Source: Acidisarcina polymorpha (GTDB lineage: Bacteria > Acidobacteriota > Terriglobia > Terriglobales > Acidobacteriaceae). From it: a stretch of 64,000 bases of DNA. The DNA is taken from positions 1,798,001 through 1,862,000 of the forward strand of contig NZ_CP030840.1 in NCBI RefSeq assembly GCF_003330725.1, given 5' to 3'. Positions within the stretch are counted from its first letter, which is position 1, and every line of letters starts with the position of its first letter. Made by a program: the position numbers and the translations under genes. Shown in pieces: positions 1-64,000 of this stretch. A model generated the notes under the pieces. It made no database searches and was not told where the DNA came from. It worked only from the letters and a program-made list of their open reading frames with translations.

Positions 1-1
1 C

Positions 2-286
2 AATCCCGAGTTGGTTGGTCGTCATCGCCGTCTGCGATCGTTTATTCAGGCATTGGATCTTCAGGCCGGGGATCTTCAGGCCGGGGATCAACAGAAACAA
101 CCCTCCGGCGCGTCCTTGTGCCACGAGGTCGAACGCTTTCTCCTCGACCCGGAGAGCGTCGTCCTCTGGAACCAAGCGAAGGAAGGGAACGGCCTGCTGG
201 AGCAACGCTGGTCGATTGTCGACTTCTGGTCGGCAGAGACGCGTAGCCCAGGCAATTTCTACGGGAAGGCGATCTTGATCGCGTAG
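2..286 (+). CDS. Possible 3' end of an unrecognised gene entering from the left edge
   Basis: The frame is open from the window edge to a TAG at 284-286. From about position 115 the third codon positions are strongly GC-rich and the second positions GC-poor, which is the pattern of a coding plus strand; the in-register antisense frame is also open but has the wrong codon-position bias. A 15-base unit (atcttcaggccgggg) occurs twice in tandem near 57-87 and encodes a repeated LQAGD. I do not recognise a family. It could be a gene end, a decayed gene or a chance open frame. The rest of 287-388 shows only the ribosome binding site of the next gene. Confidence 0.25.
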   Translation, partial: NPELVGRHRRLRSFIQALDLQAGDLQAGDQQKQPSGASLCHEVERFLLDPESVVLWNQAKEGNGLLEQRWSIVDFWSAETRSPGNFYGKAILIA

Positions 287-388
287 CCGTTGGTCTGTCC
301 GACTATCCTACTGGTGCGGATTTCTCGCCGGATCGGCGGTAGGCTGTGAGGCCCAGCGAGGCAGGAGATTTCATTCTTAGGAGAAGCG

Positions 389-2926
389 ATGCAGGTTTTG
401 GATGACGTTCGATACGCGTTGCGCCAGTTCGCGAAGGCGCCAGGCTTTACCATCACCGCGATCCTTACGCTGGCGCTCGGCATTGGCGCCACCACCGCCA
501 TCTTTACTCTTGTCCATGCGGTGTTGTTGAAATCGTTGCCTGTTGTCAACCCCGATGAGCTATACCGGGTCGGCAACGAAGAAAACTGCTGCGTCAACGG
601 AGGCATGCAAGACAATTGGACGCTCTTTTCCTACGAACAATATAAGCAGTTTCGTGACAATAACTCCGGCTTTGCCACGCTGGCGGGGTTTCAATCAGGA
701 CAGACGCTCATCGGGGTACGGCGCAACGGCAGCAACAAACCCGCCGAGTCGTTCAAGAGCGAATACGTCTCCGGCAATTACTTTTCCACCTTTGGCATCG
801 GTCCATATATCGGCCGCACCTTGACCATGAACGACGACACCAAAGGTGCGCCGCCGGCCGCAATGATGAGCTTTCGCACCTGGCAGGAGAAGTTCGGCAA
901 GGATCCCTCGGTGGTCGGTGCCGGTTTCGTCATCAATGGGCAGCCATTCACCATCGTCGGCATTACCCCTCCCGGGTTCTTTGGGGATCGTGTGCAAAGC
1001 AATCCTCCGGGATTCTTCCTGCCGCTGAATGTCGAGCCGCTGGTTGCCCCCACGAGCAGCATTCTTGAGGACGCCTCACTGGACTGGCTGGACCTGATCG
1101 GGCGCATCAAAACCGGCGCCAACACCAGTTCCATGGAAGCGCAGATGCAGGTTCAGTTGAAGCAGTTCCTGCTTAGTCCCTTGAGCAAGGTGGAAGATCG
1201 CGACAAGCCTTTGGTTGCCAAACAAACCTTGCACTTCTCCCACGGCGGCAATGGTGTGCAGATGATGCGCGACGAGTATAAGGACGGCCTGCATCTGCTC
1301 ATGTGGGTCTCTGCTTTTGTTCTGCTGATCGCTTGCGCCAACCTCGCAAACCTGATGTTGGTCCGCGCAACTACCCGTCAACAGCAGACCTCGGTCCGCT
1401 CGGCTTTGGGCGCGCCCCGATTCCGGCTGGTTCGCCAGGCCCTGACAGAGAGCATCGTTCTCGCGGTACTGGGCGGGACCGCGGGCATCGCATTGGCATT
1501 TGCGGGCACGAAAATTATCCTTCGCCTGGCCTTCCGCAACGACTACGTGCCGATCCAGGCATCGCCTTCGCTTCCGGTCCTGGCTTTTGCGCTTGGAGTC
1601 GCCATTCTGACCGGAGTTCTCTTTGGAGTCGCACCCGCCTGGATCACCGCCAAAGCCAATCCAGTAGAAGCCTTGCGTGGCGCTAACCGCTCGACCGGCC
1701 GCGACGGTGGCTGGGGACAAAAGTCCCTGGTCGTCATCCAGGCCGCGCTTTCTCTTGTGCTGCTCTGCGCCGCCGGCCTGCTCACTCGCAGTCTCAGCAA
1801 CCTCCAGCATCAGAATTTCGGCTTCGACACTGCTAATCGCTACATCCTGCATATCGATCCGCAGATGGCGGGTTATAAACCCAGCCAACTCGAAGCGCTT
1901 TACCGTCAGTTGAATGGCAATCTCAGCGCCATTGTCGGGGTCAAGCAGGTCAGCTTCTCTCTGTACACCCCCATGGAAGGCGATAACTGGGGCGAAGGAG
2001 TCTACATCGACGGCGAAGCCCCGCCCCCACCCGGCACTCCCGACCATGGCGCATCCTGGGTGCGCGTCAGTCCCCATTACTTCGAGACGATTGGCACCAA
2101 GATCGTTGAGGGCCGTGCGAACAATGAGCAGGACACCGCGACCACGCGAAACATCGCCGTCGTCAACCGGTTCTTTGAACAGAAGTATTTCAAAGACGGT
2201 CACGCGATCGGAAAGCATTTTAGTAATGACATCAAGAACCCAGGCTGGTTCGAGATCGTTGGAGTCACCGAGGATACTCGTTATCAGGGGCCGACCAGCA
2301 AAATGCGTCCGATGTACTTCCTCGCGCAAGGTCAAAGCGTCCACAGCTCCGAACCGCGATATCAGCAGTTTGAGGATCGATCGCAATACCTTAACGCCAT
2401 CGCCATACAAACGGCCGGCCCGGTGCCAAACCTTGAAGCCCAGGTTCGACGGGCACTCGCGCAGGTGAACCCCGATCTTGCCTTGATCGACTTCAATACT
2501 TTTGCCGAACAAGTGAAAGGCAACTTCACCCAGCAAGTGATGATCGCCAAGCTGACATCCTTCTTCGGCATTCTGGCTCTGGTACTCGCGTCGATCGGGC
2601 TCTATGGCGTCACCGCTTACTCAGTCGAGCGGCGCACCAGTGAGATCGGCATCCGCATGGCGCTCGGCGCCGACCGGATGAATGTCCTGCGCCTTGTTCT
2701 GCGAAGCGCTTTCCTGCAAGTCGGCATCGGACTGGTCATTGGCATCCCGGTGACCATCTTCGGCGGCCGCATCATGGCCAGCCAATTGTTCGGAGTGAAG
2801 TCTTACGACCCGCTGATCCTGTGCGTCACCATCATCGTCCTCGCGGCCGCCGCCTTCGTCGCCGCATTGGTGCCGGCGCGCCGGGCCGCTGGGTTAGAAC
2901 CGATGCGTGCATTGCGAATGGAATGA
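389..2926 (+). CDS. ADOP-family ABC transporter permease (MacB/FtsX-like)
   Basis: This 845-residue membrane protein belongs to the large acidobacterial permeases related to MacB and FtsX. These are thought to work with an ATPase in efflux or envelope processes, but the substrate is unknown. The first transmembrane helix (about residues 18-42, LTLALGIGATTAIFTL) precedes a periplasmic MacB-type domain. A first FtsX block follows at about 305-455, with the LIACANLANLMLVRA and RSALGAPRFRLVRQ signatures, then a second periplasmic domain. A second FtsX block at about 725-840 carries EIGIRMALGAD and ends near PARRAAGLEPMRALRME. The duplicated core explains the length, about twice that of an ordinary FtsX protein. 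An AGGAGA ribosome binding site lies just before the ATG. No ATPase gene is adjacent. Confidence 0.9.
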   Translation: MQVLDDVRYALRQFAKAPGFTITAILTLALGIGATTAIFTLVHAVLLKSLPVVNPDELYRVGNEENCCVNGGMQDNWTLFSYEQYKQFRDNNSGFATLAGFQSGQTLIGVRRNGSNKPAESFKSEYVSGNYFSTFGIGPYIGRTLTMNDDTKGAPPAAMMSFRTWQEKFGKDPSVVGAGFVINGQPFTIVGITPPGFFGDRVQSNPPGFFLPLNVEPLVAPTSSILEDASLDWLDLIGRIKTGANTSSMEAQMQVQLKQFLLSPLSKVEDRDKPLVAKQTLHFSHGGNGVQMMRDEYKDGLHLLMWVSAFVLLIACANLANLMLVRATTRQQQTSVRSALGAPRFRLVRQALTESIVLAVLGGTAGIALAFAGTKIILRLAFRNDYVPIQASPSLPVLAFALGVAILTGVLFGVAPAWITAKANPVEALRGANRSTGRDGGWGQKSLVVIQAALSLVLLCAAGLLTRSLSNLQHQNFGFDTANRYILHIDPQMAGYKPSQLEALYRQLNGNLSAIVGVKQVSFSLYTPMEGDNWGEGVYIDGEAPPPPGTPDHGASWVRVSPHYFETIGTKIVEGRANNEQDTATTRNIAVVNRFFEQKYFKDGHAIGKHFSNDIKNPGWFEIVGVTEDTRYQGPTSKMRPMYFLAQGQSVHSSEPRYQQFEDRSQYLNAIAIQTAGPVPNLEAQVRRALAQVNPDLALIDFNTFAEQVKGNFTQQVMIAKLTSFFGILALVLASIGLYGVTAYSVERRTSEIGIRMALGADRMNVLRLVLRSAFLQVGIGLVIGIPVTIFGGRIMASQLFGVKSYDPLILCVTIIVLAAAAFVAALVPARRAAGLEPMRALRME

Positions 2927-3005
2927 TTCCAAGCCGGCGGCTGGACGAGCCCTTCGATCCCTTGAATGCGCCTTGCCTTGAGGACAAGAGAGTTTTAAGC
3001 AACGC

Positions 3006-4736
3006 TCACGTCGAAAAGATGGCCTCATAAACAGCCCTCGCCAGGAGGGCGAGCGCCTTGGCTCCTGGGTCGGGATGACCTAAAACGCGATCCCCCAGGT
3101 AACTGGATCGGCCCAGTCGCGGCCTCATCTGGGCAGTCGCGGCGACTCCGCGCTCCGCAGCTTCTACGGCGTCCCCTAGCGCTTCACGCGGCGCTTTCGT
3201 GCTGGCTTCCGCCTTCAACGTCCTCACCAGCGGATCAAGCGCATCGAGCATCGTTCGATCGCCCGGCTTGGCGCCTCCGAGTTCGCTGATCGCTTGGCTG
3301 CCCTGAACGAGCGCTTCAGCCCACTGCGAAATTCCGATCGTTCCCAAGCCTTCAAGAACATTGCCGCAGCGCAGCAACAGAACCCCGTAGAGCGGCCCTG
3401 AAGAGCCACCCAGCTCCTGGCGAACCGTATGCCCGAGCGCCTTGAGCGTTGCAGGAAGATCGTTCAACGGATACAAGCTGAGTTGCTCCCGGACGCCTCT
3501 GGCGCCCCGCTCCATGCTGCTGCCCAGGTCTCCATCGCCGGTCAGCCGGTCGAGCTCCGTCAATTCCGCTTCGGCATCGATCAACGCCTGGCATGCGGCA
3601 TCGATCGCGGCATGAAGTTTCCTCGCGGACTCCGTCTCCACCCCGGCCGTCACACGAGTGTCCTGAACGGCAACCGCATTCAGCTTGGCTGGCGCGGCTT
3701 CGATGTTGCGCTCTCTTCGTCCCGGCCTCTGCCTTGCTGCGTTCGGCCATGCCGGAGCACTGGTCGCCGCATCAAGCCAGCGCAGCCGCTCGTCATCCAG
3801 GCCCAGTAGTGAGAGCGACAATCCCGCCATATCGAGCGAAGAGAGAAAGGTCCCAGCATAGACTCGCTCCACCGTGAAGCCGCTTGCCTCCAAGAACGGC
3901 ACAGCGTGACGAGCAACGATGGCCAACTCCATCTCCGTAGTGGCTCCCAGGTTGTTGACCATCATCGCGACCCGCTTCGCATCGCCGAACTCGCCATCTT
4001 GAAGAATCTCGTTGAGCAATGTCTCGGTAAGTTCGTCTGCTGGCTGCAACTCCGTCCGTTTCACTCCCGGCTCTCCGTGAATGCCCAGGCCGAGTTCCAT
4101 CTCATGCTCGCCCAGCTCAAAGCTGGGTTTGCCTACGGCTGGCGAAGTCCCTGCCGAAAATGAAACGCCCATCGTTGCCAGTGACCCAATCGCTCCCTTG
4201 CCGATCTTCGCGATTTCAGCGAGGCTCTTGCCCTCAGCCGCAGCCGCGCCGACCAGCTTGTGAACGAAGATGGTCCCCGCCAGACCGCGCGCACCCGTCG
4301 CCTGCTGAGTCCCTTTCAAGGCGACATCATCGTTCACGATTACCATGTCCACCGGAATACCTTCGGCCCGCGCCATCTCGGCCGCCAGCCCGAAATTAAG
4401 TCGATCGCCGGTATAGTTCTTGACCACCAGGAGCGTCCCCGGCTTACCCGCGACCGCCTTGATCGCCGCGAAGACCGCGTCGCTGCTGGGCGACGTAAAG
4501 ACCTCTCCTAACACCGCGGCGCTCAGCATGCCTGCGCCGACATACCCGGCATGCGCGGGTTCATGGCCACTGCCGCCGCCGGAGATCACCGCAACCTGGC
4601 GTTCGCTCGCCTGCTCCGCATCTGCGCGGATCATCACCTTGTGACCCGCCAAACGGGCGGAGCCTGGATCGAGCAGCACCAGGCCTTCCAGCATCTCTTC
4701 CACAACATCCTGCGGGCGATTGATGAACTTCTTCAT
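3006..4736 (-). CDS. dhaK: Dihydroxyacetone kinase, DhaK-DhaL fusion (ATP-dependent type)
   Basis: Phosphorylates dihydroxyacetone to DHAP, feeding glycerol and C3 metabolism in the cytoplasm. Residues 1-330 form the DhaK domain. The substrate-binding GGGSGHEP motif includes His58, TGDRLNFG includes Asp111, and GIHGEPG carries His220, the residue that binds dihydroxyacetone covalently as a hemiaminal in the family. After a linker, residues from about 370 form the ATP-binding DhaL domain, with the Mg-binding aspartates in LDRLTGDGDLG (Asp396, 401, 403). The one-chain layout matches ATP-dependent kinases (Citrobacter, eukaryotic DAK/TKFC) rather than PTS-dependent DhaKLM. I chose ATG 4736 (MKKFINRP, as in homologues) over an in-frame GTG four codons upstream. 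An APC permease lies upstream on the same strand. Confidence 0.92.
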   Translation of the reverse strand: MKKFINRPQDVVEEMLEGLVLLDPGSARLAGHKVMIRADAEQASERQVAVISGGGSGHEPAHAGYVGAGMLSAAVLGEVFTSPSSDAVFAAIKAVAGKPGTLLVVKNYTGDRLNFGLAAEMARAEGIPVDMVIVNDDVALKGTQQATGARGLAGTIFVHKLVGAAAAEGKSLAEIAKIGKGAIGSLATMGVSFSAGTSPAVGKPSFELGEHEMELGLGIHGEPGVKRTELQPADELTETLLNEILQDGEFGDAKRVAMMVNNLGATTEMELAIVARHAVPFLEASGFTVERVYAGTFLSSLDMAGLSLSLLGLDDERLRWLDAATSAPAWPNAARQRPGRRERNIEAAPAKLNAVAVQDTRVTAGVETESARKLHAAIDAACQALIDAEAELTELDRLTGDGDLGSSMERGARGVREQLSLYPLNDLPATLKALGHTVRQELGGSSGPLYGVLLLRCGNVLEGLGTIGISQWAEALVQGSQAISELGGAKPGDRTMLDALDPLVRTLKAEASTKAPREALGDAVEAAERGVAATAQMRPRLGRSSYLGDRVLGHPDPGAKALALLARAVYEAIFST

Positions 4737-4844
4737 AGCGAAACCCACTCACATCCCGATTCTAGTTCCAGACACGCATCACGGCGTTTCTAGACGGGAG
4801 AGCATCCGGAGGAGCCTACCGAGGCTAACCCTGGGAACCGCGGC

Positions 4845-6182
4845 TCATTCAAATTCGCCAGTGAACTGACGAGCCCGCGGTCGCGCAAAAGAAGTCAGCG
4901 CATACAGGATCGGTCCGGCAACAGCAATAATGGCGCCGAGCAGAATGGCCGGAAGGCCCGGGGTAAGATGATCGCCGCGCGCATTCCAGATGGCGAAGAG
5001 GATCAACGCCGTCGGCCCAAGGCCCGCGCCGATCGCCACCGGCAGGCCGCCCGGGATCGCAAACGGCCGCGCCATTTCAGGCTCCTTCAGGCGAAGCGCG
5101 ATGAGTGCCGCAAACTCCAGAATCAGGGAAAATCCATACAGCATCAGGTCAAGCTCGAGCAGACGAGTCAGGTTCAAACCCAGAGCCAGTGCCCAGCCCA
5201 GTCCACAGATGAGCACCGAGACCCAGGGCACCCCATTGTCCATGTGTCGCGCCAGGGGCTTCGGTAATAAGCCATCGCGCGCCATCGCCGCGGGCACGCG
5301 CGCATAAGAGAGGGTGAGCGCATTGAACATGGCCACGCCGGTCATCGCGCCGCCAATGACCACGGCGACGGCCAGCGATGGTCCCACCATAGGACCAGCC
5401 AGCAACCGAGCCGCATCCACCCAGGCGCCGGTGGCAAAGGAAGCAGCGGGAATTCCGGTCAGCGCGACTGCGCCGATCGGCAGAACGTAGCTGACGGTAA
5501 CCACCACAACCGCCCCAATCATGGCGCGAATGTAGTTTCTGCGCGGGTCATTCACCTCGCGGGCGATCGTAGACGCGTTGTCCCATCCCATACAGTTCCA
5601 CAAGACGAAAAGCAGCGCCGTTGTCATATTGCCTTCCCCGATTGCGGAGAAATGGCGCACGCCAAGAGGAGCCGATGCGGCATGGTAGAAGCCATAGCCG
5701 ATGATCGCCAGGAACGGCGTCAGCAGCAATGCAAACAACATCACCGAGCCGTTCCCTACTGAATGCGCCCCGCGCAAATTCCACGCGATACAAATGAGCA
5801 CGATGGCCAGCGACCAGAAGATGCCGCGGTGCCCTGATGTCAGCGTTCCGGAAAGCTGGCCAAGGTAGGCGACCGCCAGCGACGGGTAGATTGCCATATC
5901 GAAGACCGACGCCGAGAGCGAAAGCCATGCCTCTTGAAATCCCCAGAAGCGGCCAAAGGCGCGGCTCACCCAGACATAAAATCCGCCCTCCTCGGGCATC
6001 GCCGAAGCCAATTCTCCGATCATCAAGGCGGTAGGCAGGCTCCAGACCAGGGGCACAACCGCGAGCAGAAGAAGCGCCCGCAGATAGCCCGCCTGTCCGA
6101 CGATGTCTTCCAGGCCATAGGGGCCGCCAGAGACCATGAAATAAGTAGCGGCCACCAACGGCAACAGCCTGAGCTTGCGCAA
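4845..6182 (-). CDS. APC-superfamily amino acid/polyamine permease
   Basis: A 445-residue integral membrane protein with about 12 hydrophobic segments. The N-terminal YFMVSGGPYGLEDIVG stretch is the APC unwound-helix signature and resembles the SGGP(F/Y)G(V/L)E form seen in polyamine and amino-acid transporters of the PUT/LAT-like branch. ELASAMPEEGGFYVWVSRAFG, a typical APC helix-2 region, follows. The substrate cannot be told from sequence. The first usable start in the frame is TTG at 6182. The frame stays open about 40 codons upstream without ATG or GTG, and I see no clear ribosome binding site, so the true start is uncertain. It lies about 100 bases upstream of the dihydroxyacetone kinase gene in the same direction. 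Confidence 0.85.
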   Translation of the reverse strand: MRKLRLLPLVAATYFMVSGGPYGLEDIVGQAGYLRALLLLAVVPLVWSLPTALMIGELASAMPEEGGFYVWVSRAFGRFWGFQEAWLSLSASVFDMAIYPSLAVAYLGQLSGTLTSGHRGIFWSLAIVLICIAWNLRGAHSVGNGSVMLFALLLTPFLAIIGYGFYHAASAPLGVRHFSAIGEGNMTTALLFVLWNCMGWDNASTIAREVNDPRRNYIRAMIGAVVVVTVSYVLPIGAVALTGIPAASFATGAWVDAARLLAGPMVGPSLAVAVVIGGAMTGVAMFNALTLSYARVPAAMARDGLLPKPLARHMDNGVPWVSVLICGLGWALALGLNLTRLLELDLMLYGFSLILEFAALIALRLKEPEMARPFAIPGGLPVAIGAGLGPTALILFAIWNARGDHLTPGLPAILLGAIIAVAGPILYALTSFARPRARQFTGEFE

Positions 6183-6352
6183 AGGGCGGCCGGATCCGGA
6201 TTGGCTCTGATTAGGGACTTCAAGGTCTCCGATAGTCGAGCTGAAGCAGGGTAAGTTCTTAGGAACTTGGGCAGACTTCCCCTCAAGAAAAAGCCTACTC
6301 CAGAATTACTAAATACCTCGCGGAGCTCTGCTTTTCCTCTGGGAACTGCAAC

Positions 6353-7114
6353 TTACACCAGCACCGTCTGAGAGACGGCCTCCGGATGCGGCTCCATGTG
6401 AATATCGGGAAGGTCCTCGACGGCATGCCGCAGCGACCGCTCCCACAATGCGTGAATGACGCTCAACTCGGCGTCCGCGCCATAAAACCGCCGGTAGTTA
6501 TCCAGGTGAAAGCTGTCCTTCTGGTACATCAGCAACTCGATCGGAGGCCCGACGGTCACATTCGATCGCATCGTAGCGTCGAACGAGAGCAGCGCGTATT
6601 TTGCTGCGACCTTGAGGCTGGTCGAGTTGTAGACGATCCCGCGATCTAGGATCGGCCGTCCATACTTGTATTCGCCCAGTTGCAGGAAGGGCGAATCTTC
6701 GGTCGAACTCAGCGGATTGCCCTGCGGATAAATCAGGAACGATCGCGGCTCCTCACCGCGCACCTGTCCCCCAAGCAGCAGGTGGACGTTGAAGTTATAG
6801 CTGTCGCGCTCAAGCGCCGCGCGGTCCATGTCCGAGACCTGGCGCACCGCTTGCCCCACTTCCCGGGCCGCCTCGTACATCGACTGTGCCTGCGCCAGCC
6901 CCTCGCCGGCATTAAAGCTCGCGCGCACCAGGTTCATCACCGACTGGCTCAACGACAGGCTGCCGCTGGTCAGCACCACAAACACGCGCTCCCCGGGCTG
7001 CACAAACGTATGCATCTTGCGGGCGACGTTCAGATCGTCGAATCCGGCATTGGTCCGTGAATCGGATGCCATGACCAGCCCTTCGTGTGTCATGATGCTT
7101 AAACAATAGGTCAT
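6353..7114 (-). CDS. Anbu-type proteasome-like peptidase
   Basis: A 253-residue Ntn-hydrolase related to HslV and the proteasome beta subunit, of the Anbu (ancestral beta subunit, COG3484) family. The start is MTYCLSIMTHEGLVMASDSRTN. After Met removal the Thr would be the N-terminal nucleophile, and the SDSRTN and ARKM segments supply the Asp and Lys expected of the fold. No propeptide is present, as in Anbu. In other bacteria Anbu genes sit with an alpha-E protein, a circularly permuted ATP-grasp enzyme and a transglutaminase-like protein. Here only the transglutaminase-like gene is next door, transcribed divergently from a gap of about 90 bases. No Clp/HslU-type ATPase is nearby. Confidence 0.9.
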   Translation of the reverse strand: MTYCLSIMTHEGLVMASDSRTNAGFDDLNVARKMHTFVQPGERVFVVLTSGSLSLSQSVMNLVRASFNAGEGLAQAQSMYEAAREVGQAVRQVSDMDRAALERDSYNFNVHLLLGGQVRGEEPRSFLIYPQGNPLSSTEDSPFLQLGEYKYGRPILDRGIVYNSTSLKVAAKYALLSFDATMRSNVTVGPPIELLMYQKDSFHLDNYRRFYGADAELSVIHALWERSLRHAVEDLPDIHMEPHPEAVSQTVLV

Positions 7115-7205
7115 TCGTTTTCCAACTCCGAATCTGGATTCGCCGCCGGTTCGTGCTCTCGGCGGATTGCAACTATTTCAAAGTAAAAGGACATCCCAAG
7201 GGACC

Positions 7206-8024
7206 ATGTTCATTCGTTTGGGTTATGACATTCAGTTCGATGTGCCCGCGCCGCTGGCTTTTGTTGCGCAATTGCACGTCCATCCGTCGCGCACCGCTGA
7301 CCTTCGCGAGCCGGATGCCGTGCATCTGGATGATGACATCGTCTCTACCGTCTATAGTGACAGCTTTGGCAATATTTGCACACGGTTTCTCGCTCCGGCC
7401 GGGCACTTGCGGATGTGGAATTCCACCCTGATCGAGGATCCCGGACTCCCCGATCCCATCGCTCCGAATGCCCGCGAAATCCCAACCTCGGAGCTGCCGA
7501 ACGAGGTATTACGCTTTCTGCTGAGTAGCCGCTACTGCGAAGTCGACCTGCTCTCGCCGATCGCCGTCGAACTCTTTGGCAACATCAGGCCCGGCTGGGA
7601 GCGAGTTCAGGCTATCGTTGAATGGGTTAACCGCAAGGTGACCTTCGGCTACCAGTACGCCCGCCCCACCAAAACTGCCCTCGACGTCTATACCGAACGG
7701 CTTGGCGTGTGCCGCGACTTCCAGCACCTCGCGGTGACTTTCTGTCGATGCCTCAATATTCCTGCACGCTACGTCGCCGGCTATCTCGGCGACATCGGCG
7801 TCCCCCCCTCAGGCACCCCCATGGACTTTAGCGCCTGGTTCGAAGCCTATCTCGACGGTCAGTGGTGGACCTTCGACGCCCGCCACAACAAACCCCGCAT
7901 CGGACGCGTCCTCATGGCCACCGGGCGCGACGCTGCCGATGTCGCCTTCCTTACCTCGTTCGGAAGTTCCACACTGACCAAGTTTGAAGTAATCTCCGAC
8001 GAAGTCCCACCACCCGGAAGCTAA
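7206..8024 (+). CDS. Transglutaminase-like protein, Anbu-associated type
   Basis: A cytoplasmic protein of 272 residues with an N-terminal beta domain (MFIRLGYDIQF) and a transglutaminase core. Cys169 lies in GVCRDFQHLAV and Asp224 in WWTFDARHN. Where the catalytic His of the canonical core is expected (xAWxE) the sequence reads MDFSAWFEAY, giving Ser209. It is most likely a protease-like or amide-processing enzyme acting with the divergent Anbu peptidase; the reaction is unknown. I chose ATG 7206 over an in-frame TTG at 7167 because related proteins begin at this point. Confidence 0.85.
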   Translation: MFIRLGYDIQFDVPAPLAFVAQLHVHPSRTADLREPDAVHLDDDIVSTVYSDSFGNICTRFLAPAGHLRMWNSTLIEDPGLPDPIAPNAREIPTSELPNEVLRFLLSSRYCEVDLLSPIAVELFGNIRPGWERVQAIVEWVNRKVTFGYQYARPTKTALDVYTERLGVCRDFQHLAVTFCRCLNIPARYVAGYLGDIGVPPSGTPMDFSAWFEAYLDGQWWTFDARHNKPRIGRVLMATGRDAADVAFLTSFGSSTLTKFEVISDEVPPPGS

Positions 8025-8037
8025 GGTAGACCCCGAG

Positions 8038-8086
8038 CACTGGCCACTCTCGCTGCGCCCGCTTCTCTCTTAGAGAAGCGCCAGTG
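8038..8086 (+). terminator. Long hairpin after the transglutaminase-like gene
   Basis: CACTGGC (8038-8044) pairs with GCCAGTG (8080-8086), and inside it GCTTCTCT (8061-8068) pairs perfectly with AGAGAAGC (8072-8079) around a CTT loop. It starts 14 bases after the stop codon. There is no T-tract, so it may stabilise the 3' end or act as a weak terminator. Confidence 0.5.
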
Positions 8087-8174
8087 GACGTCAGCCGCGC
8101 AGTCCTCGCTTGTATCAAGGCCGTTCTCGTAAAATTAGCCTTTCGACGCCTCCTGTTACCGAGAGGATAATTCC

Positions 8175-9683
8175 GTGAAAGGTTGCGTGCTTTTGAGCCT
8201 CACGTGCGCTGCTCTACTTGGCGCCAGAGTTCCCTTGTCTGCGCAGCAATATGTTCCGGGAGTGACCTGGCGGCAAGCCAGTCCCGAATCCCAAGGAGTT
8301 GCCTCTAAGCCGCTCATCGAAATGCTTCAATACATCCGTCAGCATCGCCTTCCCGTTCACGACATCATGATCGTCCGGCACGGTTATCTTGTCTTTGAAG
8401 CCTCCTTCTATCCCTACAACCCGGAGTGGCCGCATGATCTGGCATCGGTGACGAAGAGCGTCACATCCATTCTGACCGGTATAGCCATAGACCAGGGCCT
8501 GATCAAAAGCCCTCAGCAGACAGTCGGATCGCTGCTGCCACAATATGCCGACAGATTGGACTCTTCCCAGAAGAGCGCCATTACGATCCGGGATCTCCTG
8601 ACCATGACTTCCGGCCTCGACTGCAAACTTGAAGATGGAGAGAAAGCTCTTAAAGATATGCAGCAGAGCTCCGACTGGGCCGCCTTTGCACTATCCTTAC
8701 GTTTAGTCGATGAGCCGGGATCGCGCTTTTCGTACTGCAGCCCAAATCTGCATTTGCTTTCAGTCATCCTCACAACTCAGGCCAGGCAAAGTGAGCTCAA
8801 CTTCGCAAGAAGGAACTTGTTCCTGCCTCTTCAGATACGCGACGCGACATGGGGAGCCGATCCACAAGGCCGAAATACCGGTTGGGGAGGTCTTCATCTG
8901 AAACCTCGTGATATGGCGAAACTCGGCTATCTTTATTTGCAAGCCGGTCAATGGGGTAGCCATCAAGTTGTCTCATCGGCTTGGACTCAAGCCTCAGTAC
9001 AACCGCTGGTTCCCGTCAGAACCGGGGTAGCATATGGTTACAACTGGTGGATCAACACGGAACACACCCCTCCAATCTTCGAAGCGGAAGGTCGTGGAGG
9101 GCAACGGATCGTCGTTATCCGTGACAAAGATTCTGTCATCACCTTCCTGGGCGGCGGCGTAGACACAGATGAGCTCGCACCTTTTCTCCTACGAGCTTTA
9201 AGCGCGGATCAAAGTTTGCCACCAAACCCAGCCGCACAAAAACAGCTGAAGACATTGCTGAAGGCAGCAAGAGAAGCGCCGCCGCCGCGCACATTTCACG
9301 CGGCTGGTCCGACTACCGCATTGTCAGGAAAGACGCTCATCTTTGAGCAAAATCCAATGCGGCTCGAGTCGATGACATTCCATTTTGATCGGACAGAGTC
9401 ACTCGCACTGACTATCGGCTTGGAGGGAAAGATCTACACGATACCGGTCGGTTCGAAGGGCCGCTCGATTATCTCGTCCACCGGACCGTTCGGCCTCCCC
9501 TTTGCAGCACAGGGAGGATGGGATCAGGGCGGAAGATTCATCCTGGATTTGGACACACTCGCGAATATCAACCATTACACGATCAGGATCGATGTCAACG
9601 CCGAGCGCCCGTTCCTGATCATCGATGAAACGACTGGAGAGTTACACGAGTACAGATTGGCTGCCCGTTTCAAAGCCGATTGA
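8175..9683 (+). CDS. Secreted serine hydrolase, class C beta-lactamase-like fold
   Basis: A 502-residue exported protein. A hydrophobic signal peptide ends near the SAQQ at residues 22-25. The beta-lactamase/transpeptidase-like domain follows. The SxxK motif is SVTK (Ser91, Lys94, after the typical WPHDLASVTKS) and the Tyr-motif is YCSPN. The C-terminal 120 residues form an extra beta-rich domain. This family covers esterases, D-aminopeptidases and carboxypeptidases rather than true beta-lactamases, so I do not assign antibiotic resistance. The start is GTG, with GAGAGGA seven bases upstream. No neighbour suggests a substrate. Confidence 0.85.
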   Translation: MKGCVLLSLTCAALLGARVPLSAQQYVPGVTWRQASPESQGVASKPLIEMLQYIRQHRLPVHDIMIVRHGYLVFEASFYPYNPEWPHDLASVTKSVTSILTGIAIDQGLIKSPQQTVGSLLPQYADRLDSSQKSAITIRDLLTMTSGLDCKLEDGEKALKDMQQSSDWAAFALSLRLVDEPGSRFSYCSPNLHLLSVILTTQARQSELNFARRNLFLPLQIRDATWGADPQGRNTGWGGLHLKPRDMAKLGYLYLQAGQWGSHQVVSSAWTQASVQPLVPVRTGVAYGYNWWINTEHTPPIFEAEGRGGQRIVVIRDKDSVITFLGGGVDTDELAPFLLRALSADQSLPPNPAAQKQLKTLLKAAREAPPPRTFHAAGPTTALSGKTLIFEQNPMRLESMTFHFDRTESLALTIGLEGKIYTIPVGSKGRSIISSTGPFGLPFAAQGGWDQGGRFILDLDTLANINHYTIRIDVNAERPFLIIDETTGELHEYRLAARFKAD

Positions 9684-9898
9684 GACAATCCAGCTCGTTG
9701 AAGAAAAACCGAAAAACTAAAAAACCGAGCGCCCTGGTCTAGACCCCTCAACTCCTGCACTGCTAATCTCTAGTTGCACATCAAGGGTGCACCCCGTCCG
9801 CGGAAAGGGATCATCCCACCTTTGCTTTTTGCTCAACGACAAACCACTCTCTTCTTGCCCGGCGAAGCGGATCGCGGGCTCTAAAGAAGGAGTCAGGC

Positions 9899-11413
9899 AT
9901 GTCTCTACGCGAACTTCCCGCACGCCCCAACCTGGACCATCTCAGAAACCAAGCTCGCACTCTGCTGCGCGAACGCCTCGCTGCAGAAGAAGCCGCTACG
10001 CAACGTTTTACAGCCCTCGGGATCGAGTCGGCCGAACCCAGACTCGCCGACGCTCTCCACGTCATCGCGCAAGAGTACGGTTTCAAAACATGGCCGGCGC
10101 TCAAACTTCATTTAGAGCTTGATTCCGCGAACCCCGTTGAAGCACTCGTCGCCGCTATCAAATCGAACGATGCGTCTCTGGTGCGTCAGGTACTCAGCCG
10201 AAGCCCATCGCTGAAGGCTCATATCAACGAGCCGCTGCCGAACTACGGCTTTGACGAGCCACCTATCCTCTCCGCCGTCCATAAACAGAATCGCGAAATG
10301 ATCGACGCATTGCTGGACTTTGGCGCCAACATCAATGAGCGCTCGCGCTGGTGGGCAGGGAGCTTCGGGGTGCTCGACTTCGCCAGCCCTGATCTTTCCA
10401 CCTACCTCATCTCCCGCGGGGCCGCCGTCGACATTCATTCCGCGGCACGTCTCGGGATGATTGGACAGGTCCGCGAGCTTCTGTTATCTGATCCGCAACT
10501 GGTGCACGCCCGAGGCGGAGATGGGCAGCTTCCACTCCACTTCGCTTCCACCGTCGAGATTGCTGCCGTGCTTTTGGACCATGGCGCAAACATCGACGCC
10601 CAGGACATCGACCATGAATCCACCGCCTTGCAATACATGGTCTGCCACCACCCACAGCGTCATGAGGTCGCTAAATTTTTAGTCTCCCGCGGCGCTCAAG
10701 CCGATATTCTCGCGGCCTCCGCAATCGGCGATCTTAGCCTGGTAGAGCGGATCCTCAACGATGATCCGGAAACGGTTCTGACCACTGTCACCGACAGATA
10801 CTTTCCGAAGCGAAACCCCAGAAGTGGCGGGATCATTTATATCTATGGCTTCGGGCTGACCAGAACCCCGCACATGCTGGCCCGCCAGTTCGGCCACCAC
10901 GATGTGTTCGAGTTCCTGATGCAGCGTTCCCCGGTCTGGCTCCGCCTGATCCAGGCCGCCGAATTCGGCGACGAGGCGCTTTTCCAACAGATCCTTCAGA
11001 AGCACCCGAGCCTCTTCGCACGGCTCAAGGCGCATGCCCGCCGCCTTATCGGCACCGCCATCCGCAACAACGACCGCGCAGTAAAGCTGCTTGTCGAGGC
11101 AGGCTGGCCGGTCAACGTCGCCATGGACAATAACCAGACACCCTTGCACTATGCCGCCTGGCACGGCAATCTGGCCATGGTGAATGTGCTTCTGGCGCAC
11201 GATGCTGCCGTCAACGTCTTTGAGAGCGAACATGGTGGTAGTCCGCTCGCCTGGGCGCTCCACGGCTCGCTCCATGGCTGGCATCGTAGTTCAGGCAACT
11301 ATGTGGAGGTGGCTCTCGCGCTCCTGAACGCTGGAGCGACCGTTCCCCAATTTGAGCGCCCCCTTGAAGCCACCGAGGAAGTCCTCGAAGTCATTCGGCA
11401 ACACGCTACTTGA
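9899..11413 (+). CDS. Ankyrin-repeat protein
   Basis: A 504-residue soluble protein without signal peptide. The N-terminal 75 residues (LPARPNLDHLRNQARTLLR, then ALHVIAQEYGFKTWPALKLHL) form the helical cap that often precedes ankyrin repeats in soil bacteria. Residues from about 80 to 480 contain several ankyrin repeats, for example ANINERSRWW, GDGQLPLHFASTVEIAAVLLDHGANIDAQD and NNQTPLHYAAWHGNLAMVNVLLAHDAAVNV; a few middle ones are degenerate. The repeats predict protein-protein binding; the partner is unknown. A good AAGGAG site lies six bases before the ATG. It is separated by about 120 bases from the padR promoter downstream. Confidence 0.88.
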   Translation: MSLRELPARPNLDHLRNQARTLLRERLAAEEAATQRFTALGIESAEPRLADALHVIAQEYGFKTWPALKLHLELDSANPVEALVAAIKSNDASLVRQVLSRSPSLKAHINEPLPNYGFDEPPILSAVHKQNREMIDALLDFGANINERSRWWAGSFGVLDFASPDLSTYLISRGAAVDIHSAARLGMIGQVRELLLSDPQLVHARGGDGQLPLHFASTVEIAAVLLDHGANIDAQDIDHESTALQYMVCHHPQRHEVAKFLVSRGAQADILAASAIGDLSLVERILNDDPETVLTTVTDRYFPKRNPRSGGIIYIYGFGLTRTPHMLARQFGHHDVFEFLMQRSPVWLRLIQAAEFGDEALFQQILQKHPSLFARLKAHARRLIGTAIRNNDRAVKLLVEAGWPVNVAMDNNQTPLHYAAWHGNLAMVNVLLAHDAAVNVFESEHGGSPLAWALHGSLHGWHRSSGNYVEVALALLNAGATVPQFERPLEATEEVLEVIRQHAT

Positions 11414-11465
11414 ATCATGGAAATATCAAGTGCCCACGTCGAAGATGAACGCTTGGGGAACTCTG

Positions 11466-11523
11466 CCCAGCGTACCTATTCTCAAAAGCCCAGCATACCT
11501 ATTCTTAAAATAGGTATGCTGGG
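11466..11523 (+). promoter_or_regulatory. Palindromic PadR-type operator over the padR promoter
   Basis: CCCAGCGTACCTATT (11466-11480) is repeated as CCCAGCATACCTATT (11489-11503), 23 bases apart. The second copy faces a perfect inverted copy, AATAGGTATGCTGGG (11509-11523), giving a palindrome with 15-base arms and a five-base centre. It ends three bases before the -10 box and covers the -35 position, as expected for an autoregulatory repressor site. It could also form a hairpin if read through from upstream. Confidence 0.7.
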
Positions 11524-11525
11524 CC

Positions 11526-11531
11526 TATAAT
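11526..11531 (+). promoter_or_regulatory. padR -10 box, probably giving a leaderless mRNA
   Basis: A perfect TATAAT ends only six bases before the padR ATG at 11538. Transcription would start at or next to the A of the start codon. No ribosome binding site is present in the gap. The -35 is poor (TTCTTA at an 18-base spacing) and lies within the palindrome. Confidence 0.65.
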
Positions 11532-11537
11532 CCCTGC

Positions 11538-11882
11538 ATGGCGAAGGACCCCAAACACCGCGACCTCTTCCCCGGCGCTCTGGAGATCATGATTCTCCAG
11601 TCACTGCGTCGGAAGCCCATGCACGGCTACGCCCTGGTGAAGCACATCAAGCAGGTCTCCGACGACCTGCTCCAGGTAGAGGAGGGCTCGCTCTATCCGG
11701 CGCTCCAACGGATGCTCAAGGAAGGCTGGCTCGAAGCAGAGACCGGGACGTCTGCCAAGGGCCGGCCAACGCGGATTTACCGGCTCACCCCCGCCGGCAT
11801 TCATCATCTCGAAAGTGAAGTAGTCAGCTTCGAGAGGATGTTTACCGGCTTTAGTCGGGTGCTTGCCGCAGCCAAAGCATAG
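11538..11882 (+). CDS. PadR-family transcriptional repressor
   Basis: A 114-residue winged-helix regulator. The core FPGALEIMILQSLRRKPMHGYALVKHI, then EEGSLYPALQRMLKEGWLEAE and RPTRIYRLTPAG, is the classic PadR domain over the whole length with a short C-terminal helix, as in the acidobacterial PadRs paired with ADOP permeases. It probably represses itself and the permease gene that follows. The stop codon overlaps the permease ribosome binding site, so the two are translationally linked. The ligand is unknown. Confidence 0.9.
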   Translation: MAKDPKHRDLFPGALEIMILQSLRRKPMHGYALVKHIKQVSDDLLQVEEGSLYPALQRMLKEGWLEAETGTSAKGRPTRIYRLTPAGIHHLESEVVSFERMFTGFSRVLAAAKA

Positions 11883-11892
11883 GAGGTGTGGA

Positions 11893-14618
11893 TTGTCGCG
11901 ATTCAGTCACGGATTCTCCGGTCATTACTTTTCAAGAAAACGCCGCTATGACGACATCTCTGTTTCGATTCAAGAGCACCTCGACGAGCGCGTCGACGAA
12001 TTGATGGAAGCAGGCGCATCGCGTGATGAGGCCGAACGGACTGCCCGCCGCGATTTCGGCAATGTGACCCTGCTCGGGGAGCGAAGCCGCGAAGTGTGGC
12101 AGTGGCAGAGCCTCGAGTCGCTGCTGACGGACCTGAAGCACATTGGCCGCCGGCTGCGCCGCTCCCCGGGGTTCGCGATCACCGTAGTGCTCACGCTGGC
12201 CATCGGCATTGGTGCGAATACGGCGGTATTCAGCGTCCTCAATAGTGTGCTGCTGCGAGCGCTGCCCTATCCCGAACCGCAACAGCTGGTCTCTCTCCAC
12301 CTCGACGCGCCGGGCGCTCCCGGGCTGGCCGAATTTCGCAACGAGCTGCGGCTTTCGGCCTCGATGTATTTCACCTTTGCCCGGCACAACCGGGCGTTTC
12401 AGTCGGTGGGAATCTGGGGGCCGGGAACGGCAAGCATCACCGGTCCCGCCCAGCCGGAGCAGGTCAAAACGGCGCAGATCTCCGGCGGCGTTCTGGAGAC
12501 GCTTGATGTTCCGGCCTTGCGCGGTCAATGGCTCGGCGCAGTCGACCAGGACCCTCACGCGCTCGGGCGGGTGATCCTGAGCTACGGCTATTGGCAGCGC
12601 CGCTTCGGCGGCGATCCCGGCGTCGTGGGACGCTCCATCCGCGTCAACTCCCAACCGCGCGTGATCGCCGGGGTGATGCCGCGCGGCTTCAAAATCGTGA
12701 ACTACGACTTCGATCTGCTGGTTCCGCTGGCCCTCGATCCGGTGAAGGAGATGCTGGCCGGCTTTGCCTATCGCGGCGTCGCGCGGCTCCGGCCGGGGGT
12801 CGCCATTTCCCAGGCGAATGCCGATGTGGCGAGCCTGCTTAACACCTGGATGGACTCGTGGACCAACCCGGGGGCGGCGATCCGCATTGGTATTTGAACT
12901 GGAAGATCGCGCCGGCGCTGCAGCCGCTAAAAGAAACCGTGGTGGGCGGCATCGACAGAGTTCTATGGGTAGTGATGGGCACCATTGGCGTGGTGATGTT
13001 GATCGCGTGCACCAACGTGGCCAATCTCCTGCTGGTCCGGGCCGATGCCCGCCAGCAGGAGCTTGCGGTCCGCGCCGCGCTCGGCGCGGGACGATGGCGG
13101 ATCGCGCGCGAGCTCTTGCTCGAGAGCCTGACGCTCGGCCTGCTGGGCGGGGCAGCCGGAGTGGCCGTGGCCTACGGCGGCCTGCGCCTCTTGACGACGA
13201 TGGGGCCCGCCGACCTGCCGCGGCTCAGCGAGATATCTCTCGATGGCTGGTCCATCGGCTTCACGCTGGCCGTCTCCGTGCTCTCGGGCTTGTTTTTTGG
13301 CGCGATCCCGGTGCTTCGCTACGCCCCTTCGCGGCATGCCGTGCCGCTGCTCGGCGGGAGCCGAACGGCCAGCGCCAGCCGCGACCGGCAGGGCAGCCGC
13401 AACCTGCTGGTCATCGCCCAGGTGGCGATGGCGCTGGTGCTGCTCATAGGCGCGGTGCTGATGATCCGCACTTTTCTGGTGATGCGCAGCGTCGATCCCG
13501 GCTTCTCCGATCCTGCTTCTCTCCAGGTTATGCGCCTCTCCATTCCGGAGACGCTAGTGCGCGACGCCACGACGGTCGTGCACACGCAAAACGCGATCCT
13601 CGACAAGCTGGCTGCGATTCCCGGGGTCTCCTCGACCGGCTTCGCGGCCTCCATTCCCATGAGCGGGGCTGAGCCGAACTGGGACGACATATTCGCCGAA
13701 GGCATAACCTACAAAGACGGGGTCGCCCCTTTGCGCCTCTACAACTACATCTCGCCTGGATATTTCCATACCGCTGGAACACGGTTCGTCGCAGGTCGCG
13801 ACTTCAGCTGGGCGGAGGTCTATGGCGTGTGGCCAGTCGGAATCGTCTCCGAAGGCCTGGCCCGCGAGCTTTGGGGGACGCCTCAGGCGGCGATCGGCAA
13901 GCGCTTTCGGGAATTCGACGGCATGCCGTGGCATGAAGTGGTGGGGGTGGTTCAGGACGTGCGCGAAAATGGCGTGGACCAGGTCTCGCCCGCGACCGTC
14001 TACTGGCCTTCGTTGATGGACAATTCCGCTCCGTGGCTGGTCGATCCCTCCGACCCGAAAAAGCTGGGAGCGTGGCGCACGGTCTACTTCGCGATACGCA
14101 GCAGTCGCGCCGGGACGCAGGTATTTATCAACGAGATGCAACAAGCCGTCTGGTCGGTGAATGCGAACTTACCGGTTGCGGACATCAGCACCATGCAGGA
14201 TATCTATGGCGAATCCATGTCACGCACCTCGTTCACGCTCGTGATGCTGGCGATTGCCGGAAGCATGGCCGTGGCACTCGGCATCCTCGGCATCTACGGA
14301 GTGATCTCCTACGCGGTCGCGCAGCGCACACGCGAGATCGGCATCCGCATGGCGCTCGGCGCGAAGAAGGCTGAACTGGCGTGGATGTTCGTTCGCTCCG
14401 CATTGGTGCTCACCGGAGTTGGTACAGCGGTTGGCCTTGGCGCAGCAGCCGCATTGATGTGCCTTATGCGAGCGCTCTTGTTCGGCATCAGCCCACTCGA
14501 TCCGATCACGTTCGCATCCGTACCAATTGCCCTGGTGGCAGCCGCGGCATTGGCAAGCTATCTGCCTGCCCGCCGCACCGCTGCTATCAACCCTGTCGAA
14601 GCGCTTCGAGCCGAGTAA
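11893..14618 (+). pseudogene. ADOP-family ABC permease interrupted by a -1 frameshift
   Basis: Two overlapping frames together make one full ADOP permease of about 908 residues. The first part begins at TTG 11893 (MSRFSHGF), six bases after a perfect AGGAGG that overlaps the padR stop. It has the N-terminal helical region (RYDDISVSIQEHLDERVDELM), the first membrane helix (LTLAIGIGANTAVFSVL) and the periplasmic domain, and stops at 12897. The second frame continues exactly where homologues do (NWKIAPALQPLKETVVGG) through both FtsX blocks to PARRTAAINPVEALRAE. The switch lies in a GGGGG run at 12870-12874; one extra G restores a continuous frame. It may be a real mutation, a phase-variable tract or a sequencing error. 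An intact protein would be padR-regulated. Confidence 0.85.
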
Positions 14619-14660
14619 AAACCGGCCAAAAATGTGCGAAAAACTCTCTGATTTGGCAAC

Positions 14661-15200
14661 TTAGGGCTGCATAATTACGCCGCAGGCAATCCGGTCTCCC
14701 GAGTTACCTGAAGGATCGGTCAACATATCGTCGGCCTTGGCATGGATCACCAGCGAGGTCCCGCCATTCGCGAAAACCGAGTTCGGCGAAGTCGAATCGA
14801 GTGAGATGCCGGGCACTTTGACTGACACATTGTCCGTGCCATCTGCTTTCACCGTGAGGTTCGCCGGGATGTCGCCATTATGGTGACCTTCAGGGTTATT
14901 GATGCCGTGCTTCTTCTGGTCGGGATTGAAATGGCCTCCGGCGCTCTTGAAGTCCGGCGGATCGCACTTGGCATTCTGGTGAACGTGAATGCCGTGTTCT
15001 CCCGGCGGCAGGCCCTTCAACGCGAGCTTGATCATTACAAAGTTTTTTTCCTGCCTGAGAACAGCGGTACCGGCATCGTCGCCCTGCGCTGTCTTCAGCG
15101 TCACGGTCACCGGAGTAGGCCGCTTGGCATGGACCGCAACCGTCGAGAGCGTGAGCGCGCCAATGGCTAGGGCGGGAAGAAATAGCTGTTTGGTTCTCAT
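14661..15200 (-). CDS. sodC: Superoxide dismutase [Cu-Zn], exported
   Basis: Converts superoxide to oxygen and hydrogen peroxide in the periplasm. A signal peptide (residues 1-25, ending VAVHA) precedes a 150-residue Cu-Zn SOD domain. The copper ligands are in GIHVHQ, the bridging His in GGHFNP, zinc ligands in [15 protein letters not shown], and the last copper His in [10 protein letters not shown]. The cysteines for the intramolecular disulfide (NAKCDPP and RIACGVI) and the active-site Arg (SGDRIACG) are present, so it should be active. It is convergent with the broken ADOP permease, only 42 bases apart. Confidence 0.95.
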
Positions 15201-15763
15201 CGTAAAAATATCCTCACAGGGCCCGCTGTTGGTATTGAGGGCACATTCCGAGGATATCCGATTCGAGCAGGTTTAGGCGCAGAGGAATCCCGCGCCTCGG
15301 GTCGGCAACTAGCCCAAGCGGCATGTGGTTCGAACGCAAAGCAGAGACCAGCTCGTCAATGAGTCAATACCTCGATGGGGAAACGCCTGCATTCCCAAGC
15401 AGGAGCAACGACCATAGACACCCTCAATCGCCAATCCCCGGATCACTCCTGAATAGTCTTTCGTAGCCATAATGTGACGCCGGTCAAGCTGCACCTATTC
15501 TGGGAGCACCTATCCTGGGCAGATTACGATTGCTTCAGCAGCCGACGAAATGTCCAGCATTGCTCATAGCACGCGAGCGCTTGCGACTGGATGTTTGTAA
15601 TAACAAGGCTGGTAACTGGGATTTATTGCGGATTTATAGACACTCTAACAAGAGTCCCACGACCGATAACATGAAAGCTCAAAGCAACTGCATTGGCTCA
15701 AAGAAGCTGCACGGACGAGCCGAATCTCTTACGGGAATACTATGCGTTGAATGTGAGATTCTT
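15201..15763. other. Intergenic region with a short tandem repeat
   Basis: I find no convincing gene in these 560 bases; the short open frames lack family features and ribosome binding sites. At 15491-15520 there are two tandem 15-base units, GCACCTATTCTGGGA and GCACCTATCCTGGGC. They share ACCTATTCT with the padR operator. The sodC promoter should lie in the first 100 bases. Confidence 0.5.
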
Positions 15764-15839
15764 TGGTGGAGCTGAGCGGGATCGAACCGCTGACCTCCTC
15801 GTTGCGAACGAGGCGCTCTCCCAACTGAGCTACAGCCCC
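15764..15839 (-). tRNA. tRNA-Ala, anticodon CGC
   Basis: The reverse complement folds into a 76-base cloverleaf with the 3' CCA encoded. The acceptor stem is GGGGCTG with CAGCTCC and contains the G3-U70 pair that identifies alanine tRNAs, with A73 as discriminator. The anticodon loop is TTCGCAA between CCTCG and CGAGG, giving anticodon CGC (reads GCG). The T-arm has the usual GGTTCGATCC. It lies 118 bases downstream of the AlaX-like gene on the same strand. Confidence 0.96.
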
Positions 15840-15957
15840 ACTTTTGGTGGGAGACACTCCTATAAGCTTACCAGCCTTTGCTCGGAAAGAAAAAACGCGA
15901 AATCCGCCGAGCGATCGTCCGGCGAGATGCCTCCACAGCGGGGCATTCCTGAAGTAA

Positions 15958-17223
15958 CTAGGCTTCCGGTAAGGTGGATGCCCTCGCCGTCGCCTCCAGC
16001 CGATCGAAGAGCGTCTTCAAAGCGCTATGCGGAACCTCGCCCTGGGCCATCGTTGACGAGCCTCCTCCGCGAAGACCGAGCTCAACGAGAGCGCTCTTCA
16101 GCAGCTCGCCACAAGAGAACTTCAGATCCGCACTGCGTGCGAAAACGACCGAAGCTGGTTCCTGTTGCGTCGAAGACAGCAATGCCACAGCTCCCGCGTT
16201 CGAAGTCAGCTTCGAAGCCAGCACCTTGATGTAGTCGGCATCGTGATCGACAAACGAATGTCGAACGATATGCACACCCCCGTGCGTGAACGCCTTCGTG
16301 AGCAAGTCTGCGGCTTCGTAGCGGGCGATCTCCTCGCGGAGCTTCTGGCGGTCTTTTGCGGCTTGTTTGGTTTCCGCCAACATCCGCTCGATGCTCTGCG
16401 GCACCTGGCTGGCCGAGATCGACAATGCCGCGGCCGATTGCGCCAGCAGGCTGAAGTCGCGCCGCGCCGCGGCGACCGCACGCAGGCCGCACACGAACTC
16501 GACCCGCAGCCCGTGCCGCACCTTTTCGGTCGAACGCACCGCCAGACCGCCGATCTGTCCGGTCGAGCGAACGTGGGTCCCGCCACAGGCATTCAAATCA
16601 ATGCCCTCGATCTCGATCAGGCGAATATCACCCTCCCGCTCCGGCAGCTTGCGCAGCTGGCCCGCAGCCAGCAATGCGTCGGCTTGTTCTCGCGAGACCG
16701 TCCTGATCGAGACGGAACGGTCCTGGGCGATGATCTCGTTAGCGATGCGCTCCATACGCTCGATGCTCGCGTGAGCAATGGAGGCGGTATTCAGATCGAT
16801 GGTCGAACTCTCCTCGCCGAGATGGAACGAGACGGTGTGCGCACCGAGTTCTCGCGAGAAGATCGCCGACAGCAGATGCTGCCCGGAGTGCTGCTGCATA
16901 TGATCGAGTCGCCGCTGCCAGTCAATCGTTGCCTGCACCTCGGTGCCCGCGACCAGCGGCTTCGTTGTGTAATGCCAGACCTCGCCCTGTTCGTCTTCGC
17001 TGACTTCGTCGATCGCAACTTCGAGCACCGCGCCGTTGCGCGAGGTCGCGGTCAAGTTCCCTTTGTCAAAAGGCTGGCCACCGCTGGTGGGATAGAAGGC
17101 CGAGCGGTCGAGAGCTACCTGCCACAGCGCTTCGCCGCCGGTGCGCGATACCAGGCGGATGTCAGTGACGACGGCATCGAACCTGGTCAGGAAGGAATCG
17201 GTGTAATAGAGCCGGTCAACCAT
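15958..17223 (-). CDS. alaX: Alanyl-tRNA editing protein, long AlaX type with DHHA1 domain
   Basis: Hydrolyses mischarged (Ser- or Gly-) tRNA-Ala in trans. The 421 residues match the C-terminal half of alanyl-tRNA synthetase without the aminoacylation domain. There is an N-terminal beta-barrel (FYPTSGGQPFDKG), then the editing domain with both zinc motifs, HSGQH (His112, His116) and CGGTH (Cys213, His217), then a coiled linker (about 265-310) and a DHHA1 domain ending in LRGGGSSTMAQG. All metal ligands are intact. A tRNA-Ala gene lies just downstream on the same strand, so substrate and editor may be co-transcribed. Confidence 0.93.
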   Translation of the reverse strand: MVDRLYYTDSFLTRFDAVVTDIRLVSRTGGEALWQVALDRSAFYPTSGGQPFDKGNLTATSRNGAVLEVAIDEVSEDEQGEVWHYTTKPLVAGTEVQATIDWQRRLDHMQQHSGQHLLSAIFSRELGAHTVSFHLGEESSTIDLNTASIAHASIERMERIANEIIAQDRSVSIRTVSREQADALLAAGQLRKLPEREGDIRLIEIEGIDLNACGGTHVRSTGQIGGLAVRSTEKVRHGLRVEFVCGLRAVAAARRDFSLLAQSAAALSISASQVPQSIERMLAETKQAAKDRQKLREEIARYEAADLLTKAFTHGGVHIVRHSFVDHDADYIKVLASKLTSNAGAVALLSSTQQEPASVVFARSADLKFSCGELLKSALVELGLRGGGSSTMAQGEVPHSALKTLFDRLEATARASTLPEA

Positions 17224-17270
17224 GATTTCAGAATTGTAAAAGACAGCGGCCTAGCCGTCCGGCAGGAGAG

Positions 17271-17504
17271 TCAGTCTGCCTCGCGCGACTGCCGAACGAC
17301 AAGCACCAGTATCGCGATCCAGCCAATACCAAGCGACAAGCTGAGCAAACACCAGAAGTAGATTCGGGCAAGCCATAGGTGCTCATACGCCGGCTCAGCC
17401 CGCGCCATGCAGAGAAGATTGGTCAAACGGTAGACGCTGTGAACTCCGCAAAGCGCGAGCAGAAAGAGCAGACCGCTCATCCACGCGATGAAATGCCTCT
17501 TCAT
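17271..17504 (-). CDS. Small two-helix membrane protein, unrecognised
   Basis: A 77-residue frame with two clear hydrophobic helices (about residues 7-27 and 46-70), a short polar loop and charged ends (MKRH start, RQSREAD end). The ATG follows a weak purine stretch. I do not recognise a family. It lies 48 bases upstream of alaX on the same strand and could belong to that transcript. Confidence 0.5.
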   Translation of the reverse strand: MKRHFIAWMSGLLFLLALCGVHSVYRLTNLLCMARAEPAYEHLWLARIYFWCLLSLSLGIGWIAILVLVVRQSREAD

Positions 17505-17573
17505 CCACTTCGCTCACCCACTATGCTCGCTCCAGATCTGCGCCAGTGCAAGCGCAGAATCGCAGCCCTTAAA

Positions 17574-17930
17574 ATGAAGTGCATGCCCCCAACGCGACCT
17601 CGAGCAGAAAACATTCCCCGCAACCTCAAGCCGTATTTCATCGCCCTCTTTCGCGCCGGAGAGCGCTGGAACCAGACAGAGGGCGCAGAAGACTTGCCGG
17701 CACAGCAGTTGACCTTTCTACGCACGCAATTCGAAGCGGGCGTTTATCGCGCGGCGGGGCCGATCACCGACGGCGGACCGATCTCGGCAATGGCGATTAT
17801 CGAAGCGGATAGCCTGGAAGCCGCGAAGAGTGTGGCCGCACAGGATCCGGCGGTCGTGGCGGCGAGACTCGTCGTCGAGGTGCACACGGCATTGCTACCA
17901 GCGCTGGATGCGGTGCGGGCGGAGTATTGA
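17574..17930 (+). CDS. YCII-like (YciI-related) small protein
   Basis: A 118-residue soluble protein. YFIALFRAGERWN starts a dimeric alpha/beta fold. FLRTQFEAGVYRAAGPI, AMAIIEADSLEAAKSVAAQDPAVVAARLVVEVHTALL follow the YCII pattern, with the conserved DP..V.A....EVH segment near the end. Function in this family is mostly unknown; some members are putative dehydrochlorinase-like enzymes. I chose ATG 17574; a second ATG lies three codons in. There is no clear ribosome binding site. It is divergent from the small membrane protein gene. Confidence 0.75.
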   Translation: MKCMPPTRPRAENIPRNLKPYFIALFRAGERWNQTEGAEDLPAQQLTFLRTQFEAGVYRAAGPITDGGPISAMAIIEADSLEAAKSVAAQDPAVVAARLVVEVHTALLPALDAVRAEY

Positions 17931-18049
17931 CGCGGTGAACGCCCGGAACCGGTGTCGCCACTCGGTCTCGGGAGTGGTCTCTTGGCGGGCGGTTCGCGGG
18001 CTCTAGAGAGAAGACGTAAAGTCAGTTTCGTATGCCGGAAATCAACTCT

Positions 18050-18079
18050 GCAGGCCTTTTCTTGATGGAGAAGGCCTGC
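18050..18079 (-). terminator. Hairpin downstream of rho
   Basis: GCAGGCCTT at 18050-18058 pairs perfectly with AAGGCCTGC at 18071-18079, about 40 bases beyond the rho stop. The loop is 12 bases and there is no good T-tract, so it may be a 3'-end stabiliser rather than a true intrinsic terminator. Confidence 0.45.
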
Positions 18080-18119
18080 CAAGTTCGGCGCTTCGCATTC
18101 CAGCAGCTGTACTTCTGGT

Positions 18120-19370
<1,251 letters not shown>

Positions 19371-19476
19371 TTTTACCTGCGGAATTTCGTGTGTGGAGGG
19401 GGTATACCGGAAGGGGATTTTTGCTGTTTAGGCAGGAGTCGATCAGGCAGAATTGAGGGGGTACAGCAAAGCCGCG

Positions 19477-19707
19477 CTATGCTGCGCGGCGTTGCTGGAG
19501 TGGAGCTTCCTGCAGTTCTAAAGAAGCGTTGGTGGAGGCGGCATTCATCGGGTTGTTCTCATGGAATCTAACCAGCACATCATTCGCGGTGTCTTGCAGT
19601 CTGGTGGTAGGCTTGTGCAACTTGCGAGTCGCCTTGGCGGCAAGTTGACAAAGCTCATAACGATTTCGGACATGGGCTAACGCCCCAAATATCAGATCAG
19701 AACGCAT
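19477..19707 (-). CDS. rpoZ: DNA-directed RNA polymerase omega subunit
   Basis: Small RNA polymerase subunit that helps fold and assemble beta-prime. The 76 residues begin MRSDLIFGALAHVRNRYELCQLAAKATRKLH, which aligns with the conserved omega core (N-R-Y..-.-A-.-A-.-K-A-R..), and RLQDTANDVLVRF is typical of acidobacterial omega. A clear AAGGAGA site precedes the ATG at 19707. An in-frame start further out at 19749 lacks one. The C-terminal 25 residues are low-complexity. It precedes rho, so both transcription-machinery genes may share a transcript. Confidence 0.85.
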   Translation of the reverse strand: MRSDLIFGALAHVRNRYELCQLAAKATRKLHKPTTRLQDTANDVLVRFHENNPMNAASTNASLELQEAPLQQRRAA

Positions 19708-20181
19708 CAGTGTATTCTCCTTGTCATCGACTGGGTCCACGGCTCTCATTATCCTGCTGATGCAAAAGCCATCGGCCGAGGAGACAATCTTTTTTTGGTA
19801 CTACGTATATGACGTTTCAGTCCTGCATCTTGTTTTAATTATTTTGTCACTTTGTTCGCAAACGACTGCGCGAATCCCGAGAAAGTAGAAGCAAAGTGAA
19901 CGTAAATGTCCCTTATTCGAAAGTATGGCAGTCCACGAGAAGGGGCTGCATACCAGCGAAATGATTCTTCAATCCTTGCAGATGGGAGCACTTCTGTACT
20001 AAATCCCTGGATCAGTCTGGACAGTGTGTCGAGCCATAGGGCTTTTGGGCACCGGAAAGAGCTGGCTGCGAAGGTCGCTTGATGTTTTCGCCACCATTCA
20101 AGGTAAACCCTAAGTTTGTTACCGTCAACAGTTTTCTGGTTACTTAGGTGGATTGGACCAAGAAATGCCGGAAACTGGCAG
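19708..20181. other. Gene-free stretch upstream of rpoZ
   Basis: This 470-base region is relatively AT-rich, with a T7 run near 19790. It should hold the rpoZ promoter, but I could not identify a -35/-10 pair with good spacing. No open frame has family features, and no tRNA or long hairpin is visible. Confidence 0.5.
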
Positions 20182-20709
20182 CTATCGCCCGGCTTCTAGA
20201 ACAAAGGCATTTTCGGGGAAGCCTCTCACTAAAAACTCTGTCAACTTCTTAGCGTCAGCTTCGTCATTGATGCCAAGCCAGATGTGTGCCAGCTCGTGAG
20301 CGACGACCTTCTTAGGTTCGGGGTTCAAGCTTCTGTTCGTCAACAACTTAGCGCCTTCGATATAAGTAGTTCGTCCAAGTAGATCTGTCGAGGCGATGAT
20401 ATTCTCGGTTTCTGCCCTACCCGATAGCTCAAGGAATTTGCGCCATCCCGCCCCATCACAGATGAGCACCCAGTGCCAGGAATGAGGGCGCGGCAAACTT
20501 GCCAGAAGCTGCACAAAAATGCGGGCCTGTTCCTTGCATTCGGCGGGCGCCGCCTGCCCGACCGGGACAAATGACGAGACGATGCTGACATCATTCGTCT
20601 CTCGGAATCCAGGAGCGTCTGGCAGGACAAACGCCCGGCATGAGAGTTCAGAAGTGATCGAGAAGAAACAAAGGAGAATTAAGATCCTTGCGGCTGGAGC
20701 CATGTTCAC
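20182..20709 (-). CDS. Secreted small protein with an HExxH motif, unrecognised
   Basis: A 175-residue protein with an N-terminal signal peptide (about residues 1-26, APAARILILLCFFSI core). The mature part includes paired cysteines and, near the end, VVAHELAHIWLGINDEADAKKLTEF. HELAH matches the zinc-protease HExxH motif, and an Asp/Glu-rich segment follows within 10 residues. This suggests a minimal zinc metallopeptidase (gluzincin-like) or an inactive relative. The protein is much shorter than known HExxH families. I do not recognise it. Neighbours (rpoZ, comM) give no clue. Confidence 0.65.
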   Translation of the reverse strand: MNMAPAARILILLCFFSITSELSCRAFVLPDAPGFRETNDVSIVSSFVPVGQAAPAECKEQARIFVQLLASLPRPHSWHWVLICDGAGWRKFLELSGRAETENIIASTDLLGRTTYIEGAKLLTNRSLNPEPKKVVAHELAHIWLGINDEADAKKLTEFLVRGFPENAFVLEAGR

Positions 20710-20883
20710 CCGGACCGAGAACTAAGACTCACTCAGTCTTCGGCAAAGGCCGACGTTTGCGGGAACACTCCATTAGAAAAAAAAATGTCGGTGGTGCTGG
20801 ATCGGTCGAGTCTCGTCCGGAACTCCCGAAATGAAATCAGCTAGTTCCCGAGCAAATGGCTGAAGATCAGCAAGCCTCAGGCT

Positions 20884-22443
20884 TCAGCTCCAATAACTTC
20901 GATCGAGGGTGCGATATTGGATGGCTTCGGCGATGTGGCCAACATTGATGTCGGCTTGGGCGTCGAGGTCGGCAATGGTCCGGGAGACCTTGAGAATGCG
21001 ATCGTGAGCGCGCGCGGTCAAGCCCTGCTGCTGCATGGCCCGTTCGAGCAGCCGCTCGGCGTCAGCAGAAAGTTCGCAGAAAACCCTTACCTGCCGAGTG
21101 CCCATCTGGGCGTTCGAATAGATCTTTTCGGCGGCCGTCACAAATCGTATCCTCTGCCGTTCGCGCGCGGCGAGCACACGGTCGCGGATCTCAGCCGACC
21201 CTTCGGCAGCGGTTCCGGAGCGCAGTTCCCGATACTGAACAGCCGGCACCTCGATGTGGATATCGATTCGATCGAGCAGCGGCCCCGACACTTTCGATAT
21301 ATATCTTTGAATCATCGGCGGCGTGCACAAACATTCGTGCGACTTGTCATTGAAATAGCCGCAGGGGCAGGGGTTCATCGCCGCCGCCAGCATAAACCTC
21401 GCAGGGAAGCTCAGCGACATACTCGCCCGGGATATCGTCACCTGGCCATCTTCAAGCGGCTGGCGCATGACTTCCAAGACATTGCGAGGGAACTCCGGGA
21501 GTTCGTCGAGGAACAGAACTCCATTGTTCGCGAGCGATACTTCCCCTGGCCGGGGAATCGCGCCTCCGCCGATCAGTCCGGCGTCGGAGATGGTGTGATG
21601 CGGAGATCGAAATGGCCGCTGCGTCACCAGGCCGGTGTCGGCGTCGAGCACTCCGGCGACCGAGTGAATCTTGGTCGTTTCCAGGGCTTCATCAAAACTC
21701 AGTGGCGCAAGGATCGAAGGCAGACGCTTGGCGAGCATTGTCTTGCCCGAGCCGGGCGGTCCGATCATCAATATATTATGGCTCCCGGCTGCCGCCACCT
21801 CGAGCGCCCGCTTCGCCGACTGCTGACCGCGCACATCCTTGAAGTCGAGGTGGAAATGCTGCAGTTCGCCAAGCAGCTTCGATGTCTCGACCTTGAATGG
21901 CTGAGTTTGAATGCCTCCGTTAGCGGCAGCATTGAGCAATTCGCGCACCTCAGTCAGCGAGCCTACCGCATACACCTTCACTCCCTCGACCACTGCGGCT
22001 TCAGCAGCGTTGGCGGCTGGCAATATTAAGTTTGCGATCCCATTCGCCCGCGCCGCGACCGCGACCGGGAGCATTCCCGGCACGGCGCGTAAGCTGCCAT
22101 CCAGGCCAAGCTCTCCCACCAGAAGAAACTGGCTCAGGTCCTTCAGTTGAAGCGCGCCATAGGCCCCAAGGATCCCAATCGCGATCGGCAGGTCGAACCC
22201 GGAGCCTTCCTTTTTAATGTCCGCCGGAGCGAGGTTGATGGTGATGTGAGTTGGCGGGATCGCAAAGCCGGAATTCTTGATCGCCGCTCGCACCCGGTCG
22301 CGGCTCTCGCGCACCGCTGCATCCGGCAGGCCCACGGTGTGGAAGTGGTCTTCCTGCGTCTGAATGCCCGAAAAATCAACCTCGACATCGATGATGTTCG
22401 CATCAATGCCGTAGACAGCGGCGCTCAGCGCTTTGAAAAGCAA
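20884..22443 (-). CDS. comM: ComM/YifB-family Mg-chelatase-like AAA ATPase
   Basis: A 519-residue protein of the ComM/YifB group. In competent bacteria ComM is a helicase that promotes branch migration during integration of taken-up DNA. The N-terminal Lon-like domain ([33 protein letters not shown]) leads to the AAA module with Walker [34 protein letters not shown], Walker [11 protein letters not shown], a CPCGY..CLC zinc-like cluster and the C-terminal Mg-chelatase lid. The start is TTG at 22443, immediately preceded by an in-frame TAA, so no upstream start is possible. [12 protein letters not shown] matches homologues. No other competence genes are in view. Confidence 0.93.
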
Positions 22444-22662
22444 TTAGGCCTTGAAGTTCGTGGGAGTCTTGGCGTGATTCTACGGCGCGGGAAGCGGTTT
22501 GGCGAGAGAATAAGCCATTCGGTAGTGTCCTATTGATCAAATCAGGACGCTATCGTCACGCTCTATGATGTGCAGTGATATCGGCTTAATCTCAGATACC
22601 TCGCTCTCAAGATGAGCCGCAAACTCCTCAAGACAGCCGCAGCCTGATAAGAGAATGTCGCA

Positions 22663-24861
22663 TTATCGAATCTGCAACTTGGCGTCAAGCTTGATATCAG
22701 CCGAGGAATCACCCACCATCAGGCTGACCGGCTCCGCCTCTACCTGAAACCTCCCCAGCTTCTCGTCCCAGTAGGAGAGATCGGTGGCCTCGAGCGGTAT
22801 GGTCACCGTCTTCTTCTCATTCGGCTGGATGCTGACCCGCTGAAACCCTTTCAACTCCTCACGCGGGCGTTCCACTTTGGACTTCAAATGCTTGACGTAA
22901 AGCTGGACAACTTCATCGCCAGCCATGCTTCCGGTGTTGGTCACATCCACGCTGACCGTCACCGTTCCATCTTTTGCGATTTCGGCAGAACTCGTCTTCA
23001 GATTCGAATACTGGAAGCTCGTATAACTCAGGCCATAGCCGAACGGATATAGTGGCTCGCCCTTGAAGTACATATAAGTCCGGCCGTCGCGAATGTTGTA
23101 GTCCATCATCGGCGGTAGCTGGTCGGTCGATTTCGGCCAGGTCGTTACTAACCGGCCGCCGGGGTTGTAATCGCCGAAGAGCACCTTGGCGAGAGCGGCG
23201 CCTTCATCCTGCGAAGAGTGGGCCATGTGCAGAATCGCAGGAACATTCTCCTGCGACCAGTTGATGGCGAAGGGAAAGCTTGAAATCAAAATGACTACCG
23301 TCTTCGGGTTGACGGCATAGACCTGTCTCACCAACTGTTCCTGGTCCAGAGTGATCACTTGGCGGTCCCGCCCTTCCCGCCCATCGCTCGGCACCGTGCA
23401 GGGCAAGGTCCCGCCGCCGTCCGGGGTGTTGTGCCAATCGTGCGGCATATCCGGCCCGCAGGTAGGGTCGTTGCCGACGACTACTACGGCGACATCGGAG
23501 GCCTCTGCCGCCTTGACTGCGGCCTGAGCGGTCTCGTCGGCGGCATAGTTGACCTTGACGCTGGGGCCAACCGCCTCCTTGATTCCACGAAGCGGAGTAA
23601 TGGCGTAGGGCGGAGTTCCGCCGTACCAGTCCCAGTGCACGGAGTCAGCCAGCGGCCCAATCACGGCTATCGACTTGATCGAATCCTTCTTGAGCGGCAG
23701 GAATGAGTTGGCGTTCTTTAGCAGGACCACTGATTCGAGCGCCATCTTTTGCGAGACTTCCTTGTCCTTCGCGGTGTTCCATGGCTCGGGTGAATCCTTG
23801 ATCGCGGCGAAAGGAACAGTCGCCGGGGGATCAAGCAAACCCAGCTTGATCGCTATCTGGAATTTCCTGCCGAGCAACTCATCGATCTCTTTTTCTGTGA
23901 TTGAGCCATCCTTCAAGGCGGCTTTGGTTTCATCCTGGTAGGTATCAAGAAACTGATTGATCCCGGCCTTAAGACAGGCGACTACGGCCTCTTTTTGGGT
24001 TGGAAACCGTTTGTGATCGGTGACCAGGAGCTTGACCGCACCGCCGTCGCTCGACAGCACGTCAACCCCCCATTGGTCTTCGACGACGCTCTTCAGGATC
24101 GGATTGATGGCCATCGGAGTTCCGTTCCACGAGTTATAGGAGGCCATCACCGCCTTTGCTCCTCCATCGAGAAAACCCATTCGGAATGGCACCGAATAAT
24201 ATTCCCAGAACAAACGCTGGTCGAAATTCGAAGAGGACTTCGTGCGCAGATTTTCATTGCTGTTGGCGAGGAAATGCTTGAGCAACGAAGCTGCCTGCCA
24301 ATACTTTGGATCGTCGCCCTGTAATCCCTTTACGAATGCAGTCACCATCGTTCCGTTGAAGAATGGGTCTTCGCCATAGACCTCTTCGCTCCTGCCCCAG
24401 CGAGGATCGCGGGCAAGGTCAGCCTGTGGCCCCCACAGCATCAGTATCTGGCGGTCGTATTTCGGAGTCTGTGTGATGAATCGAGCTTCATAGCCTTCAA
24501 CACCCGCCGCCTCCCGCACCAGGTCGGGATCCCAGGACTCACCCATGCCGGGAGGTTGCGGAAATTGCGTCGTGGTGATCGCGCTGCCGTGATATCCGCC
24601 TTGGCTTTTGTCGCGCTGCACTACGCCATGAATCCCCTCTGAGCTTCCTATATTCGGCACGCCGAGTCGCGGCACCCCCGTTCTTGTCCCAAGGCAGCCG
24701 ACCTTTTCATCGATGGTCATCAGCGACAGCAAATTGTCGATCCTCTTTTCCGCCGGCAGCGCTGGATCGTTGAAAGGATAAGCGTGCGCCTGGGATCTCG
24801 CTGGCATGACTGCCAGAATCACCAAAACCATGAATGCTACAAAGTATTCGTTCCTATCCAT
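22663..24861 (-). CDS. Glycoside hydrolase family 3 (beta-glucosidase/xylosidase type), exported
   Basis: An exported exo-glycosidase of about 732 residues acting on beta-linked oligosaccharides. A signal peptide ends near ARSQAHA. The GH3 N-terminal domain has LPAEKRIDNLLSLMTIDEKVG, SSEGIHGV, DPRWGRSEEVYGEDP and KHFLANS; the nucleophile Asp is in VLSSDGGAV. The GH3 C-terminal domain (SVVLLKNANSFLPL, IAVIGPLAD) follows, then PFGYGLSYTSFQYS and a fibronectin-III-like domain. This is the arrangement of plant-polymer beta-glucosidases and beta-xylosidases; the exact substrate cannot be read. I use ATG 24861; an in-frame GTG lies at 24876. Confidence 0.93.
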   Translation of the reverse strand: MDRNEYFVAFMVLVILAVMPARSQAHAYPFNDPALPAEKRIDNLLSLMTIDEKVGCLGTRTGVPRLGVPNIGSSEGIHGVVQRDKSQGGYHGSAITTTQFPQPPGMGESWDPDLVREAAGVEGYEARFITQTPKYDRQILMLWGPQADLARDPRWGRSEEVYGEDPFFNGTMVTAFVKGLQGDDPKYWQAASLLKHFLANSNENLRTKSSSNFDQRLFWEYYSVPFRMGFLDGGAKAVMASYNSWNGTPMAINPILKSVVEDQWGVDVLSSDGGAVKLLVTDHKRFPTQKEAVVACLKAGINQFLDTYQDETKAALKDGSITEKEIDELLGRKFQIAIKLGLLDPPATVPFAAIKDSPEPWNTAKDKEVSQKMALESVVLLKNANSFLPLKKDSIKSIAVIGPLADSVHWDWYGGTPPYAITPLRGIKEAVGPSVKVNYAADETAQAAVKAAEASDVAVVVVGNDPTCGPDMPHDWHNTPDGGGTLPCTVPSDGREGRDRQVITLDQEQLVRQVYAVNPKTVVILISSFPFAINWSQENVPAILHMAHSSQDEGAALAKVLFGDYNPGGRLVTTWPKSTDQLPPMMDYNIRDGRTYMYFKGEPLYPFGYGLSYTSFQYSNLKTSSAEIAKDGTVTVSVDVTNTGSMAGDEVVQLYVKHLKSKVERPREELKGFQRVSIQPNEKKTVTIPLEATDLSYWDEKLGRFQVEAEPVSLMVGDSSADIKLDAKLQIR

Positions 24862-24968
24862 GACCGTATAACTCACTTCACTCTCGGCTCTCGGCCTAGT
24901 CTGACAATTCAGAAGCGATCGCAGACCAGCCTATCACGTCGTCCGATCAGCAATGGGCGCTCGAAGAC

Positions 24969-24974
24969 TAGAAT
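24969..24974 (+). promoter_or_regulatory. Candidate -10 box, leaderless sdaA start
   Basis: TAGAAT ends six bases before the GTG start of sdaA, with no ribosome binding site in between. The geometry is the same as at padR. No convincing -35 is visible. Confidence 0.4.
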
Positions 24975-24980
24975 CGCCAA

Positions 24981-26369
24981 GTGACCACTAGCCTCTTCGA
25001 CCTTTACAAAATCGGGATCGGCCCATCGAGTTCGCACACCATGGGACCGATGCGGGCAGCGCATCGCTTTGCTTCGTCGCTGGGAGACTTGTTCTCTTCG
25101 ACGGAACGTATTCAAGTCGACATCTACGGTTCCTTGGCATTGACCGGGATAGGTCATGGAACCGATCGCGCCGTTCTACTGGGACTGACCGGGGAAGAGG
25201 CGAGCACCATCGATCCAGCGACGATCGAGACAAAGCTTGGGGAGATTCGTAGCAACAACACGATCGCTCTTCTCGGAACCAAGAGGGTAGCGTTCCGCGA
25301 ATCCGGCGATGTGGTCTTCCATCGCGACCTCATGTTTCCCCCCGGAGCGGCGATCCAGCATCCGAATGGAGTGAAGTTCTCGGCCTTCGACGCTACCAAC
25401 CATCTGCTCTCTGAACAGGTCTACTTCTCGATCGGCGGCGGTTTTGTCATTGCCGACGGAGAAACAGCGCCCTCGCTTCCGGGCTCAGCATCTTCTATTC
25501 CCTTCCCGTTCACCAGTGCCGCCGAGTTACTAGCGACCGCTGCAACCCATGGCATAACGATCGCCGAGTTAATGCTAGCGAACGAAAGCGAGCATCGCAG
25601 CGCGGAAGAAGTACGTTCCGGGATTCTAAATATCTGGCACGTCATGCGGGCATGCGTCGAACGGGGCATGTCAACCGAGGGAATTCTTCCCGGAGGACTG
25701 AACGTCCGGCGTCGTGCGAAGCAACTTGCGGAACGATTGACCACGAAGGGTCTCAGAAGCAGAGGCGGTGATCCGCTCGCGCCGCTCGACTGGGTCACGG
25801 TCTACGCAATGGCAGTCAATGAAGAAAACGCCGCCGGCGGCCGCGTCGTCACCGCGCCGACCAATGGAGCAGCAGGAGTTGTCCCAGCTGTGGCGCTCTA
25901 CTATCAGAACTTTATCAACGGAGCAGATGAGGATGGGCTGCTCCGCTACTTCCTCACCTCGGCCGCAATCGGCATCCTTTATAAGGAGAATGCTTCGATC
26001 AGTGGCGCAGAGGTTGGCTGCCAGGGGGAAGTCGGAGTCGCCTGCTCGATGGCAGCCGGAGCACTGGTCGCCGCTCTGGGCGGCAGCAACGAAGAGATCG
26101 AGCACGCGGCCGAAATCGGCATGGAGCACAATCTGGGGATGACCTGCGATCCGATTGGAGGACTGGTGCAGATTCCCTGCATCGAGCGCAACGCGATGGG
26201 TGCAGTCAAAGCCGTCCATGCCTGCCGCATGGCCATGAACGAGACCGATGGACATAAGATCTCGCTCGATCAGATCATCCGCACCATGTACCTCACGGGT
26301 CTGGACATGCAGTCACGATATAAGGAGACATCGCTGGCCGGCCTCGCCTTGAATGTGATCGAGTGCTGA
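24981..26369 (+). CDS. sdaA: L-serine ammonia-lyase, iron-sulfur type
   Basis: Deaminates L-serine to pyruvate and ammonia using a [4Fe-4S] cluster. The 462-residue single chain has the N-terminal beta domain ([24 protein letters not shown]) and the C-terminal alpha domain ([25 protein letters not shown]). The cluster cysteines are in [18 protein letters not shown] and [13 protein letters not shown]. All hallmarks are intact and the length is standard for the one-chain enzyme. The start is GTG; no Shine-Dalgarno sequence precedes it. It is divergent from the GH3 gene. Confidence 0.96.
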
Positions 26370-26380
26370 TGGAAGTAATC

Positions 26381-26394
26381 CTCACTTCGGTGAG
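26381..26394 (+). terminator. UUCG-tetraloop hairpin after sdaA
   Basis: CTCAC-TTCG-GTGAG is a perfect five-base stem with the very stable cUUCGg loop, 11 bases after the stop codon. It lacks a T-tract, so it may protect the 3' end or act as a weak terminator. Confidence 0.4.
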
Positions 26395-26542
26395 ACGCTG
26401 AACGACACCCGTCATAGCTCACCTCTGTCAGCCGCTGAAGTAACTTCTCCACCCGCGCCGCGGCTCGCCCCGACAACGAGAGCGCGAAAGGCTGCCGACT
26501 TTTTCAGACGGGAGTTTCGTCTAGCAGCCGACTATTACCATC

Positions 26543-26700
26543 TCACCTGAACGAGATCGTCGCGGGCGCCCCATTCTCGTAGTAGTAAGGTAGTGCCCGC
26601 ATCACGTCGATCGTGAAGTAGCCATCCGCTCCGGAATAGATCCGCAACCATGGCGAAGCGGATTTCTGGCCGCGTGGCCGCTGGAGTGGAGGCGAGCATG
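26543..26700 (-). pseudogene. Decayed C-terminal fragment of a GH31 glycoside hydrolase
   Basis: On the minus strand one frame reads LRIYSGADGYFTI and, further on, YYYENGAPATISFR before a stop. The frame between them reads RRDAGTT. Joined, these give the pattern of the GH31 (alpha-xylosidase/alpha-glucosidase) C-terminus, (L/I)R(I/V)Y.GADG.FTLYED.G..Y.YE.G....I.F. At least two frame changes are needed and no start or upstream domain remains, so it is a remnant. The rest of 26370-26783 shows only the hairpin after sdaA. Confidence 0.4.
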
Positions 26701-26783
26701 AAAGTTTCCCCAAAGTTCTCGATCAACAGACTCCTCCACCGAGTAGGCTTAGATTAATAAGGATACCGAAAGCCTCTCGCACG

Positions 26784-27578
26784 ATGTCATCAAGCGAAGA
26801 GACCAGGAAACTGAATACGACAGTTGGAATGACAGTAGAATCAGAGCTCTCACTTGATCAGAAAGCTAGCCGGAGCACCATCGCTCCCTGGTGGCACACC
26901 GCACTCATCGTCATTTTGATCGCGGCAACTTCGGTGCTGGGATCGTTGCGTCCTGCAAAGACTTCGATGTCTGGCCATCATCTCGCCAACTATGGAGTGA
27001 CCCTTGCGTGGGAATGGGTCCTTGCCGCACTTACCTACTGGGGAATCCGATTGAAGAAGACCCCGCTTCGAGAGTTGCTGGGCGAGCGTCGTCCCGGACG
27101 TAAAGCATTCTTACTCGACGTGGGAGCAGCCGCCGTCTTCTGGATCGTTTCGTTGATGGTGCTCGCAGTGTTGGCAGTCTTGCTTCGATTGCTCCATCTC
27201 GAGAGCGCGCAAAAACAAATCAGTCAGCTCGCTCCGGCGAGTGTGCCCGAAGCAATTCTCTGGATTGCGCTGAGCCTCTCCGCCGGAATGTGCGAGGAGT
27301 TTCTCTTTCGCGGCTATCTTCAGCAGCAATTCGCTCGCGCGACCGGCCATATCTGGGTCGGTGTCCTCGTCTCGGCGGTCCTCTTCGGTGCCGCGCACGG
27401 ATATGAAGGAATCGCTGGAATGCTGATGATTACTGCCTACGGAGCACTCTTCAGCATCCTCGCCATCCGTCGCAAAAGTCTTCGAGCTGGAATGATCGCG
27501 CATGCATGGCACGACTCGATCACCGGCCTCGTGCTCTGGTTCTTGAAGCACGCCCGTGTGCCTCTCGGTCTTTTCTAG
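26784..27578 (+). CDS. CPBP-family intramembrane metalloprotease (CAAX/Rce1-like)
   Basis: A 264-residue membrane protein with six or seven hydrophobic segments. The ABI/CPBP motifs are in order: MCEEFLFRGYLQQ (EExxxR), VLFGAAHGYEG (FxxxH) and the last HAWHD. Relatives include the eukaryotic CAAX protease Rce1 and bacteriocin-immunity proteins; in soil bacteria the substrate is usually unknown. All predicted glutamate and histidine residues are present, so catalysis is plausible. The polar N-terminal 35 residues lie before the first helix. It is likely monocistronic. Confidence 0.9.
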   Translation: MSSSEETRKLNTTVGMTVESELSLDQKASRSTIAPWWHTALIVILIAATSVLGSLRPAKTSMSGHHLANYGVTLAWEWVLAALTYWGIRLKKTPLRELLGERRPGRKAFLLDVGAAAVFWIVSLMVLAVLAVLLRLLHLESAQKQISQLAPASVPEAILWIALSLSAGMCEEFLFRGYLQQQFARATGHIWVGVLVSAVLFGAAHGYEGIAGMLMITAYGALFSILAIRRKSLRAGMIAHAWHDSITGLVLWFLKHARVPLGLF

Positions 27579-27664
27579 GAGAGAGTCAGCGTTCAAATAA
27601 ACTGCTTCCGTGACTCCTGCGATTCCAAAGTACAAACACGGATGTACGAAAGTTGATTTTTTTC

Positions 27665-27693
27665 TTGACACGCTTTTTTCTGATCTCTATACC
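27665..27693 (+). promoter_or_regulatory. Strong sigma-70-type promoter
   Basis: A perfect TTGACA (27665-27670) and TATACC (27688-27693) are separated by exactly 17 bases. The predicted start near 27700 leaves a leader of about 59 bases before the short basic peptide gene, and the surrounding sequence is AT-rich. Confidence 0.7.
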
Positions 27694-27758
27694 TTTCGTT
27701 AACTGCAGCTTTTGTACTGCAGTCTCGATGTCAAATCGAAAAGGGAGAACAAACAACA

Positions 27759-27836
27759 ATGGCAACCAAGAAGGCAGCCAAGAAGGCACCAGCAAAGAAG
27801 GCGGCACCAGCGAAGAAGGCCGCCAAAAAGAAGTAG
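27759..27836 (+). CDS. 25-residue Lys/Ala-rich basic peptide (histone H1-tail-like)
   Basis: A tiny open frame encodes MATKKAAKKAP followed by further AKKA/APAKKA units and ends in KKK. Apart from Met and one Thr, it consists only of Lys, Ala and Pro. The composition matches the C-terminal tails of bacterial histone H1-like and HU-tail proteins, so nucleic-acid binding or compaction is the obvious guess, but it has no globular domain. Support for a real gene is unusually good for its size: a promoter with perfect -35 and spacing upstream, a purine-rich AGGGAG site, and a perfect 12-base-pair terminator hairpin 20 bases after the stop. Its synonymous AAG choice throughout also suggests selection on the protein. 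Confidence 0.75.
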   Translation: MATKKAAKKAPAKKAAPAKKAAKKK

Positions 27837-27856
27837 TCACTGCAACAGGCAACACA

Positions 27857-27885
27857 GTTGGGGAGCGCTCATTGCGCTCCCCAAC
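27857..27885 (+). terminator. Terminator hairpin after the basic peptide gene
   Basis: GTTGGGGAGCGC (27857-27868) and GCGCTCCCCAAC (27874-27885) form a perfect 12-base-pair stem with a five-base loop. Only a short T-rich stretch (GTGTTTC) follows. Confidence 0.75.
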
Positions 27886-27954
27886 GTGTTTCTGCGAATA
27901 AGTTTGAAGAGCAAGCTCTCGTCTGACAAACGAGAACAACTAGGATGAGAGAAG

Positions 27955-28689
27955 ATGACGCGGCGCCGATGGATCGCTGATCAGTGGGACGAATCGCACG
28001 CGACCTTGAGCGGTAGCCCGGCGATGCACCTGGTTCGTGTGCTCCGCGCTCGACCGGGTATGGTCTTCGACCTTGTCGCCGGCGATCGCGTGCGTCGCGC
28101 AGTCATCTCCGAGATCGAAGAGGGCGCAGTGAGATTTCTCCTCGGCGAAGATGTGGAAGCCGAAGCCGCTCTTCCTATCACGCTGGTCCTCGCCGTCTTC
28201 AAGTTTGATCGAATGGAGTGGGCGATCGAGAAGGTCACCGAACTAGGCGCGGCATGCATCGTTCCGGTGATTGCGCGGCGAACCGAGAAGCACCTCGCGC
28301 AAGCTTCGACGGCGCGGGTGGAGCGATGGCGTCGCATTGCGCGGGAGGCCGCTCAGCAATCCCGGCGTTCAGATTTGTTGCGAATTCAGGATCCGGCTCC
28401 TCTTAAGGATGTTGTCGGTCAGGCGCCCCATGCGTTGCGCCTTCTGCTCGCCGAGCGCGAGCGTTCGGTGATGCTTCGAGATGCTATCGAATATGAAGAA
28501 GGCGGAGCATCGCTCCCGGAAGATCAAGAAATCTGGCTGGCGGTCGGACCGGAGGGCGGGTGGGCGCCGGAGGAGGATGTTCTATTTTCCGGAGAAGCAT
28601 GGAAGCCCGTGAGCCTGGGTCCGCGTATTTTGCGGGCGGAGACGGCTGCAATCGCTGCCGTCTCTACACTCGCCGCATTGCTCGACTAG
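27955..28689 (+). CDS. rsmE: 16S rRNA (uracil-1498-N3)-methyltransferase RsmE
   Basis: Methylates N3 of U1498 in helix 44 of 16S rRNA using S-adenosylmethionine. The 244 residues contain the N-terminal PUA-like domain (HLVRVLRARPGMVFDLVAGD) and the SPOUT knotted domain with FKFDRMEWAIEKVTELGA, REAAQQSRRSDLL, the SAM-binding LAVGPEGGWAPEE and the knot LGPRILRAETAAIAA. Length and motifs are standard. The start follows a purine-rich site. In many bacteria it neighbours prmA or dnaJ; here dnaJ is next but convergent. Confidence 0.95.
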   Translation: MTRRRWIADQWDESHATLSGSPAMHLVRVLRARPGMVFDLVAGDRVRRAVISEIEEGAVRFLLGEDVEAEAALPITLVLAVFKFDRMEWAIEKVTELGAACIVPVIARRTEKHLAQASTARVERWRRIAREAAQQSRRSDLLRIQDPAPLKDVVGQAPHALRLLLAERERSVMLRDAIEYEEGGASLPEDQEIWLAVGPEGGWAPEEDVLFSGEAWKPVSLGPRILRAETAAIAAVSTLAALLD

Positions 28690-28826
28690 ATAGTATTTCG
28701 ATGCCGGTGCCAAACGTGGAATCCAGCCGCTGGCGATCTTCCTTAGAGCAGCCGCCTCGCCCGTTCGACGCGGGAGTGAAATGCCTCGATAACTCCAGCG
28801 GCGAGTTAAGCTCAGACCACTGACTC

Positions 28827-29960
28827 TCAGCTGAAAATCTCTTTGACCTTAGCGAATAGACTTCGAGAAGTCGGTTTATTCTCAACCGTCAGCGTTTCCG
28901 CCAGCTGCCGTAGCAACTCGCGCTGCACCTTTGTCAGTTTCTTCGGCGTCTGCACCGCGACCTCAACGACCAGGTCGCCGCGCCCGCGTTCGTTGAGATA
29001 AGGCACACCCTTGCCGCGAATGCGGAACTCCTTGCCACTCTGCGTGCCTTCGGGAATCTTCAGCGTAGTTTCGCCTTCGAGAGTGGCAATGGCCAACTCG
29101 TCACCGAGGGCCGCCTGCGGCATCGAGATCGGCATCACGCAATGGAGATCGTTCCCGTCCCGCTCGAAGAACTCATGCGCCTTGACTGCCAGGACAATGT
29201 AGAGATCGCCGCTCGGGCCGCCAAAACGGCCGGCGTCGCCCTCGCCCTGATAGCGAATGCGCGTGCCCTCCTCCACGCCTGCGGGAATGTTCACCACGAT
29301 CTTGTGATCCCGGCTGACGCGCGCCTCGCCCCGGCAAGTTGGGCATGGATTCGTGATCATGCTGCCGGTGCCGCCGCACACATTGCAAGTGCGGGCGATC
29401 GAGAAGAACCCCTGCTGGTAGCGAACTTGTCCTCTTCCCTGGCATTGCGCGCAGGTGGTCGGCCCCTGTTTGTTCCGGGTCCCGGTGCCTTGGCAATCAT
29501 CGCAGGCTTCCATCCGGTGAATGCTGATCTCGGTCTCTTTACCAAAGACCGCTTCTTCAAAGGCGATCGACATCTCGTAGCGGAGGTCCCGGCCGCGCTG
29601 CGCGCGCGACGGACGCCGGTTGTTGCCGCCGACGTTGAACATCTCGCCGAACAGGTCGCCAAAGATATCGCCGAGATCTTGCGCGTTGGTAAACGGGCTG
29701 CCATTGCCGCCGGCGCCGCTCACCCCAGCATGTCCATACCGGTCATAAGCGGCGCGCTTTTGCGCGTCGGTCAGAACCTGATAGGCTTCGCTGCACTCTT
29801 TGAATCGCTCTTCGGCTTCGGCATCCCCGGGGTTGCGGTCGGGATGAAACTGCATGGCCATCTTGCGATAGGCCGTCTTCAGCTCCTGATCGCTCGCATC
29901 GCGGGTTACGCCTAACACTTCGTAATAGTCGAGTTTGCTCACGTTGTTTGCTGGACTCAT
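28827..29960 (-). CDS. dnaJ: Chaperone protein DnaJ
   Basis: Co-chaperone that delivers substrates to DnaK and stimulates its ATPase. The 377 residues hold the J domain (DYYEVLGVTRDASDQELKTAYRKMA, with HPD in MQFHPDRNPG), a Gly/Phe-rich linker and four zinc-finger CxxCxGxG-type repeats (CDDCQGTG, CAQCQGRG, CNVCGGTG, CPTCRGEA; the last ends A instead of G). The two substrate-binding beta domains and the dimerisation end follow. It is the last gene of hrcA-grpE-dnaJ; dnaK is not in the window. Confidence 0.97.
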   Translation of the reverse strand: MSPANNVSKLDYYEVLGVTRDASDQELKTAYRKMAMQFHPDRNPGDAEAEERFKECSEAYQVLTDAQKRAAYDRYGHAGVSGAGGNGSPFTNAQDLGDIFGDLFGEMFNVGGNNRRPSRAQRGRDLRYEMSIAFEEAVFGKETEISIHRMEACDDCQGTGTRNKQGPTTCAQCQGRGQVRYQQGFFSIARTCNVCGGTGSMITNPCPTCRGEARVSRDHKIVVNIPAGVEEGTRIRYQGEGDAGRFGGPSGDLYIVLAVKAHEFFERDGNDLHCVMPISMPQAALGDELAIATLEGETTLKIPEGTQSGKEFRIRGKGVPYLNERGRGDLVVEVAVQTPKKLTKVQRELLRQLAETLTVENKPTSRSLFAKVKEIFS

Positions 29961-30055
29961 ATCTCTTTCTAGCTGGGGTTCCTAGATGCGAAAATGTTCA
30001 AAAACAAAAAGGTTGCGCTTTTTCTCTCAACTGCTTCAACCCGCCGGGTCGCCAT

Positions 30056-30682
30056 TTACGCCGAAGCCGATCCACGGTTGCTGACCACGCGAACCAGCGC
30101 AGGCCGCAGGAGACGCTCCTTCATACGATACCCGCGACGGACTTCTTCGAGGACCTGCTGATCTGGTAGATCGACTCGTTCGACCGAATCGATAGACTCA
30201 TGAACATGGGGATCGAACTGGGCGCCGACCGTTTCGACCGGTTGCACATTGAGCGAGCGAAGCACATCGTCCATCTGCTTGACGATCAATTCGACTCCAC
30301 CACGAAGCTGTTCGGCGGTTCCACCGGCTTTGAGCGCCAGCTGGAAGTTGTCGATGACCGGCAAAAACTGCTCCACTGCGCCGGCCGTCGCGAAGTCGCG
30401 AAACTCTGCTCGTTCTCGAGCCTCCCGTTTGCGGGCATTATCAAACTCGGCCTGGAGGCGCGCCATGCGATCGAAGACCTGGTCGCGTTCCGCCTTCATT
30501 CGCTCATACTCCTCTAACGGAACTGACAGCGCTCCGGTCGCCTCAGGGGCCTGCACCGGCTCCTTGGGGTCGACCCCGGTAGTTACCGCATCGGCTGGAT
30601 CCGAGACCGGGTCGGTATTCTGATGAAGCTCTAATTCCTCGTCTGTGATCGTCTTATCCTCAACTGCTGTTTTGTCATTCAT
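30056..30682 (-). CDS. grpE: Nucleotide exchange factor GrpE
   Basis: Releases ADP from DnaK and acts as the thermosensor of the chaperone cycle. The N-terminal 75 residues are acidic and disordered. They are followed by the long coiled-coil helix (ERMKAERDQVFDRMARLQAEFDNARKREARERAEF), the four-helix region (FLPVIDNFQLAL) and the C-terminal beta domain with FDPHVHESI, ..VLEEVRRGYRMKERLLRPALVRV. I chose ATG 30682 (AAGAAGG five bases upstream); an in-frame ATG at 30727 has its own AGGGAG and would add 15 residues. It lies between hrcA and dnaJ. Confidence 0.95.
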   Translation of the reverse strand: MNDKTAVEDKTITDEELELHQNTDPVSDPADAVTTGVDPKEPVQAPEATGALSVPLEEYERMKAERDQVFDRMARLQAEFDNARKREARERAEFRDFATAGAVEQFLPVIDNFQLALKAGGTAEQLRGGVELIVKQMDDVLRSLNVQPVETVGAQFDPHVHESIDSVERVDLPDQQVLEEVRRGYRMKERLLRPALVRVVSNRGSASA

Positions 30683-30780
30683 AAATGCCTTCTTCCACAC
30701 GTTACCTAACTTAAGCCGTCCTGCCATCTTGGCTGCTCCCTAGGACTTGCCGGCTATGAAACCTGCTGGTTGTATTGGAT

Positions 30781-31848
30781 CTACTGCGGAGGCTGCAGGA
30801 TTCTGTCCGAGAGCTGCGCGATGAATGATACTGCATTCATCGTCTCCTGGTATTGCAGACGAACCGGCCCCAGCACTGCCACGGTGCCCAGACTCTCCGC
30901 TCCAACCAAGGCAGGTGCGCCGATCAACACCATACTATGCATCTCCGGAATCGTCTCTTCCAACCCAACGACGACTCGCACATTCTGCTGACGAGCATCG
31001 ACATAGGCGTTCAATAGTTCGATCAACCGCCGCTTCGCCTCGAGTGCGCCAAGCAGCTGACGCAGGCGATCACGGTCGACCTGACTGGCAATCAAGTTTC
31101 CTATTCCCTCTATAAATATAGATGGGCCTTCACCGTCGCCATCGAGCGCCCCCTTGCGGCAAAGCTCCCCGACTGAGCGAGTCAATTGATCGTACTCGTG
31201 CCGTTCTTGTTCGATGCGCCGCTCGAGGTCGCGACGAATTTTTTCCATTGACCAGCCGCGAAAATTCTCATTCAGGAAGTTCGCTGCGGTCCCAAGCTCA
31301 ATATGGGTGAGGTCGTGATCGAGCGCAAGCACGCGGTCGAGCACCGCGCCAGCCTTGGTCACCACCACTGCCAAGACCCTTCCAGCTGCCAAGCGCGAGA
31401 AGTGTATGTGCTCGAGCTCATGAAATTCGGCGCTCGCAGCGACTGCCACGCCCACTCCATTCGAGATCAGCGCCAGCACATGCGAAGTCCGCTCCAGAAA
31501 TTGCTGCCGGCTGCTTACTCCAGAAAAGCTGTCTTCAATCTGATCGCGGCGATCCTGAGTCAGCCCCGCCGTTCCGCTGCGGGCCATACCATTCAACTGC
31601 TCCACGTAAAAGCGAAAGGCCTTGGCGGAGGGCATGCGGCCCGCCGAGGTATGCGGCTGATCAAGCAATCCGGCATCTCCGAGCGAAGCCATCACATTGC
31701 GAATGGTCGCTGAACTCATGCCTTCGCGATTGCCGAGTTGGCGGGCGATAGCCTGCGAGGCGACCGGCTCCCCGGTATCGATGTACATCTCGATAATAGC
31801 GGTAAGCACCGCCCGTTCCCGCGGACTAAGCCTGATTTCGCCAGCCAT
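30781..31848 (-). CDS. hrcA: Heat-inducible transcription repressor HrcA
   Basis: Represses heat-shock genes by binding CIRCE elements. The 355 residues comprise the N-terminal winged helix (LSPRERAVLTAIIEMYIDTGEPVAS, SSATIRNVMASLGDAGLLDQPHTSAGRMPS), the GAF-like domain and the dimerisation region ending ..ALVGAESLGTVAVLGPVRLQYQETMNAVSFIAQL. It heads hrcA-grpE-dnaJ on the minus strand. Its promoter is strong, but no CIRCE is visible around it. Confidence 0.96.
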   Translation of the reverse strand: MAGEIRLSPRERAVLTAIIEMYIDTGEPVASQAIARQLGNREGMSSATIRNVMASLGDAGLLDQPHTSAGRMPSAKAFRFYVEQLNGMARSGTAGLTQDRRDQIEDSFSGVSSRQQFLERTSHVLALISNGVGVAVAASAEFHELEHIHFSRLAAGRVLAVVVTKAGAVLDRVLALDHDLTHIELGTAANFLNENFRGWSMEKIRRDLERRIEQERHEYDQLTRSVGELCRKGALDGDGEGPSIFIEGIGNLIASQVDRDRLRQLLGALEAKRRLIELLNAYVDARQQNVRVVVGLEETIPEMHSMVLIGAPALVGAESLGTVAVLGPVRLQYQETMNAVSFIAQLSDRILQPPQ

Positions 31849-31914
31849 GATTTCCCATCAGCCCTTGAAACATCTCCTGTCGTAGCGGTGTTTCGGGTAG
31901 ACTCTTCCTATTTG

Positions 31915-31943
31915 ATTCTAGGAAGATGACGATTGGGTGTCAA
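31915..31943 (-). promoter_or_regulatory. Promoter of the hrcA-grpE-dnaJ operon
   Basis: Read on the minus strand, TTGACA (31943-31938) and TAGAAT (31920-31915) are separated by exactly 17 bases. The leader would be about 60 bases. No CIRCE inverted repeat (TTAGCACTC-N9-GAGTGCTAA) overlaps the promoter or the leader. Confidence 0.75.
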
Positions 31944-32010
31944 GCTGAGGAGACCGTCGGCGCAGTGAACCCACGTACAGCAAGCTTAATGCCCGAGCAC
32001 TCTCAGCCGC

Positions 32011-34815
32011 TTACACCATATCCCGCCAATTCGCACCCACTCCACAATCGGCAACCAATGGAACCTTCAACTCGATGACGCCCTCCATCTCTTCTTTCAC
32101 CAGCGCTCGAACTCGATCGACTTCATTCTCCGGCACATCGAAGAGCAATTCGTCATGCACCTGCAACGTCATCGCGGTCTCGAGATTCTCTGAAGTCAGC
32201 CGCCGGTCGATGCGGATCATGGCGAGCTTGATCAAGTCCGCCGCCGTCCCTTGGAGAGGCGTGTTCACCGCCGTCCGCTCGGCAAATCCTCGAAGGTTCG
32301 CATTACGGCTTTGAATATCGGGAATCGGCCGTACCCGCCCAAAGACGGTCCGCACCTTCTGCTCTCGGCGCACCTCTTCGAGAAGCCTGTCAATGTAGGT
32401 GCGCACCCCGCTGTAGCGCGCGAAGTAGGTCTCGATATAGAGCCGCGCCTGGTGCTGATCGATGCCCAATTGCTGCGCCAAGCCAAACGGCGAAATACCG
32501 TAAACGATGCCGAAGTTCACCGCCTTCGCGCGATTGCGCGTTTCTTTATCCATACTGTCGTGTGGCACGCCGAAGACCTCCGACGCGGTCAGCGTATGAA
32601 TGTCCTGGTTGGTGCGATAGGCGTTCAGCAGTAGCGGGTCGTCAGAGAAGTGCGCCATCAGGCGCAACTCAATCTGCGAATAATCAGCCGAGAGCAGCGT
32701 TCGCCCCGGAGCGGCGATGAACGCTGCGCGGATCTCTCGGCCCAAAGCAGTCTTGATGGGAATATTCTGCAAATTCGGATTGGTCGACGAGAGTCGTCCG
32801 GTCGCCGTCCCCACCTGGTTGAAGGTGGTATGCACACGACCGTCGCGGTCGGCAAGCAACGGCAGCGAGTCGACGTAGTTCGATTTCAGCTTGGCCAGAT
32901 AACGATACTCGAGCACCAGCCTCGGCACTTCGCTGTGCGTAGCCAGTTCCTCGAGCACATCCTGCGCTGTCGAAACCACCTTGCCCTTGCCATACTTGAG
33001 TGGCTTGGGCAGGTTCATCTTGTTGAAGAGAATGTCACCGAGCTGCTTCGGTGAGTTGATATTGAAGCGATGCCCGGCCTTCTCATAGATGGTCTCGCCC
33101 ACCCGATGCATCTCTGAAGTGAGAGTTTCCGCCATGCGGTTGAGAACTTCAGAATCGATCCGCACCCCAACCGTCTCCATCTTCAGCAGAATTGGCACCA
33201 GCGGGAGATCGATCTCCTCATAAACGCGGCGCTCGTCGAGGGAGCCGATATCCTCGCGCAACACCGGGGTCAGTCCGCGAATCACGTGCGCTGCTTCCGC
33301 CAGCTGCGCTTCCCCAAGCTCCTGAAGTGGACGACTCGTAAAACGCGCCGCCACGTCCGCCAATCGGTGACTCGCATGGGTCGGATTGATGAGATAGGAA
33401 TACAACATCAGGTCATCGTTCGCGCCGGCGAGCTCGACACCGTGCTGCTGCAATGTCCGCAGGGTTCCTTTCAAGTCGTGGACACGCTTAGGAATCAAGG
33501 GGTCTTCGAGCAATGCCCGCAACTCCGCATCCTGAGCGTGACCCACTCTCAGGATCAAACCCACGCCAGGCTCGGTCGATACCCCAATCCGGATTCCTTC
33601 CGGCTCGATATCTTTCGGGTTTTCCGCCGTCTCAGCCTGCTCAGCGGCCTCAAACATCCCCATGAACGACAAGCTCTTAAGAGCGGGTTCCGCTTCTTCT
33701 ACCGCTTCGGTCTCCTGCTCGCTTACTTGCTCCGCAACGGTTTCAAGGATGGACGTCTCGAGCCCGAGCGCAAATCCGTCTTTCCTCGCCACCTCGAGAA
33801 ACCGGCTGACCTGTTCCTGGGTTGGTTCCAGGAGAAACTCGGTGGCGACGCTCTCCGCTTCCGGCGCCAGCTCCTTCAGCAGCGACGTAAATTCGAGCTC
33901 AGTAAACAATGCCCGGCACGCGGTCACGTCAGGCTTCTGGGTGCGCATTGCTTCAAGATCGAGCGGTACCGGAACCTCGCAATGGATCGTCACCAGCTCC
34001 TTGCTGAGCATGATGTTGTCGCGATTATTCTCGAGCGACTCGCGATAGGTCTTGCGTTTCACCTCGGAGGCGTGATCGAGCGCCGCCTCGACCGAGCCAA
34101 ACTGCTGGATCAACTCGACTGATCCTTTATCGCCAATTCCGGGAGCTCCAGGGATGTTATCGATCGAGTCGCCCCGGAGCGCCATCACATCGACTACCCG
34201 TTCTGGAGGAACTCCCAGCGTCTCGATGACCTTCTCACGGTCGAGAACCAGGTTGTCCTTCGCTGGGTTGAGCACCTTCACGCTATCGGTCACCAGCTGC
34301 AGCATGTCCTTGTCGTTCGAAACCACAAAGACGCAATGGCCGGCCTCCGCAGCCTGCTTGGCGAGGGTGCCGATCACGTCGTCCGCCTCAAAGCCTTCCG
34401 CCTGCAAGATGGGTATATGAAAGGCATCCAGCGCGCGGCGAATATAAGGCAACTGCTGCGCCAAGTCTGGAGGCATCTCGGTGCGGTTGGCCTTGTAGCC
34501 AAGGTAGTCAATCTCCTCAAAGGCCTGGGTCTTGATATTGAACTTCTTGACCGCGGTCATCGCCTTCGAGCGCTCGTCGCGAAAGACTTGACCGCTGACA
34601 TCGAAGACCGCGGCAAAGTATTCCGGAGAGAAATCACGCCGCAGCTTGTTGATCATGTTGACGAAAACAAAGGTCGCTGCCGTCGGCACACCGGTCCGCG
34701 TTGACATCGGCCGCTGCCGCTGCATCGCGTGGTAGGCACGAAAGATGAACGACATCGAGTCGAGCAGAAAGACCGGCGGCTTACTTTGCAAAGAGGTCGG
34801 AGCCGAATTAGCCAT
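32011..34815 (-). CDS. polA: DNA polymerase I
   Basis: Repair and Okazaki-fragment polymerase. The 934 residues have an N-terminal 5'-3' exonuclease (FLLDSMSFIFRAYHAM, EGFEADDVIGTLAKQA, VSNDKDMLQLV, GDSIDNIPGAPGIGDKG) and a C-terminal polymerase with motif A (LSADYSQIELRLMAHFS), motif B (RNRAKAVNFGIVYGIS) and motif C (QVHDELLFDVP). The middle 3'-5' exonuclease domain looks inactive. FDTET is replaced by ALGLET, the LKYD-type motif reads DLKGT, and an acidic low-complexity insertion sits between. No ribosome binding site precedes the ATG; TAGACT lies eight bases upstream. Confidence 0.97.
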   Translation of the reverse strand: MANSAPTSLQSKPPVFLLDSMSFIFRAYHAMQRQRPMSTRTGVPTAATFVFVNMINKLRRDFSPEYFAAVFDVSGQVFRDERSKAMTAVKKFNIKTQAFEEIDYLGYKANRTEMPPDLAQQLPYIRRALDAFHIPILQAEGFEADDVIGTLAKQAAEAGHCVFVVSNDKDMLQLVTDSVKVLNPAKDNLVLDREKVIETLGVPPERVVDVMALRGDSIDNIPGAPGIGDKGSVELIQQFGSVEAALDHASEVKRKTYRESLENNRDNIMLSKELVTIHCEVPVPLDLEAMRTQKPDVTACRALFTELEFTSLLKELAPEAESVATEFLLEPTQEQVSRFLEVARKDGFALGLETSILETVAEQVSEQETEAVEEAEPALKSLSFMGMFEAAEQAETAENPKDIEPEGIRIGVSTEPGVGLILRVGHAQDAELRALLEDPLIPKRVHDLKGTLRTLQQHGVELAGANDDLMLYSYLINPTHASHRLADVAARFTSRPLQELGEAQLAEAAHVIRGLTPVLREDIGSLDERRVYEEIDLPLVPILLKMETVGVRIDSEVLNRMAETLTSEMHRVGETIYEKAGHRFNINSPKQLGDILFNKMNLPKPLKYGKGKVVSTAQDVLEELATHSEVPRLVLEYRYLAKLKSNYVDSLPLLADRDGRVHTTFNQVGTATGRLSSTNPNLQNIPIKTALGREIRAAFIAAPGRTLLSADYSQIELRLMAHFSDDPLLLNAYRTNQDIHTLTASEVFGVPHDSMDKETRNRAKAVNFGIVYGISPFGLAQQLGIDQHQARLYIETYFARYSGVRTYIDRLLEEVRREQKVRTVFGRVRPIPDIQSRNANLRGFAERTAVNTPLQGTAADLIKLAMIRIDRRLTSENLETAMTLQVHDELLFDVPENEVDRVRALVKEEMEGVIELKVPLVADCGVGANWRDMV

Positions 34816-34974
34816 CGATCAAAAGTCTAGCTGATTCCAGCAGAAGTACCTTGAATCCACCCGCCGCAGAAGAGCGATCGAGGCTCTCTGCGTTGAAGAG
34901 GCCGCCGAACGAAACGCTCGGTATGACACTGAAGGTGCTTCTTTTTCTAGCTATGTGTAGCTGCCCGCGAGCAG

Positions 34975-35571
34975 CTACACCGATTCGGAATGGATCTTGT
35001 GTTCTTGATATTCCTCGATGTGGTGGTAGATCGAGTCCGGAAACTTCAGATTGCGATACAAGTTGCCGCAGTCCGGATCTTCGGGGTTCGGCAATATCGG
35101 AAACTCCTGCTCCGCCTGCCAGGCGAGAATGCGCTCCCGCTTCGGAGGGTTGTAGTCGCGCCCTTCCACCTGGCGCAACATCAGCACCGCCTGCTCTTCG
35201 CTAAAATCCGGGTCGCGGGTCAGCCAGCCAACCACCTCTTCGCCGGGAAGAAAATGACGCGCCACCATCGCAAAGACCAGCCGACCATAGTGGCCGATGT
35301 CCTTCCCGGCATCGAGAGAATCCATCAGGTGGGCCATCATCGAGTCTTTACGCAGGGCGGCCTCGCCATCCTCCTCACCATCACCATCGATAGCTTCTCG
35401 GTCGATGCCACTCGCCGCTGCCTCGACCTCAAGAGCAGGTTCCCGCCCGGCTCCTGCTTTGAGCCGCGCCAGCTCAGCTTCGGCGCGTTCTGCACGCTCT
35501 ATCGCCTGCTGCAGCTTGTCATTCGATGTCGTTGTCTCGTTCGTCTCCGGCGACGCCTTCCGATCGGCCAT
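34975..35571 (-). CDS. Conserved hypothetical soluble protein, acidobacterial type
   Basis: A 198-residue cytoplasmic protein. Residues 15-45 are a Glu/Ala-rich coiled coil (DKLQQAIERAERAEAELARL), followed by an acidic linker. The C-terminal 125 residues are well-ordered in appearance: DSLDAGKDIGHYGRLVFAMVARHFL, GWLTRDPDFSEEQAVLMLRQVEGRDYNPPKRE, and FPILPNPEDPDCGNLYRNLKFP. I do not recognise a family or a function. It lies between queA (67 bases upstream) and polA in the same direction, so it may be co-transcribed with queA. Confidence 0.8.
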   Translation of the reverse strand: MADRKASPETNETTTSNDKLQQAIERAERAEAELARLKAGAGREPALEVEAAASGIDREAIDGDGEEDGEAALRKDSMMAHLMDSLDAGKDIGHYGRLVFAMVARHFLPGEEVVGWLTRDPDFSEEQAVLMLRQVEGRDYNPPKRERILAWQAEQEFPILPNPEDPDCGNLYRNLKFPDSIYHHIEEYQEHKIHSESV

Positions 35572-35638
35572 CGGTCAATCTCCTTTACGCTTTTTGTTCG
35601 CTTCAAGAGAGATGATGTTCCACGCGGCCCGCGTTGCC

Positions 35639-36691
35639 TCATGAGAGAAACATACAGTCCCCATAGGAAAAGAAGCGATACCGCTCCGCGATTGCATGCC
35701 TGTATGCAGCTAGCGCCGCTTCGCGTCCGGCAAAGGCACTTACCAGCATCAACAGAGTGGATTGCGGCAGATGGAAGTTGGTCAGCAGGCCGCTCACGAT
35801 GCGGAACTCGTATCCCGGCGAGATAAAAATGCTGGTCGTCCCGGCATGCGCCGCCAACGGCCTGCCTTTTGCTGCCAGGGCGCAGTGCTCCAGGGTGCGG
35901 ACAGTCGTCGTTCCGGCAGCAATCACTCGCCGGTTCTCAGCCAGTGCGGCGTTAATCGCATCTGCCGTCTGTGCCGGCAAGGTGTAAGGTTCCGCGTGAA
36001 GCCGAATGTCCTCGACTCGATCCACCCGCACCGGTTGAAACGTTCCCAACCCGACGTGCAGCGTGATGAAGACTACCGTCACGCCCCTCGCCCGGATTCG
36101 CTCCAGCACCTCTGGCGTGAAGTGCAATCCCGCCGTCGGAGCCGCCGCCGAACCCGGCCGCTCTGCAAAAACAGTCTGGTAGCGTTGCCGGTCACCGCTC
36201 GTATCTTGACGCCGAATATACGGCGGCAGTGGCATATGGCCGACTTTTTCCAGCTGACTGAAAAAATTAGGAACGGGATGAAAGCGAAGCAGCCGCTCCC
36301 CAAACTCGCCGCGATCCACGACCTCGGCTGTAAGCGACGTTCCATTGTCGGAGGCAAACACCAGGGTATCGCCTAACAGCACCTTGCGGCCCGGCCGAAC
36401 CAGAGCCGTCCACTCCCATTCGTTTACTTGTTGAGTGAGCAGCGCTTCAATCTTGCCGCTCTGTGCCACACTCGCCTTATGTCCGAGGAGACGCGCCGGA
36501 ATTACCCGGCTGTCGTTCAGCACTAAAACGTCGCCGGGGTGAAGCAAATCGGGAAAGTCGCTAAACCATGCGTCCCGCCACCTCCCGGATTGCCGGTCAA
36601 GCACCAGCATCCGTGCGCCGGACCGTTCTGCCGGAGGTTGCTGCGCGATGAGTTCTTCGGGTAGTTCGAAGTTGAAATCGGAGACAAGCAC
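35639..36691 (-). CDS. queA: S-adenosylmethionine:tRNA ribosyltransferase-isomerase QueA
   Basis: Transfers and isomerises the ribose of S-adenosylmethionine onto preQ1-tRNA to make epoxyqueuosine, in queuosine biosynthesis. The 350 residues begin [32 protein letters not shown]. They contain [14 protein letters not shown], a [12 protein letters not shown] segment preceded by [16 protein letters not shown], and the C-terminal [23 protein letters not shown]. All are family hallmarks and the length is standard. The start is GTG at 36691. It follows the acyltransferase gene by only 10 bases on the same strand. Confidence 0.97.
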
Positions 36692-36701
36692 GAAGTCGAT
36701 T

Positions 36702-37418
36702 CTACTTCCGGTCAGCGCCTGATCCGATGGCGAAGTACTCCTCGGCCAGACGGCGGGCCCGCTCCATGGCTACCTCCACCTGCATTCGCACCGCTTCCAG
36801 TTCTTCCGAGCCGGCGTTTGAGACCGGAGGATTTACCTTATGTGCCCAGCTTACAGCGACACGGGAAAAGGGCTTCGGAATGAGGAAGCCATCCCAGGAG
36901 TTTGCCACCCACGCCCGCTCTGGGAGTAAATACAGAATGCCGACCGGCATTTGGCTCATCTGGGCAAGTTTCACCGGGCCAACTTTGGTCTTGAAGCGGG
37001 GTCCGCGCGGGCCGTCCGCGGTGAACACAGCGATAAAGCCCGCATCGATGGCGCGTTTCAGACCCAGCAGCCCTGCCGCTCCCTCGCGCGAACTTGAACC
37101 ACGCACCGCATCGAAGCCAAACCGCTCAATCGTACGAGCGATCAGTTCGCCATCGAAGCTTTGACTGACCAGGATCGAGCAGCGAAGCTTTCCGTGAAAG
37201 TAAAGCAGTGCCGGAAGCGCGCAACGATGCCAGAAGCAGTAGATTCCAGGAGTTGCTTTGGTGGGAGGAACGAGCCCTGGTTCAACCACATATTCGAAGC
37301 GAAGCGTAGCGCCGATCGCCCGCAGCAACAACGCCACCAAGGGGGGAACCGTCGCCAGCGCTAAACGCTGTCCAAAAGAAAAACGTCTGCGCTCTGACAC
37401 CGGGCTCACACTGACCAT
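36702..37418 (-). CDS. DUF374-family lysophospholipid acyltransferase-like protein
   Basis: A 238-residue protein of the DUF374 branch of LpxL/PlsC-like acyltransferases, probably acting on membrane lipid or lipid A. It shows an N-terminal hydrophobic helix ([19 protein letters not shown]), the catalytic-loop [38 protein letters not shown], and the family signature [21 protein letters not shown]. The frame stays open about 290 bases further upstream, but that part overlaps the isochorismatase-like gene, so I start at ATG 37418 (MVSVSPV). Confidence 0.85.
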
Positions 37419-37536
37419 TCTATTGGCCGCATCGGGCGGGCGAGTGAAGACCTGCCAGCAAACCGCTGACGAGCTTCGATCCTCCCGTCTGAAGCCGGTT
37501 TGTGTCAGTGCATCTGATCTGCCCTGCAGGAGCTTT

Positions 37537-38163
37537 TCACGATTGTGTATCCGTTCTCTGCTCATTTGTCCTTGGCGAAGCAGCGATAAATCCTTCAGAC
37601 GAGAAGACCGGCCCGCGCGTCGGAAAGAATCGCTGAACAAGGCAATCGTGAAGCGCGGAGTCCAGGTCGGCGCAACAATCGCCAATAACCACAACCCGGT
37701 GGTCAGCATCCGTAGCTTCAGTCAGAGTAGAGAGAACGACGCCACTGGTCGCAATGCCGTAGAGAACCAACGTATCGATGTCTTTGGCGCGAAGAATCAT
37801 AGCGAGATCGGTGCCGGCGAAGGCGCTGATGCGGTGCTTGGTTATAACGATTTCATCAGCGTGCGGTGCGATCGGCTCCGGGATCGCTCCAAGCGGGTCC
37901 TGAAATAGCCGCTGATGCTGCTCGGAGGACTTGATTGCGCCGAGAACTGCGTTCCGGGAACTGATCTCGGGGTGTCCCGGTCGAAAACCGACCTGGATGT
38001 GGATGATGGTCATGCCAATAGTACGAGCGTGATTGAGAACATTAGCGACTCGCACCAGAAATGTATCTTTGTTCTCTCGGGTGTAAATGGAAACAATGCC
38101 GGCTTGACAATCCATGCTCAAGACGGCCGTGCGGACCGGATCAATCGTGAAAGTGTCTGCCAT
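37537..38163 (-). CDS. Isochorismatase-like cysteine hydrolase family protein
   Basis: A 208-residue alpha/beta protein of the isochorismatase/nicotinamidase superfamily. Asp18 (LSMDCQ) and Lys109 (VITKHRISAFAGTDL) of the Asp-Lys-Cys triad are in place, and CCADLDS is the later conserved segment. At the nucleophile position the sequence is GIATSGVVLSTL, putting Val142 where Cys normally stands. Many sequences of this sub-branch seem to share the SGVVLST form, so this may be a non-hydrolytic or differently acting subfamily. AGGGAG stands five bases before the ATG. Confidence 0.87.
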   Translation of the reverse strand: MADTFTIDPVRTAVLSMDCQAGIVSIYTRENKDTFLVRVANVLNHARTIGMTIIHIQVGFRPGHPEISSRNAVLGAIKSSEQHQRLFQDPLGAIPEPIAPHADEIVITKHRISAFAGTDLAMILRAKDIDTLVLYGIATSGVVLSTLTEATDADHRVVVIGDCCADLDSALHDCLVQRFFPTRGPVFSSEGFIAASPRTNEQRTDTQS

Positions 38164-38292
38164 TTATGCTCCCTTCGGCACAGAGCCCCGCCCGTCGGAA
38201 TTGGAGTCTCATGGTTTACCCCGCGAATCCCGGTCAAGCGAAAGCCGTAATCCATGCGGGCTTCTGAGGCCTTCTCATCCCATCTGCTCTTG

Positions 38293-39540
38293 TCAGCTAT
38301 ACCTCAACCAGCGGATCATCTCCGGCAGTGTTGCCCGCTTTCCGTACATCAAGATGCCCACGCGATAGACGCGCGATGCGACCCACAACACGAGCACGAT
38401 CGTCATCAGCATCAACAAAATCGAGGCAGCGATCTGCCACCACGGCGGAAACTGCGAAGCCATGCGCAGGAACATGGTGATCGGGGCGCACGGGGGAAAC
38501 ATTGAGATCGCGACCGACCATATCGAATTTGGATTGCTCACGATGAACGAGATCATGCCAAAGCTCAACCAGATAGGCACGGCAGCCAGAGGGCTGTATT
38601 GCTGCAATTCCTGTTCGGTGCTGACCGTCGCCGCGAGCCCAGCGAACAAGGCGCTATAGAGCACATAACCGAGAACAAAGTAGACGCCGAAAAGGACGAT
38701 TTCTACCGGAGCGACATGAATGGACATCTCTCCGGACATCAGTCTGCCTGCGATGGCGCTGCCGGCAAAGAGACCAGCGGCAACAATCCAAATCGCGATC
38801 TGGGTGATACCGACTGACCCGATGCCAATTAACTTCCCCGCCAGCATCTCTTCCGGCCTGACCGAGGCGAGCATGACTTCGAAGATCCTCGAGGTCTTCT
38901 CCTGAATAACCGAACGGCCAACGTTCATCCCGTACATGACCACCGTAAAGGAGAGTAGAAACGCCATGATGTAGGCCGCCCAGAAAGTGCCGGCGGCGTT
39001 GCTGCTGCTGGTTTTGCCGTTCTGCACCTGCAAAGTTGTGACCTTGACGTCTTTGGTCAGCGATTCGATTTCCCCGGCCGGTATACCTCGAGCAGTGAGT
39101 TGCTGTTGCATTGCGGCGCGGGTAACCGCATCGGTCAACCGCGTTACGGTCGTAAAGTCGCCCGAGGTCCGCGATTCATATGTTGCTGAGAGCGGCATCT
39201 GTCCGGCTGCCGCTTCCAGCCATAGGAAGCCATCCAGTTCTTTGCGGTCAACGCTCTCGGTCAGATGTTGACGATCCTGGTCGCTAGCGGGCGCCACCAC
39301 ATCGACACTCATCCGCGCGTCTTTGTCACTCAGCAGTTGCTGTTGAACGCGATGGGCAAGCACTGTATCACTCGAGGCGACAGCAACGTGTTTGCCCGTG
39401 CCGGAATTCTTACCGGCAAGATAGACGATCGAGAATATCCCCAGGAAAATGCCGGGAATCAGAATCGTCGTAATTTTGAAGGCTTTGCCGCGGACCTGCT
39501 CCAGATATTCGCGCTTCGCGATCAACCAGACGTTATGCAT
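38293..39540 (-). CDS. ABC-2 type transporter permease (NatB/YhaP-like)
   Basis: A 415-residue membrane protein. MHNVWLIAKREYLEQVRGKAFKI starts a cytoplasmic N-terminus with one helix, then a long extracytoplasmic domain (about residues 50-190), then five or six helices with SRIFEVMLASVRPEEMLAGKLIGIGSVG, the typical NatB/YhaP signature, and LQQYSPLAAVPIWLSFG. With the ATPase encoded just upstream it should form an exporter, of sodium or an unknown substrate. The ATG at 39540 overlaps the last codons of the ATPase gene, which suggests translational coupling. Confidence 0.9.
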   Translation of the reverse strand: MHNVWLIAKREYLEQVRGKAFKITTILIPGIFLGIFSIVYLAGKNSGTGKHVAVASSDTVLAHRVQQQLLSDKDARMSVDVVAPASDQDRQHLTESVDRKELDGFLWLEAAAGQMPLSATYESRTSGDFTTVTRLTDAVTRAAMQQQLTARGIPAGEIESLTKDVKVTTLQVQNGKTSSSNAAGTFWAAYIMAFLLSFTVVMYGMNVGRSVIQEKTSRIFEVMLASVRPEEMLAGKLIGIGSVGITQIAIWIVAAGLFAGSAIAGRLMSGEMSIHVAPVEIVLFGVYFVLGYVLYSALFAGLAATVSTEQELQQYSPLAAVPIWLSFGMISFIVSNPNSIWSVAISMFPPCAPITMFLRMASQFPPWWQIAASILLMLMTIVLVLWVASRVYRVGILMYGKRATLPEMIRWLRYS

Positions 39541-40435
39541 CGGCATTTCCCCCGACCGTCTGGATAAATATCTCCTCAAGCGAAGGCTCGACCAATTCGA
39601 ACTTCCCGATGCGCGCCTTAGCAACCGCCTCCCGCAGCAATGCCTGCGGATCGGCGCCGTCTTTAAGCTTCAGCTCCGCGTGGCCAGCATAGTTCTTGTA
39701 CTCGGCGATCGACTCGTGGCGCAGAAACGAATCGTCTCCCTCAAACTCGATTACCACCCGGTTTCGCTCGTAGCGCGATTTCACCTCTCGCATCGTGCCC
39801 GCGAGAACGACTGTCCCTCGATTCACCAGGCTGATCGCGTCGCAGAGCTTCTCTACCTGGTCCATGCGGTGGGTCGAAAAGAGGATCGACTTTCCCCTGT
39901 TCTTGAGCTCGATCAGCGTGTCCTGCAGCAGGATCGCGTTCACCGGATCCAGCCCCGAGAAAGGCTCATCCATAATGATGAGGCTGGGATCATGGAGCAG
40001 CGTCGCAATGAACTGGATCTTCTGTTGCATGCCCTTGGACAATTCTTCGGTCTTCTTCTCCAGAGACTCGGCAATCTGGAGACGCTCTGCCCATTGTTGC
40101 GCGCGGGATTGGGCGACACCGGCATCCAGGCCGTGCAGCTGTCCCATGAATACCAGCTGGTCGACCACCTTCATTTTCCTGTAAAGGCCGCGCTCTTCCG
40201 GCAGATAGCCGACTCGCGCCAGCGCCTTTCGGGTGAACGGTTCATCGAAGAGAGTCACTGTGCCCGAATCCGGCAGCGTCACCCCGATCATCATGCGGAT
40301 GCTCGAAGTCTTCCCCGCACCGTTAGGCCCCAGTAGGCCGAACATGACACCGGGTTCAATGCGCAGACTGAGGTTCTGCACGGCGACCTTCTTGTCGTAA
40401 GACTTGGAAATCCGGTCCAACTCAACAACCGCCAT
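39533..40435 (-). CDS. ABC transporter ATP-binding protein (NatA-like)
   Basis: ATPase subunit, 300 residues. Walker A is GLLGPNGAGKTSSIRMM, the signature is ELSKGMQQKIQF, Walker B is LIIMDEPFSGLDPVN, and the H-loop is LFSTHRMDQVEKLCD. A C-terminal DUF4162-like extension of about 80 residues (YERNRVVIEFEGDDSFLRH) is typical of NatA/YhaQ proteins. It overlaps the permease gene by eight bases. Confidence 0.94.
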   Translation of the reverse strand: MAVVELDRISKSYDKKVAVQNLSLRIEPGVMFGLLGPNGAGKTSSIRMMIGVTLPDSGTVTLFDEPFTRKALARVGYLPEERGLYRKMKVVDQLVFMGQLHGLDAGVAQSRAQQWAERLQIAESLEKKTEELSKGMQQKIQFIATLLHDPSLIIMDEPFSGLDPVNAILLQDTLIELKNRGKSILFSTHRMDQVEKLCDAISLVNRGTVVLAGTMREVKSRYERNRVVIEFEGDDSFLRHESIAEYKNYAGHAELKLKDGADPQALLREAVAKARIGKFELVEPSLEEIFIQTVGGNADA

Positions 40436-40498
40436 CCGGGCTTCTCCCTGAAGATGGGGCCAGTGTAGCAGGCGAAGTGAGCGATATGATGGACCGCG

Positions 40499-41089
40499 CT
40501 ATCGAGTTCGGCTGCCATACTCTTTTGGACGCAGGATCCTCGCTGGATTTCCAGCCACGGTCGCACCAGGAGGAACATCGCGCGTGACGACGCTGCCGGC
40601 GCCGACGATCGCGTCATCGCCGATATTCACACCAGGCACAACGATGGCGCCTCCGCCAAGCCAGACATTCTTACCGATGTGTATCGGTGCTCCCGATTCG
40701 TATCCTTGGCGGCGCAACTGGGCGTCGCGAGGATGGTCGGCGGTATAGAGGTGGACTCCAGGACCAACCTGGCAGTTCTCGCCGAGAACGATCGAAACCA
40801 CATCCAGGAAGACGCATCCGAAGTTCACGAAGGAGTCGCGCCCAATGTGAATGTTGTAACCATAATCACAGAGAAACGGAGGGCGGATCGTCACGCCGTC
40901 GCCGACCGAGCCCAACAACTCCTTCAGCAAACCAAGCCGGGCTCCGGCTTCGGTGAGGCTGGTTGCGTTGTAGTCGCGCAACACTCGATCCGCGTGCATG
41001 AGATCTGCCGCAAGCTCCGGGCCCACGGCCCGGTAAAGGTCCCCTGCCAGCATCTTTTCTTTTTCGCTGCGCAAATCTATTTCAGACAT
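40499..41089 (-). CDS. Maltose/galactoside O-acetyltransferase-like enzyme
   Basis: A 196-residue LacA/Maa-type enzyme using acetyl-CoA to acetylate sugars. The N-terminal Mac domain is EKEKMLAGDLYRAVGPEL..., followed by a left-handed beta-helix of hexapeptide repeats (NIHIGRDSFVNFGCVFLDV, VQVGPGVHLYTADHP-like, IHIGKNVWLGGGAIVVPGVNIGDDAIVGAGSVVTRDV). The catalytic His is in LYTADHPRDAQLRRQG. It is divergent from recG, with the start codons nearly adjacent, so both genes share a short promoter region. Confidence 0.92.
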   Translation of the reverse strand: MSEIDLRSEKEKMLAGDLYRAVGPELAADLMHADRVLRDYNATSLTEAGARLGLLKELLGSVGDGVTIRPPFLCDYGYNIHIGRDSFVNFGCVFLDVVSIVLGENCQVGPGVHLYTADHPRDAQLRRQGYESGAPIHIGKNVWLGGGAIVVPGVNIGDDAIVGAGSVVTRDVPPGATVAGNPARILRPKEYGSRTR

Positions 41090-41170
41090 GAATCACTCAA
41101 ATACTTCACGCAATGGCCCGAGGCATTTGAGCACTTTCTCCGAAAGTTTCGGAAAGCGCCGAAAATGCTC

Positions 41171-41176
41171 TAGCAT
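41171..41176 (+). promoter_or_regulatory. Candidate -10 box, leaderless recG start
   Basis: TAGCAT ends seven bases before the GTG at 41184, with no ribosome binding site between. It resembles the spacing at padR and sdaA. Confidence 0.3.
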
Positions 41177-41183
41177 CGTCTCT

Positions 41184-43490
41184 GTGCTGTCGCTCGACAC
41201 CCCTATCCAGTTCGTTAAAGGCATTGGTCCAGGCATCGCCAAGACTGTTGCCGAGAAGAACGTCCTCTGCGTCGAAGACCTACTTTATCATCTGCCTTTT
41301 CGCTATGAAGACCGCCTGCACCCCACTCCGGTAGAGGCGCTGAAGGCCGGAGAGATGGCGAGCGTCATTGGCGAGGTGCGTGGCACGGTTCTCCTGCGCA
41401 CCCGGTCCATCCCGATCTTCGAGATGACCATCGGCCAGAATTTGTCGACCCTCAAGGCGATGTGGTTCCATGGCGCCTTCCTCAAAGACAGGTTTAAGCC
41501 AGGCCAGATGGTCGCTCTCTACGGCAAGGTTGAACCGAGCCGCTCCAGCCGCAGCTTCAAAATGATCCAGCCGCAATTTGAGATTTTGCCGGACGATCAC
41601 GACGATGAGCAGAGCCGCTTACTGGAAGTCGGCCGGATCACTCCAGTTTATGAATCGCTCGGGGGCAGCCGGTTCGCCTCTCGCTGGATTCGCCGCACCA
41701 TCTATGACTTGCTCGAAGATCTCCGCGGCAACGTTTCCGAGACGCTGCCGGCCGCGCTGCTTGCCAGGCTGCAACTCCCCAGCCGTGAGGAAGCCCTGCG
41801 ACAGGTTCATTTCCCTCAGGCGGGAACGCCAATGACGCACCTCCAGGCCTGGTCGACTCCCGCCCACCGGCGACTGATCTTCGAAGAGCTCTTTTATCTC
41901 GAGCTCGGCCTGGAATTGAAACGCAAGAAGTTCAAAGAGCGAGCTGGGATCACCTTTGAGACGAATGAGAGGGTGCGCCTCGCCTTGCGCCAGGTGTTGC
42001 CCTTCCACCCAACTCCGGCGCAGAAGCGGGCGCTGGGAGAGATCGTTGGCGATATGCGCCGCCTGGGGCCCATGCGTCGGCTGCTCCAGGGAGACGTCGG
42101 CTCCGGGAAAACCATTGTCGCCCTGCAGGCAATGCTGGTGGCCATCGAAAACGGCTACCAGGCCGCTCTGATGGCGCCGACTGAAATCCTTGCAACCCAA
42201 CACTATCTGTCGATTCGCAAGCTCCTCGAGCGGGCCGCGATTCCAGAAGGCAATTTGCCTTACCATGTCTCGCTGCTCACCGGTTCGCTTGAAGAGGACC
42301 GGAAACGGGCGGTTCGGGGTAAAATCTTTCGCGGCGAGACGGATCTTGTCATTGGCACCCACGCTCTGATTGAGGAGAAGGTCGAGTTCGCGAAGCTCGG
42401 GCTGGTAGTCGTCGATGAACAGCACCGGTTCGGAGTTCTGCAACGCTTTCGCCTGATGAAGAAACCGACCGACGCCGAGCCCGATGTGCTGGTGATGACC
42501 GCGACTCCGATCCCCCGTACTCTGGCGCTTTCCCTTTACGGCGATCTCGACCTCAGTGTGCTTGACGAGCTTCCCCCGGGCCGAACGCCGATCCTTACCC
42601 GCCAAACCACCGATGAGCGCGCTCCCGAGGTATGGGATTTCGTCCGCAAGCAAGTCGCAAAAGGGCACCAGGCATATGTTGTCTATCCGGTGATCGAGGG
42701 GGCCAAAGACGATCAGCCGGAACTCGACTTTCCCGAGGATGGTCCGAAGGGCGATGAGGCGAAATCGAAGCCTGCTGCGAAGCCGGCGAAAAAAACGGTC
42801 AAGGCCCAGTCGCTCTTTGGTGAGAAACCAGCGCCTAAGCTCAAGCCGCGCAGTGCGCCAGATTTAAAATCCGCAGTCGAAATGTACGAGTTGCTGAGCA
42901 ACTCGAGCCTTGCCGGGCTCCGACTTGGCTTGCTGCATGGCCGGTTGAGCGCCGATGAGAAAGAAGTCACGATGCGGCGTTTTCAGCGCGGCGAGATCGA
43001 TGTCCTGGTCGCGACCACTGTGATCGAGGTCGGCGTTGATGTTCCCAATGCGACCGTGATGGTCATCGAACACGCAGAACGCTTCGGTCTGGCGCAGCTT
43101 CATCAACTCCGTGGCCGAGTGGGGCGCGGCGCCGCCAAATCCTACTGCATCCTGATGACCGGATCCACCCGGAGCGGCGCGAAAGTCTCGGCTCAGGGAG
43201 AGGAGCGCCTGGCCGCAATGGTCCGCACCCAAAATGGCTTTGAACTCGCCGAGCTCGACCTGCAGCAGCGGGGACCGGGAGAGTTCTTTGGCACCCGTCA
43301 AGCCGGTCTTCCCGATTTCCGGGTAGCCAATCTGCTTCGTGACCGGGCGCTGCTGGAACTTGCCAAGGAAGAGGCCTCCCAGTTCGTTCGTTGCGCCGAC
43401 AATGAAGCCACGCCCGAAGAAAAATCTCGCGTCTGGGCGCGGCTAAAGGAAGCCTGGCAACGGCGCTATGGCCTGGTGGAAGCGGGCTGA
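41184..43490 (+). CDS. recG: ATP-dependent DNA helicase RecG
   Basis: Branch-migration helicase that reverses stalled forks. Starting at the GTG it has about 768 residues. The wedge/OB-fold domain begins SLDTPIQFVKGIGPGIAKTVAEKNV. The motor has Walker A LLQGDVGSGKTIVALQAM, MAPTEILATQHY, DEQHRFG, TATPIPRTLALSLYGDLDLSVLDELPPGR, then ATTVIEVGVDVPNATVMVIEHAERFGLAQLHQLRGRVGRG, and a C-terminal ..LRDRALLELAKEEA. Between the two motor halves (about residues 505-565) lies a Lys/Pro/Ala-rich insertion not usual for RecG. A start at 41088 (ATG) is possible but overlaps the divergent gene. Confidence 0.95.
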   Translation: MLSLDTPIQFVKGIGPGIAKTVAEKNVLCVEDLLYHLPFRYEDRLHPTPVEALKAGEMASVIGEVRGTVLLRTRSIPIFEMTIGQNLSTLKAMWFHGAFLKDRFKPGQMVALYGKVEPSRSSRSFKMIQPQFEILPDDHDDEQSRLLEVGRITPVYESLGGSRFASRWIRRTIYDLLEDLRGNVSETLPAALLARLQLPSREEALRQVHFPQAGTPMTHLQAWSTPAHRRLIFEELFYLELGLELKRKKFKERAGITFETNERVRLALRQVLPFHPTPAQKRALGEIVGDMRRLGPMRRLLQGDVGSGKTIVALQAMLVAIENGYQAALMAPTEILATQHYLSIRKLLERAAIPEGNLPYHVSLLTGSLEEDRKRAVRGKIFRGETDLVIGTHALIEEKVEFAKLGLVVVDEQHRFGVLQRFRLMKKPTDAEPDVLVMTATPIPRTLALSLYGDLDLSVLDELPPGRTPILTRQTTDERAPEVWDFVRKQVAKGHQAYVVYPVIEGAKDDQPELDFPEDGPKGDEAKSKPAAKPAKKTVKAQSLFGEKPAPKLKPRSAPDLKSAVEMYELLSNSSLAGLRLGLLHGRLSADEKEVTMRRFQRGEIDVLVATTVIEVGVDVPNATVMVIEHAERFGLAQLHQLRGRVGRGAAKSYCILMTGSTRSGAKVSAQGEERLAAMVRTQNGFELAELDLQQRGPGEFFGTRQAGLPDFRVANLLRDRALLELAKEEASQFVRCADNEATPEEKSRVWARLKEAWQRRYGLVEAG

Positions 43491-43591
43491 CGCTGTCCGT
43501 ATTCAACGGGATCGCTCAGCCTGGTATCGTAAGCCTCGAGCCAGAGTATCCAGTCACTGTGTTTAGAATGGGATAGTTCCGGGGGAGCCTT

Positions 43592-44668
43592 GTGCCGAGC
43601 CAGCAAGAAGTTCAGTGGTCGCAACTTAAAGTCGGTGTGCTGGTTCTGGTCGCACTGGCCGTACTTATTGCCCTCGTCTTCCTGATGTCCGGCAGCACCG
43701 GTGGCCTGTTCACCGGCAAGCTGACGGTCCGCTCCTACTTTGAGAACTCCGCCGGGCTGAAAGTGGGCGCTCCGGTCAACCTCGAGGGCGTGACTATCGG
43801 GAATGTGAAGTCGATCCGCATCGTCCCCGACCGTAAGCTGACTCCCGTGGAAATCACAATGAAGCTGAGCAAGCAGTATCAGGTCGGTCTGCACACAGAT
43901 TCAAAGGCCAGTCTCGAGACCGTGGGCGTGCTGGGTGACACGGTGATTGACATCAGCAGCAAGGTCGCTACCGGCCCTCAACTTCAAGACAACAGCGAAC
44001 TTCAGACGACCGAAACCCCAAATCTCAGCGACGTCATCAAATCCAGCCAGGGGACCATCGAACAACTGAATACCATCCTCTCCAAGGTCGACAATCTCGC
44101 CGATTCCCTTAACAGCGGCAAAGGCTCGATCGGCAAGCTGATCCAGGACCCCGAACTCTACAATCGAGCCAACGACGCCGTTCAGCAGATTCAGAAGCTG
44201 GTCGATGAGATCGGCAGCGGCAAGGGTTCGATTGGCAAGTTGATCGCCGACGACACTCTTTACACGCGCGCCAACGAGACCGTAGGCCGCTTGCAGCACA
44301 TCGCCGACCAACTCGACAATGGCCAAGGGACGGTCGGCAAGTTGTTGAAGGATGAGACCCTCTACAACAACATCAATAAATCCGCCGCCGGCGCCCGCCA
44401 ATTGCTCGACGACGTCAACGCCGGACGCGGCGGTCTCGGCTTGATCGCCAAAGACCCCGCATTCGCCCAGAAGCTGAATGACACAGTCACCAAGCTCGAC
44501 TCGATTCTGGCTCGTGCCGACAATGGCGAAGGCACCATCGGCCAGTTGGTCCGCAATCCTTCGGTGTACAACAACGTCGACCAGATGCTGACCGAGTCTC
44601 GTGGCCTGATAGCTGCCATTCGCGAGAATCCCAAGAAATACCTCACGTTCCACGTCAAAGTTTTCTGA
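43592..44668 (+). CDS. MCE/MlaD-family lipid-transport protein, orphan
   Basis: A 358-residue envelope protein. One N-terminal membrane helix (LKVGVLVLVALAVLIALVFLM) is followed by one MCE domain (about 40-125, SAGLKVGAPVNLEGVTIGNVKSIRI) that binds lipids in Mla-like systems. Residues from about 170 to 340 hold five imperfect repeats of about 35 residues. Each begins near G(K/Q/E)G(S/T)(I/V)GKL and continues (D/N)..LY....., so this is a helical C-terminal shaft. The start is GTG with GGGGGAG upstream. No MlaE or MlaF gene is nearby, unlike typical operons. Confidence 0.88.
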   Translation: MPSQQEVQWSQLKVGVLVLVALAVLIALVFLMSGSTGGLFTGKLTVRSYFENSAGLKVGAPVNLEGVTIGNVKSIRIVPDRKLTPVEITMKLSKQYQVGLHTDSKASLETVGVLGDTVIDISSKVATGPQLQDNSELQTTETPNLSDVIKSSQGTIEQLNTILSKVDNLADSLNSGKGSIGKLIQDPELYNRANDAVQQIQKLVDEIGSGKGSIGKLIADDTLYTRANETVGRLQHIADQLDNGQGTVGKLLKDETLYNNINKSAAGARQLLDDVNAGRGGLGLIAKDPAFAQKLNDTVTKLDSILARADNGEGTIGQLVRNPSVYNNVDQMLTESRGLIAAIRENPKKYLTFHVKVF

Positions 44669-44711
44669 ACCATTTAACTTCCGGTACCTGCCAGGCCGTC
44701 AGTCCGTTCGT

Positions 44712-44733
44712 GGCTTTTCCCCCAGGAAAAGCC
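44712..44733 (+). terminator. Hairpin after the MCE gene
   Basis: GGCTTTTCC (44712-44720) and GGAAAAGCC (44725-44733) form a perfect nine-base-pair stem with a CCCA loop, 44 bases after the stop. No T-tract follows. Confidence 0.5.
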
Positions 44734-44913
44734 GCACCTCGCAACTCCCGGTTGTACGACGGAAGGCGAGAATGCTCTGAAATCCCGGGCAGGAACCAAG
44801 GAGCCCTGAACTGCGTAGGCTTCTTGTGTTATTTTTCGGAGCAGGTGCAAGATTGCTCGAGCATCCGTCGCAGTACGCTCCCCCGCAGCAAAGCGCCGCA
44901 CTCACAGGAGCTT

Positions 44914-47019
44914 ATGCATACAAATCGTCTCGCCGTCATCCTCCTTCTTGCCACAGCTGCAGCATTTGCACAAAGTCCAGTTGCTGCCCCGCCGCTTCTC
45001 AATCCCGAGAGGCCGGTGGATACACCCGGCGATGCCGCCACCCCGAAAGAGCCGAAGGCCCCCCATAGCTTCGACCTGAGCGCAATCGACAAGACTGCCG
45101 ATCCGTGCAAAAACTTCTATGCATACGCCTGCGGTAATTGGCGCAAGAACAACCCCATCCCGAGCGATCAAGTGCGCTGGGGGCGTTTTAATGAGCTGGC
45201 CGAGCGCAACCGCTACCTGCTCTACACCGAGTTGCTGAAAGCCAGTCAGCCAAGTCCCGATCGCACACCCCTGCAGCAACAATATGGCGATTTCTTCGCT
45301 GCGTGCATGAACACCACTCTGGCGGATGAAAAGGGCGACCAGCCGGTGCTTCCGGTGCTCGAAACGGTCAACAGCCTGCAAGATAAACAGCAGCTCGCGT
45401 CGCTGGTCGCCACCTTGCAGAGTAAGGATGGCGTTCCAGTCTTCTTGAACATCGGCTCCGAACAAGACGCCAAGGATTCGACCAAGCAGATCGCCGGCGC
45501 CTACCAGGGTGGACTTACTCTGCCCGACCGCGACTACTACCTCGAGACTGACGCGCGGATGGTCAAGATTCGCGAACAATATACTGCGTATCTGGTGAGC
45601 ATCTTCAAACTGATCGGCGATTCCGACGACAAAGCGGCTGCCGAAGCAAAGAGTGTGCTCGATCTCGAAACGGCTCTGGCCAAGGGCTCGGTCCCTCGGG
45701 TTGAATTGCGGGACCCGCAAAAGGTCTATCACCCGATGCCCATCTCAGGATTGAAGGCACTCTCGCCGGACTTCAACTGGGATTCGTATTTTTCCGGAAT
45801 CAACGAGTCTTCCTTGACCAGTCTGAACGTCGGAACGCCCGATTACTTCAAGGCAATGAACCAGGTACTGGCGTCGAGCAGTCTCGATGAAATTAAGAGC
45901 TATCTCCGCTTCCACGTAGCCAACAATGACTCGCCCTGGCTGTCTAAGCCCTTCGTCGACGCTCACTTCAACTTCTTCAACAAGCAGCTCCAGGGACAGG
46001 ACAGCCCTACTCCTCAATGGAAGCGCTGCACAACACTGACCGACCGCGCACTGGGAGAGGCCGTTGGCCAGGATTGGGTCAAGCAATACTTCCCTCCTAC
46101 CGCCAAGGACAGCATGGAGAAACTGGTCGATGCGCTGGACAAAGCTCTTGGTGAAGATATCCAGTCGCTGACCTGGATGAGTGATGCAACCAAGAAGCAG
46201 GCCGAACTGAAGCTTAGCCAATTCCGCCGCAAGATTGGCTATCCGGAGAAATGGCGCGACTACTCCAGCCTGAAAGTGGAACGCGACGATCTGATCGGCA
46301 ATCTTCGCCGCTCGGCTGCTTATGAGTTTGCCTACGATCTGAACAAGATCGGCAAGCCGGTGGATGAAAAGGAATGGGGGATGACGCCGCCCACGGTGAA
46401 TGCCTACTACGATCCACCCATGAACGACATTAACTTCCCGGCGGGGATCTTACAGCCGCCGTTCTTCGACCCGGACAAAGACCCCGCCGTTAATTTTGGG
46501 GCAATCGGCGTCGTCATTGGCCATGAAATGACCCACGGCTTCGATGATGAAGGAAGCCAATATGATGGCAAGGGCAACCTGCGCGAGTGGTACACCCCGG
46601 AGGATCGGAAGCAGTTCGTCGCCAAGACCGACTGCGAGGTCACCGAATATAACAACTTCGAGTCTGTCCCGGGAGCCAAGCTGAATGGCAAGCTCACTCT
46701 GGGCGAAAATACCGCCGATAACGGCGGCCTTCGCATCGCCTATCAAGCGCTGATGAGCACCCTTGCCGCGGAAGGCCCCGCAGCCAGCCAACCCGTCGAC
46801 GGCTACACCCCCGCTCAGCGGTACTTCATCTCGTTCGCGCAAGTCTGGTGCACCAATCAGACGGACCAGTCAGCCAGAGTGATGGTCAAGACCGACCCTC
46901 ATTCCCCCGGCGAATGGCGCACCAACGGCTCGGTGCAGAACTTTGACGAGTTTGGCAAAGCCTTCGGCTGCAAGAAAGGCGATCCGATGATGCCGCAGAA
47001 CTCCTGCCGTGTCTGGTAA
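44914..47019 (+). CDS. M13-family (neprilysin-like) zinc metallopeptidase, exported
   Basis: A 701-residue exported oligopeptidase. A signal peptide ends near AAAFAQS. The N-terminal Peptidase_M13_N begins with FDLSAIDKTADPCKNFYAYACGNWRK. The catalytic domain has VIGHEMTHGFDDEGSQYDGKGN (His537, Glu538, His541) and the third ligand Glu598 in ENTADNGGL. It ends with CKKGDPMMPQNSCRVW, the typical M13 C-terminus. All zinc ligands are intact. ATG 44914 follows AGGAG closely; the frame extends 68 codons upstream but that part lacks signal-peptide character. Confidence 0.95.
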   Translation: MHTNRLAVILLLATAAAFAQSPVAAPPLLNPERPVDTPGDAATPKEPKAPHSFDLSAIDKTADPCKNFYAYACGNWRKNNPIPSDQVRWGRFNELAERNRYLLYTELLKASQPSPDRTPLQQQYGDFFAACMNTTLADEKGDQPVLPVLETVNSLQDKQQLASLVATLQSKDGVPVFLNIGSEQDAKDSTKQIAGAYQGGLTLPDRDYYLETDARMVKIREQYTAYLVSIFKLIGDSDDKAAAEAKSVLDLETALAKGSVPRVELRDPQKVYHPMPISGLKALSPDFNWDSYFSGINESSLTSLNVGTPDYFKAMNQVLASSSLDEIKSYLRFHVANNDSPWLSKPFVDAHFNFFNKQLQGQDSPTPQWKRCTTLTDRALGEAVGQDWVKQYFPPTAKDSMEKLVDALDKALGEDIQSLTWMSDATKKQAELKLSQFRRKIGYPEKWRDYSSLKVERDDLIGNLRRSAAYEFAYDLNKIGKPVDEKEWGMTPPTVNAYYDPPMNDINFPAGILQPPFFDPDKDPAVNFGAIGVVIGHEMTHGFDDEGSQYDGKGNLREWYTPEDRKQFVAKTDCEVTEYNNFESVPGAKLNGKLTLGENTADNGGLRIAYQALMSTLAAEGPAASQPVDGYTPAQRYFISFAQVWCTNQTDQSARVMVKTDPHSPGEWRTNGSVQNFDEFGKAFGCKKGDPMMPQNSCRVW

Positions 47020-47162
47020 AACTGCGGCAAACCACGGATGTCCCGGGGCCGATTGAAGGCCCTGGGGCCCACAGCCATCTCTTTATGCGTACTATCAAGG
47101 ATAGGGTTCTTTGTATTTAATCGTCGGACTCGGCTCACGCCGCCGCGAAGTGCCCGTCAAAC

Positions 47163-47296
47163 TAGCCGAAAGCCGCTCCACCTTTTACAATTCAGCTTAG
47201 TGTTCGGCAAGGGAGCGATCCTGAGCCATCCCGAAACAGCCCGCTGCAGAGCAGCCTCCGCGTCAGCTATCGTCTGGCACGGGACGAAGGAAGCGC
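47163..47296 (+). promoter_or_regulatory. Conserved promoter and structured leader of beta-propeller gene 1
   Basis: The block CTAGCCGAAAGC-N8-CTTTTACAATTCA at 47162-47194 contains -10 box TACAAT (47186-47191). The leader holds GGGA (47211), TCCCG (47229-47233), a GCTGC/GCAGC stem (47243-47247 with 47251-47255) and CGGGA (47280-47284), which abuts the AAGGA ribosome binding site. TCCCG can pair with either GGGA or CGGGA. The same parts recur before the second gene at 48749-48859. Confidence 0.5.
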
Positions 47297-48670
47297 ATGA
47301 AGTTCAGGAAAGTCGGTCAGGTTCTTCTGGCCCTAGTTGTGTCTGTTGGTCTCGGTATTGGAGTAACTTCGTGCAGCAACAGTTTCACCGTTGGCTACCT
47401 GTACGTCACCGGCTCGCAATATAACCAGATCTCCGGTTTTAACATCAACAACGAGACCGGCAAGCTCACCCCTGTCAAAAAGTCGCCTTTCGGCTCCAAC
47501 GGGACAAATCCAGTCCGTGCGTTGGTGCTCTCCGGCGGTCGCTTCCTCTACGTCCTCAATCAGGGCACTTTTACCTATAACAGCGACGGCACGACGACGG
47601 GCACTGCCAGCAACGTTTCACTCTTTCAAATCGGTGGAGATGGCACCCTTACCTTTCAGGCCAGCTACGCCTCCCAGGGAAACAACTCGCTGTCGATCCT
47701 CACCGACACCAGCGGATCTCACCTGTATGTCCTGGACAATTACGGGACTTTCAACACCGGTGGCAGCGGAGGGTTGCTTCCCATCAATTCAACCACGACG
47801 CAGACGGCGAATACGCCTTGTCTCAACGCCGCGGATGGAAGATATTACCCCACCGGTGATATCAGCGCATATCAAATTGATCCGACTACCGGACGTCTCT
47901 CGCTGATTACCAACCAGCAGGTCGGCAATCCGACCGGACCCGGTCAGCTTACCTATTTTCCGATTGGCTGCTTCCCTACCGAGTTCAAGCTGGTGGGCGG
48001 CTTTATCTTTACCATTCAGCAGGGCAGCACCAGCAACAACGATGTGCAGAGCGTCTTCTCCTACTCGCAGAGCACGACCAATGGGCAATTGACCTTGACC
48101 CAGAACGCGCCGCTGCAGACCAATGCTGCGCACCTCACTTACATCAACAGCGATCCGACCGGCAAGTATGTCTACCTGCTCGATGCCGGGCCGGTTGCCT
48201 GTATGGACACAAACGGAGTTTCGGCCCCCACCCAGATATTGCCTTATACGGTAACTACGGGCGGGACCCTGGCGACGCTGAGCACCGGCAACATCTGCAA
48301 TGACCCTACGGCCGTCGGTCCCTCCCTTCTCATTACCGACAGCAAAACCAAGTTCCTCTATGTCGCCAATAGCGGGAACACCTCGATGACTCAGCCATTC
48401 AGCGAGATCTCGGCGTTCACTATCGACCCGACCTCGGGCAGGCTCCAGTTCATCGCCGGTGAACCATTCAAGAATGTCGGCTCCGGACCCCGGTGCATGT
48501 TGGAGGATCCTTCGAACCAATTCATCTATACCGCCGGCTTCAATGACAGTACGGTCGTCGGCAATATCATCGATACCAATGCCGGTGTCCTTAACCCGCT
48601 TCGCGTCGCGACCAGCTACCCAACCGTGGGTAATCCAACCTGGTGCGCCGCCAGCGGCCGTACCCAGTAA
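47297..48670 (+). CDS. Beta-propeller (YVTN/6-phosphogluconolactonase-like) lipoprotein 1
   Basis: A 457-residue exported lipoprotein. A signal peptide with lipobox VTSC (Cys26) precedes a propeller built of blades with the pattern (F/Y)LYV...(G)..: VGYLYVTGSQYNQISGFNI, GGRFLYVLNQG, GSHLYVLDNYG, KFLYVANSGNTSM, NQFIYTAGF. Such YVTN/lactonase-like propellers usually bind ligands or proteins at the surface; enzymatic lactonase activity is not shown by any motif here. It is followed 190 bases on by a paralogue with the same N-terminus (MKFRK) and leader, which suggests a tandem duplication. Confidence 0.85.
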   Translation: MKFRKVGQVLLALVVSVGLGIGVTSCSNSFTVGYLYVTGSQYNQISGFNINNETGKLTPVKKSPFGSNGTNPVRALVLSGGRFLYVLNQGTFTYNSDGTTTGTASNVSLFQIGGDGTLTFQASYASQGNNSLSILTDTSGSHLYVLDNYGTFNTGGSGGLLPINSTTTQTANTPCLNAADGRYYPTGDISAYQIDPTTGRLSLITNQQVGNPTGPGQLTYFPIGCFPTEFKLVGGFIFTIQQGSTSNNDVQSVFSYSQSTTNGQLTLTQNAPLQTNAAHLTYINSDPTGKYVYLLDAGPVACMDTNGVSAPTQILPYTVTTGGTLATLSTGNICNDPTAVGPSLLITDSKTKFLYVANSGNTSMTQPFSEISAFTIDPTSGRLQFIAGEPFKNVGSGPRCMLEDPSNQFIYTAGFNDSTVVGNIIDTNAGVLNPLRVATSYPTVGNPTWCAASGRTQ

Positions 48671-48692
48671 CAGCCAAGAAGGATTTGCCTCA

Positions 48693-48718
48693 CACGGCCC
48701 GCATGTAAGCGGGCCGTG
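48693..48718 (+). terminator. Terminator hairpin between the beta-propeller genes
   Basis: CACGGCCCGC (48693-48702) and GCGGGCCGTG (48709-48718) form a perfect ten-base-pair stem around ATGTAA, 23 bases after the stop. It separates the two transcripts, so the second gene must have its own promoter. Confidence 0.7.
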
Positions 48719-48748
48719 CCTTATCTAGACGATTCGACGACACCTGGC

Positions 48749-48859
48749 TAGCCGAAAGCTCTTTGAGCTTTTACAATTCAACCTGGGAGTAATCCCGAAA
48801 TAGTTCCGCTGCAACGGCAGCCCCGCTCCAGCACTGGTGGTCCGGGACGAAGGAAGCGC
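48749..48859 (+). promoter_or_regulatory. Conserved promoter and structured leader of beta-propeller gene 2
   Basis: The same CTAGCCGAAAGC-N8-CTTTTACAATTCA block lies at 48748-48780 with TACAAT at 48772-48777, at identical spacing. The leader has GGGA (48785-48788), TCCCG (48793-48797), GCTGC/GCAGC (48808-48812 with 48817-48821, loop AACG) and CGGGA (48843-48847). The sequence from CGGGA to 17 bases into the gene is identical to that of the first gene. Confidence 0.5.
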
Positions 48860-50104
48860 ATGAAGTTCAGGAAATTCGGGCGGGCCTCGCTGGCCGCTGT
48901 TGTGTCCCTTGGTATGGCGGCAGGGATCTCCGCATGTGGTGTCAGCAACACGATCGATTACGTCTTCGTCACCAATTCCAAAAATAATCCGGGACAGATC
49001 AACGTCTACTACGCGGATTCGGAATCCGGCGCCTTGACCCAGATTCCCGACTCTCCCTATATGACGTCCTATAGGAATCCCGTGGCTCTGGTGACGTCAC
49101 CCAATTTCAAGAACCTGTATGTAATCTTCCACGATGACAACACCATCGTTCAGTACAGTATCGGCACCGACGCGAAGCTCTATCCGCAGCATACCTACAA
49201 CACGCCCGGTACTTTTCCGAACGCCGTCGCCATCAACACCGCTGGAACATTGCTCTTCGTCACCGACACCTATCAGCCGCAATACACCGCTGCGAACCCA
49301 GGCCCTGGGGCGGTGATCGTTTATCCGATCAATACCGACGGCAGCCTTGGCGCTCCTGTCGCCAACGGCAATCTTTCGTACTACCCATTGAGCACTACAT
49401 TGACCAACGTTTTGAATCCAGTCGCGGTCAATTCGCTCACCCAGAATCCCGTAAATGCAACCTCGCCCGGCGCGTCTTATATCTACGTTGCGAATGCGAA
49501 CGCTTCGACCGGCCTGGGAAGCATCTCGGCGTTTGGCGTCGGTTCCGGCGGCGCGCTAACTCCGATAGCGGGCCCGCAATCCGATGGTACTTTCGCCGCT
49601 GGCACGACGCCCAGTGCCATCGCCAGCACGCCACGCGGACTCTTCCTCTACGTAACCGATAGCGCGAACAATCAGCTCATCAGTTATACAGTGCAGTCCT
49701 CTGGTGCAATTATTCCTTCTCAGAATGGTCCCACCCGCACCGATGTCTTTCCGGATGCCATCACCATCGACCCCCGAGGCCAGTTCATCTACGTCGCCAA
49801 TTACACCGGCAACGACATCAGTGCCTATACGATCAATGTCTCTACCGGGTATCCCACGGGAGTGGCTGCAGCCGGCACCTACGGGGTCGGGACCGGCCCC
49901 ACCTGCGTCTTTGTCGAGCCGGCGCTGGGCCGCTACGTCTACACCACCAACTTCCTCGATAACACCGTCTCCGGATTGCACCTCGATCCGAATGCCGGAA
50001 CTCTGACCACGGTACAGAACACTCCGTTCGTCGCCGCCGGGCAGCCGACGTGCATTGCAGCGACACCGCACGGCAATCACGCTATCTCCACACCAACAAC
50101 TTAA
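48860..50104 (+). CDS. Beta-propeller (YVTN/lactonase-like) lipoprotein 2
   Basis: A 414-residue exported lipoprotein with lipobox ISAC (Cys26). The propeller blades are visible as IDYVFVTNSKN, FKNLYVIFHDDNT, ASYIYVANANAS, GLFLYVTDSANNQLISYTV, GQFIYVANYTGNDISAYTI and GRYVYTTNFLDNTVSGLHL. It is homologous to the gene just upstream, but most of the coding sequence differs strongly, while the first 17 bases and the whole leader are shared. Its cellular role is unknown; attachment to the outer membrane is likely. It is closed by a strong terminator. Confidence 0.86.
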   Translation: MKFRKFGRASLAAVVSLGMAAGISACGVSNTIDYVFVTNSKNNPGQINVYYADSESGALTQIPDSPYMTSYRNPVALVTSPNFKNLYVIFHDDNTIVQYSIGTDAKLYPQHTYNTPGTFPNAVAINTAGTLLFVTDTYQPQYTAANPGPGAVIVYPINTDGSLGAPVANGNLSYYPLSTTLTNVLNPVAVNSLTQNPVNATSPGASYIYVANANASTGLGSISAFGVGSGGALTPIAGPQSDGTFAAGTTPSAIASTPRGLFLYVTDSANNQLISYTVQSSGAIIPSQNGPTRTDVFPDAITIDPRGQFIYVANYTGNDISAYTINVSTGYPTGVAAAGTYGVGTGPTCVFVEPALGRYVYTTNFLDNTVSGLHLDPNAGTLTTVQNTPFVAAGQPTCIAATPHGNHAISTPTT

Positions 50105-50122
50105 TCATTTCGAGCGGCAACA

Positions 50123-50157
50123 AAAAGCCCTCGCGCTGCGTCAGCGCGAGGGCTTTT
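50123..50157 (+). terminator. Strong intrinsic terminator
   Basis: A perfect 16-base-pair stem: AAAAGCCCTCGCGCTG (50123-50138) and CAGCGCGAGGGCTTTT (50142-50157) around CGT. The A- and T-tracts make it work on both strands; it also serves the convergent GT2 gene. Confidence 0.9.
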
Positions 50158-50242
50158 CTCTTATGTGTAAATCCAAAGCAGCAATGATCTCCGGGAAAGG
50201 TCGCGGGAATGGGTCCCGCCGGCTTTTAAATTGCTGCCGAAG

Positions 50243-51019
50243 TCAACTTTTCGGTACCGGGACCTCTGGCTGAAATGCGCTGACGTCGCGGCTGTACACT
50301 CCGGTCATCGCGTTCCAGCGTATATAGACCAGCTCCTCCAGCATTTTGAGTCCATCCTTCAAATAACTGAGGCGGCTTCGCTCATCATGACCCCAGGTCA
50401 CCGGGACCTCGCGGATGCTATAGCCGCGCTTGATCGCGATGAACAGCAGTTCCGGGTCAAATCCCCAGCGTTCGATCCGCTGCAGCTGAAAGACCGTGTA
50501 AGCGACATCACGACGGAACGCCTTAAATCCACACTGGGTATCTGCGAAGGGCAGCCCCATGACGAAGCGGGTGACGGCATTGAAGCAGCGGCCGAACATC
50601 TGGCGGTAGAAAGGTTGATGCTTGGTTTGTCTTCCCCGGTCGAGCCAGCGTGAACCGATAGCAATATCCGCCCCGTCGCGAATGGCCGCAAACAGTCGCT
50701 CGGCCTCTTCGATCGGCGCTGAAAGGTCGGCATCGGTAAACATGAGGATGTCGCCTGCAGCATGGAGCATTCCGTTGCGCACGCTATATCCCTTGCCGCA
50801 ATTGGAGGGGTTTTCGATCATCCGGATGATGGAATTTTTCGACGCGATCGCGCGAACAATGTCGGCCGTCCCGTCCTTTGATCCGTCATTGACGACGATC
50901 ACCTCTGCTGGCCACTTTTTCTGTTGAATACACGCCAGCACCTGCTCCAGCGCAGGGCCAATTCGCGCCCTCTCGTTGTAAGCCGGGATGATGATACTCA
51001 ATGTGGGTTCCGAAGTCAT
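50243..51019 (-). CDS. GT2 glycosyltransferase, dolichyl-phosphate glucosyltransferase-like (ALG5 type)
   Basis: A 258-residue enzyme transferring a sugar from a nucleotide sugar to a polyprenyl (undecaprenyl) phosphate. The GT-A fold shows LSIIIPAYNERARIGPAL, VIVVNDGSKDGTADI, the DxD motif in MFTDADLSAPIEEAE, and later GFKAFRRDV and RWGFDPELLFIAIKRGYSIREVPVTW, which mark the ALG5/DPM1 branch. No C-terminal membrane helices are present, unlike many prokaryotic homologues. AGAGGA lies upstream of the ATG. Confidence 0.88.
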   Translation of the reverse strand: MTSEPTLSIIIPAYNERARIGPALEQVLACIQQKKWPAEVIVVNDGSKDGTADIVRAIASKNSIIRMIENPSNCGKGYSVRNGMLHAAGDILMFTDADLSAPIEEAERLFAAIRDGADIAIGSRWLDRGRQTKHQPFYRQMFGRCFNAVTRFVMGLPFADTQCGFKAFRRDVAYTVFQLQRIERWGFDPELLFIAIKRGYSIREVPVTWGHDERSRLSYLKDGLKMLEELVYIRWNAMTGVYSRDVSAFQPEVPVPKS

Positions 51020-51160
51020 AGTTCCTCTGGCGCATGCTCAGCGATTGAATCAAACCCGCTGCTCTTATTTAGACAACCAATTGCAGCACCCGAAAGACAA
51101 ATGTCTCGACTTTATCGAAATGCCACGCTCGGTTAAACCCTAAGATTGACTCATAGATGC

Positions 51161-51166
51161 TACACT
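51161..51166 (+). promoter_or_regulatory. Candidate -10 box, leaderless sppA start
   Basis: TACACT ends seven bases before the ATG at 51174 and the intervening CCCGGCT is no ribosome binding site. No -35 is clear. Confidence 0.3.
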
Positions 51167-51173
51167 CCCGGCT

Positions 51174-52097
51174 ATGAATGAACAACAGAAGCGTTCCACC
51201 TGGTTCTGGGTCCTGATCGGCGGCTCCCTTTTCGCCCTATTCTTGGCGGTCGTTGTCGGTCTGGCCTATGCCATCGTTCACACTGCCAGCGGCGGCCAGA
51301 TGCCGTCGCTTGGCGCTGGACTAGGAGCTGGCGGCATCGGCGTCATCGACGTAGATGGAGTAATTCTGAACGCTGAGACGCCGGTCGACCAGCTACGTAA
51401 GTTCGCGGACGACAACTCCATCAAGGCCATCATTTTGCACATTGACTCCCCGGGAGGTGGCGCGGCCGCCTCCCAAGAGATCTACGAAGAGGTTCGTCGC
51501 ATTCGCAGCGAGAAAAAGAAGCCGATTGTTGCCAGCATTGAAAGTGTGGGCGCGAGCGGCGCCTACTATATTGCGGCCGGCACCGGCAAAATCTATGCCA
51601 ATCGAGCCAGCATCGTTGGCAGCATCGGCGTCATTATGGAATACACCAACTACGGCGATCTACTCAAATGGGCAAAGCTGAAGAACGTCACCATCAAGGC
51701 GGGCGAACTAAAGGACGCCGGATCCCCAACTCGCGACCTTACTCCGAAGGAGGCAGCATATATGCAAGGCCTGGTCGACAATATGCACACCCAGTTCATT
51801 GAGGACGTTGCTGCCGGGCGTTCCCAGACTGCGGCCCAGATCCAACCGCTGGCGACTGGCCAGGTGTGGACAGGCCAGCAGGCGCTCCCCCTTCACCTCA
51901 TCGACTCGATCGGCAGCTTCCGGGACACTCTGCTGGCTACCGCCAAACAAGTCGGTATCTCAGGCGAGCCCCAGGTGGTAAAACCCGTGAACAAGCGTAA
52001 AACTCTGCTCGATGCTCTTACCAGTCCGGGCGATCTCTTTCCAGGCCCAGAAAAACTGCTGGAAAGGAACGTGGGCTTCTATTTCCTGTGGCGGTGA
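51174..52097 (+). CDS. sppA: Signal peptide peptidase SppA, short form
   Basis: A membrane-anchored serine peptidase that degrades cleaved signal peptides. Of 307 residues, one N-terminal helix (about 10-32) anchors it. The S49 domain has IGVIDVDGVI, HIDSPGGGAAASQEIYEEV, the nucleophile Ser128 in ESVGASGAYYIAAG, and the general-base Lys180 in KAGELKDAGSPTRDLT. This is the short (36-kDa) type of Bacillus-like SppA with one domain, not the tandem form of E. coli. It is divergent from the GT2 gene. Confidence 0.93.
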   Translation: MNEQQKRSTWFWVLIGGSLFALFLAVVVGLAYAIVHTASGGQMPSLGAGLGAGGIGVIDVDGVILNAETPVDQLRKFADDNSIKAIILHIDSPGGGAAASQEIYEEVRRIRSEKKKPIVASIESVGASGAYYIAAGTGKIYANRASIVGSIGVIMEYTNYGDLLKWAKLKNVTIKAGELKDAGSPTRDLTPKEAAYMQGLVDNMHTQFIEDVAAGRSQTAAQIQPLATGQVWTGQQALPLHLIDSIGSFRDTLLATAKQVGISGEPQVVKPVNKRKTLLDALTSPGDLFPGPEKLLERNVGFYFLWR

Positions 52098-52262
52098 TGC
52101 CGTAGAGACCTGAAACCGACGTCGCCCGGTAGCGCATGAAATCGACTTGCGAGATGACAGTCCCCGGCCTTCATTTTCCTCGTCTCCTTTTAATTTGCTG
52201 CATCTATTCAGGTTGTGCGGAAAATACCGTATTCTTGACAAAGATTCGGAGAGCATTCAGCT

Positions 52263-52550
52263 ATGACTAAGGCAGACTTGGTGGAGGAAGTGACGCAGCT
52301 CGGCAACCTCACCCGCCGCGACGGTGAAGTCATTGTGGACACCATCTTCGATTCCGTGATCGGGGCACTCAGATCGGGAGACAAAATCGAAATCCGCGGC
52401 TTCGGCAGCTTTCGCATCCGTCAGCGCAAGCCACGTATCGGTAGAAATCCGAAAACCGGGGCAAGAGTGGATGTCCCGGCGAAGCGCGTTCCCTATTTCA
52501 AGCCGAGTAAAGAACTCCGCGATCTGGTCAACCCTAAAGCTAAAGAGTGA
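52263..52550 (+). CDS. HU/IHF-family DNA-binding protein
   Basis: A 95-residue histone-like protein that bends DNA. It has the IHF/HU fold: MTKADLVEEVTQLGNLTRRDGEVIVDTIFDSV, then GDKIEIRGFGSFRIRQRKPRIGRNPKTGARVDVPAKRVPYFKPSKELRDLVN. The arm region RNPKTG includes the conserved proline used for intercalation. ALRSGDKIEIRGFGSF is more IHF-like, but the exact subtype is not certain. It has a short Lys tail, unlike long-tailed HUs. GGAG is present upstream. Confidence 0.94.
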   Translation: MTKADLVEEVTQLGNLTRRDGEVIVDTIFDSVIGALRSGDKIEIRGFGSFRIRQRKPRIGRNPKTGARVDVPAKRVPYFKPSKELRDLVNPKAKE

Positions 52551-52602
52551 GCCTGCAAAGCCCAAATAAGCATGCGCTGGCCCAAACTCGAGACCAATCA
52601 GA

Positions 52603-53457
52603 TCATTCGGCCAGCATTCCGATAGCCGCCATCATCCGGCCAGTCGTGCCGTGTTCGGCACGGTAAGAGAAAAACCGGTCAGTCCGGCAGCGCGTGCATT
52701 CGGTGAGGTTGTGAATCTCCTCGGCACGGACGCCTGCCGCAAGGAGTTGTTGCCGATTCGCCTCCACCAGGTCAAGCTTGAGCCCATCTGACCAACTGAA
52801 CAGCGCCTCTGCATAAGAAAACTTGGCCGCGAAGTGTCGTTTGACTTCTGCGCCCACCTGAAAGCAGCATTTTCCGATGCCAGGGCCGATGGCTGCGGTG
52901 AGGTCCTCCGGCACGCTGCCGAACTCCGTCCCCATCTCCCGAATGCCCCGCTCGACAATCCCCTTAAGCGTCCCTCGCCACCCGGCATGAAACGCGCCCA
53001 CCGCGTGCTGCTTTCGATCCACCACCAGCACGGGTAGGCAGTCCGCGGTCTGAATTCCCAACAAGAGTCCCGGCTCGCGGGTGATCAATCCGTCGCCCCA
53101 CAACACGGCTCTATCCGCGGCGTCCAACGCGGCGACCCGGCGTACCAGGGAGGAATGCATCTGCTTCAGCGTGACCATGCCAAACGGCTTATCGGGAATA
53201 GCGGCAGCGCTTCCATGGCCGGAACTCAGCAGCAACGCCCGCGAAAAAAGATTTCGGTTCTCGATGACGGCTGCAGCATTATCACTCGCAGTAAAGCCGA
53301 GATTCAGTTCGCCGGTATCCGGTTTTTCGGGCAAGAGCCGGCTAACCCCGCCGCTCCTGGTACTGAAGCCATGCCGCAGCCAGTGAAGGCTTTCCCATCC
53401 AACAACGCGAAGTATCTCGGGTGAACGCCCGTTTGAAATAGGGTCAACACGAGCCAT
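52603..53457 (-). CDS. pgeF: Peptidoglycan editing factor PgeF (polyphenol oxidase family)
   Basis: A 284-residue protein of the DUF152/YfiH family. PgeF removes misincorporated amino acids (such as L-Ser) from UDP-MurNAc precursors. The zinc or copper ligands are in KQMHSS (His), QTADCLPVLV (Cys) and FHAGWRGT (His). The RHGFSTRSGGVS beginning and the ending TECTRCRTDRFFSYRAEHGTTGRMMAAIGM are family hallmarks. I use ATG 53457; an in-frame ATG at 53577 would add a 40-residue low-complexity N-terminus. Neither has a good ribosome binding site. Confidence 0.92.
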   Translation of the reverse strand: MARVDPISNGRSPEILRVVGWESLHWLRHGFSTRSGGVSRLLPEKPDTGELNLGFTASDNAAAVIENRNLFSRALLLSSGHGSAAAIPDKPFGMVTLKQMHSSLVRRVAALDAADRAVLWGDGLITREPGLLLGIQTADCLPVLVVDRKQHAVGAFHAGWRGTLKGIVERGIREMGTEFGSVPEDLTAAIGPGIGKCCFQVGAEVKRHFAAKFSYAEALFSWSDGLKLDLVEANRQQLLAAGVRAEEIHNLTECTRCRTDRFFSYRAEHGTTGRMMAAIGMLAE

Positions 53458-53592
53458 TGAAGCCGGCGCGGCTAAAGCGCTCGAAGAGGGGAAGTCTGAA
53501 CTCAAAACGATCCGCCAATCTGATGGCGCCGGGATCGGGGAAGAGGCTCTCGCCGGTAGGATCTGGTTTTCATGCATCCCGGTAGAGCTATC

Positions 53593-53614
53593 GGGCCCGC
53601 TTTCCAGCGGGCCC
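53593..53614 (-). terminator. GC-rich hairpin between the GH27 and pgeF genes
   Basis: GGGCCCGCT (53593-53601) and AGCGGGCCC (53606-53614) form a nine-base-pair stem with a TTCC loop. There is no T-tract; it lies about 200 bases beyond the GH27 stop. The rest of 53458-53818 shows nothing else recognisable. Confidence 0.4.
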
Positions 53615-53818
53615 GCTCCAGAGGTATTAGGGAGGATAACCTAGACTTGCAGTGAGGGAGTTCGCCTTCGGCGAACCATCGGTGAAGAGATACAACGATG
53701 TTACGGTTGGAAAGAACTTTGAAATACCCCTGCTTGTATCTTTACATGATGCACTTGTCCCTCCGAAAGGATGTCATCCTTGTGAGAAAGATTTCATTTA
53801 ACTGATTTCTCGTTCTTT

Positions 53819-55195
53819 TTACCGCTTTGTGGCTTTAAGGAGCATAGCTGCGTGCGGCGATAGGACGACATGCAGGTGATCCGCCTTGCCTTCTTCTCTT
53901 CGCCGCCAGAGATCTCTCACCTCGTAACTACTCCCTTGAAGCCCCAACTCTGCCCATGAATGGTCGTAAGTGCGTTCAACATTGCTGGAGTTTACAACGG
54001 CGATGTAATGACTGCGACCATCTTCGCCAGCCGCGATCCATAGCACTTCTTTCTCATTAGTAATGATCGGCCGATTACCTTGGGAATGCTGGTCCACTTC
54101 AATTACTTCGGGATTGGTGAGTAGCCCCAGGGTCGCTGGATCCGTCGCGGTTAAATTTGCCCCAATCATTAACGGCGAGCGGAAGATGCACCAGAACGTC
54201 AGCAGGGTTCGGGCTTCATCCTCAGTGAACATCGAATTGCGCACATCACCCTCTCCCGGATGCGGGCCGAGATGGCCAATCGGAAGCATGTCAGCGTCTG
54301 CCCAATGTCCATCGCCGGTGTGCGGCGCCCAATCGGCAGCGTTCTTGAATTGCTGCAGCAAGCCCTGGGAGAACTCATGCTTCGGCCAAACTCCCCAGTG
54401 GTCCCAGAAGTCGTCAGAGATTCGCCACATCTCGGCATACTTCCTCACTTCGTCGGCGTGACTTACATTTGTCGGCCCAGGAGAAAGACTCAAAACGATG
54501 GGTCTGCCCGTCTTGTTTAAAGCCTGCCGGATCATACGGATCTCGTCGCCTTTGTAGGGATGGTCAGCGATGCAGTCGACCTTGATAAAATCGACACCCC
54601 AGCCGGCGTACTGCTTGGCCAGAGAGTCGTAGTACGCTTGTCCGGCAGCATTGTCCTTCACCCCGTAAGCGTATGTGTTCCAGGGGCAGGTGTCGGACTG
54701 GTCGGCGGCGTCGGTAGCGTGGAAGCTGGTTCCGGCGATCGGGAGGTTCCTGGCGACTGCCTCCTTCGGAATTCCACGCAGGATGTGAATCCCGAATTTC
54801 AGACCCTCAGCGTGGAGGTAGTCGCCCATAGGCCTGAAGCCGACTCCGTCGGCCGCCGAGGGAAACCGCACTAGCGAAGGCAGAAACCGGCCCTCGGGAT
54901 CCATCACAAAGCCTTTGTTCTCTTGAGTGCTCGGGCCGGGATCGGGAAGATACCATCCCTCATCGATGACAACGTAGTTCCATCCAAACTGTTTAAGGTT
55001 CTTTGCCAGGAAATCGGCGTTCTCCTTCACCTGGGCCTCGGTGATGTTTTGCGCATATGCGTCCCAACTATTCCACCCCATGGGCGGAGTGGGAGCAAGC
55101 AGCGGGTTTGGAGGCTGAGAAAGCGCGGCAACCGCGACAATGAAGCACGTCACTGGAGTCAAAACCCAAGAGTAAACCCGACCTTTGGCACGCAT
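53819..55195 (-). CDS. Alpha-galactosidase, glycoside hydrolase family 27, exported
   Basis: A 458-residue exported enzyme releasing terminal alpha-galactose from galactomannan or raffinose-type sugars. A signal peptide ends near VAALSQ. The GH27 motifs are APTPPMGWNSWDAYAQNI, the nucleophile Asp207 in VDFIKVDCIAD, and the acid/base Asp in WRISDDFWDHW (261 or 262). The C-terminal 80 residues form the antiparallel beta domain (ENLTAT..., DLWRRREEGK). All catalytic residues are present. It does not neighbour other galactoside genes. Confidence 0.95.
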   Translation of the reverse strand: MRAKGRVYSWVLTPVTCFIVAVAALSQPPNPLLAPTPPMGWNSWDAYAQNITEAQVKENADFLAKNLKQFGWNYVVIDEGWYLPDPGPSTQENKGFVMDPEGRFLPSLVRFPSAADGVGFRPMGDYLHAEGLKFGIHILRGIPKEAVARNLPIAGTSFHATDAADQSDTCPWNTYAYGVKDNAAGQAYYDSLAKQYAGWGVDFIKVDCIADHPYKGDEIRMIRQALNKTGRPIVLSLSPGPTNVSHADEVRKYAEMWRISDDFWDHWGVWPKHEFSQGLLQQFKNAADWAPHTGDGHWADADMLPIGHLGPHPGEGDVRNSMFTEDEARTLLTFWCIFRSPLMIGANLTATDPATLGLLTNPEVIEVDQHSQGNRPIITNEKEVLWIAAGEDGRSHYIAVVNSSNVERTYDHSWAELGLQGSSYEVRDLWRRREEGKADHLHVVLSPHAAMLLKATKR

Positions 55196-55293
55196 GCCAA
55201 CCCTCCAGAATGTTCGCCTGCCTGCTGATACGGGCCGCAGTTACCCATGAACGCGTTGCCTACCTACGGCAGACCGGCACCGGTCAGCTCCTG

Positions 55294-56691
55294 CTACTTT
55301 CCAACTGTTTCGAAGAAACGAATCACCGACTCAATGCCTCGATAGAAATTGGCCAGGTGAAATTTCTCATTTGGCGCGTGAAGATTGTCATCCGGCAGGC
55401 CGAAGCCCATCATAATACTAGGGATCTTCAAGTGCCGCTCAAAATCCCCAACGATTGGGATCGACCCACCAGAGCGAATGAATACAGTCTCCGCGTGCCA
55501 CACTTCATGCAGCGCTTCGGTGGCGGCTTGAACATAAGCGTTCGCGGTGCCAATCACCAGCGGCTCTCCTGAATGGATCAGCCGGACATCGAGCGTGATT
55601 CCGCTCGGTGCGAGCGATTCGACATAAGCCTTGTAACGCTCGAAGCTCTCAGCCGCAGTCATCTCCGGTACCAGCCGCATCGAAACCTTCGCAACTGCTT
55701 TGGCAGGGATGACCGTCTTCGCACCGGCGCCAATAAATCCGCCTGGCATTCCGTGCACATCGAGCGTCGGTCGGGCCCAGGTACGTTCGAGGACTGAATA
55801 GCCAGATTCGCCGGTGAGCACTGGAGACCCTACCTCGGTCCTCCGGTACTCTTCTTCATTAAAAGGCAGCTTTTCCCATGCGGCCAGCTCGGCGGCTGAG
55901 GGCGTGGCAACCCGATCGTAGAACCCAGGAATCAGGATCCGGCCACTGGCGTCTTTGAGCTGCGCAATGATCTGCGCAAGCGCGATGAATGGATTCGGCG
56001 CCGCCCCGCCGTAGATACCCGAATGCAAATCGGTCTTTGCGCCTCGCGCCTCGATCTCGGTATAGATCATGCCCCGCAATCCCACACACAGGGTCGGCAA
56101 ACCCAGCGCAAACATCTCAGTATCGGATATCAGGGCAAAGTCCGCTTTGAGCCGCTCCGGATGTTCGCGCACAAAACTGGCAATCGATTCGCCCCCGACC
56201 TCCTCCTCGCCTTCCAGAATGACTCGCACGTTCAGTGGTAGCTTCCCGTCCGCAGCTAGCAGAGATTCCAGGGCTTTGACGTGGATATACATCTGGCCCT
56301 TATCGTCTACTGCGCCGCGAGCATAGATATTGCCGTCCCGCTCAGCCGGTTCGAAGGGCGGTGAGATCCACTCATCCAGAGGATCGGGTGGCTGGACATC
56401 ATAGTGTCCGTAGGCCAGGCAAGTCGGCTTGCCCTCGGCATGAAGCCAGTCCGCATAGACAAGTGGATGATTTAACCCGCCTTTGGTCGGAACGTCGATT
56501 AGTTCGACATGCTCCATGCCGATCCGTTTCAGCTCGGCGGCTAAAACTTCAGCAGCATGGCGAACATCGCCCTCGTGCTCGGGGAGCGTCGAGATCGAGG
56601 GAATGCGAAGCAGCGACTTCAACTCCGCAAGAAAGCGCGGTTGGTTCGCTTGTGAATAACTGACCGCCGCAGATACGTCGCTAGTACTCAT
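55294..56691 (-). CDS. M20-family dipeptidase (CNDP-like)
   Basis: A 465-residue cytoplasmic metallopeptidase. The metal ligands are in LAYGHYDVQPPDP, ARGAVDDKGQ, EGEEEVGGES, ISDTEM and, near the C-terminus, a His in DDNLHAPNEKFHLANFYRG. The dimerisation lid (residues about 200-380, LRGMIYTEIEARGAKTDLHSG) lies between. The arrangement fits the CNDP/PepV-like dipeptidase branch, which cleaves dipeptides such as carnosine-like substrates. It has no signal peptide. Confidence 0.93.
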   Translation of the reverse strand: MSTSDVSAAVSYSQANQPRFLAELKSLLRIPSISTLPEHEGDVRHAAEVLAAELKRIGMEHVELIDVPTKGGLNHPLVYADWLHAEGKPTCLAYGHYDVQPPDPLDEWISPPFEPAERDGNIYARGAVDDKGQMYIHVKALESLLAADGKLPLNVRVILEGEEEVGGESIASFVREHPERLKADFALISDTEMFALGLPTLCVGLRGMIYTEIEARGAKTDLHSGIYGGAAPNPFIALAQIIAQLKDASGRILIPGFYDRVATPSAAELAAWEKLPFNEEEYRRTEVGSPVLTGESGYSVLERTWARPTLDVHGMPGGFIGAGAKTVIPAKAVAKVSMRLVPEMTAAESFERYKAYVESLAPSGITLDVRLIHSGEPLVIGTANAYVQAATEALHEVWHAETVFIRSGGSIPIVGDFERHLKIPSIMMGFGLPDDNLHAPNEKFHLANFYRGIESVIRFFETVGK

Positions 56692-56835
56692 AGAAGCTTG
56701 ATCTCCCTAGTGAATCTACACCAGTGGAATGTCGGCTTTTTCCCGATAAGCCTACATAACCAGTGCCGATACCTTACAGTACCTTTGTTTTTGTACTCAA
56801 CTGGTCTCTGGCCTCCCCACCTCAGCTCGGCCTCG

Positions 56836-58029
56836 TCACAGGCCCCCGGTGACCCCGGCCCCGGCGTGCGATTCGAGCTTCTCCAAGCGTCGCTTCAACC
56901 ACCAGCGAACATCATTCGTATGCGATTCGAAGAGCAGATAATTGCCATACGCAAAGAAAATCGCGGCGACCAGGGGGAGCAGCGCAAGGCACAGGTGAAC
57001 CAGATCGGCCGGCCATAATCGCTCCCGAAAACACAGCCGCTGCATGAGCAGCAGGAACGGCAGATGAGTGAGATAAAGGGTATAAGACATCTCAGAAAGA
57101 AGGACCGCGAGGAGGGCATAGGGTCTCCCTGCGGGAGCGGAAGACAGTGCAACCCAGATCAATGCCATGGCGATCAGGGTGATGACATAATCGGCTGCAT
57201 ATCCATTCAATCGATGAGCACCCGATGCCACTACCGCGAGTAGTAGAGCCATAATGGCTGCGCCACCGATCAGGCGCCGGCTGATCGGAGAGTTGAGCAG
57301 ACGCTTCCTCGCCAACAACCCGATTGCTACACCCGCCAGCCAGCAAAGGAACAGAGCGGTCACCTGGCTACCGAGAAACCAGCCCGTTCCGGCAAGCAAT
57401 AGGAGACAGAAGAGCCAGCCAGAACGGCGCACCAGCGTCAAAGCGAGAAACGGAAAGACGACGTAATACCAGAACTCGCAACTCAGGCTCCACAGCGGCG
57501 AATTGGAACCGAACCATCCGGTATGAATGTTCTGCAGGAAGAAGAGGCTGCCGAAGAAATCCCGAAACGAGTCGAAGTGTGCCGTGGCGAAGCCCGCTTC
57601 AGACAGATCGTTGAAATACGCCCAGCGGCTTACCGGATTGATTCGTCCAATCCAGTCGAAGACCGCCGTCAGCAGCAACGCCGGGATAAGGACGACATAG
57701 AGCCGGCTCAAGCGATTCAGCAGATATTCTCGCCAGGACCAACGCCCTTGCGCAATTGCATTGAGCACCGACATGCCGACCAGATACCCACTCAGGACGA
57801 AAAAGAAGATCACCGCCGCCCGGACCAGATAGTGGTCAATATAAAGGAATTTGACCAGGAGCCCGGAACCCGCCTGATGATACGGCACAAAGAAGGTCTG
57901 GCGAATGTGGGTGCAGACAACGCTCACCGCCGCCAGCCCCCGCATGGCGTCCAGATGGACGTTACGTCCTGGCCGAGGCGGAGAGGCCTGCATGGGATTC
58001 AAGGAGAGGGGTTCCACCATTGCAGCCAT
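56836..58029 (-). CDS. Acyltransferase-3 (OafA/YrhL-type) membrane protein
   Basis: A 397-residue integral membrane protein with about ten helices. NVHLDAMRGLAAVSVVCTHIRQTFF carries the R..A...V...H motif of the acyltransferase-3 family, and FFVLSGYLVGMSVLN and LWSLSCEFWYYVVFPFL follow. It transfers acyl (often acetyl) groups to cell-surface polysaccharides; the substrate is unknown. The start is ATG 58029 or the in-frame ATG nine bases inside. Confidence 0.92.
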   Translation of the reverse strand: MAAMVEPLSLNPMQASPPRPGRNVHLDAMRGLAAVSVVCTHIRQTFFVPYHQAGSGLLVKFLYIDHYLVRAAVIFFFVLSGYLVGMSVLNAIAQGRWSWREYLLNRLSRLYVVLIPALLLTAVFDWIGRINPVSRWAYFNDLSEAGFATAHFDSFRDFFGSLFFLQNIHTGWFGSNSPLWSLSCEFWYYVVFPFLALTLVRRSGWLFCLLLLAGTGWFLGSQVTALFLCWLAGVAIGLLARKRLLNSPISRRLIGGAAIMALLLAVVASGAHRLNGYAADYVITLIAMALIWVALSSAPAGRPYALLAVLLSEMSYTLYLTHLPFLLLMQRLCFRERLWPADLVHLCLALLPLVAAIFFAYGNYLLFESHTNDVRWWLKRRLEKLESHAGAGVTGGL

Positions 58030-58098
58030 CCCGTGCGTCGGAATTCCGGGCCTGTCAACACTGTCTCGCTCGCAAACGGCACCCCACCGCGCAAAACT

Positions 58099-58428
58099 TT
58101 AGTAGCGAGGCACTTGAGGATCAATCTCACGCGACCAGGCGTCAATGCCTCCACGCAACGATTGCACCTTTTCGAGACCCTGATTGCGGAGCCATACAGC
58201 CACGTTCATCGAGCGCACGCCAGCATGGCAGATGGTCACAATGTGGTCTTCGGGATCGAACTCCTGAAGGCGGCCCGGAATCTCCCCCATCGGCACCAGC
58301 ACACTGCCTTCAATCTTGGCGGTTGCGTATTCCCAGGGCTCACGCACGTCGAGCAACACCAAGTCCGGCGGTTTACCCGCGGAAATCTTGGAGGATAATT
58401 CAGTGGTAGAAATTTCAACATCCAGCAT
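58099..58428 (-). CDS. Rhodanese-domain sulfurtransferase
   Basis: A 109-residue single rhodanese domain. LVLLDVREPWEYATAKIEGSVLVPMGEI precedes the active-site loop ICHAGVRSMNVA, with Cys67 as the persulfide-carrying nucleophile, and LRGGIDAWSREIDPQVPRY ends the domain. This resembles stand-alone GlpE-like or ThiS-like sulfur carriers. The chosen ATG 58428 is uncertain: an in-frame ATG at 58479 adds 17 residues. It lies about 70 bases from the acyltransferase gene on the same strand. Confidence 0.9.
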   Translation of the reverse strand: MLDVEISTTELSSKISAGKPPDLVLLDVREPWEYATAKIEGSVLVPMGEIPGRLQEFDPEDHIVTICHAGVRSMNVAVWLRNQGLEKVQSLRGGIDAWSREIDPQVPRY

Positions 58429-58614
58429 ATTTCTGAGGATACACACCATCTTCATGAAAGAAGTAGGGTCGTTCGACACCAGCGGCCATTCAAGGGCCGC
58501 CCTATGTGCGTGGCTTCAGGCAGAGACTTCCGCGGCGTGGTCGACCGGCCTAACGTTCTCAAGCTCGCAGGACCAGCATCGTCAGGACAAGCACAGGCCA
58601 AGTATGCCCGGATG

Positions 58615-60075
58615 TCAGCCATTTGAGAGCTCGAGTGAGGCTCCCCCTGCCACCGGCAAACCACCGTTCTGTTCCGACCGGATGCTCTTCCGGGAATAGT
58701 CGCAAACCAACAACGTCAAGTCATCGTCCTGGGTGACTGACCACTGCTGCACCGTAGAGAGGATAAGCTCGACCGCTTGCGACTGTGGCAAACCGGCGCT
58801 CTTCTGCAGCAGCGCCTGTAGACGTTTCTGGCCAAACTCCTCCTTGGCTTCATTGGCTGCTTCGAGGATGCCGTCCGTATAAAGCAGCAGACGGTCGCCC
58901 GGCTGCAAACTGCATGCGTGATTGCTGTAGCCTGAAAAGGTAAATGCGGCGAGCATTAACCCGTTTTCCTCTATCTCTACCACTTCCCCATTGCGAAGCA
59001 AAAGCATCGGAGGATGGCCGGCCGCTGAATAACGCAATTCTCCCGTCTTCGCATCGAGGTGGACATAGGCGGCGGTAATGAACTGCTGCTGGGTGTTGCC
59101 GCAAAGCGAGAGGTTCATACCTCGCAGCAACTCCGCTGGATCGCGAACATTGTCTCGTTGCGAGCTGGCTGCCAGTTTTACCATAGAAGCGATCAGCGCT
59201 GCTGGTACCCCATGCCCGGAGACGTCAGCGATCAGGAGGCCGGCTTCCCGGCTGTCGGAGATCAGAAAATCATAAAAGTCTCCGGCAACTGAGGTCATCG
59301 GAAGATACCGGGCGGTGACACTGAAATCAGTGGATTCAGGAAAATTGCCGGGAAGAATGGACAACTGGATCCGCTTTGCAATCTCAAGTTCTTTCTGGAT
59401 TTCACCGAACTGTGCCTCCCGCTCGACAGTCTGGCGGGCGGCGACATAGCCCAGGCAACCAAGAAAGACAGCGAAGCCGTAAGGTTCGACCCTCTGGTAG
59501 CGGTGCAATAAGCCGCTGATGTTTCCATAAATCACAAAAGCGGCAAAGACCAGCAAGCCTCTCCGAATGACGATGAAGTCTGGGGTAGCATTTCGCCGCC
59601 CGAAAGAGAGGACGACTCCCGCAATCGTCGCCATAATCACGATGGTGTCGTTGATGAGGTCGAGCTCAGACCGCGATACTCCCAGCAAAGCCGCGACAAA
59701 CAGCGCCAGAAAGATTGCCGCTAGCAGAGGGACTAAAATCCGGGAGAAACGAGTGAGAAATCCGGCTTCGCGGAAGAAGAAAAAGGCGGGGATCGGCACC
59801 AGATAGCCGATCGCTACCTCGAGATTTAAAAAAAAGGAAGTGTGAGGCAGCTCGAACCGGATCAGACCAGTGTCTGTCCATAGGCGGGTACCGTAGAGGA
59901 AAGCGAACAGCGCCAGCCAAAGGAGCAGCGGATCCAATCGCCTGCGCAGCAGAGAGAACCCCGCAGCCACAATGCCGACGGTTACGAACGCCGATCCCAA
60001 AAACAGATACACTTGATCTTGGTGAATGCTCCGTAGAATCTCGCTGGCCGAATATTGTGGGTCGGGTGCGTTCAT
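58615..60075 (-). CDS. SpoIIE-type PP2C serine phosphatase with membrane sensor region
   Basis: A 486-residue membrane-bound regulator. The first 215 residues contain about six to seven hydrophobic helices, forming a sensory region. A short coiled-coil (QFGEIQKELEIAKRIQLSILP) connects to the PP2C-like phosphatase domain with SVAGDFYDFLISD, LLIADVSGHGVPAALIASMV, AGHPPMLLL, LLLYTDGILEAAN and the last metal Asp-containing DDDLTLLVCDY. It would dephosphorylate an anti-sigma-factor antagonist. It is divergent from the response regulator gene, separated by 120 bases. Confidence 0.92.
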   Translation of the reverse strand: MNAPDPQYSASEILRSIHQDQVYLFLGSAFVTVGIVAAGFSLLRRRLDPLLLWLALFAFLYGTRLWTDTGLIRFELPHTSFFLNLEVAIGYLVPIPAFFFFREAGFLTRFSRILVPLLAAIFLALFVAALLGVSRSELDLINDTIVIMATIAGVVLSFGRRNATPDFIVIRRGLLVFAAFVIYGNISGLLHRYQRVEPYGFAVFLGCLGYVAARQTVEREAQFGEIQKELEIAKRIQLSILPGNFPESTDFSVTARYLPMTSVAGDFYDFLISDSREAGLLIADVSGHGVPAALIASMVKLAASSQRDNVRDPAELLRGMNLSLCGNTQQQFITAAYVHLDAKTGELRYSAAGHPPMLLLRNGEVVEIEENGLMLAAFTFSGYSNHACSLQPGDRLLLYTDGILEAANEAKEEFGQKRLQALLQKSAGLPQSQAVELILSTVQQWSVTQDDDLTLLVCDYSRKSIRSEQNGGLPVAGGASLELSNG

Positions 60076-60195
60076 GCGACCCGATCTTAAACCATTTGTC
60101 AGCCTTGAATCGCCACGGCCGCGGATCAGTCCTGCTCACTCCGTGATACAAGTAGACAAACACCACACGCAGGGCCGCTCAGGAAAAACCATTCC

Positions 60196-61608
60196 ATGGG
60201 AAATCAAGAAAAAGTCCTCATTGTCGAAGACGAACTCCACGCCTTGGTAGGTTTGGCTGAACTCGTCACCGGATGGGGTTATCGAACGGAGACCGCAAGG
60301 GATGGCGTTGAAGCGCTCGAAAAAACCCAGTCGTGGTCTCCCGGAATCGTCGTCACTGATTTAAAGATGCCGAGGATGGATGGCATCGAACTCCTCGGAA
60401 AACTCAGTGAACTGAAGCAAAATCAGGCAGTTATCGTCCTGACCGCGCAAGGCAACATTCAGCGCGCGGTCGAAGCGATGAAGTTGGGGGCCTACGATTT
60501 CATCCAAAAGCCAGTAGACGCCACCCGTCTCCGCACCATTTTGGCGAATGCCAGCCGCCAGCGCGACACCGAGCGGGAGCTGGAAATTACCCGCCGCAAG
60601 CTGCGGGACACTGGCTTTCTCGGTTCCATGGTCGGAGCCTCAAAGAAAATGCAGCAGACCTTCGCCATGATCGAGCGGGTCGCCCCGAGCAACGTCTCCG
60701 TGCTGATTACCGGCGAGAGCGGGACCGGCAAAGAACTGGTTGCACGGACCCTGCATGAGCTCAGTCCGCGTAAACCGAAGCCGTTTGTGGCGGTGAATTG
60801 CGCCGCCATCCCGGAAACCCTGATCGAGAGTGAAATTTTCGGTCATGAACGCGGCTCGTTTACCGGCGCGGTTGAACGCCGTGCGGGCTGCTTCGAACTC
60901 GCCGAGGAGGGCACGCTGCTGCTCGATGAGATCGGCGAAATGCCTATCGGTACCCAGGCCAAGCTGTTACGCGTCCTTGAGGACCGCAAGCTGCGCCGTC
61001 TGGGCAGCAAGATTGAGTCGGACATCGACGTCCGGGTCTTGGCAGCAACCAATAAAGACCCGGAACACGCAGTCGCCGCCGGTGAACTGCGCGGCGATCT
61101 CTACTACCGCCTCAACGTCTTCAATATTCATATGCCTCCGTTGCGTGAGCACAAGGAAGACATTCCAGCTATTACTGACGCTATCCTCCGTGATATGAAC
61201 GTGAAGCATGAGCGTCACGTCAATGGAATCGATGACGAAATGCTATCCCGGCTCCTGGCTTATGATTGGCCGGGAAACGTGCGCGAACTTCGCAACACGG
61301 TGGAGCGGGCCGTTATCCTCTGCGGGGAAGGATATCTCAGCGCCCGTGACCTGCCGCCAGGCTTCGGGAGCCGTTCGGTGCTGACCACCCCCGATCCGTC
61401 GCCCAATGCAGTTCAGGTGGAAGTGGGGACGACGGTTGATGAGGCCGAGCGGCGGCTCATTCTGAAGACGCTCGAGTCAACCATGAACAACAAAACCCGG
61501 GCCGCAGAGATCCTGGGAATAAGCTTGAAGACCATGCACAACAAGCTCAAGGAGTATGGCAACGTTGCGAGCGGCAACGGTACGCTTGGCTCTGAAGGCG
61601 ACGACTAG
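60196..61608 (+). CDS. NtrC-family sigma-54-dependent response regulator
   Basis: A 470-residue transcription activator. The receiver domain (1-120) has EDE and the phospho-acceptor Asp55 in VVTDLKMPRMDG, with Lys in IQKPV. The AAA domain includes Walker A ITGESGTGKELVARTLH, a sigma-54 loop written GSFTGA (residues 220-225; most relatives have GAFTGA) and Walker B TLLLDEIGEMP. A Fis-type helix-turn-helix (TRAAEILGISLKTMHNKLKEYG) ends the protein. The histidine kinase gene downstream should be its partner. The Ser is a known tolerated variation. Confidence 0.95.
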   Translation: MGNQEKVLIVEDELHALVGLAELVTGWGYRTETARDGVEALEKTQSWSPGIVVTDLKMPRMDGIELLGKLSELKQNQAVIVLTAQGNIQRAVEAMKLGAYDFIQKPVDATRLRTILANASRQRDTERELEITRRKLRDTGFLGSMVGASKKMQQTFAMIERVAPSNVSVLITGESGTGKELVARTLHELSPRKPKPFVAVNCAAIPETLIESEIFGHERGSFTGAVERRAGCFELAEEGTLLLDEIGEMPIGTQAKLLRVLEDRKLRRLGSKIESDIDVRVLAATNKDPEHAVAAGELRGDLYYRLNVFNIHMPPLREHKEDIPAITDAILRDMNVKHERHVNGIDDEMLSRLLAYDWPGNVRELRNTVERAVILCGEGYLSARDLPPGFGSRSVLTTPDPSPNAVQVEVGTTVDEAERRLILKTLESTMNNKTRAAEILGISLKTMHNKLKEYGNVASGNGTLGSEGDD

Positions 61609-61869
61609 CAACAGGCAGATCGAAGGAGGGCGTTTGGCTGCCCTTTCCATAGAGAGGGCGGACAGAGCTCGCATGGATGCGCTGCCAAATCTGTAGTAGT
61701 TTCGTAAAACCCCTCCTGCAATCGCTATCGTCTGGTATAAACCGATGTTTTGGGGCGTCGCGCACAGATCAGGCATGCCGTAAGGGTCCAGGCGGCCGCG
61801 ACAGTTCGTTTGGAGGAGTCGCAGGCAAAATCGTTGCCGCATTTTCATACGTGAGGAATCGACGCTGTC

Positions 61870-63798
61870 GTGAGACTCAAGACCAAACTCGTGCTTGCTA
61901 TCACCGGACTGGTGTTCGTGATGGTCACCGTCCTGTCGATCCTGTACTTGAGCCAACTGCTGCATCAGCAGGTGGAGCAGTCCTTTTCCTCCAATGACAT
62001 TCTGGCTCATCAAATCGTCTTCGCCACCCGGCATGCGCTTGAAATCGGCTTCAAAAACCATCCCGTCGACTCGAAGCATCCCGAGGAACTGCGAAAGTCG
62101 GTAGCCGTCTCGCTTCGCGAAGACCAGGGTCTTTCGGCGATGCTGAACTCGGTGATCCGGTATTCGCCGACTGTCTTCGACATCTCGATCGCCGACTGGA
62201 ATGGCCTCATCCTTGTCAGCACGGATGTCGGGCAGAACGATCAACCGGTTCCCCCTCGCCCGGATTTCTCAGAGATGCGCAATGGCACACTGGTTCATCT
62301 CATCCAGGCGGTCTTCGGCAAACCACGGGTGTATGACGTGTCTCTGGGCGCCGAGCGGAATGGCGAACGTGAGCAGAACGGAAAGCCCTTCCTCACTGTC
62401 CGCATTGGCATTCGCAGTAGCTTCCTGAGCAACTCCTTCCAGCCATGGCTGATTGGCGCCTTCACCTTTTCAGGAGTGGCAATTCTTGGTGCGCTGCTCG
62501 TCTCCGCGTTCGTAGCAAATCTCGCCCTGCAGCCCCTCACCCAGATCAGCGAACGCCTCGATGCATTCGCCCAAGCGGAAATGACGGGAGAATTGGAGAG
62601 CGGCTACTCGAGCGATGCAGTCGTCCAGGTGTCCTACAAAATTGAGCGTCTGGGCCGGCGCATGCGGAATGTCGAAGAGGTCTTCTCCGCGCTCAAGGAG
62701 AATCTCGACCAGATCATGACCAATCTCGAAGACGGCATCCTGCTCTTCACCCGGGATGCGCGTGCCGTGCTGGTCAGCGACTCGGTGGAACGCTTTCTCG
62801 GTATGGGAAGGAACCAGATTCTCGGCGTCGAGATACACGAAATCTTCGATCGAACCACGGTGCTCGGCTCGACGGTTCGGGACGCCTTCGACGCCGGCGT
62901 TTCGATCGTTCAAGAAGAAATCACCACGGAGACCGGGCGGCGCGTCCAGATCTCCCTCGATTTTATCCACGACGATCATCAGGCCGACCGCCGCCAGACC
63001 CTGGGAGCGCTCCTCACTTTGCACGATCTCGAATCCGTCAGGGAAATCGAGAGCGAACTGGAGCTGTCTCGCAGAATGGCGGCGATCGGGAGGCTCACCT
63101 CCGGGGTGGGCCACGAGGTCAAAAACCCGATCAACGCGATCGTTGTCCATCTCGAGCTTCTACGCAACAAACTAGACGGCTCCGATGATCGAGCGCTTCG
63201 CCATCTCGAGATCATCCAGAGCGAGATCCAGCGGCTGGACCGGGTAGTACAAACTTTGGTCGACTTCTCCCGCCCGGTCGAGTTGCAATTGCAGGAACAG
63301 GATCTTCGCGAGGTTGTCTCCAGCGTGCTTCTGCTTGCGTCGGCCGAGTTTGAGACCCGCGACGTTCAGGTAACCAGCCTGTTGCCCGACAGTCCGGTGC
63401 TGGCAAAGATCGATTCCGATTTGATGAAGCAGGCCCTTCTCAACGTAGTTCTAAATGGCGCGCAGGCCATGGCCGACGGTGGAAAGCTGGAAGTCAAGCT
63501 GAACGCTGACGGCCGGATCGCCACCATCAGCATCCGCGACCACGGCGAAGGTATCCCCGAGGAGATCCGCCAGAAGATCTTCGATCTGTACTTTACGACC
63601 AAGCGGGACGGAAGTGGGATTGGCTTAGCCATGACTTATCGGATTCTTCAACTACATAATGGCCAGGTTGACGTACAATCACAGCCTGGGAAAGGTACAA
63701 CTTTTGTGTTAGCTCTGCCTTTGTCCAATGTCACTGATGTAAGACTGCGCAATTTTCTGCCAACTGGCACGGCGCTCTCTAAGGAGCCGAGAGGATGA
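61870..63798 (+). CDS. Sensor histidine kinase, PAS-type, partner of the NtrC-like regulator
   Basis: A 642-residue membrane kinase. An N-terminal helix (about 5-28), an extracytoplasmic sensor domain (about 30-190), a second helix (about 198-220), HAMP, a PAS-like domain (about 275-395), then the HisKA domain with the phospho-acceptor His415 in [15 protein letters not shown] and the ATPase domain ([48 protein letters not shown]). The start is GTG. The gene overlaps the next by ATGA. It lies 261 bases after the regulator; no other gene is between. Confidence 0.93.
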
Positions 63799-64000
63799 AC
63801 TCCGCGGGCAAACACGCGGTGGTCACGCTGCTCATGATTTCGATCGCGGGTTGCGTGGAGAAGAAGACTACGCCCATTCAGCCGGCCACGGCTCAAGCTC
63901 CATCGACAGATGCGGGCAAGCCGGGAGCTTTGTACCCGCCGCCGCTCACATCGACGCAGTCTCAGCCCGAACAGCCACCCCCTCCGCCAGCTCCAGAGGT
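63795..64000 (+). CDS. Lipoprotein, partial at the right edge
   Basis: Starts at ATG 63795, overlapping the kinase stop codon by ATGA, so it is translationally coupled to the sensor kinase. The first 20 residues contain a short hydrophobic stretch (VVTLLMISI) with lipobox IAGC (Cys20). The following 50 residues are proline-rich (LYPPPLTSTQSQPEQPPPPPAP). The rest lies outside the window, so I cannot name it. The context suggests an envelope component monitored by or regulated with the two-component system. Confidence 0.75.
   Translation, partial: MNSAGKHAVVTLLMISIAGCVEKKTTPIQPATAQAPSTDAGKPGALYPPPLTSTQSQPEQPPPPPAPE

Follow-up and report, generated by a model that had tools for sequence, protein, structure and literature searches.

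A leader with two predicted hairpins and a constrained start region before lipoprotein beta-propeller genes of Acidobacteriaceae

The window analysed here is a 64,000-nucleotide stretch of Acidisarcina polymorpha DNA, in which two tandem beta-propeller genes each carry a promoter block and a leader built from the same parts. A preliminary description saw in this leader an RNA switch, with TCCCG free to pair with GGGA or, alternatively, with the CGGGA that adjoins the ribosome binding site, and attributed an identical run at the two gene starts to selection on the RNA or to gene conversion. Which parts of the leader are kept among relatives, and what might they do for the genes that follow?

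The tandem genes and their two leaders

The two genes, which share 30% identity, exceed the PF10282 gathering score of 21.7 with 72.8 bits (gene 1) and 90.7 bits (gene 2) and so belong to this family, which bears out their description as tandem beta-propellers; their signal-like starts, judged by eye, mark both products as putative lipoproteins. For NCBIfam NF008258, the entry that bears on a 6-phosphogluconolactonase activity, their scores, 34.7 and 65.7, respectively, are far under the cut-off of 370. The peptidase M13 gene upstream keeps its position ahead of the array in many relatives; of 91 loci, 67 have it within 1.5 kb and in the same orientation. Both promoter blocks read CTAGCCGAAAGC-N8-CTTTTACAATTCA, and a script check of this reading confirmed the equal-length block with TACAAT claimed before both genes. 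With up to three mismatches allowed, these two sites are the only ones in the genome. The columns of the family lean to TTGGCA, 18 bases, and TACAAT, and both blocks would function as sigma-70-like promoters; neither -10 block was picked up by a scan for consensus promoters, which demands a better -35. In a related clade, that of the third gene, a covarying hairpin straddles the -10 box.

A script confirmed that both leaders carry the named motifs in one order (Table 1): GGGA and TCCCG come first, followed by the GCTGC/GCAGC stem, which has the loop AGA in copy 1 and AACG in copy 2, and finally by CGGGA adjoining AAGGA. Compared with copy 2, the copy 1 leader has 22 extra bases between TACAAT and ATCCCG, and its GGGA hairpin is closed by TCCT instead of TCCCG. 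The copy 1 P1 sits within a longer GGC..GCC stem, while the copy 2 P1 is located at the expected 5' end of the transcript. With 21 bases of the gene added to the copy 2 leader, P1 survives in the RNAfold centroid but not in the best fold, where codons 6-8 supply a UUCGGG that pairs with CCCGAA. The copy 1 P3 is predicted as TCGTCT/GGACGA (47270-47287) when gene sequence is present; when it is absent, the predicted stem ends in CGGG. P2 and P3 differ between the two copies, as do the coding sequences. For the full leaders of both copies, whether or not 21 gene bases were included, the folding energy was not below that of shuffles (z -0.50, 0.60, 0.67, and 0.32), and shorter leader pieces likewise gave no signal; hence, the structure is argued from comparison instead of energy.

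Table 1. Positions in the window of the genes and the leader features
Feature	Coordinates	Strand	Details and basis
Peptidase M13 gene, upstream of the array	44710..47019	+	Pfam M13
Promoter block, copy 1	47162..47194	+	-10 TACAAT 47186-47191; weak -35-like TAGCCG 47163-47168
P1 hairpin, copy 1	47211..47222	+	GGGA-GCGA-TCCT, GNRA loop; RNAfold; P1 pairing in relatives
P2 hairpin, copy 1	47243..47255	+	GCTGC-AGA-GCAGC; RNAfold; kept in the window's clade
P3 region, copy 1	47258..47287	+	Adjoins SD; RNAfold, two predicted folds; place of P3 conserved in relatives
Invariant initiation block, copy 1	47280..47311	+	SD AAGGAA 47287-47292, spacer, ATG, codons 2-5
Lipoprotein beta-propeller gene 1 (putative)	47297..48670	+	457 aa; Pfam Lactonase PF10282, E 3.9e-20
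Promoter block, copy 2	48748..48780	+	-10 TACAAT 48772-48777
P1 hairpin, copy 2	48785..48796	+	GGGA-GTAA-TCCC, GNRA loop; RNAfold; P1 pairing in relatives
TTCC, copy 2	48804..48807	+	Possible partner of SD GGAA 48852-48855; RNAfold
P2 hairpin, copy 2	48808..48821	+	GCTGC-AACG-GCAGC; RNAfold; kept in the window's clade
P3 hairpin, copy 2	48822..48846	+	CCCG...CGGG plus short inner stem, adjoins SD; RNAfold; P3 covaries in relatives
Invariant initiation block, copy 2	48843..48874	+	SD AAGGAA 48850-48855, spacer, ATG, codons 2-5
Lipoprotein beta-propeller gene 2 (putative)	48860..50104	+	414 aa; Pfam Lactonase PF10282, E 1.3e-25

Occurrence in relatives and comparative evidence for hairpins

The sequence-only leader model rests on 41 leaders that were picked by eye among 82 of the family, and at most 8 first-look candidates were scored per genome in the scan of the family. 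The leader, which had been expected to recur before such genes in acidobacterial genomes, is widely present: the model matches 213 of 398 Acidobacteriaceae genomes, in 26 of 79 genera, many of these genomes being closely related, so that the counts are not independent events. In a sample of 199 genomes of the phylum, all 16 matching genomes fall within Acidobacteriaceae. The genome of A. polymorpha has two matches at E ≤0.001, whereas the pattern TCCCG-N11-GCTGC was rejected for this search as too loose (52 matches). Of 169 model matches at 100 loci, 166 are followed by a gene from a single family of lipoprotein beta-propellers; the remaining three sit at contig ends. The likeness of the two leaders exceeds chance: the promoter block is confined to these two sites in the genome, the model matches there twice, and the leader recurs across the family's genomes. 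Rfam gave the leader no match at E ≤10 in the window's 47000-49000 interval, where the sole match, inside gene 1, is under its own cut-off, and 10 related loci gave none; no paper on the leader or the gene array appeared among the literature matches listed. We describe a structured leader, widespread in a large family of soil bacteria, that accompanies a single family of surface lipoproteins and is without an Rfam match. With one to three paralogous leaders, each locus offers a natural set for testing the effects of a 5' hairpin and of the start region on expression.

A set of 193 genes was assembled by requiring an SD-like site, the start ATGA(A/G)(G/A), and a signal whose end resembles a lipobox, and 154 of these were retained for a TTTACAAT-like site with at most one mismatch, a selection that biases statements on the -10. 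A strong 5' hairpin is predicted in 98 of the 154 leaders, and 83 of these 98 begin within 9 bases past TACAAT, 41 of them at offset 6. P1 has only 4-5 bp, and by eye none was seen in the third-gene clade. In 38 leaders, selected by eye from a group of 46 (eight were dropped before the count, and the structure was drawn from the same 38), 82.6% of the P1 and P3 cells are paired, against 77.8 ± 0.9% in shuffles and at most 51.7% when the structure is slid. The covariation score is 0.160, compared with 0.099 ± 0.011 in shuffles (0/500 as high) and at most 0.076 when slid; doubly changed pairs number 9 of 14, which one slid control equals with 9. In addition, P3 arms fit their own leader better than swapped ones (12.57 versus 11.67 ± 0.22; best of 300 shuffles, 12.43) in a test set that includes a few unrelated ORFs. 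These data support two predicted hairpins: P1, close to where the transcript is expected to begin, and P3, immediately ahead of the SD.

The preliminary description was right to see hairpins in the leader, of which P1 is of the GGGA/TCCC type and the GCTGC/GCAGC stem, P2, belongs to the window's clade; P2-type leaders number 16. The compensatory changes looked for in the GCTGC stem did not appear: P2 is well kept, yet the 11 sequences of the window-clade set hold zero double changes. Taken together, the comparison shows, for the 38 leaders counted, a predicted P1 a few bases past the -10 and a P3 directly ahead of the SD, and further a nucleotide-level constraint running from the SD to codon 5.

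Start block and SD accessibility

The identical run between the copies is indeed 32 bases long, but it was misplaced in the preliminary description: 15 bases, not 17, lie in the gene, and 17 precede the ATG. We compared the codon choice of the 154 leader-bearing genes with codons 2-6 of 257 other ORFs, which were picked mechanically and have predicted starts. K2 is AAG in 154/154 (57% in the control), L3 is TTG in 42/45 (14%), R4 is AGG in 33/42 (6%), and K5 is AAA in 94/101 (43%). The 39 related genes that lack the -10 block make the same choice (L3 TTG, 11/13; K5 AAA, 15/16), so the constraint on the start block is independent of the rest of the leader. This constraint exceeds the usual need of a strong start site.

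Selection on the nucleotide sequence, one half of the earlier proposal, is supported, whereas gene conversion as a general cause is not. Recent conversion or duplication would suit the blocks of the window, which differ at 1/32 positions (register shifted two bases), far under the within-genome mean. However, among the 123 of 193 genes that were assigned to type A or B by the better blastp match, A and B blocks of one genome differ at 7.16 of 32 positions, those from different genomes of a genus at 6.93, and those from different genera at 7.81, so there is no homogenising, and P2, P3, and the coding sequences diverge between the two copies; we regard such an event as a very improbable source of the identical bases. 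All three differences are far under the 24 that arithmetic gives for unrelated sequence. Rather than gene conversion, the invariant start block probably reflects a nucleotide-level constraint that old paralogues share.

The switch fares no better. Both pairings of TCCCG are possible on paper in both window copies, and the copy 2 SD is predicted to be mostly paired, albeit with another partner; it pairs with TTCC at a probability of 0.81 in RNAfold, closing a potential three-way junction, and among the shuffles of this copy 90% have a more open SD. Against the switch, RNAfold chooses TCCCG:CGGGA in neither copy, the pairing occupies 68.4% of cells across the leaders, equal to the shuffled mean of 68.4%, and the two motifs occur together in 3 of 154 leaders, two of which are the window's own. 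The openness of the SD in the 154 leaders is 0.589, as in leaders with shuffled upstream sequence (0.595, p = 0.53), while the AUG is somewhat more open than with shuffled leaders (0.608 versus 0.556, p = 2e-4, 154 leaders). Conserved, mutually exclusive pairings that control the SD, the mark of a switch or riboswitch, were thus not found for the proposed pairing, and a two-state switch of this kind is hardly credible. The predicted pairing of the copy 2 SD favours some SD control in copy 2 alone. As a family feature, an anti-SD helix, P0, formed by TTCC or GYU before P2 with GGAARC, was also considered and dropped, since it gave no general sign: RNAfold places it in copy 2 and some relatives, 81.5% of its cells are paired in the 11 clade sequences with one doubly changed pair, and P0 and P2 together reach 87.2% versus 86.4% in shuffles (166/500), which is not above the shuffled level.

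Possible functions and comparison with known systems

We tentatively favour, at slightly less than even confidence, the reading that the per-gene promoter and its ompA-like leader form a built-in expression aid for a steady, high output of envelope lipoproteins. Every gene would have its own cassette, in which a sigma-70-like promoter is joined to a leader, roughly 50-100 bases long, that was presumably duplicated along with the gene and kept across the family. Transcription would begin at the foot of P1, so that the 5' end would be held in a stem and make a poor substrate for 5'-end-dependent decay; in copy 1, where P1 lies approximately 13 bases inside the expected start, this protection would be weaker. 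P3 may hold the upstream sequence away from the SD, and the constrained start region may give strong initiation. Hairpins at the 5' end are able to stabilise mRNA and to hinder RppH (PMC3997798), and some transcripts without start codons remain stable given a strong SD (PMC7509114). Counting against a stabiliser are an SD no more open than in shuffles, the predicted pairing of the copy 2 SD, and the best copy 2 fold with gene sequence, which is without P1. The shortness of P1, its absence by eye from the third-gene clade, and a start-block constraint that is independent of the rest of the leader and stronger than a start site usually requires weigh in the same direction.

A regulated leader, in which a protein, small RNA, or ligand binds the SD-to-codon-5 block and the adjoining P3 and sets the translation of all copies, is somewhat unlikely in our estimate. 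The nucleotide-level constraint spans the start codon in paralogues of ~30% identity, and promoter and leader are specific to the beta-propeller gene family within what was searched, both of which suit a bound partner. CsrA recognises a GGA site, and two GGA here resemble it; however, a CsrA target leader was rejected because the CsrA gene (PF02599) is absent from 14/14 genomes searched, the profile being positive in 3/14 control genomes. Of 41 genomes, 9 contain the 14-mer GGAAGCGCATGAAG, six of them at leader copies alone and three elsewhere, against 7 matches of its reversed control, so nothing at the scope of a 14-mer points to a perfect antisense partner that the leaders share; a 19-base core with up to three mismatches found both leaders plus three further sites, each with 3 mismatches, and no perfect antisense partner. 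The lack of an Rfam match also weighs against regulation, and by eye no conserved unpaired pocket was seen besides CCAG and the SD block. A bolder version, which we hold to be rather unlikely, is an Acidobacteriaceae-specific cis-regulatory RNA, whose SD-to-codon-5 block beside P3 would be read by a dedicated RNA-binding protein or small RNA that sets the dose of all paralogous propellers; the third-gene clade would then have swapped P1 for the -10-spanning hairpin. Alternatively, the promoter and the translation-start signals alone may be conserved and the hairpins incidental. The conserved columns, chiefly the -10 block and the SD/start block, and the shuffle-like folding energies suit this account, but the covariation of P1 and P3 does not, with arms such as CCTCGTC/GACGAGG and CCCG/CGGG replacing CCTG/CAGG, and we consider it improbable.

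Among known systems, the ompA 5' UTR has a 5' hairpin, a second hairpin, and a strong SD. The leader predicted here is similar in its hairpin at or near the 5' end, its second hairpin, its strong SD, and the envelope protein that follows, but there are clear differences: the sequence is unrelated, P1 is short, P3 lies directly beside the SD, a long invariant block reaches into codon 5, and the function is predicted. The 5'-terminal stem-loop of the ompA type has its counterpart in P1, conserved near the predicted start, displaced in copy 1, and lost from the best copy 2 fold with gene sequence. The Acido-1 and Acido-Lenti-1 RNAs (RF01686 and RF01687) are also structured RNA motifs of Acidobacteria; they are rated probably not cis-regulatory in a passage of PMC2864571, and the leader here matches no Rfam family. 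Riboswitches and translational switches likewise place a structured leader before a gene with a hairpin adjoining the SD, but no conserved alternative pairing, aptamer-like core, or Rfam match was seen in this leader. The comparison separates the unsupported switch from what is supported, namely two hairpins and a constrained start region.

Leader anatomy and distribution

The tandem propeller genes of the window encode proteins of 30% identity, each with its own leader. Direct reading of the window sequence bore out the leader parts given in the preliminary description; the identical run indeed measures 32 bases, of which 17 lie upstream of the ATG and 15 are counted from the A of that codon, rather than reaching 17 into the gene. 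The distance from TACAAT to ATCCCG is 22 bases longer in copy 1. According to the sequence and the predicted folds, GGGA in copy 1 is partnered by TCCT across a GCGA loop, and the counterpart hairpin in copy 2 is GGGA-GTAA-TCCC. The promoter block occurs at these two sites only in the window's genome, and the leader model (a sequence-only model built from leader sequences) likewise gives two matches there.

Features of the window and of related loci (L-numbers, fetched loci; those of the third-gene clade are examples)
Feature	Position	Remark
Gene 1, lipoprotein-like start	47297-48670	Pfam Lactonase (7-bladed beta-propeller), 72.8 bits, cut-off 21.7
Gene 2, lipoprotein-like start	48860-50104	Pfam Lactonase (7-bladed beta-propeller), 90.7 bits, cut-off 21.7
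Promoter-like block, copy 1	47162-47194	
Promoter-like block, copy 2	48748-48780	
Inverted repeat straddling the -10 box	L065:10719-10766	third-gene clade
Inverted repeat straddling the -10 box	L078:1333-1380	third-gene clade
Inverted repeat straddling the -10 box	L082:5535-5582 (-)	third-gene clade
Inverted repeat straddling the -10 box	L098:9513-9560	third-gene clade

A perfect 10-bp hairpin without a real T run, CACGGCCCGC-ATGTAA-GCGGGCCGTG, was seen by eye 3' of gene 1 (48693-48718) and may end gene 1 transcripts; it was not in the output of the terminator scan, which reported a terminator-like 16-bp hairpin with a T-rich tail 3' of gene 2 (50123-50157).

BLAST with the copy 2 leader found tandem copies in many genomes of the family, and 39 of the 41 leaders behind the leader model came from such genomes. 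The model matched 213 of 398 genomes and 26 of 79 genera in the family sample (E up to 0.001), 119/200 genomes in the order sample and 16/199 in the phylum sample, every one of the latter two sets lying within the window's family. The records include Acidobacterium sp. S8, Acidipila sp. EB88 and Paracidobacterium acidisoli, and since the last sits in the NCBI family Acidobacteriaceae, we take this to be the window's family. The 100 fetched loci span 1.2 Mb and contain 169 model hits (E up to 0.001). Of these, 166 precede a gene that belongs to this protein family (blastp); the other three lie at contig ends, where the ORF is unreadable. The leader thus precedes such genes in other genomes, and the structured leader is real and family-wide. 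No Rfam match was obtained for the window leaders or those of 10 related loci.

One propeller gene is present in 22, two in 53 and three in 16 of 91 loci. Because an M13 peptidase gene holds its position in 67/91 loci, with the same orientation as the array and no more than 1.5 kb upstream of its first propeller gene, and 58/91 loci have a match to the MlaD-type gene at 43592, the data suggest a conserved envelope gene cluster (window 43592-50104).

A separate script collected 193 related genes, 154 of them with a TTTACAAT-like -10 site. The family promoter columns favour TTGGCA (48-83% per base), 18 bases and TACAAT, followed by P1 (mostly a GGGA/TCCC type hairpin), a CCAG-like linker, P2 in some clades, P3, whose 3' end lies a few bases upstream of the Shine-Dalgarno (SD) sequence, and the start block GAAGGAAGCGC-ATG-AAG-TTN-AGN-AAA. 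P2, a GCTGC/GC(A/G)GC hairpin, is found in 16/154 leaders, which belong to the window's clade or to a few others. Strong 5' hairpins occur in 98/154 leaders, 83 of them starting at most 9 bases past TACAAT (41 at offset 6) and 15 with a GNRA loop; the mean hairpin score was 10.72 against 9.88 +/- 0.22 for mononucleotide shuffles.

Hairpins and the proposed switch

In 38 aligned leaders, P1 and P3 paired in 82.6% of cells, compared with 77.8 +/- 0.9 in shuffled and 28-52% in slid alignments, and their covariation was 0.160 against 0.099 +/- 0.011 in shuffled (0/500) and at most 0.076 in slid controls. Nine of the 14 pairs changed on both sides (shuffled mean 5.3, 1/500 as high), a count that one slid control equalled. 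RNAalifold recovered the same two helices (7 pairs) from this alignment, and P3 arms fit better within their own leader than when swapped (157 sequences). Other results weigh against this picture. Folding energies of the window leaders were not better than those of shuffles. With 21 bases of the gene included, the predicted best fold of copy 2 loses P1, CCCGAA pairing with UUCGGG of codons 6-8, but the centroid fold still has P1; P3 of copy 1 has two predicted folds, set by the length of gene included.

The preliminary description proposed a switch, in which TCCCG pairs with either GGGA or CGGGA. This is not supported: TCCCG:CGGGA pairing (68.4% of cells) equals the shuffled mean, both motifs occur together in only 3/154 leaders, two being the window's own, and SD openness matches that of dinucleotide-shuffled upstream sequence (0.589 versus 0.595, p = 0.53, 154 leaders), with the AUG slightly more open (0.608 versus 0.556, p = 2e-4). 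The mean SD pairing probability over 111 leaders was 0.44. Pointing in the opposite direction, the copy 2 SD is predicted to be paired at 0.81, chiefly with TTCC 48804-48807, and is less open than in 90% of its own shuffles. Pairing of the GCTGC stem is kept (92.7% in 11 sequences), with G-U changes in place of the compensatory changes sought. A candidate anti-SD helix before this stem (81.5% paired, one doubly changed pair) was rejected as a family feature, as the set with the stem did not exceed shuffles in the 11 sequences.

A third-gene clade, defined by the protein tree (23 leaders), carries a hairpin whose loop holds the -10 box TACAAT; the model found no such leader in the window's genome. 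Its arms fit each other far better than swapped arms (16.54 versus 10.89, sd 0.64, 0/300 as high). No such excess was seen in six other clades, where between 29 and 276 of the 300 shuffles scored as high; a further two clades were too small for the comparison. Aligned pairing reached 67.7% of cells against 54.5 +/- 2.1 shuffled (0/500), and covariation 0.321 against 0.161 +/- 0.025 shuffled (0/500) and at most 0.159 slid; 8/10 pairs changed on both sides, a count often reached by shuffles (164/500). Its left arm occupies the stretch from -35 to -10, ahead of the position where transcription is expected to begin, and would therefore be absent from a transcript of that promoter. The simplest account of this hairpin would be read-through RNA from the preceding gene or a different transcript start.

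Start block constraint and possible function

The likeness of the start blocks had been ascribed to selection or gene conversion. Under conversion, paralogue blocks within a genome are expected to be more alike than blocks across genomes. Between paralogue groups A and B (assigned by better blastp match), the blocks differed at 7.16/32 bases for the 63 pairs that share a genome, at 6.93 for 256 pairs from separate genomes within a genus and at 7.81 for 3391 pairs that span genera. In this comparison the window copies differ at 1/32, a low value, but other genera also have blocks one base off copy 2. Conversion is thus disfavoured as the general cause, and selection at the nucleotide level stands, for the constraint, as read from codon choice, extends to synonymous sites. 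Lysine codon 2 is AAG in 154/154 (78% farther inside these genes, 57% at codons 2-6 in a control set of 257 ORFs), leucine codon 3 TTG in 42/45 (12% and 14%), arginine codon 4 AGG in 33/42 (5% and 6%) and lysine codon 5 AAA in 94/101 (22% and 43%). A similar bias in 39 related genes without the -10 block ties the constraint to the start region rather than to the rest of the leader. In some arrays the middle copies (for example those at 7956 in L089 and 7182 in L135, gene-strand coordinates) lack a TTTACAAT-like site and share ACGAAAGATGCGC before the ATG with small variation, a second conserved start region.

Under the best-supported reading, each gene would carry an expression cassette of its own. 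This would comprise a promoter, a first hairpin close to or at the presumed transcript 5' end that would protect the RNA, a second hairpin ahead of the SD, and a strong start under sequence constraint that would give high output. A leader regulated by a binding partner is the main rival, because the start block is constrained beyond what is usual for a strong start; however, CsrA is ruled out for this role in the 14 genomes that were searched for it, and occurrences of the 14-base core, found in 9/41 genomes (six at leader copies only, three elsewhere), lie within the reversed-control background (7 hits). For the expression cassette, reviews (PMC3997798, PMC7509114) give mRNA stabilisation and impeded RppH as possible effects of 5' hairpins, and the likeness to the ompA leader would be one of function, not of descent.
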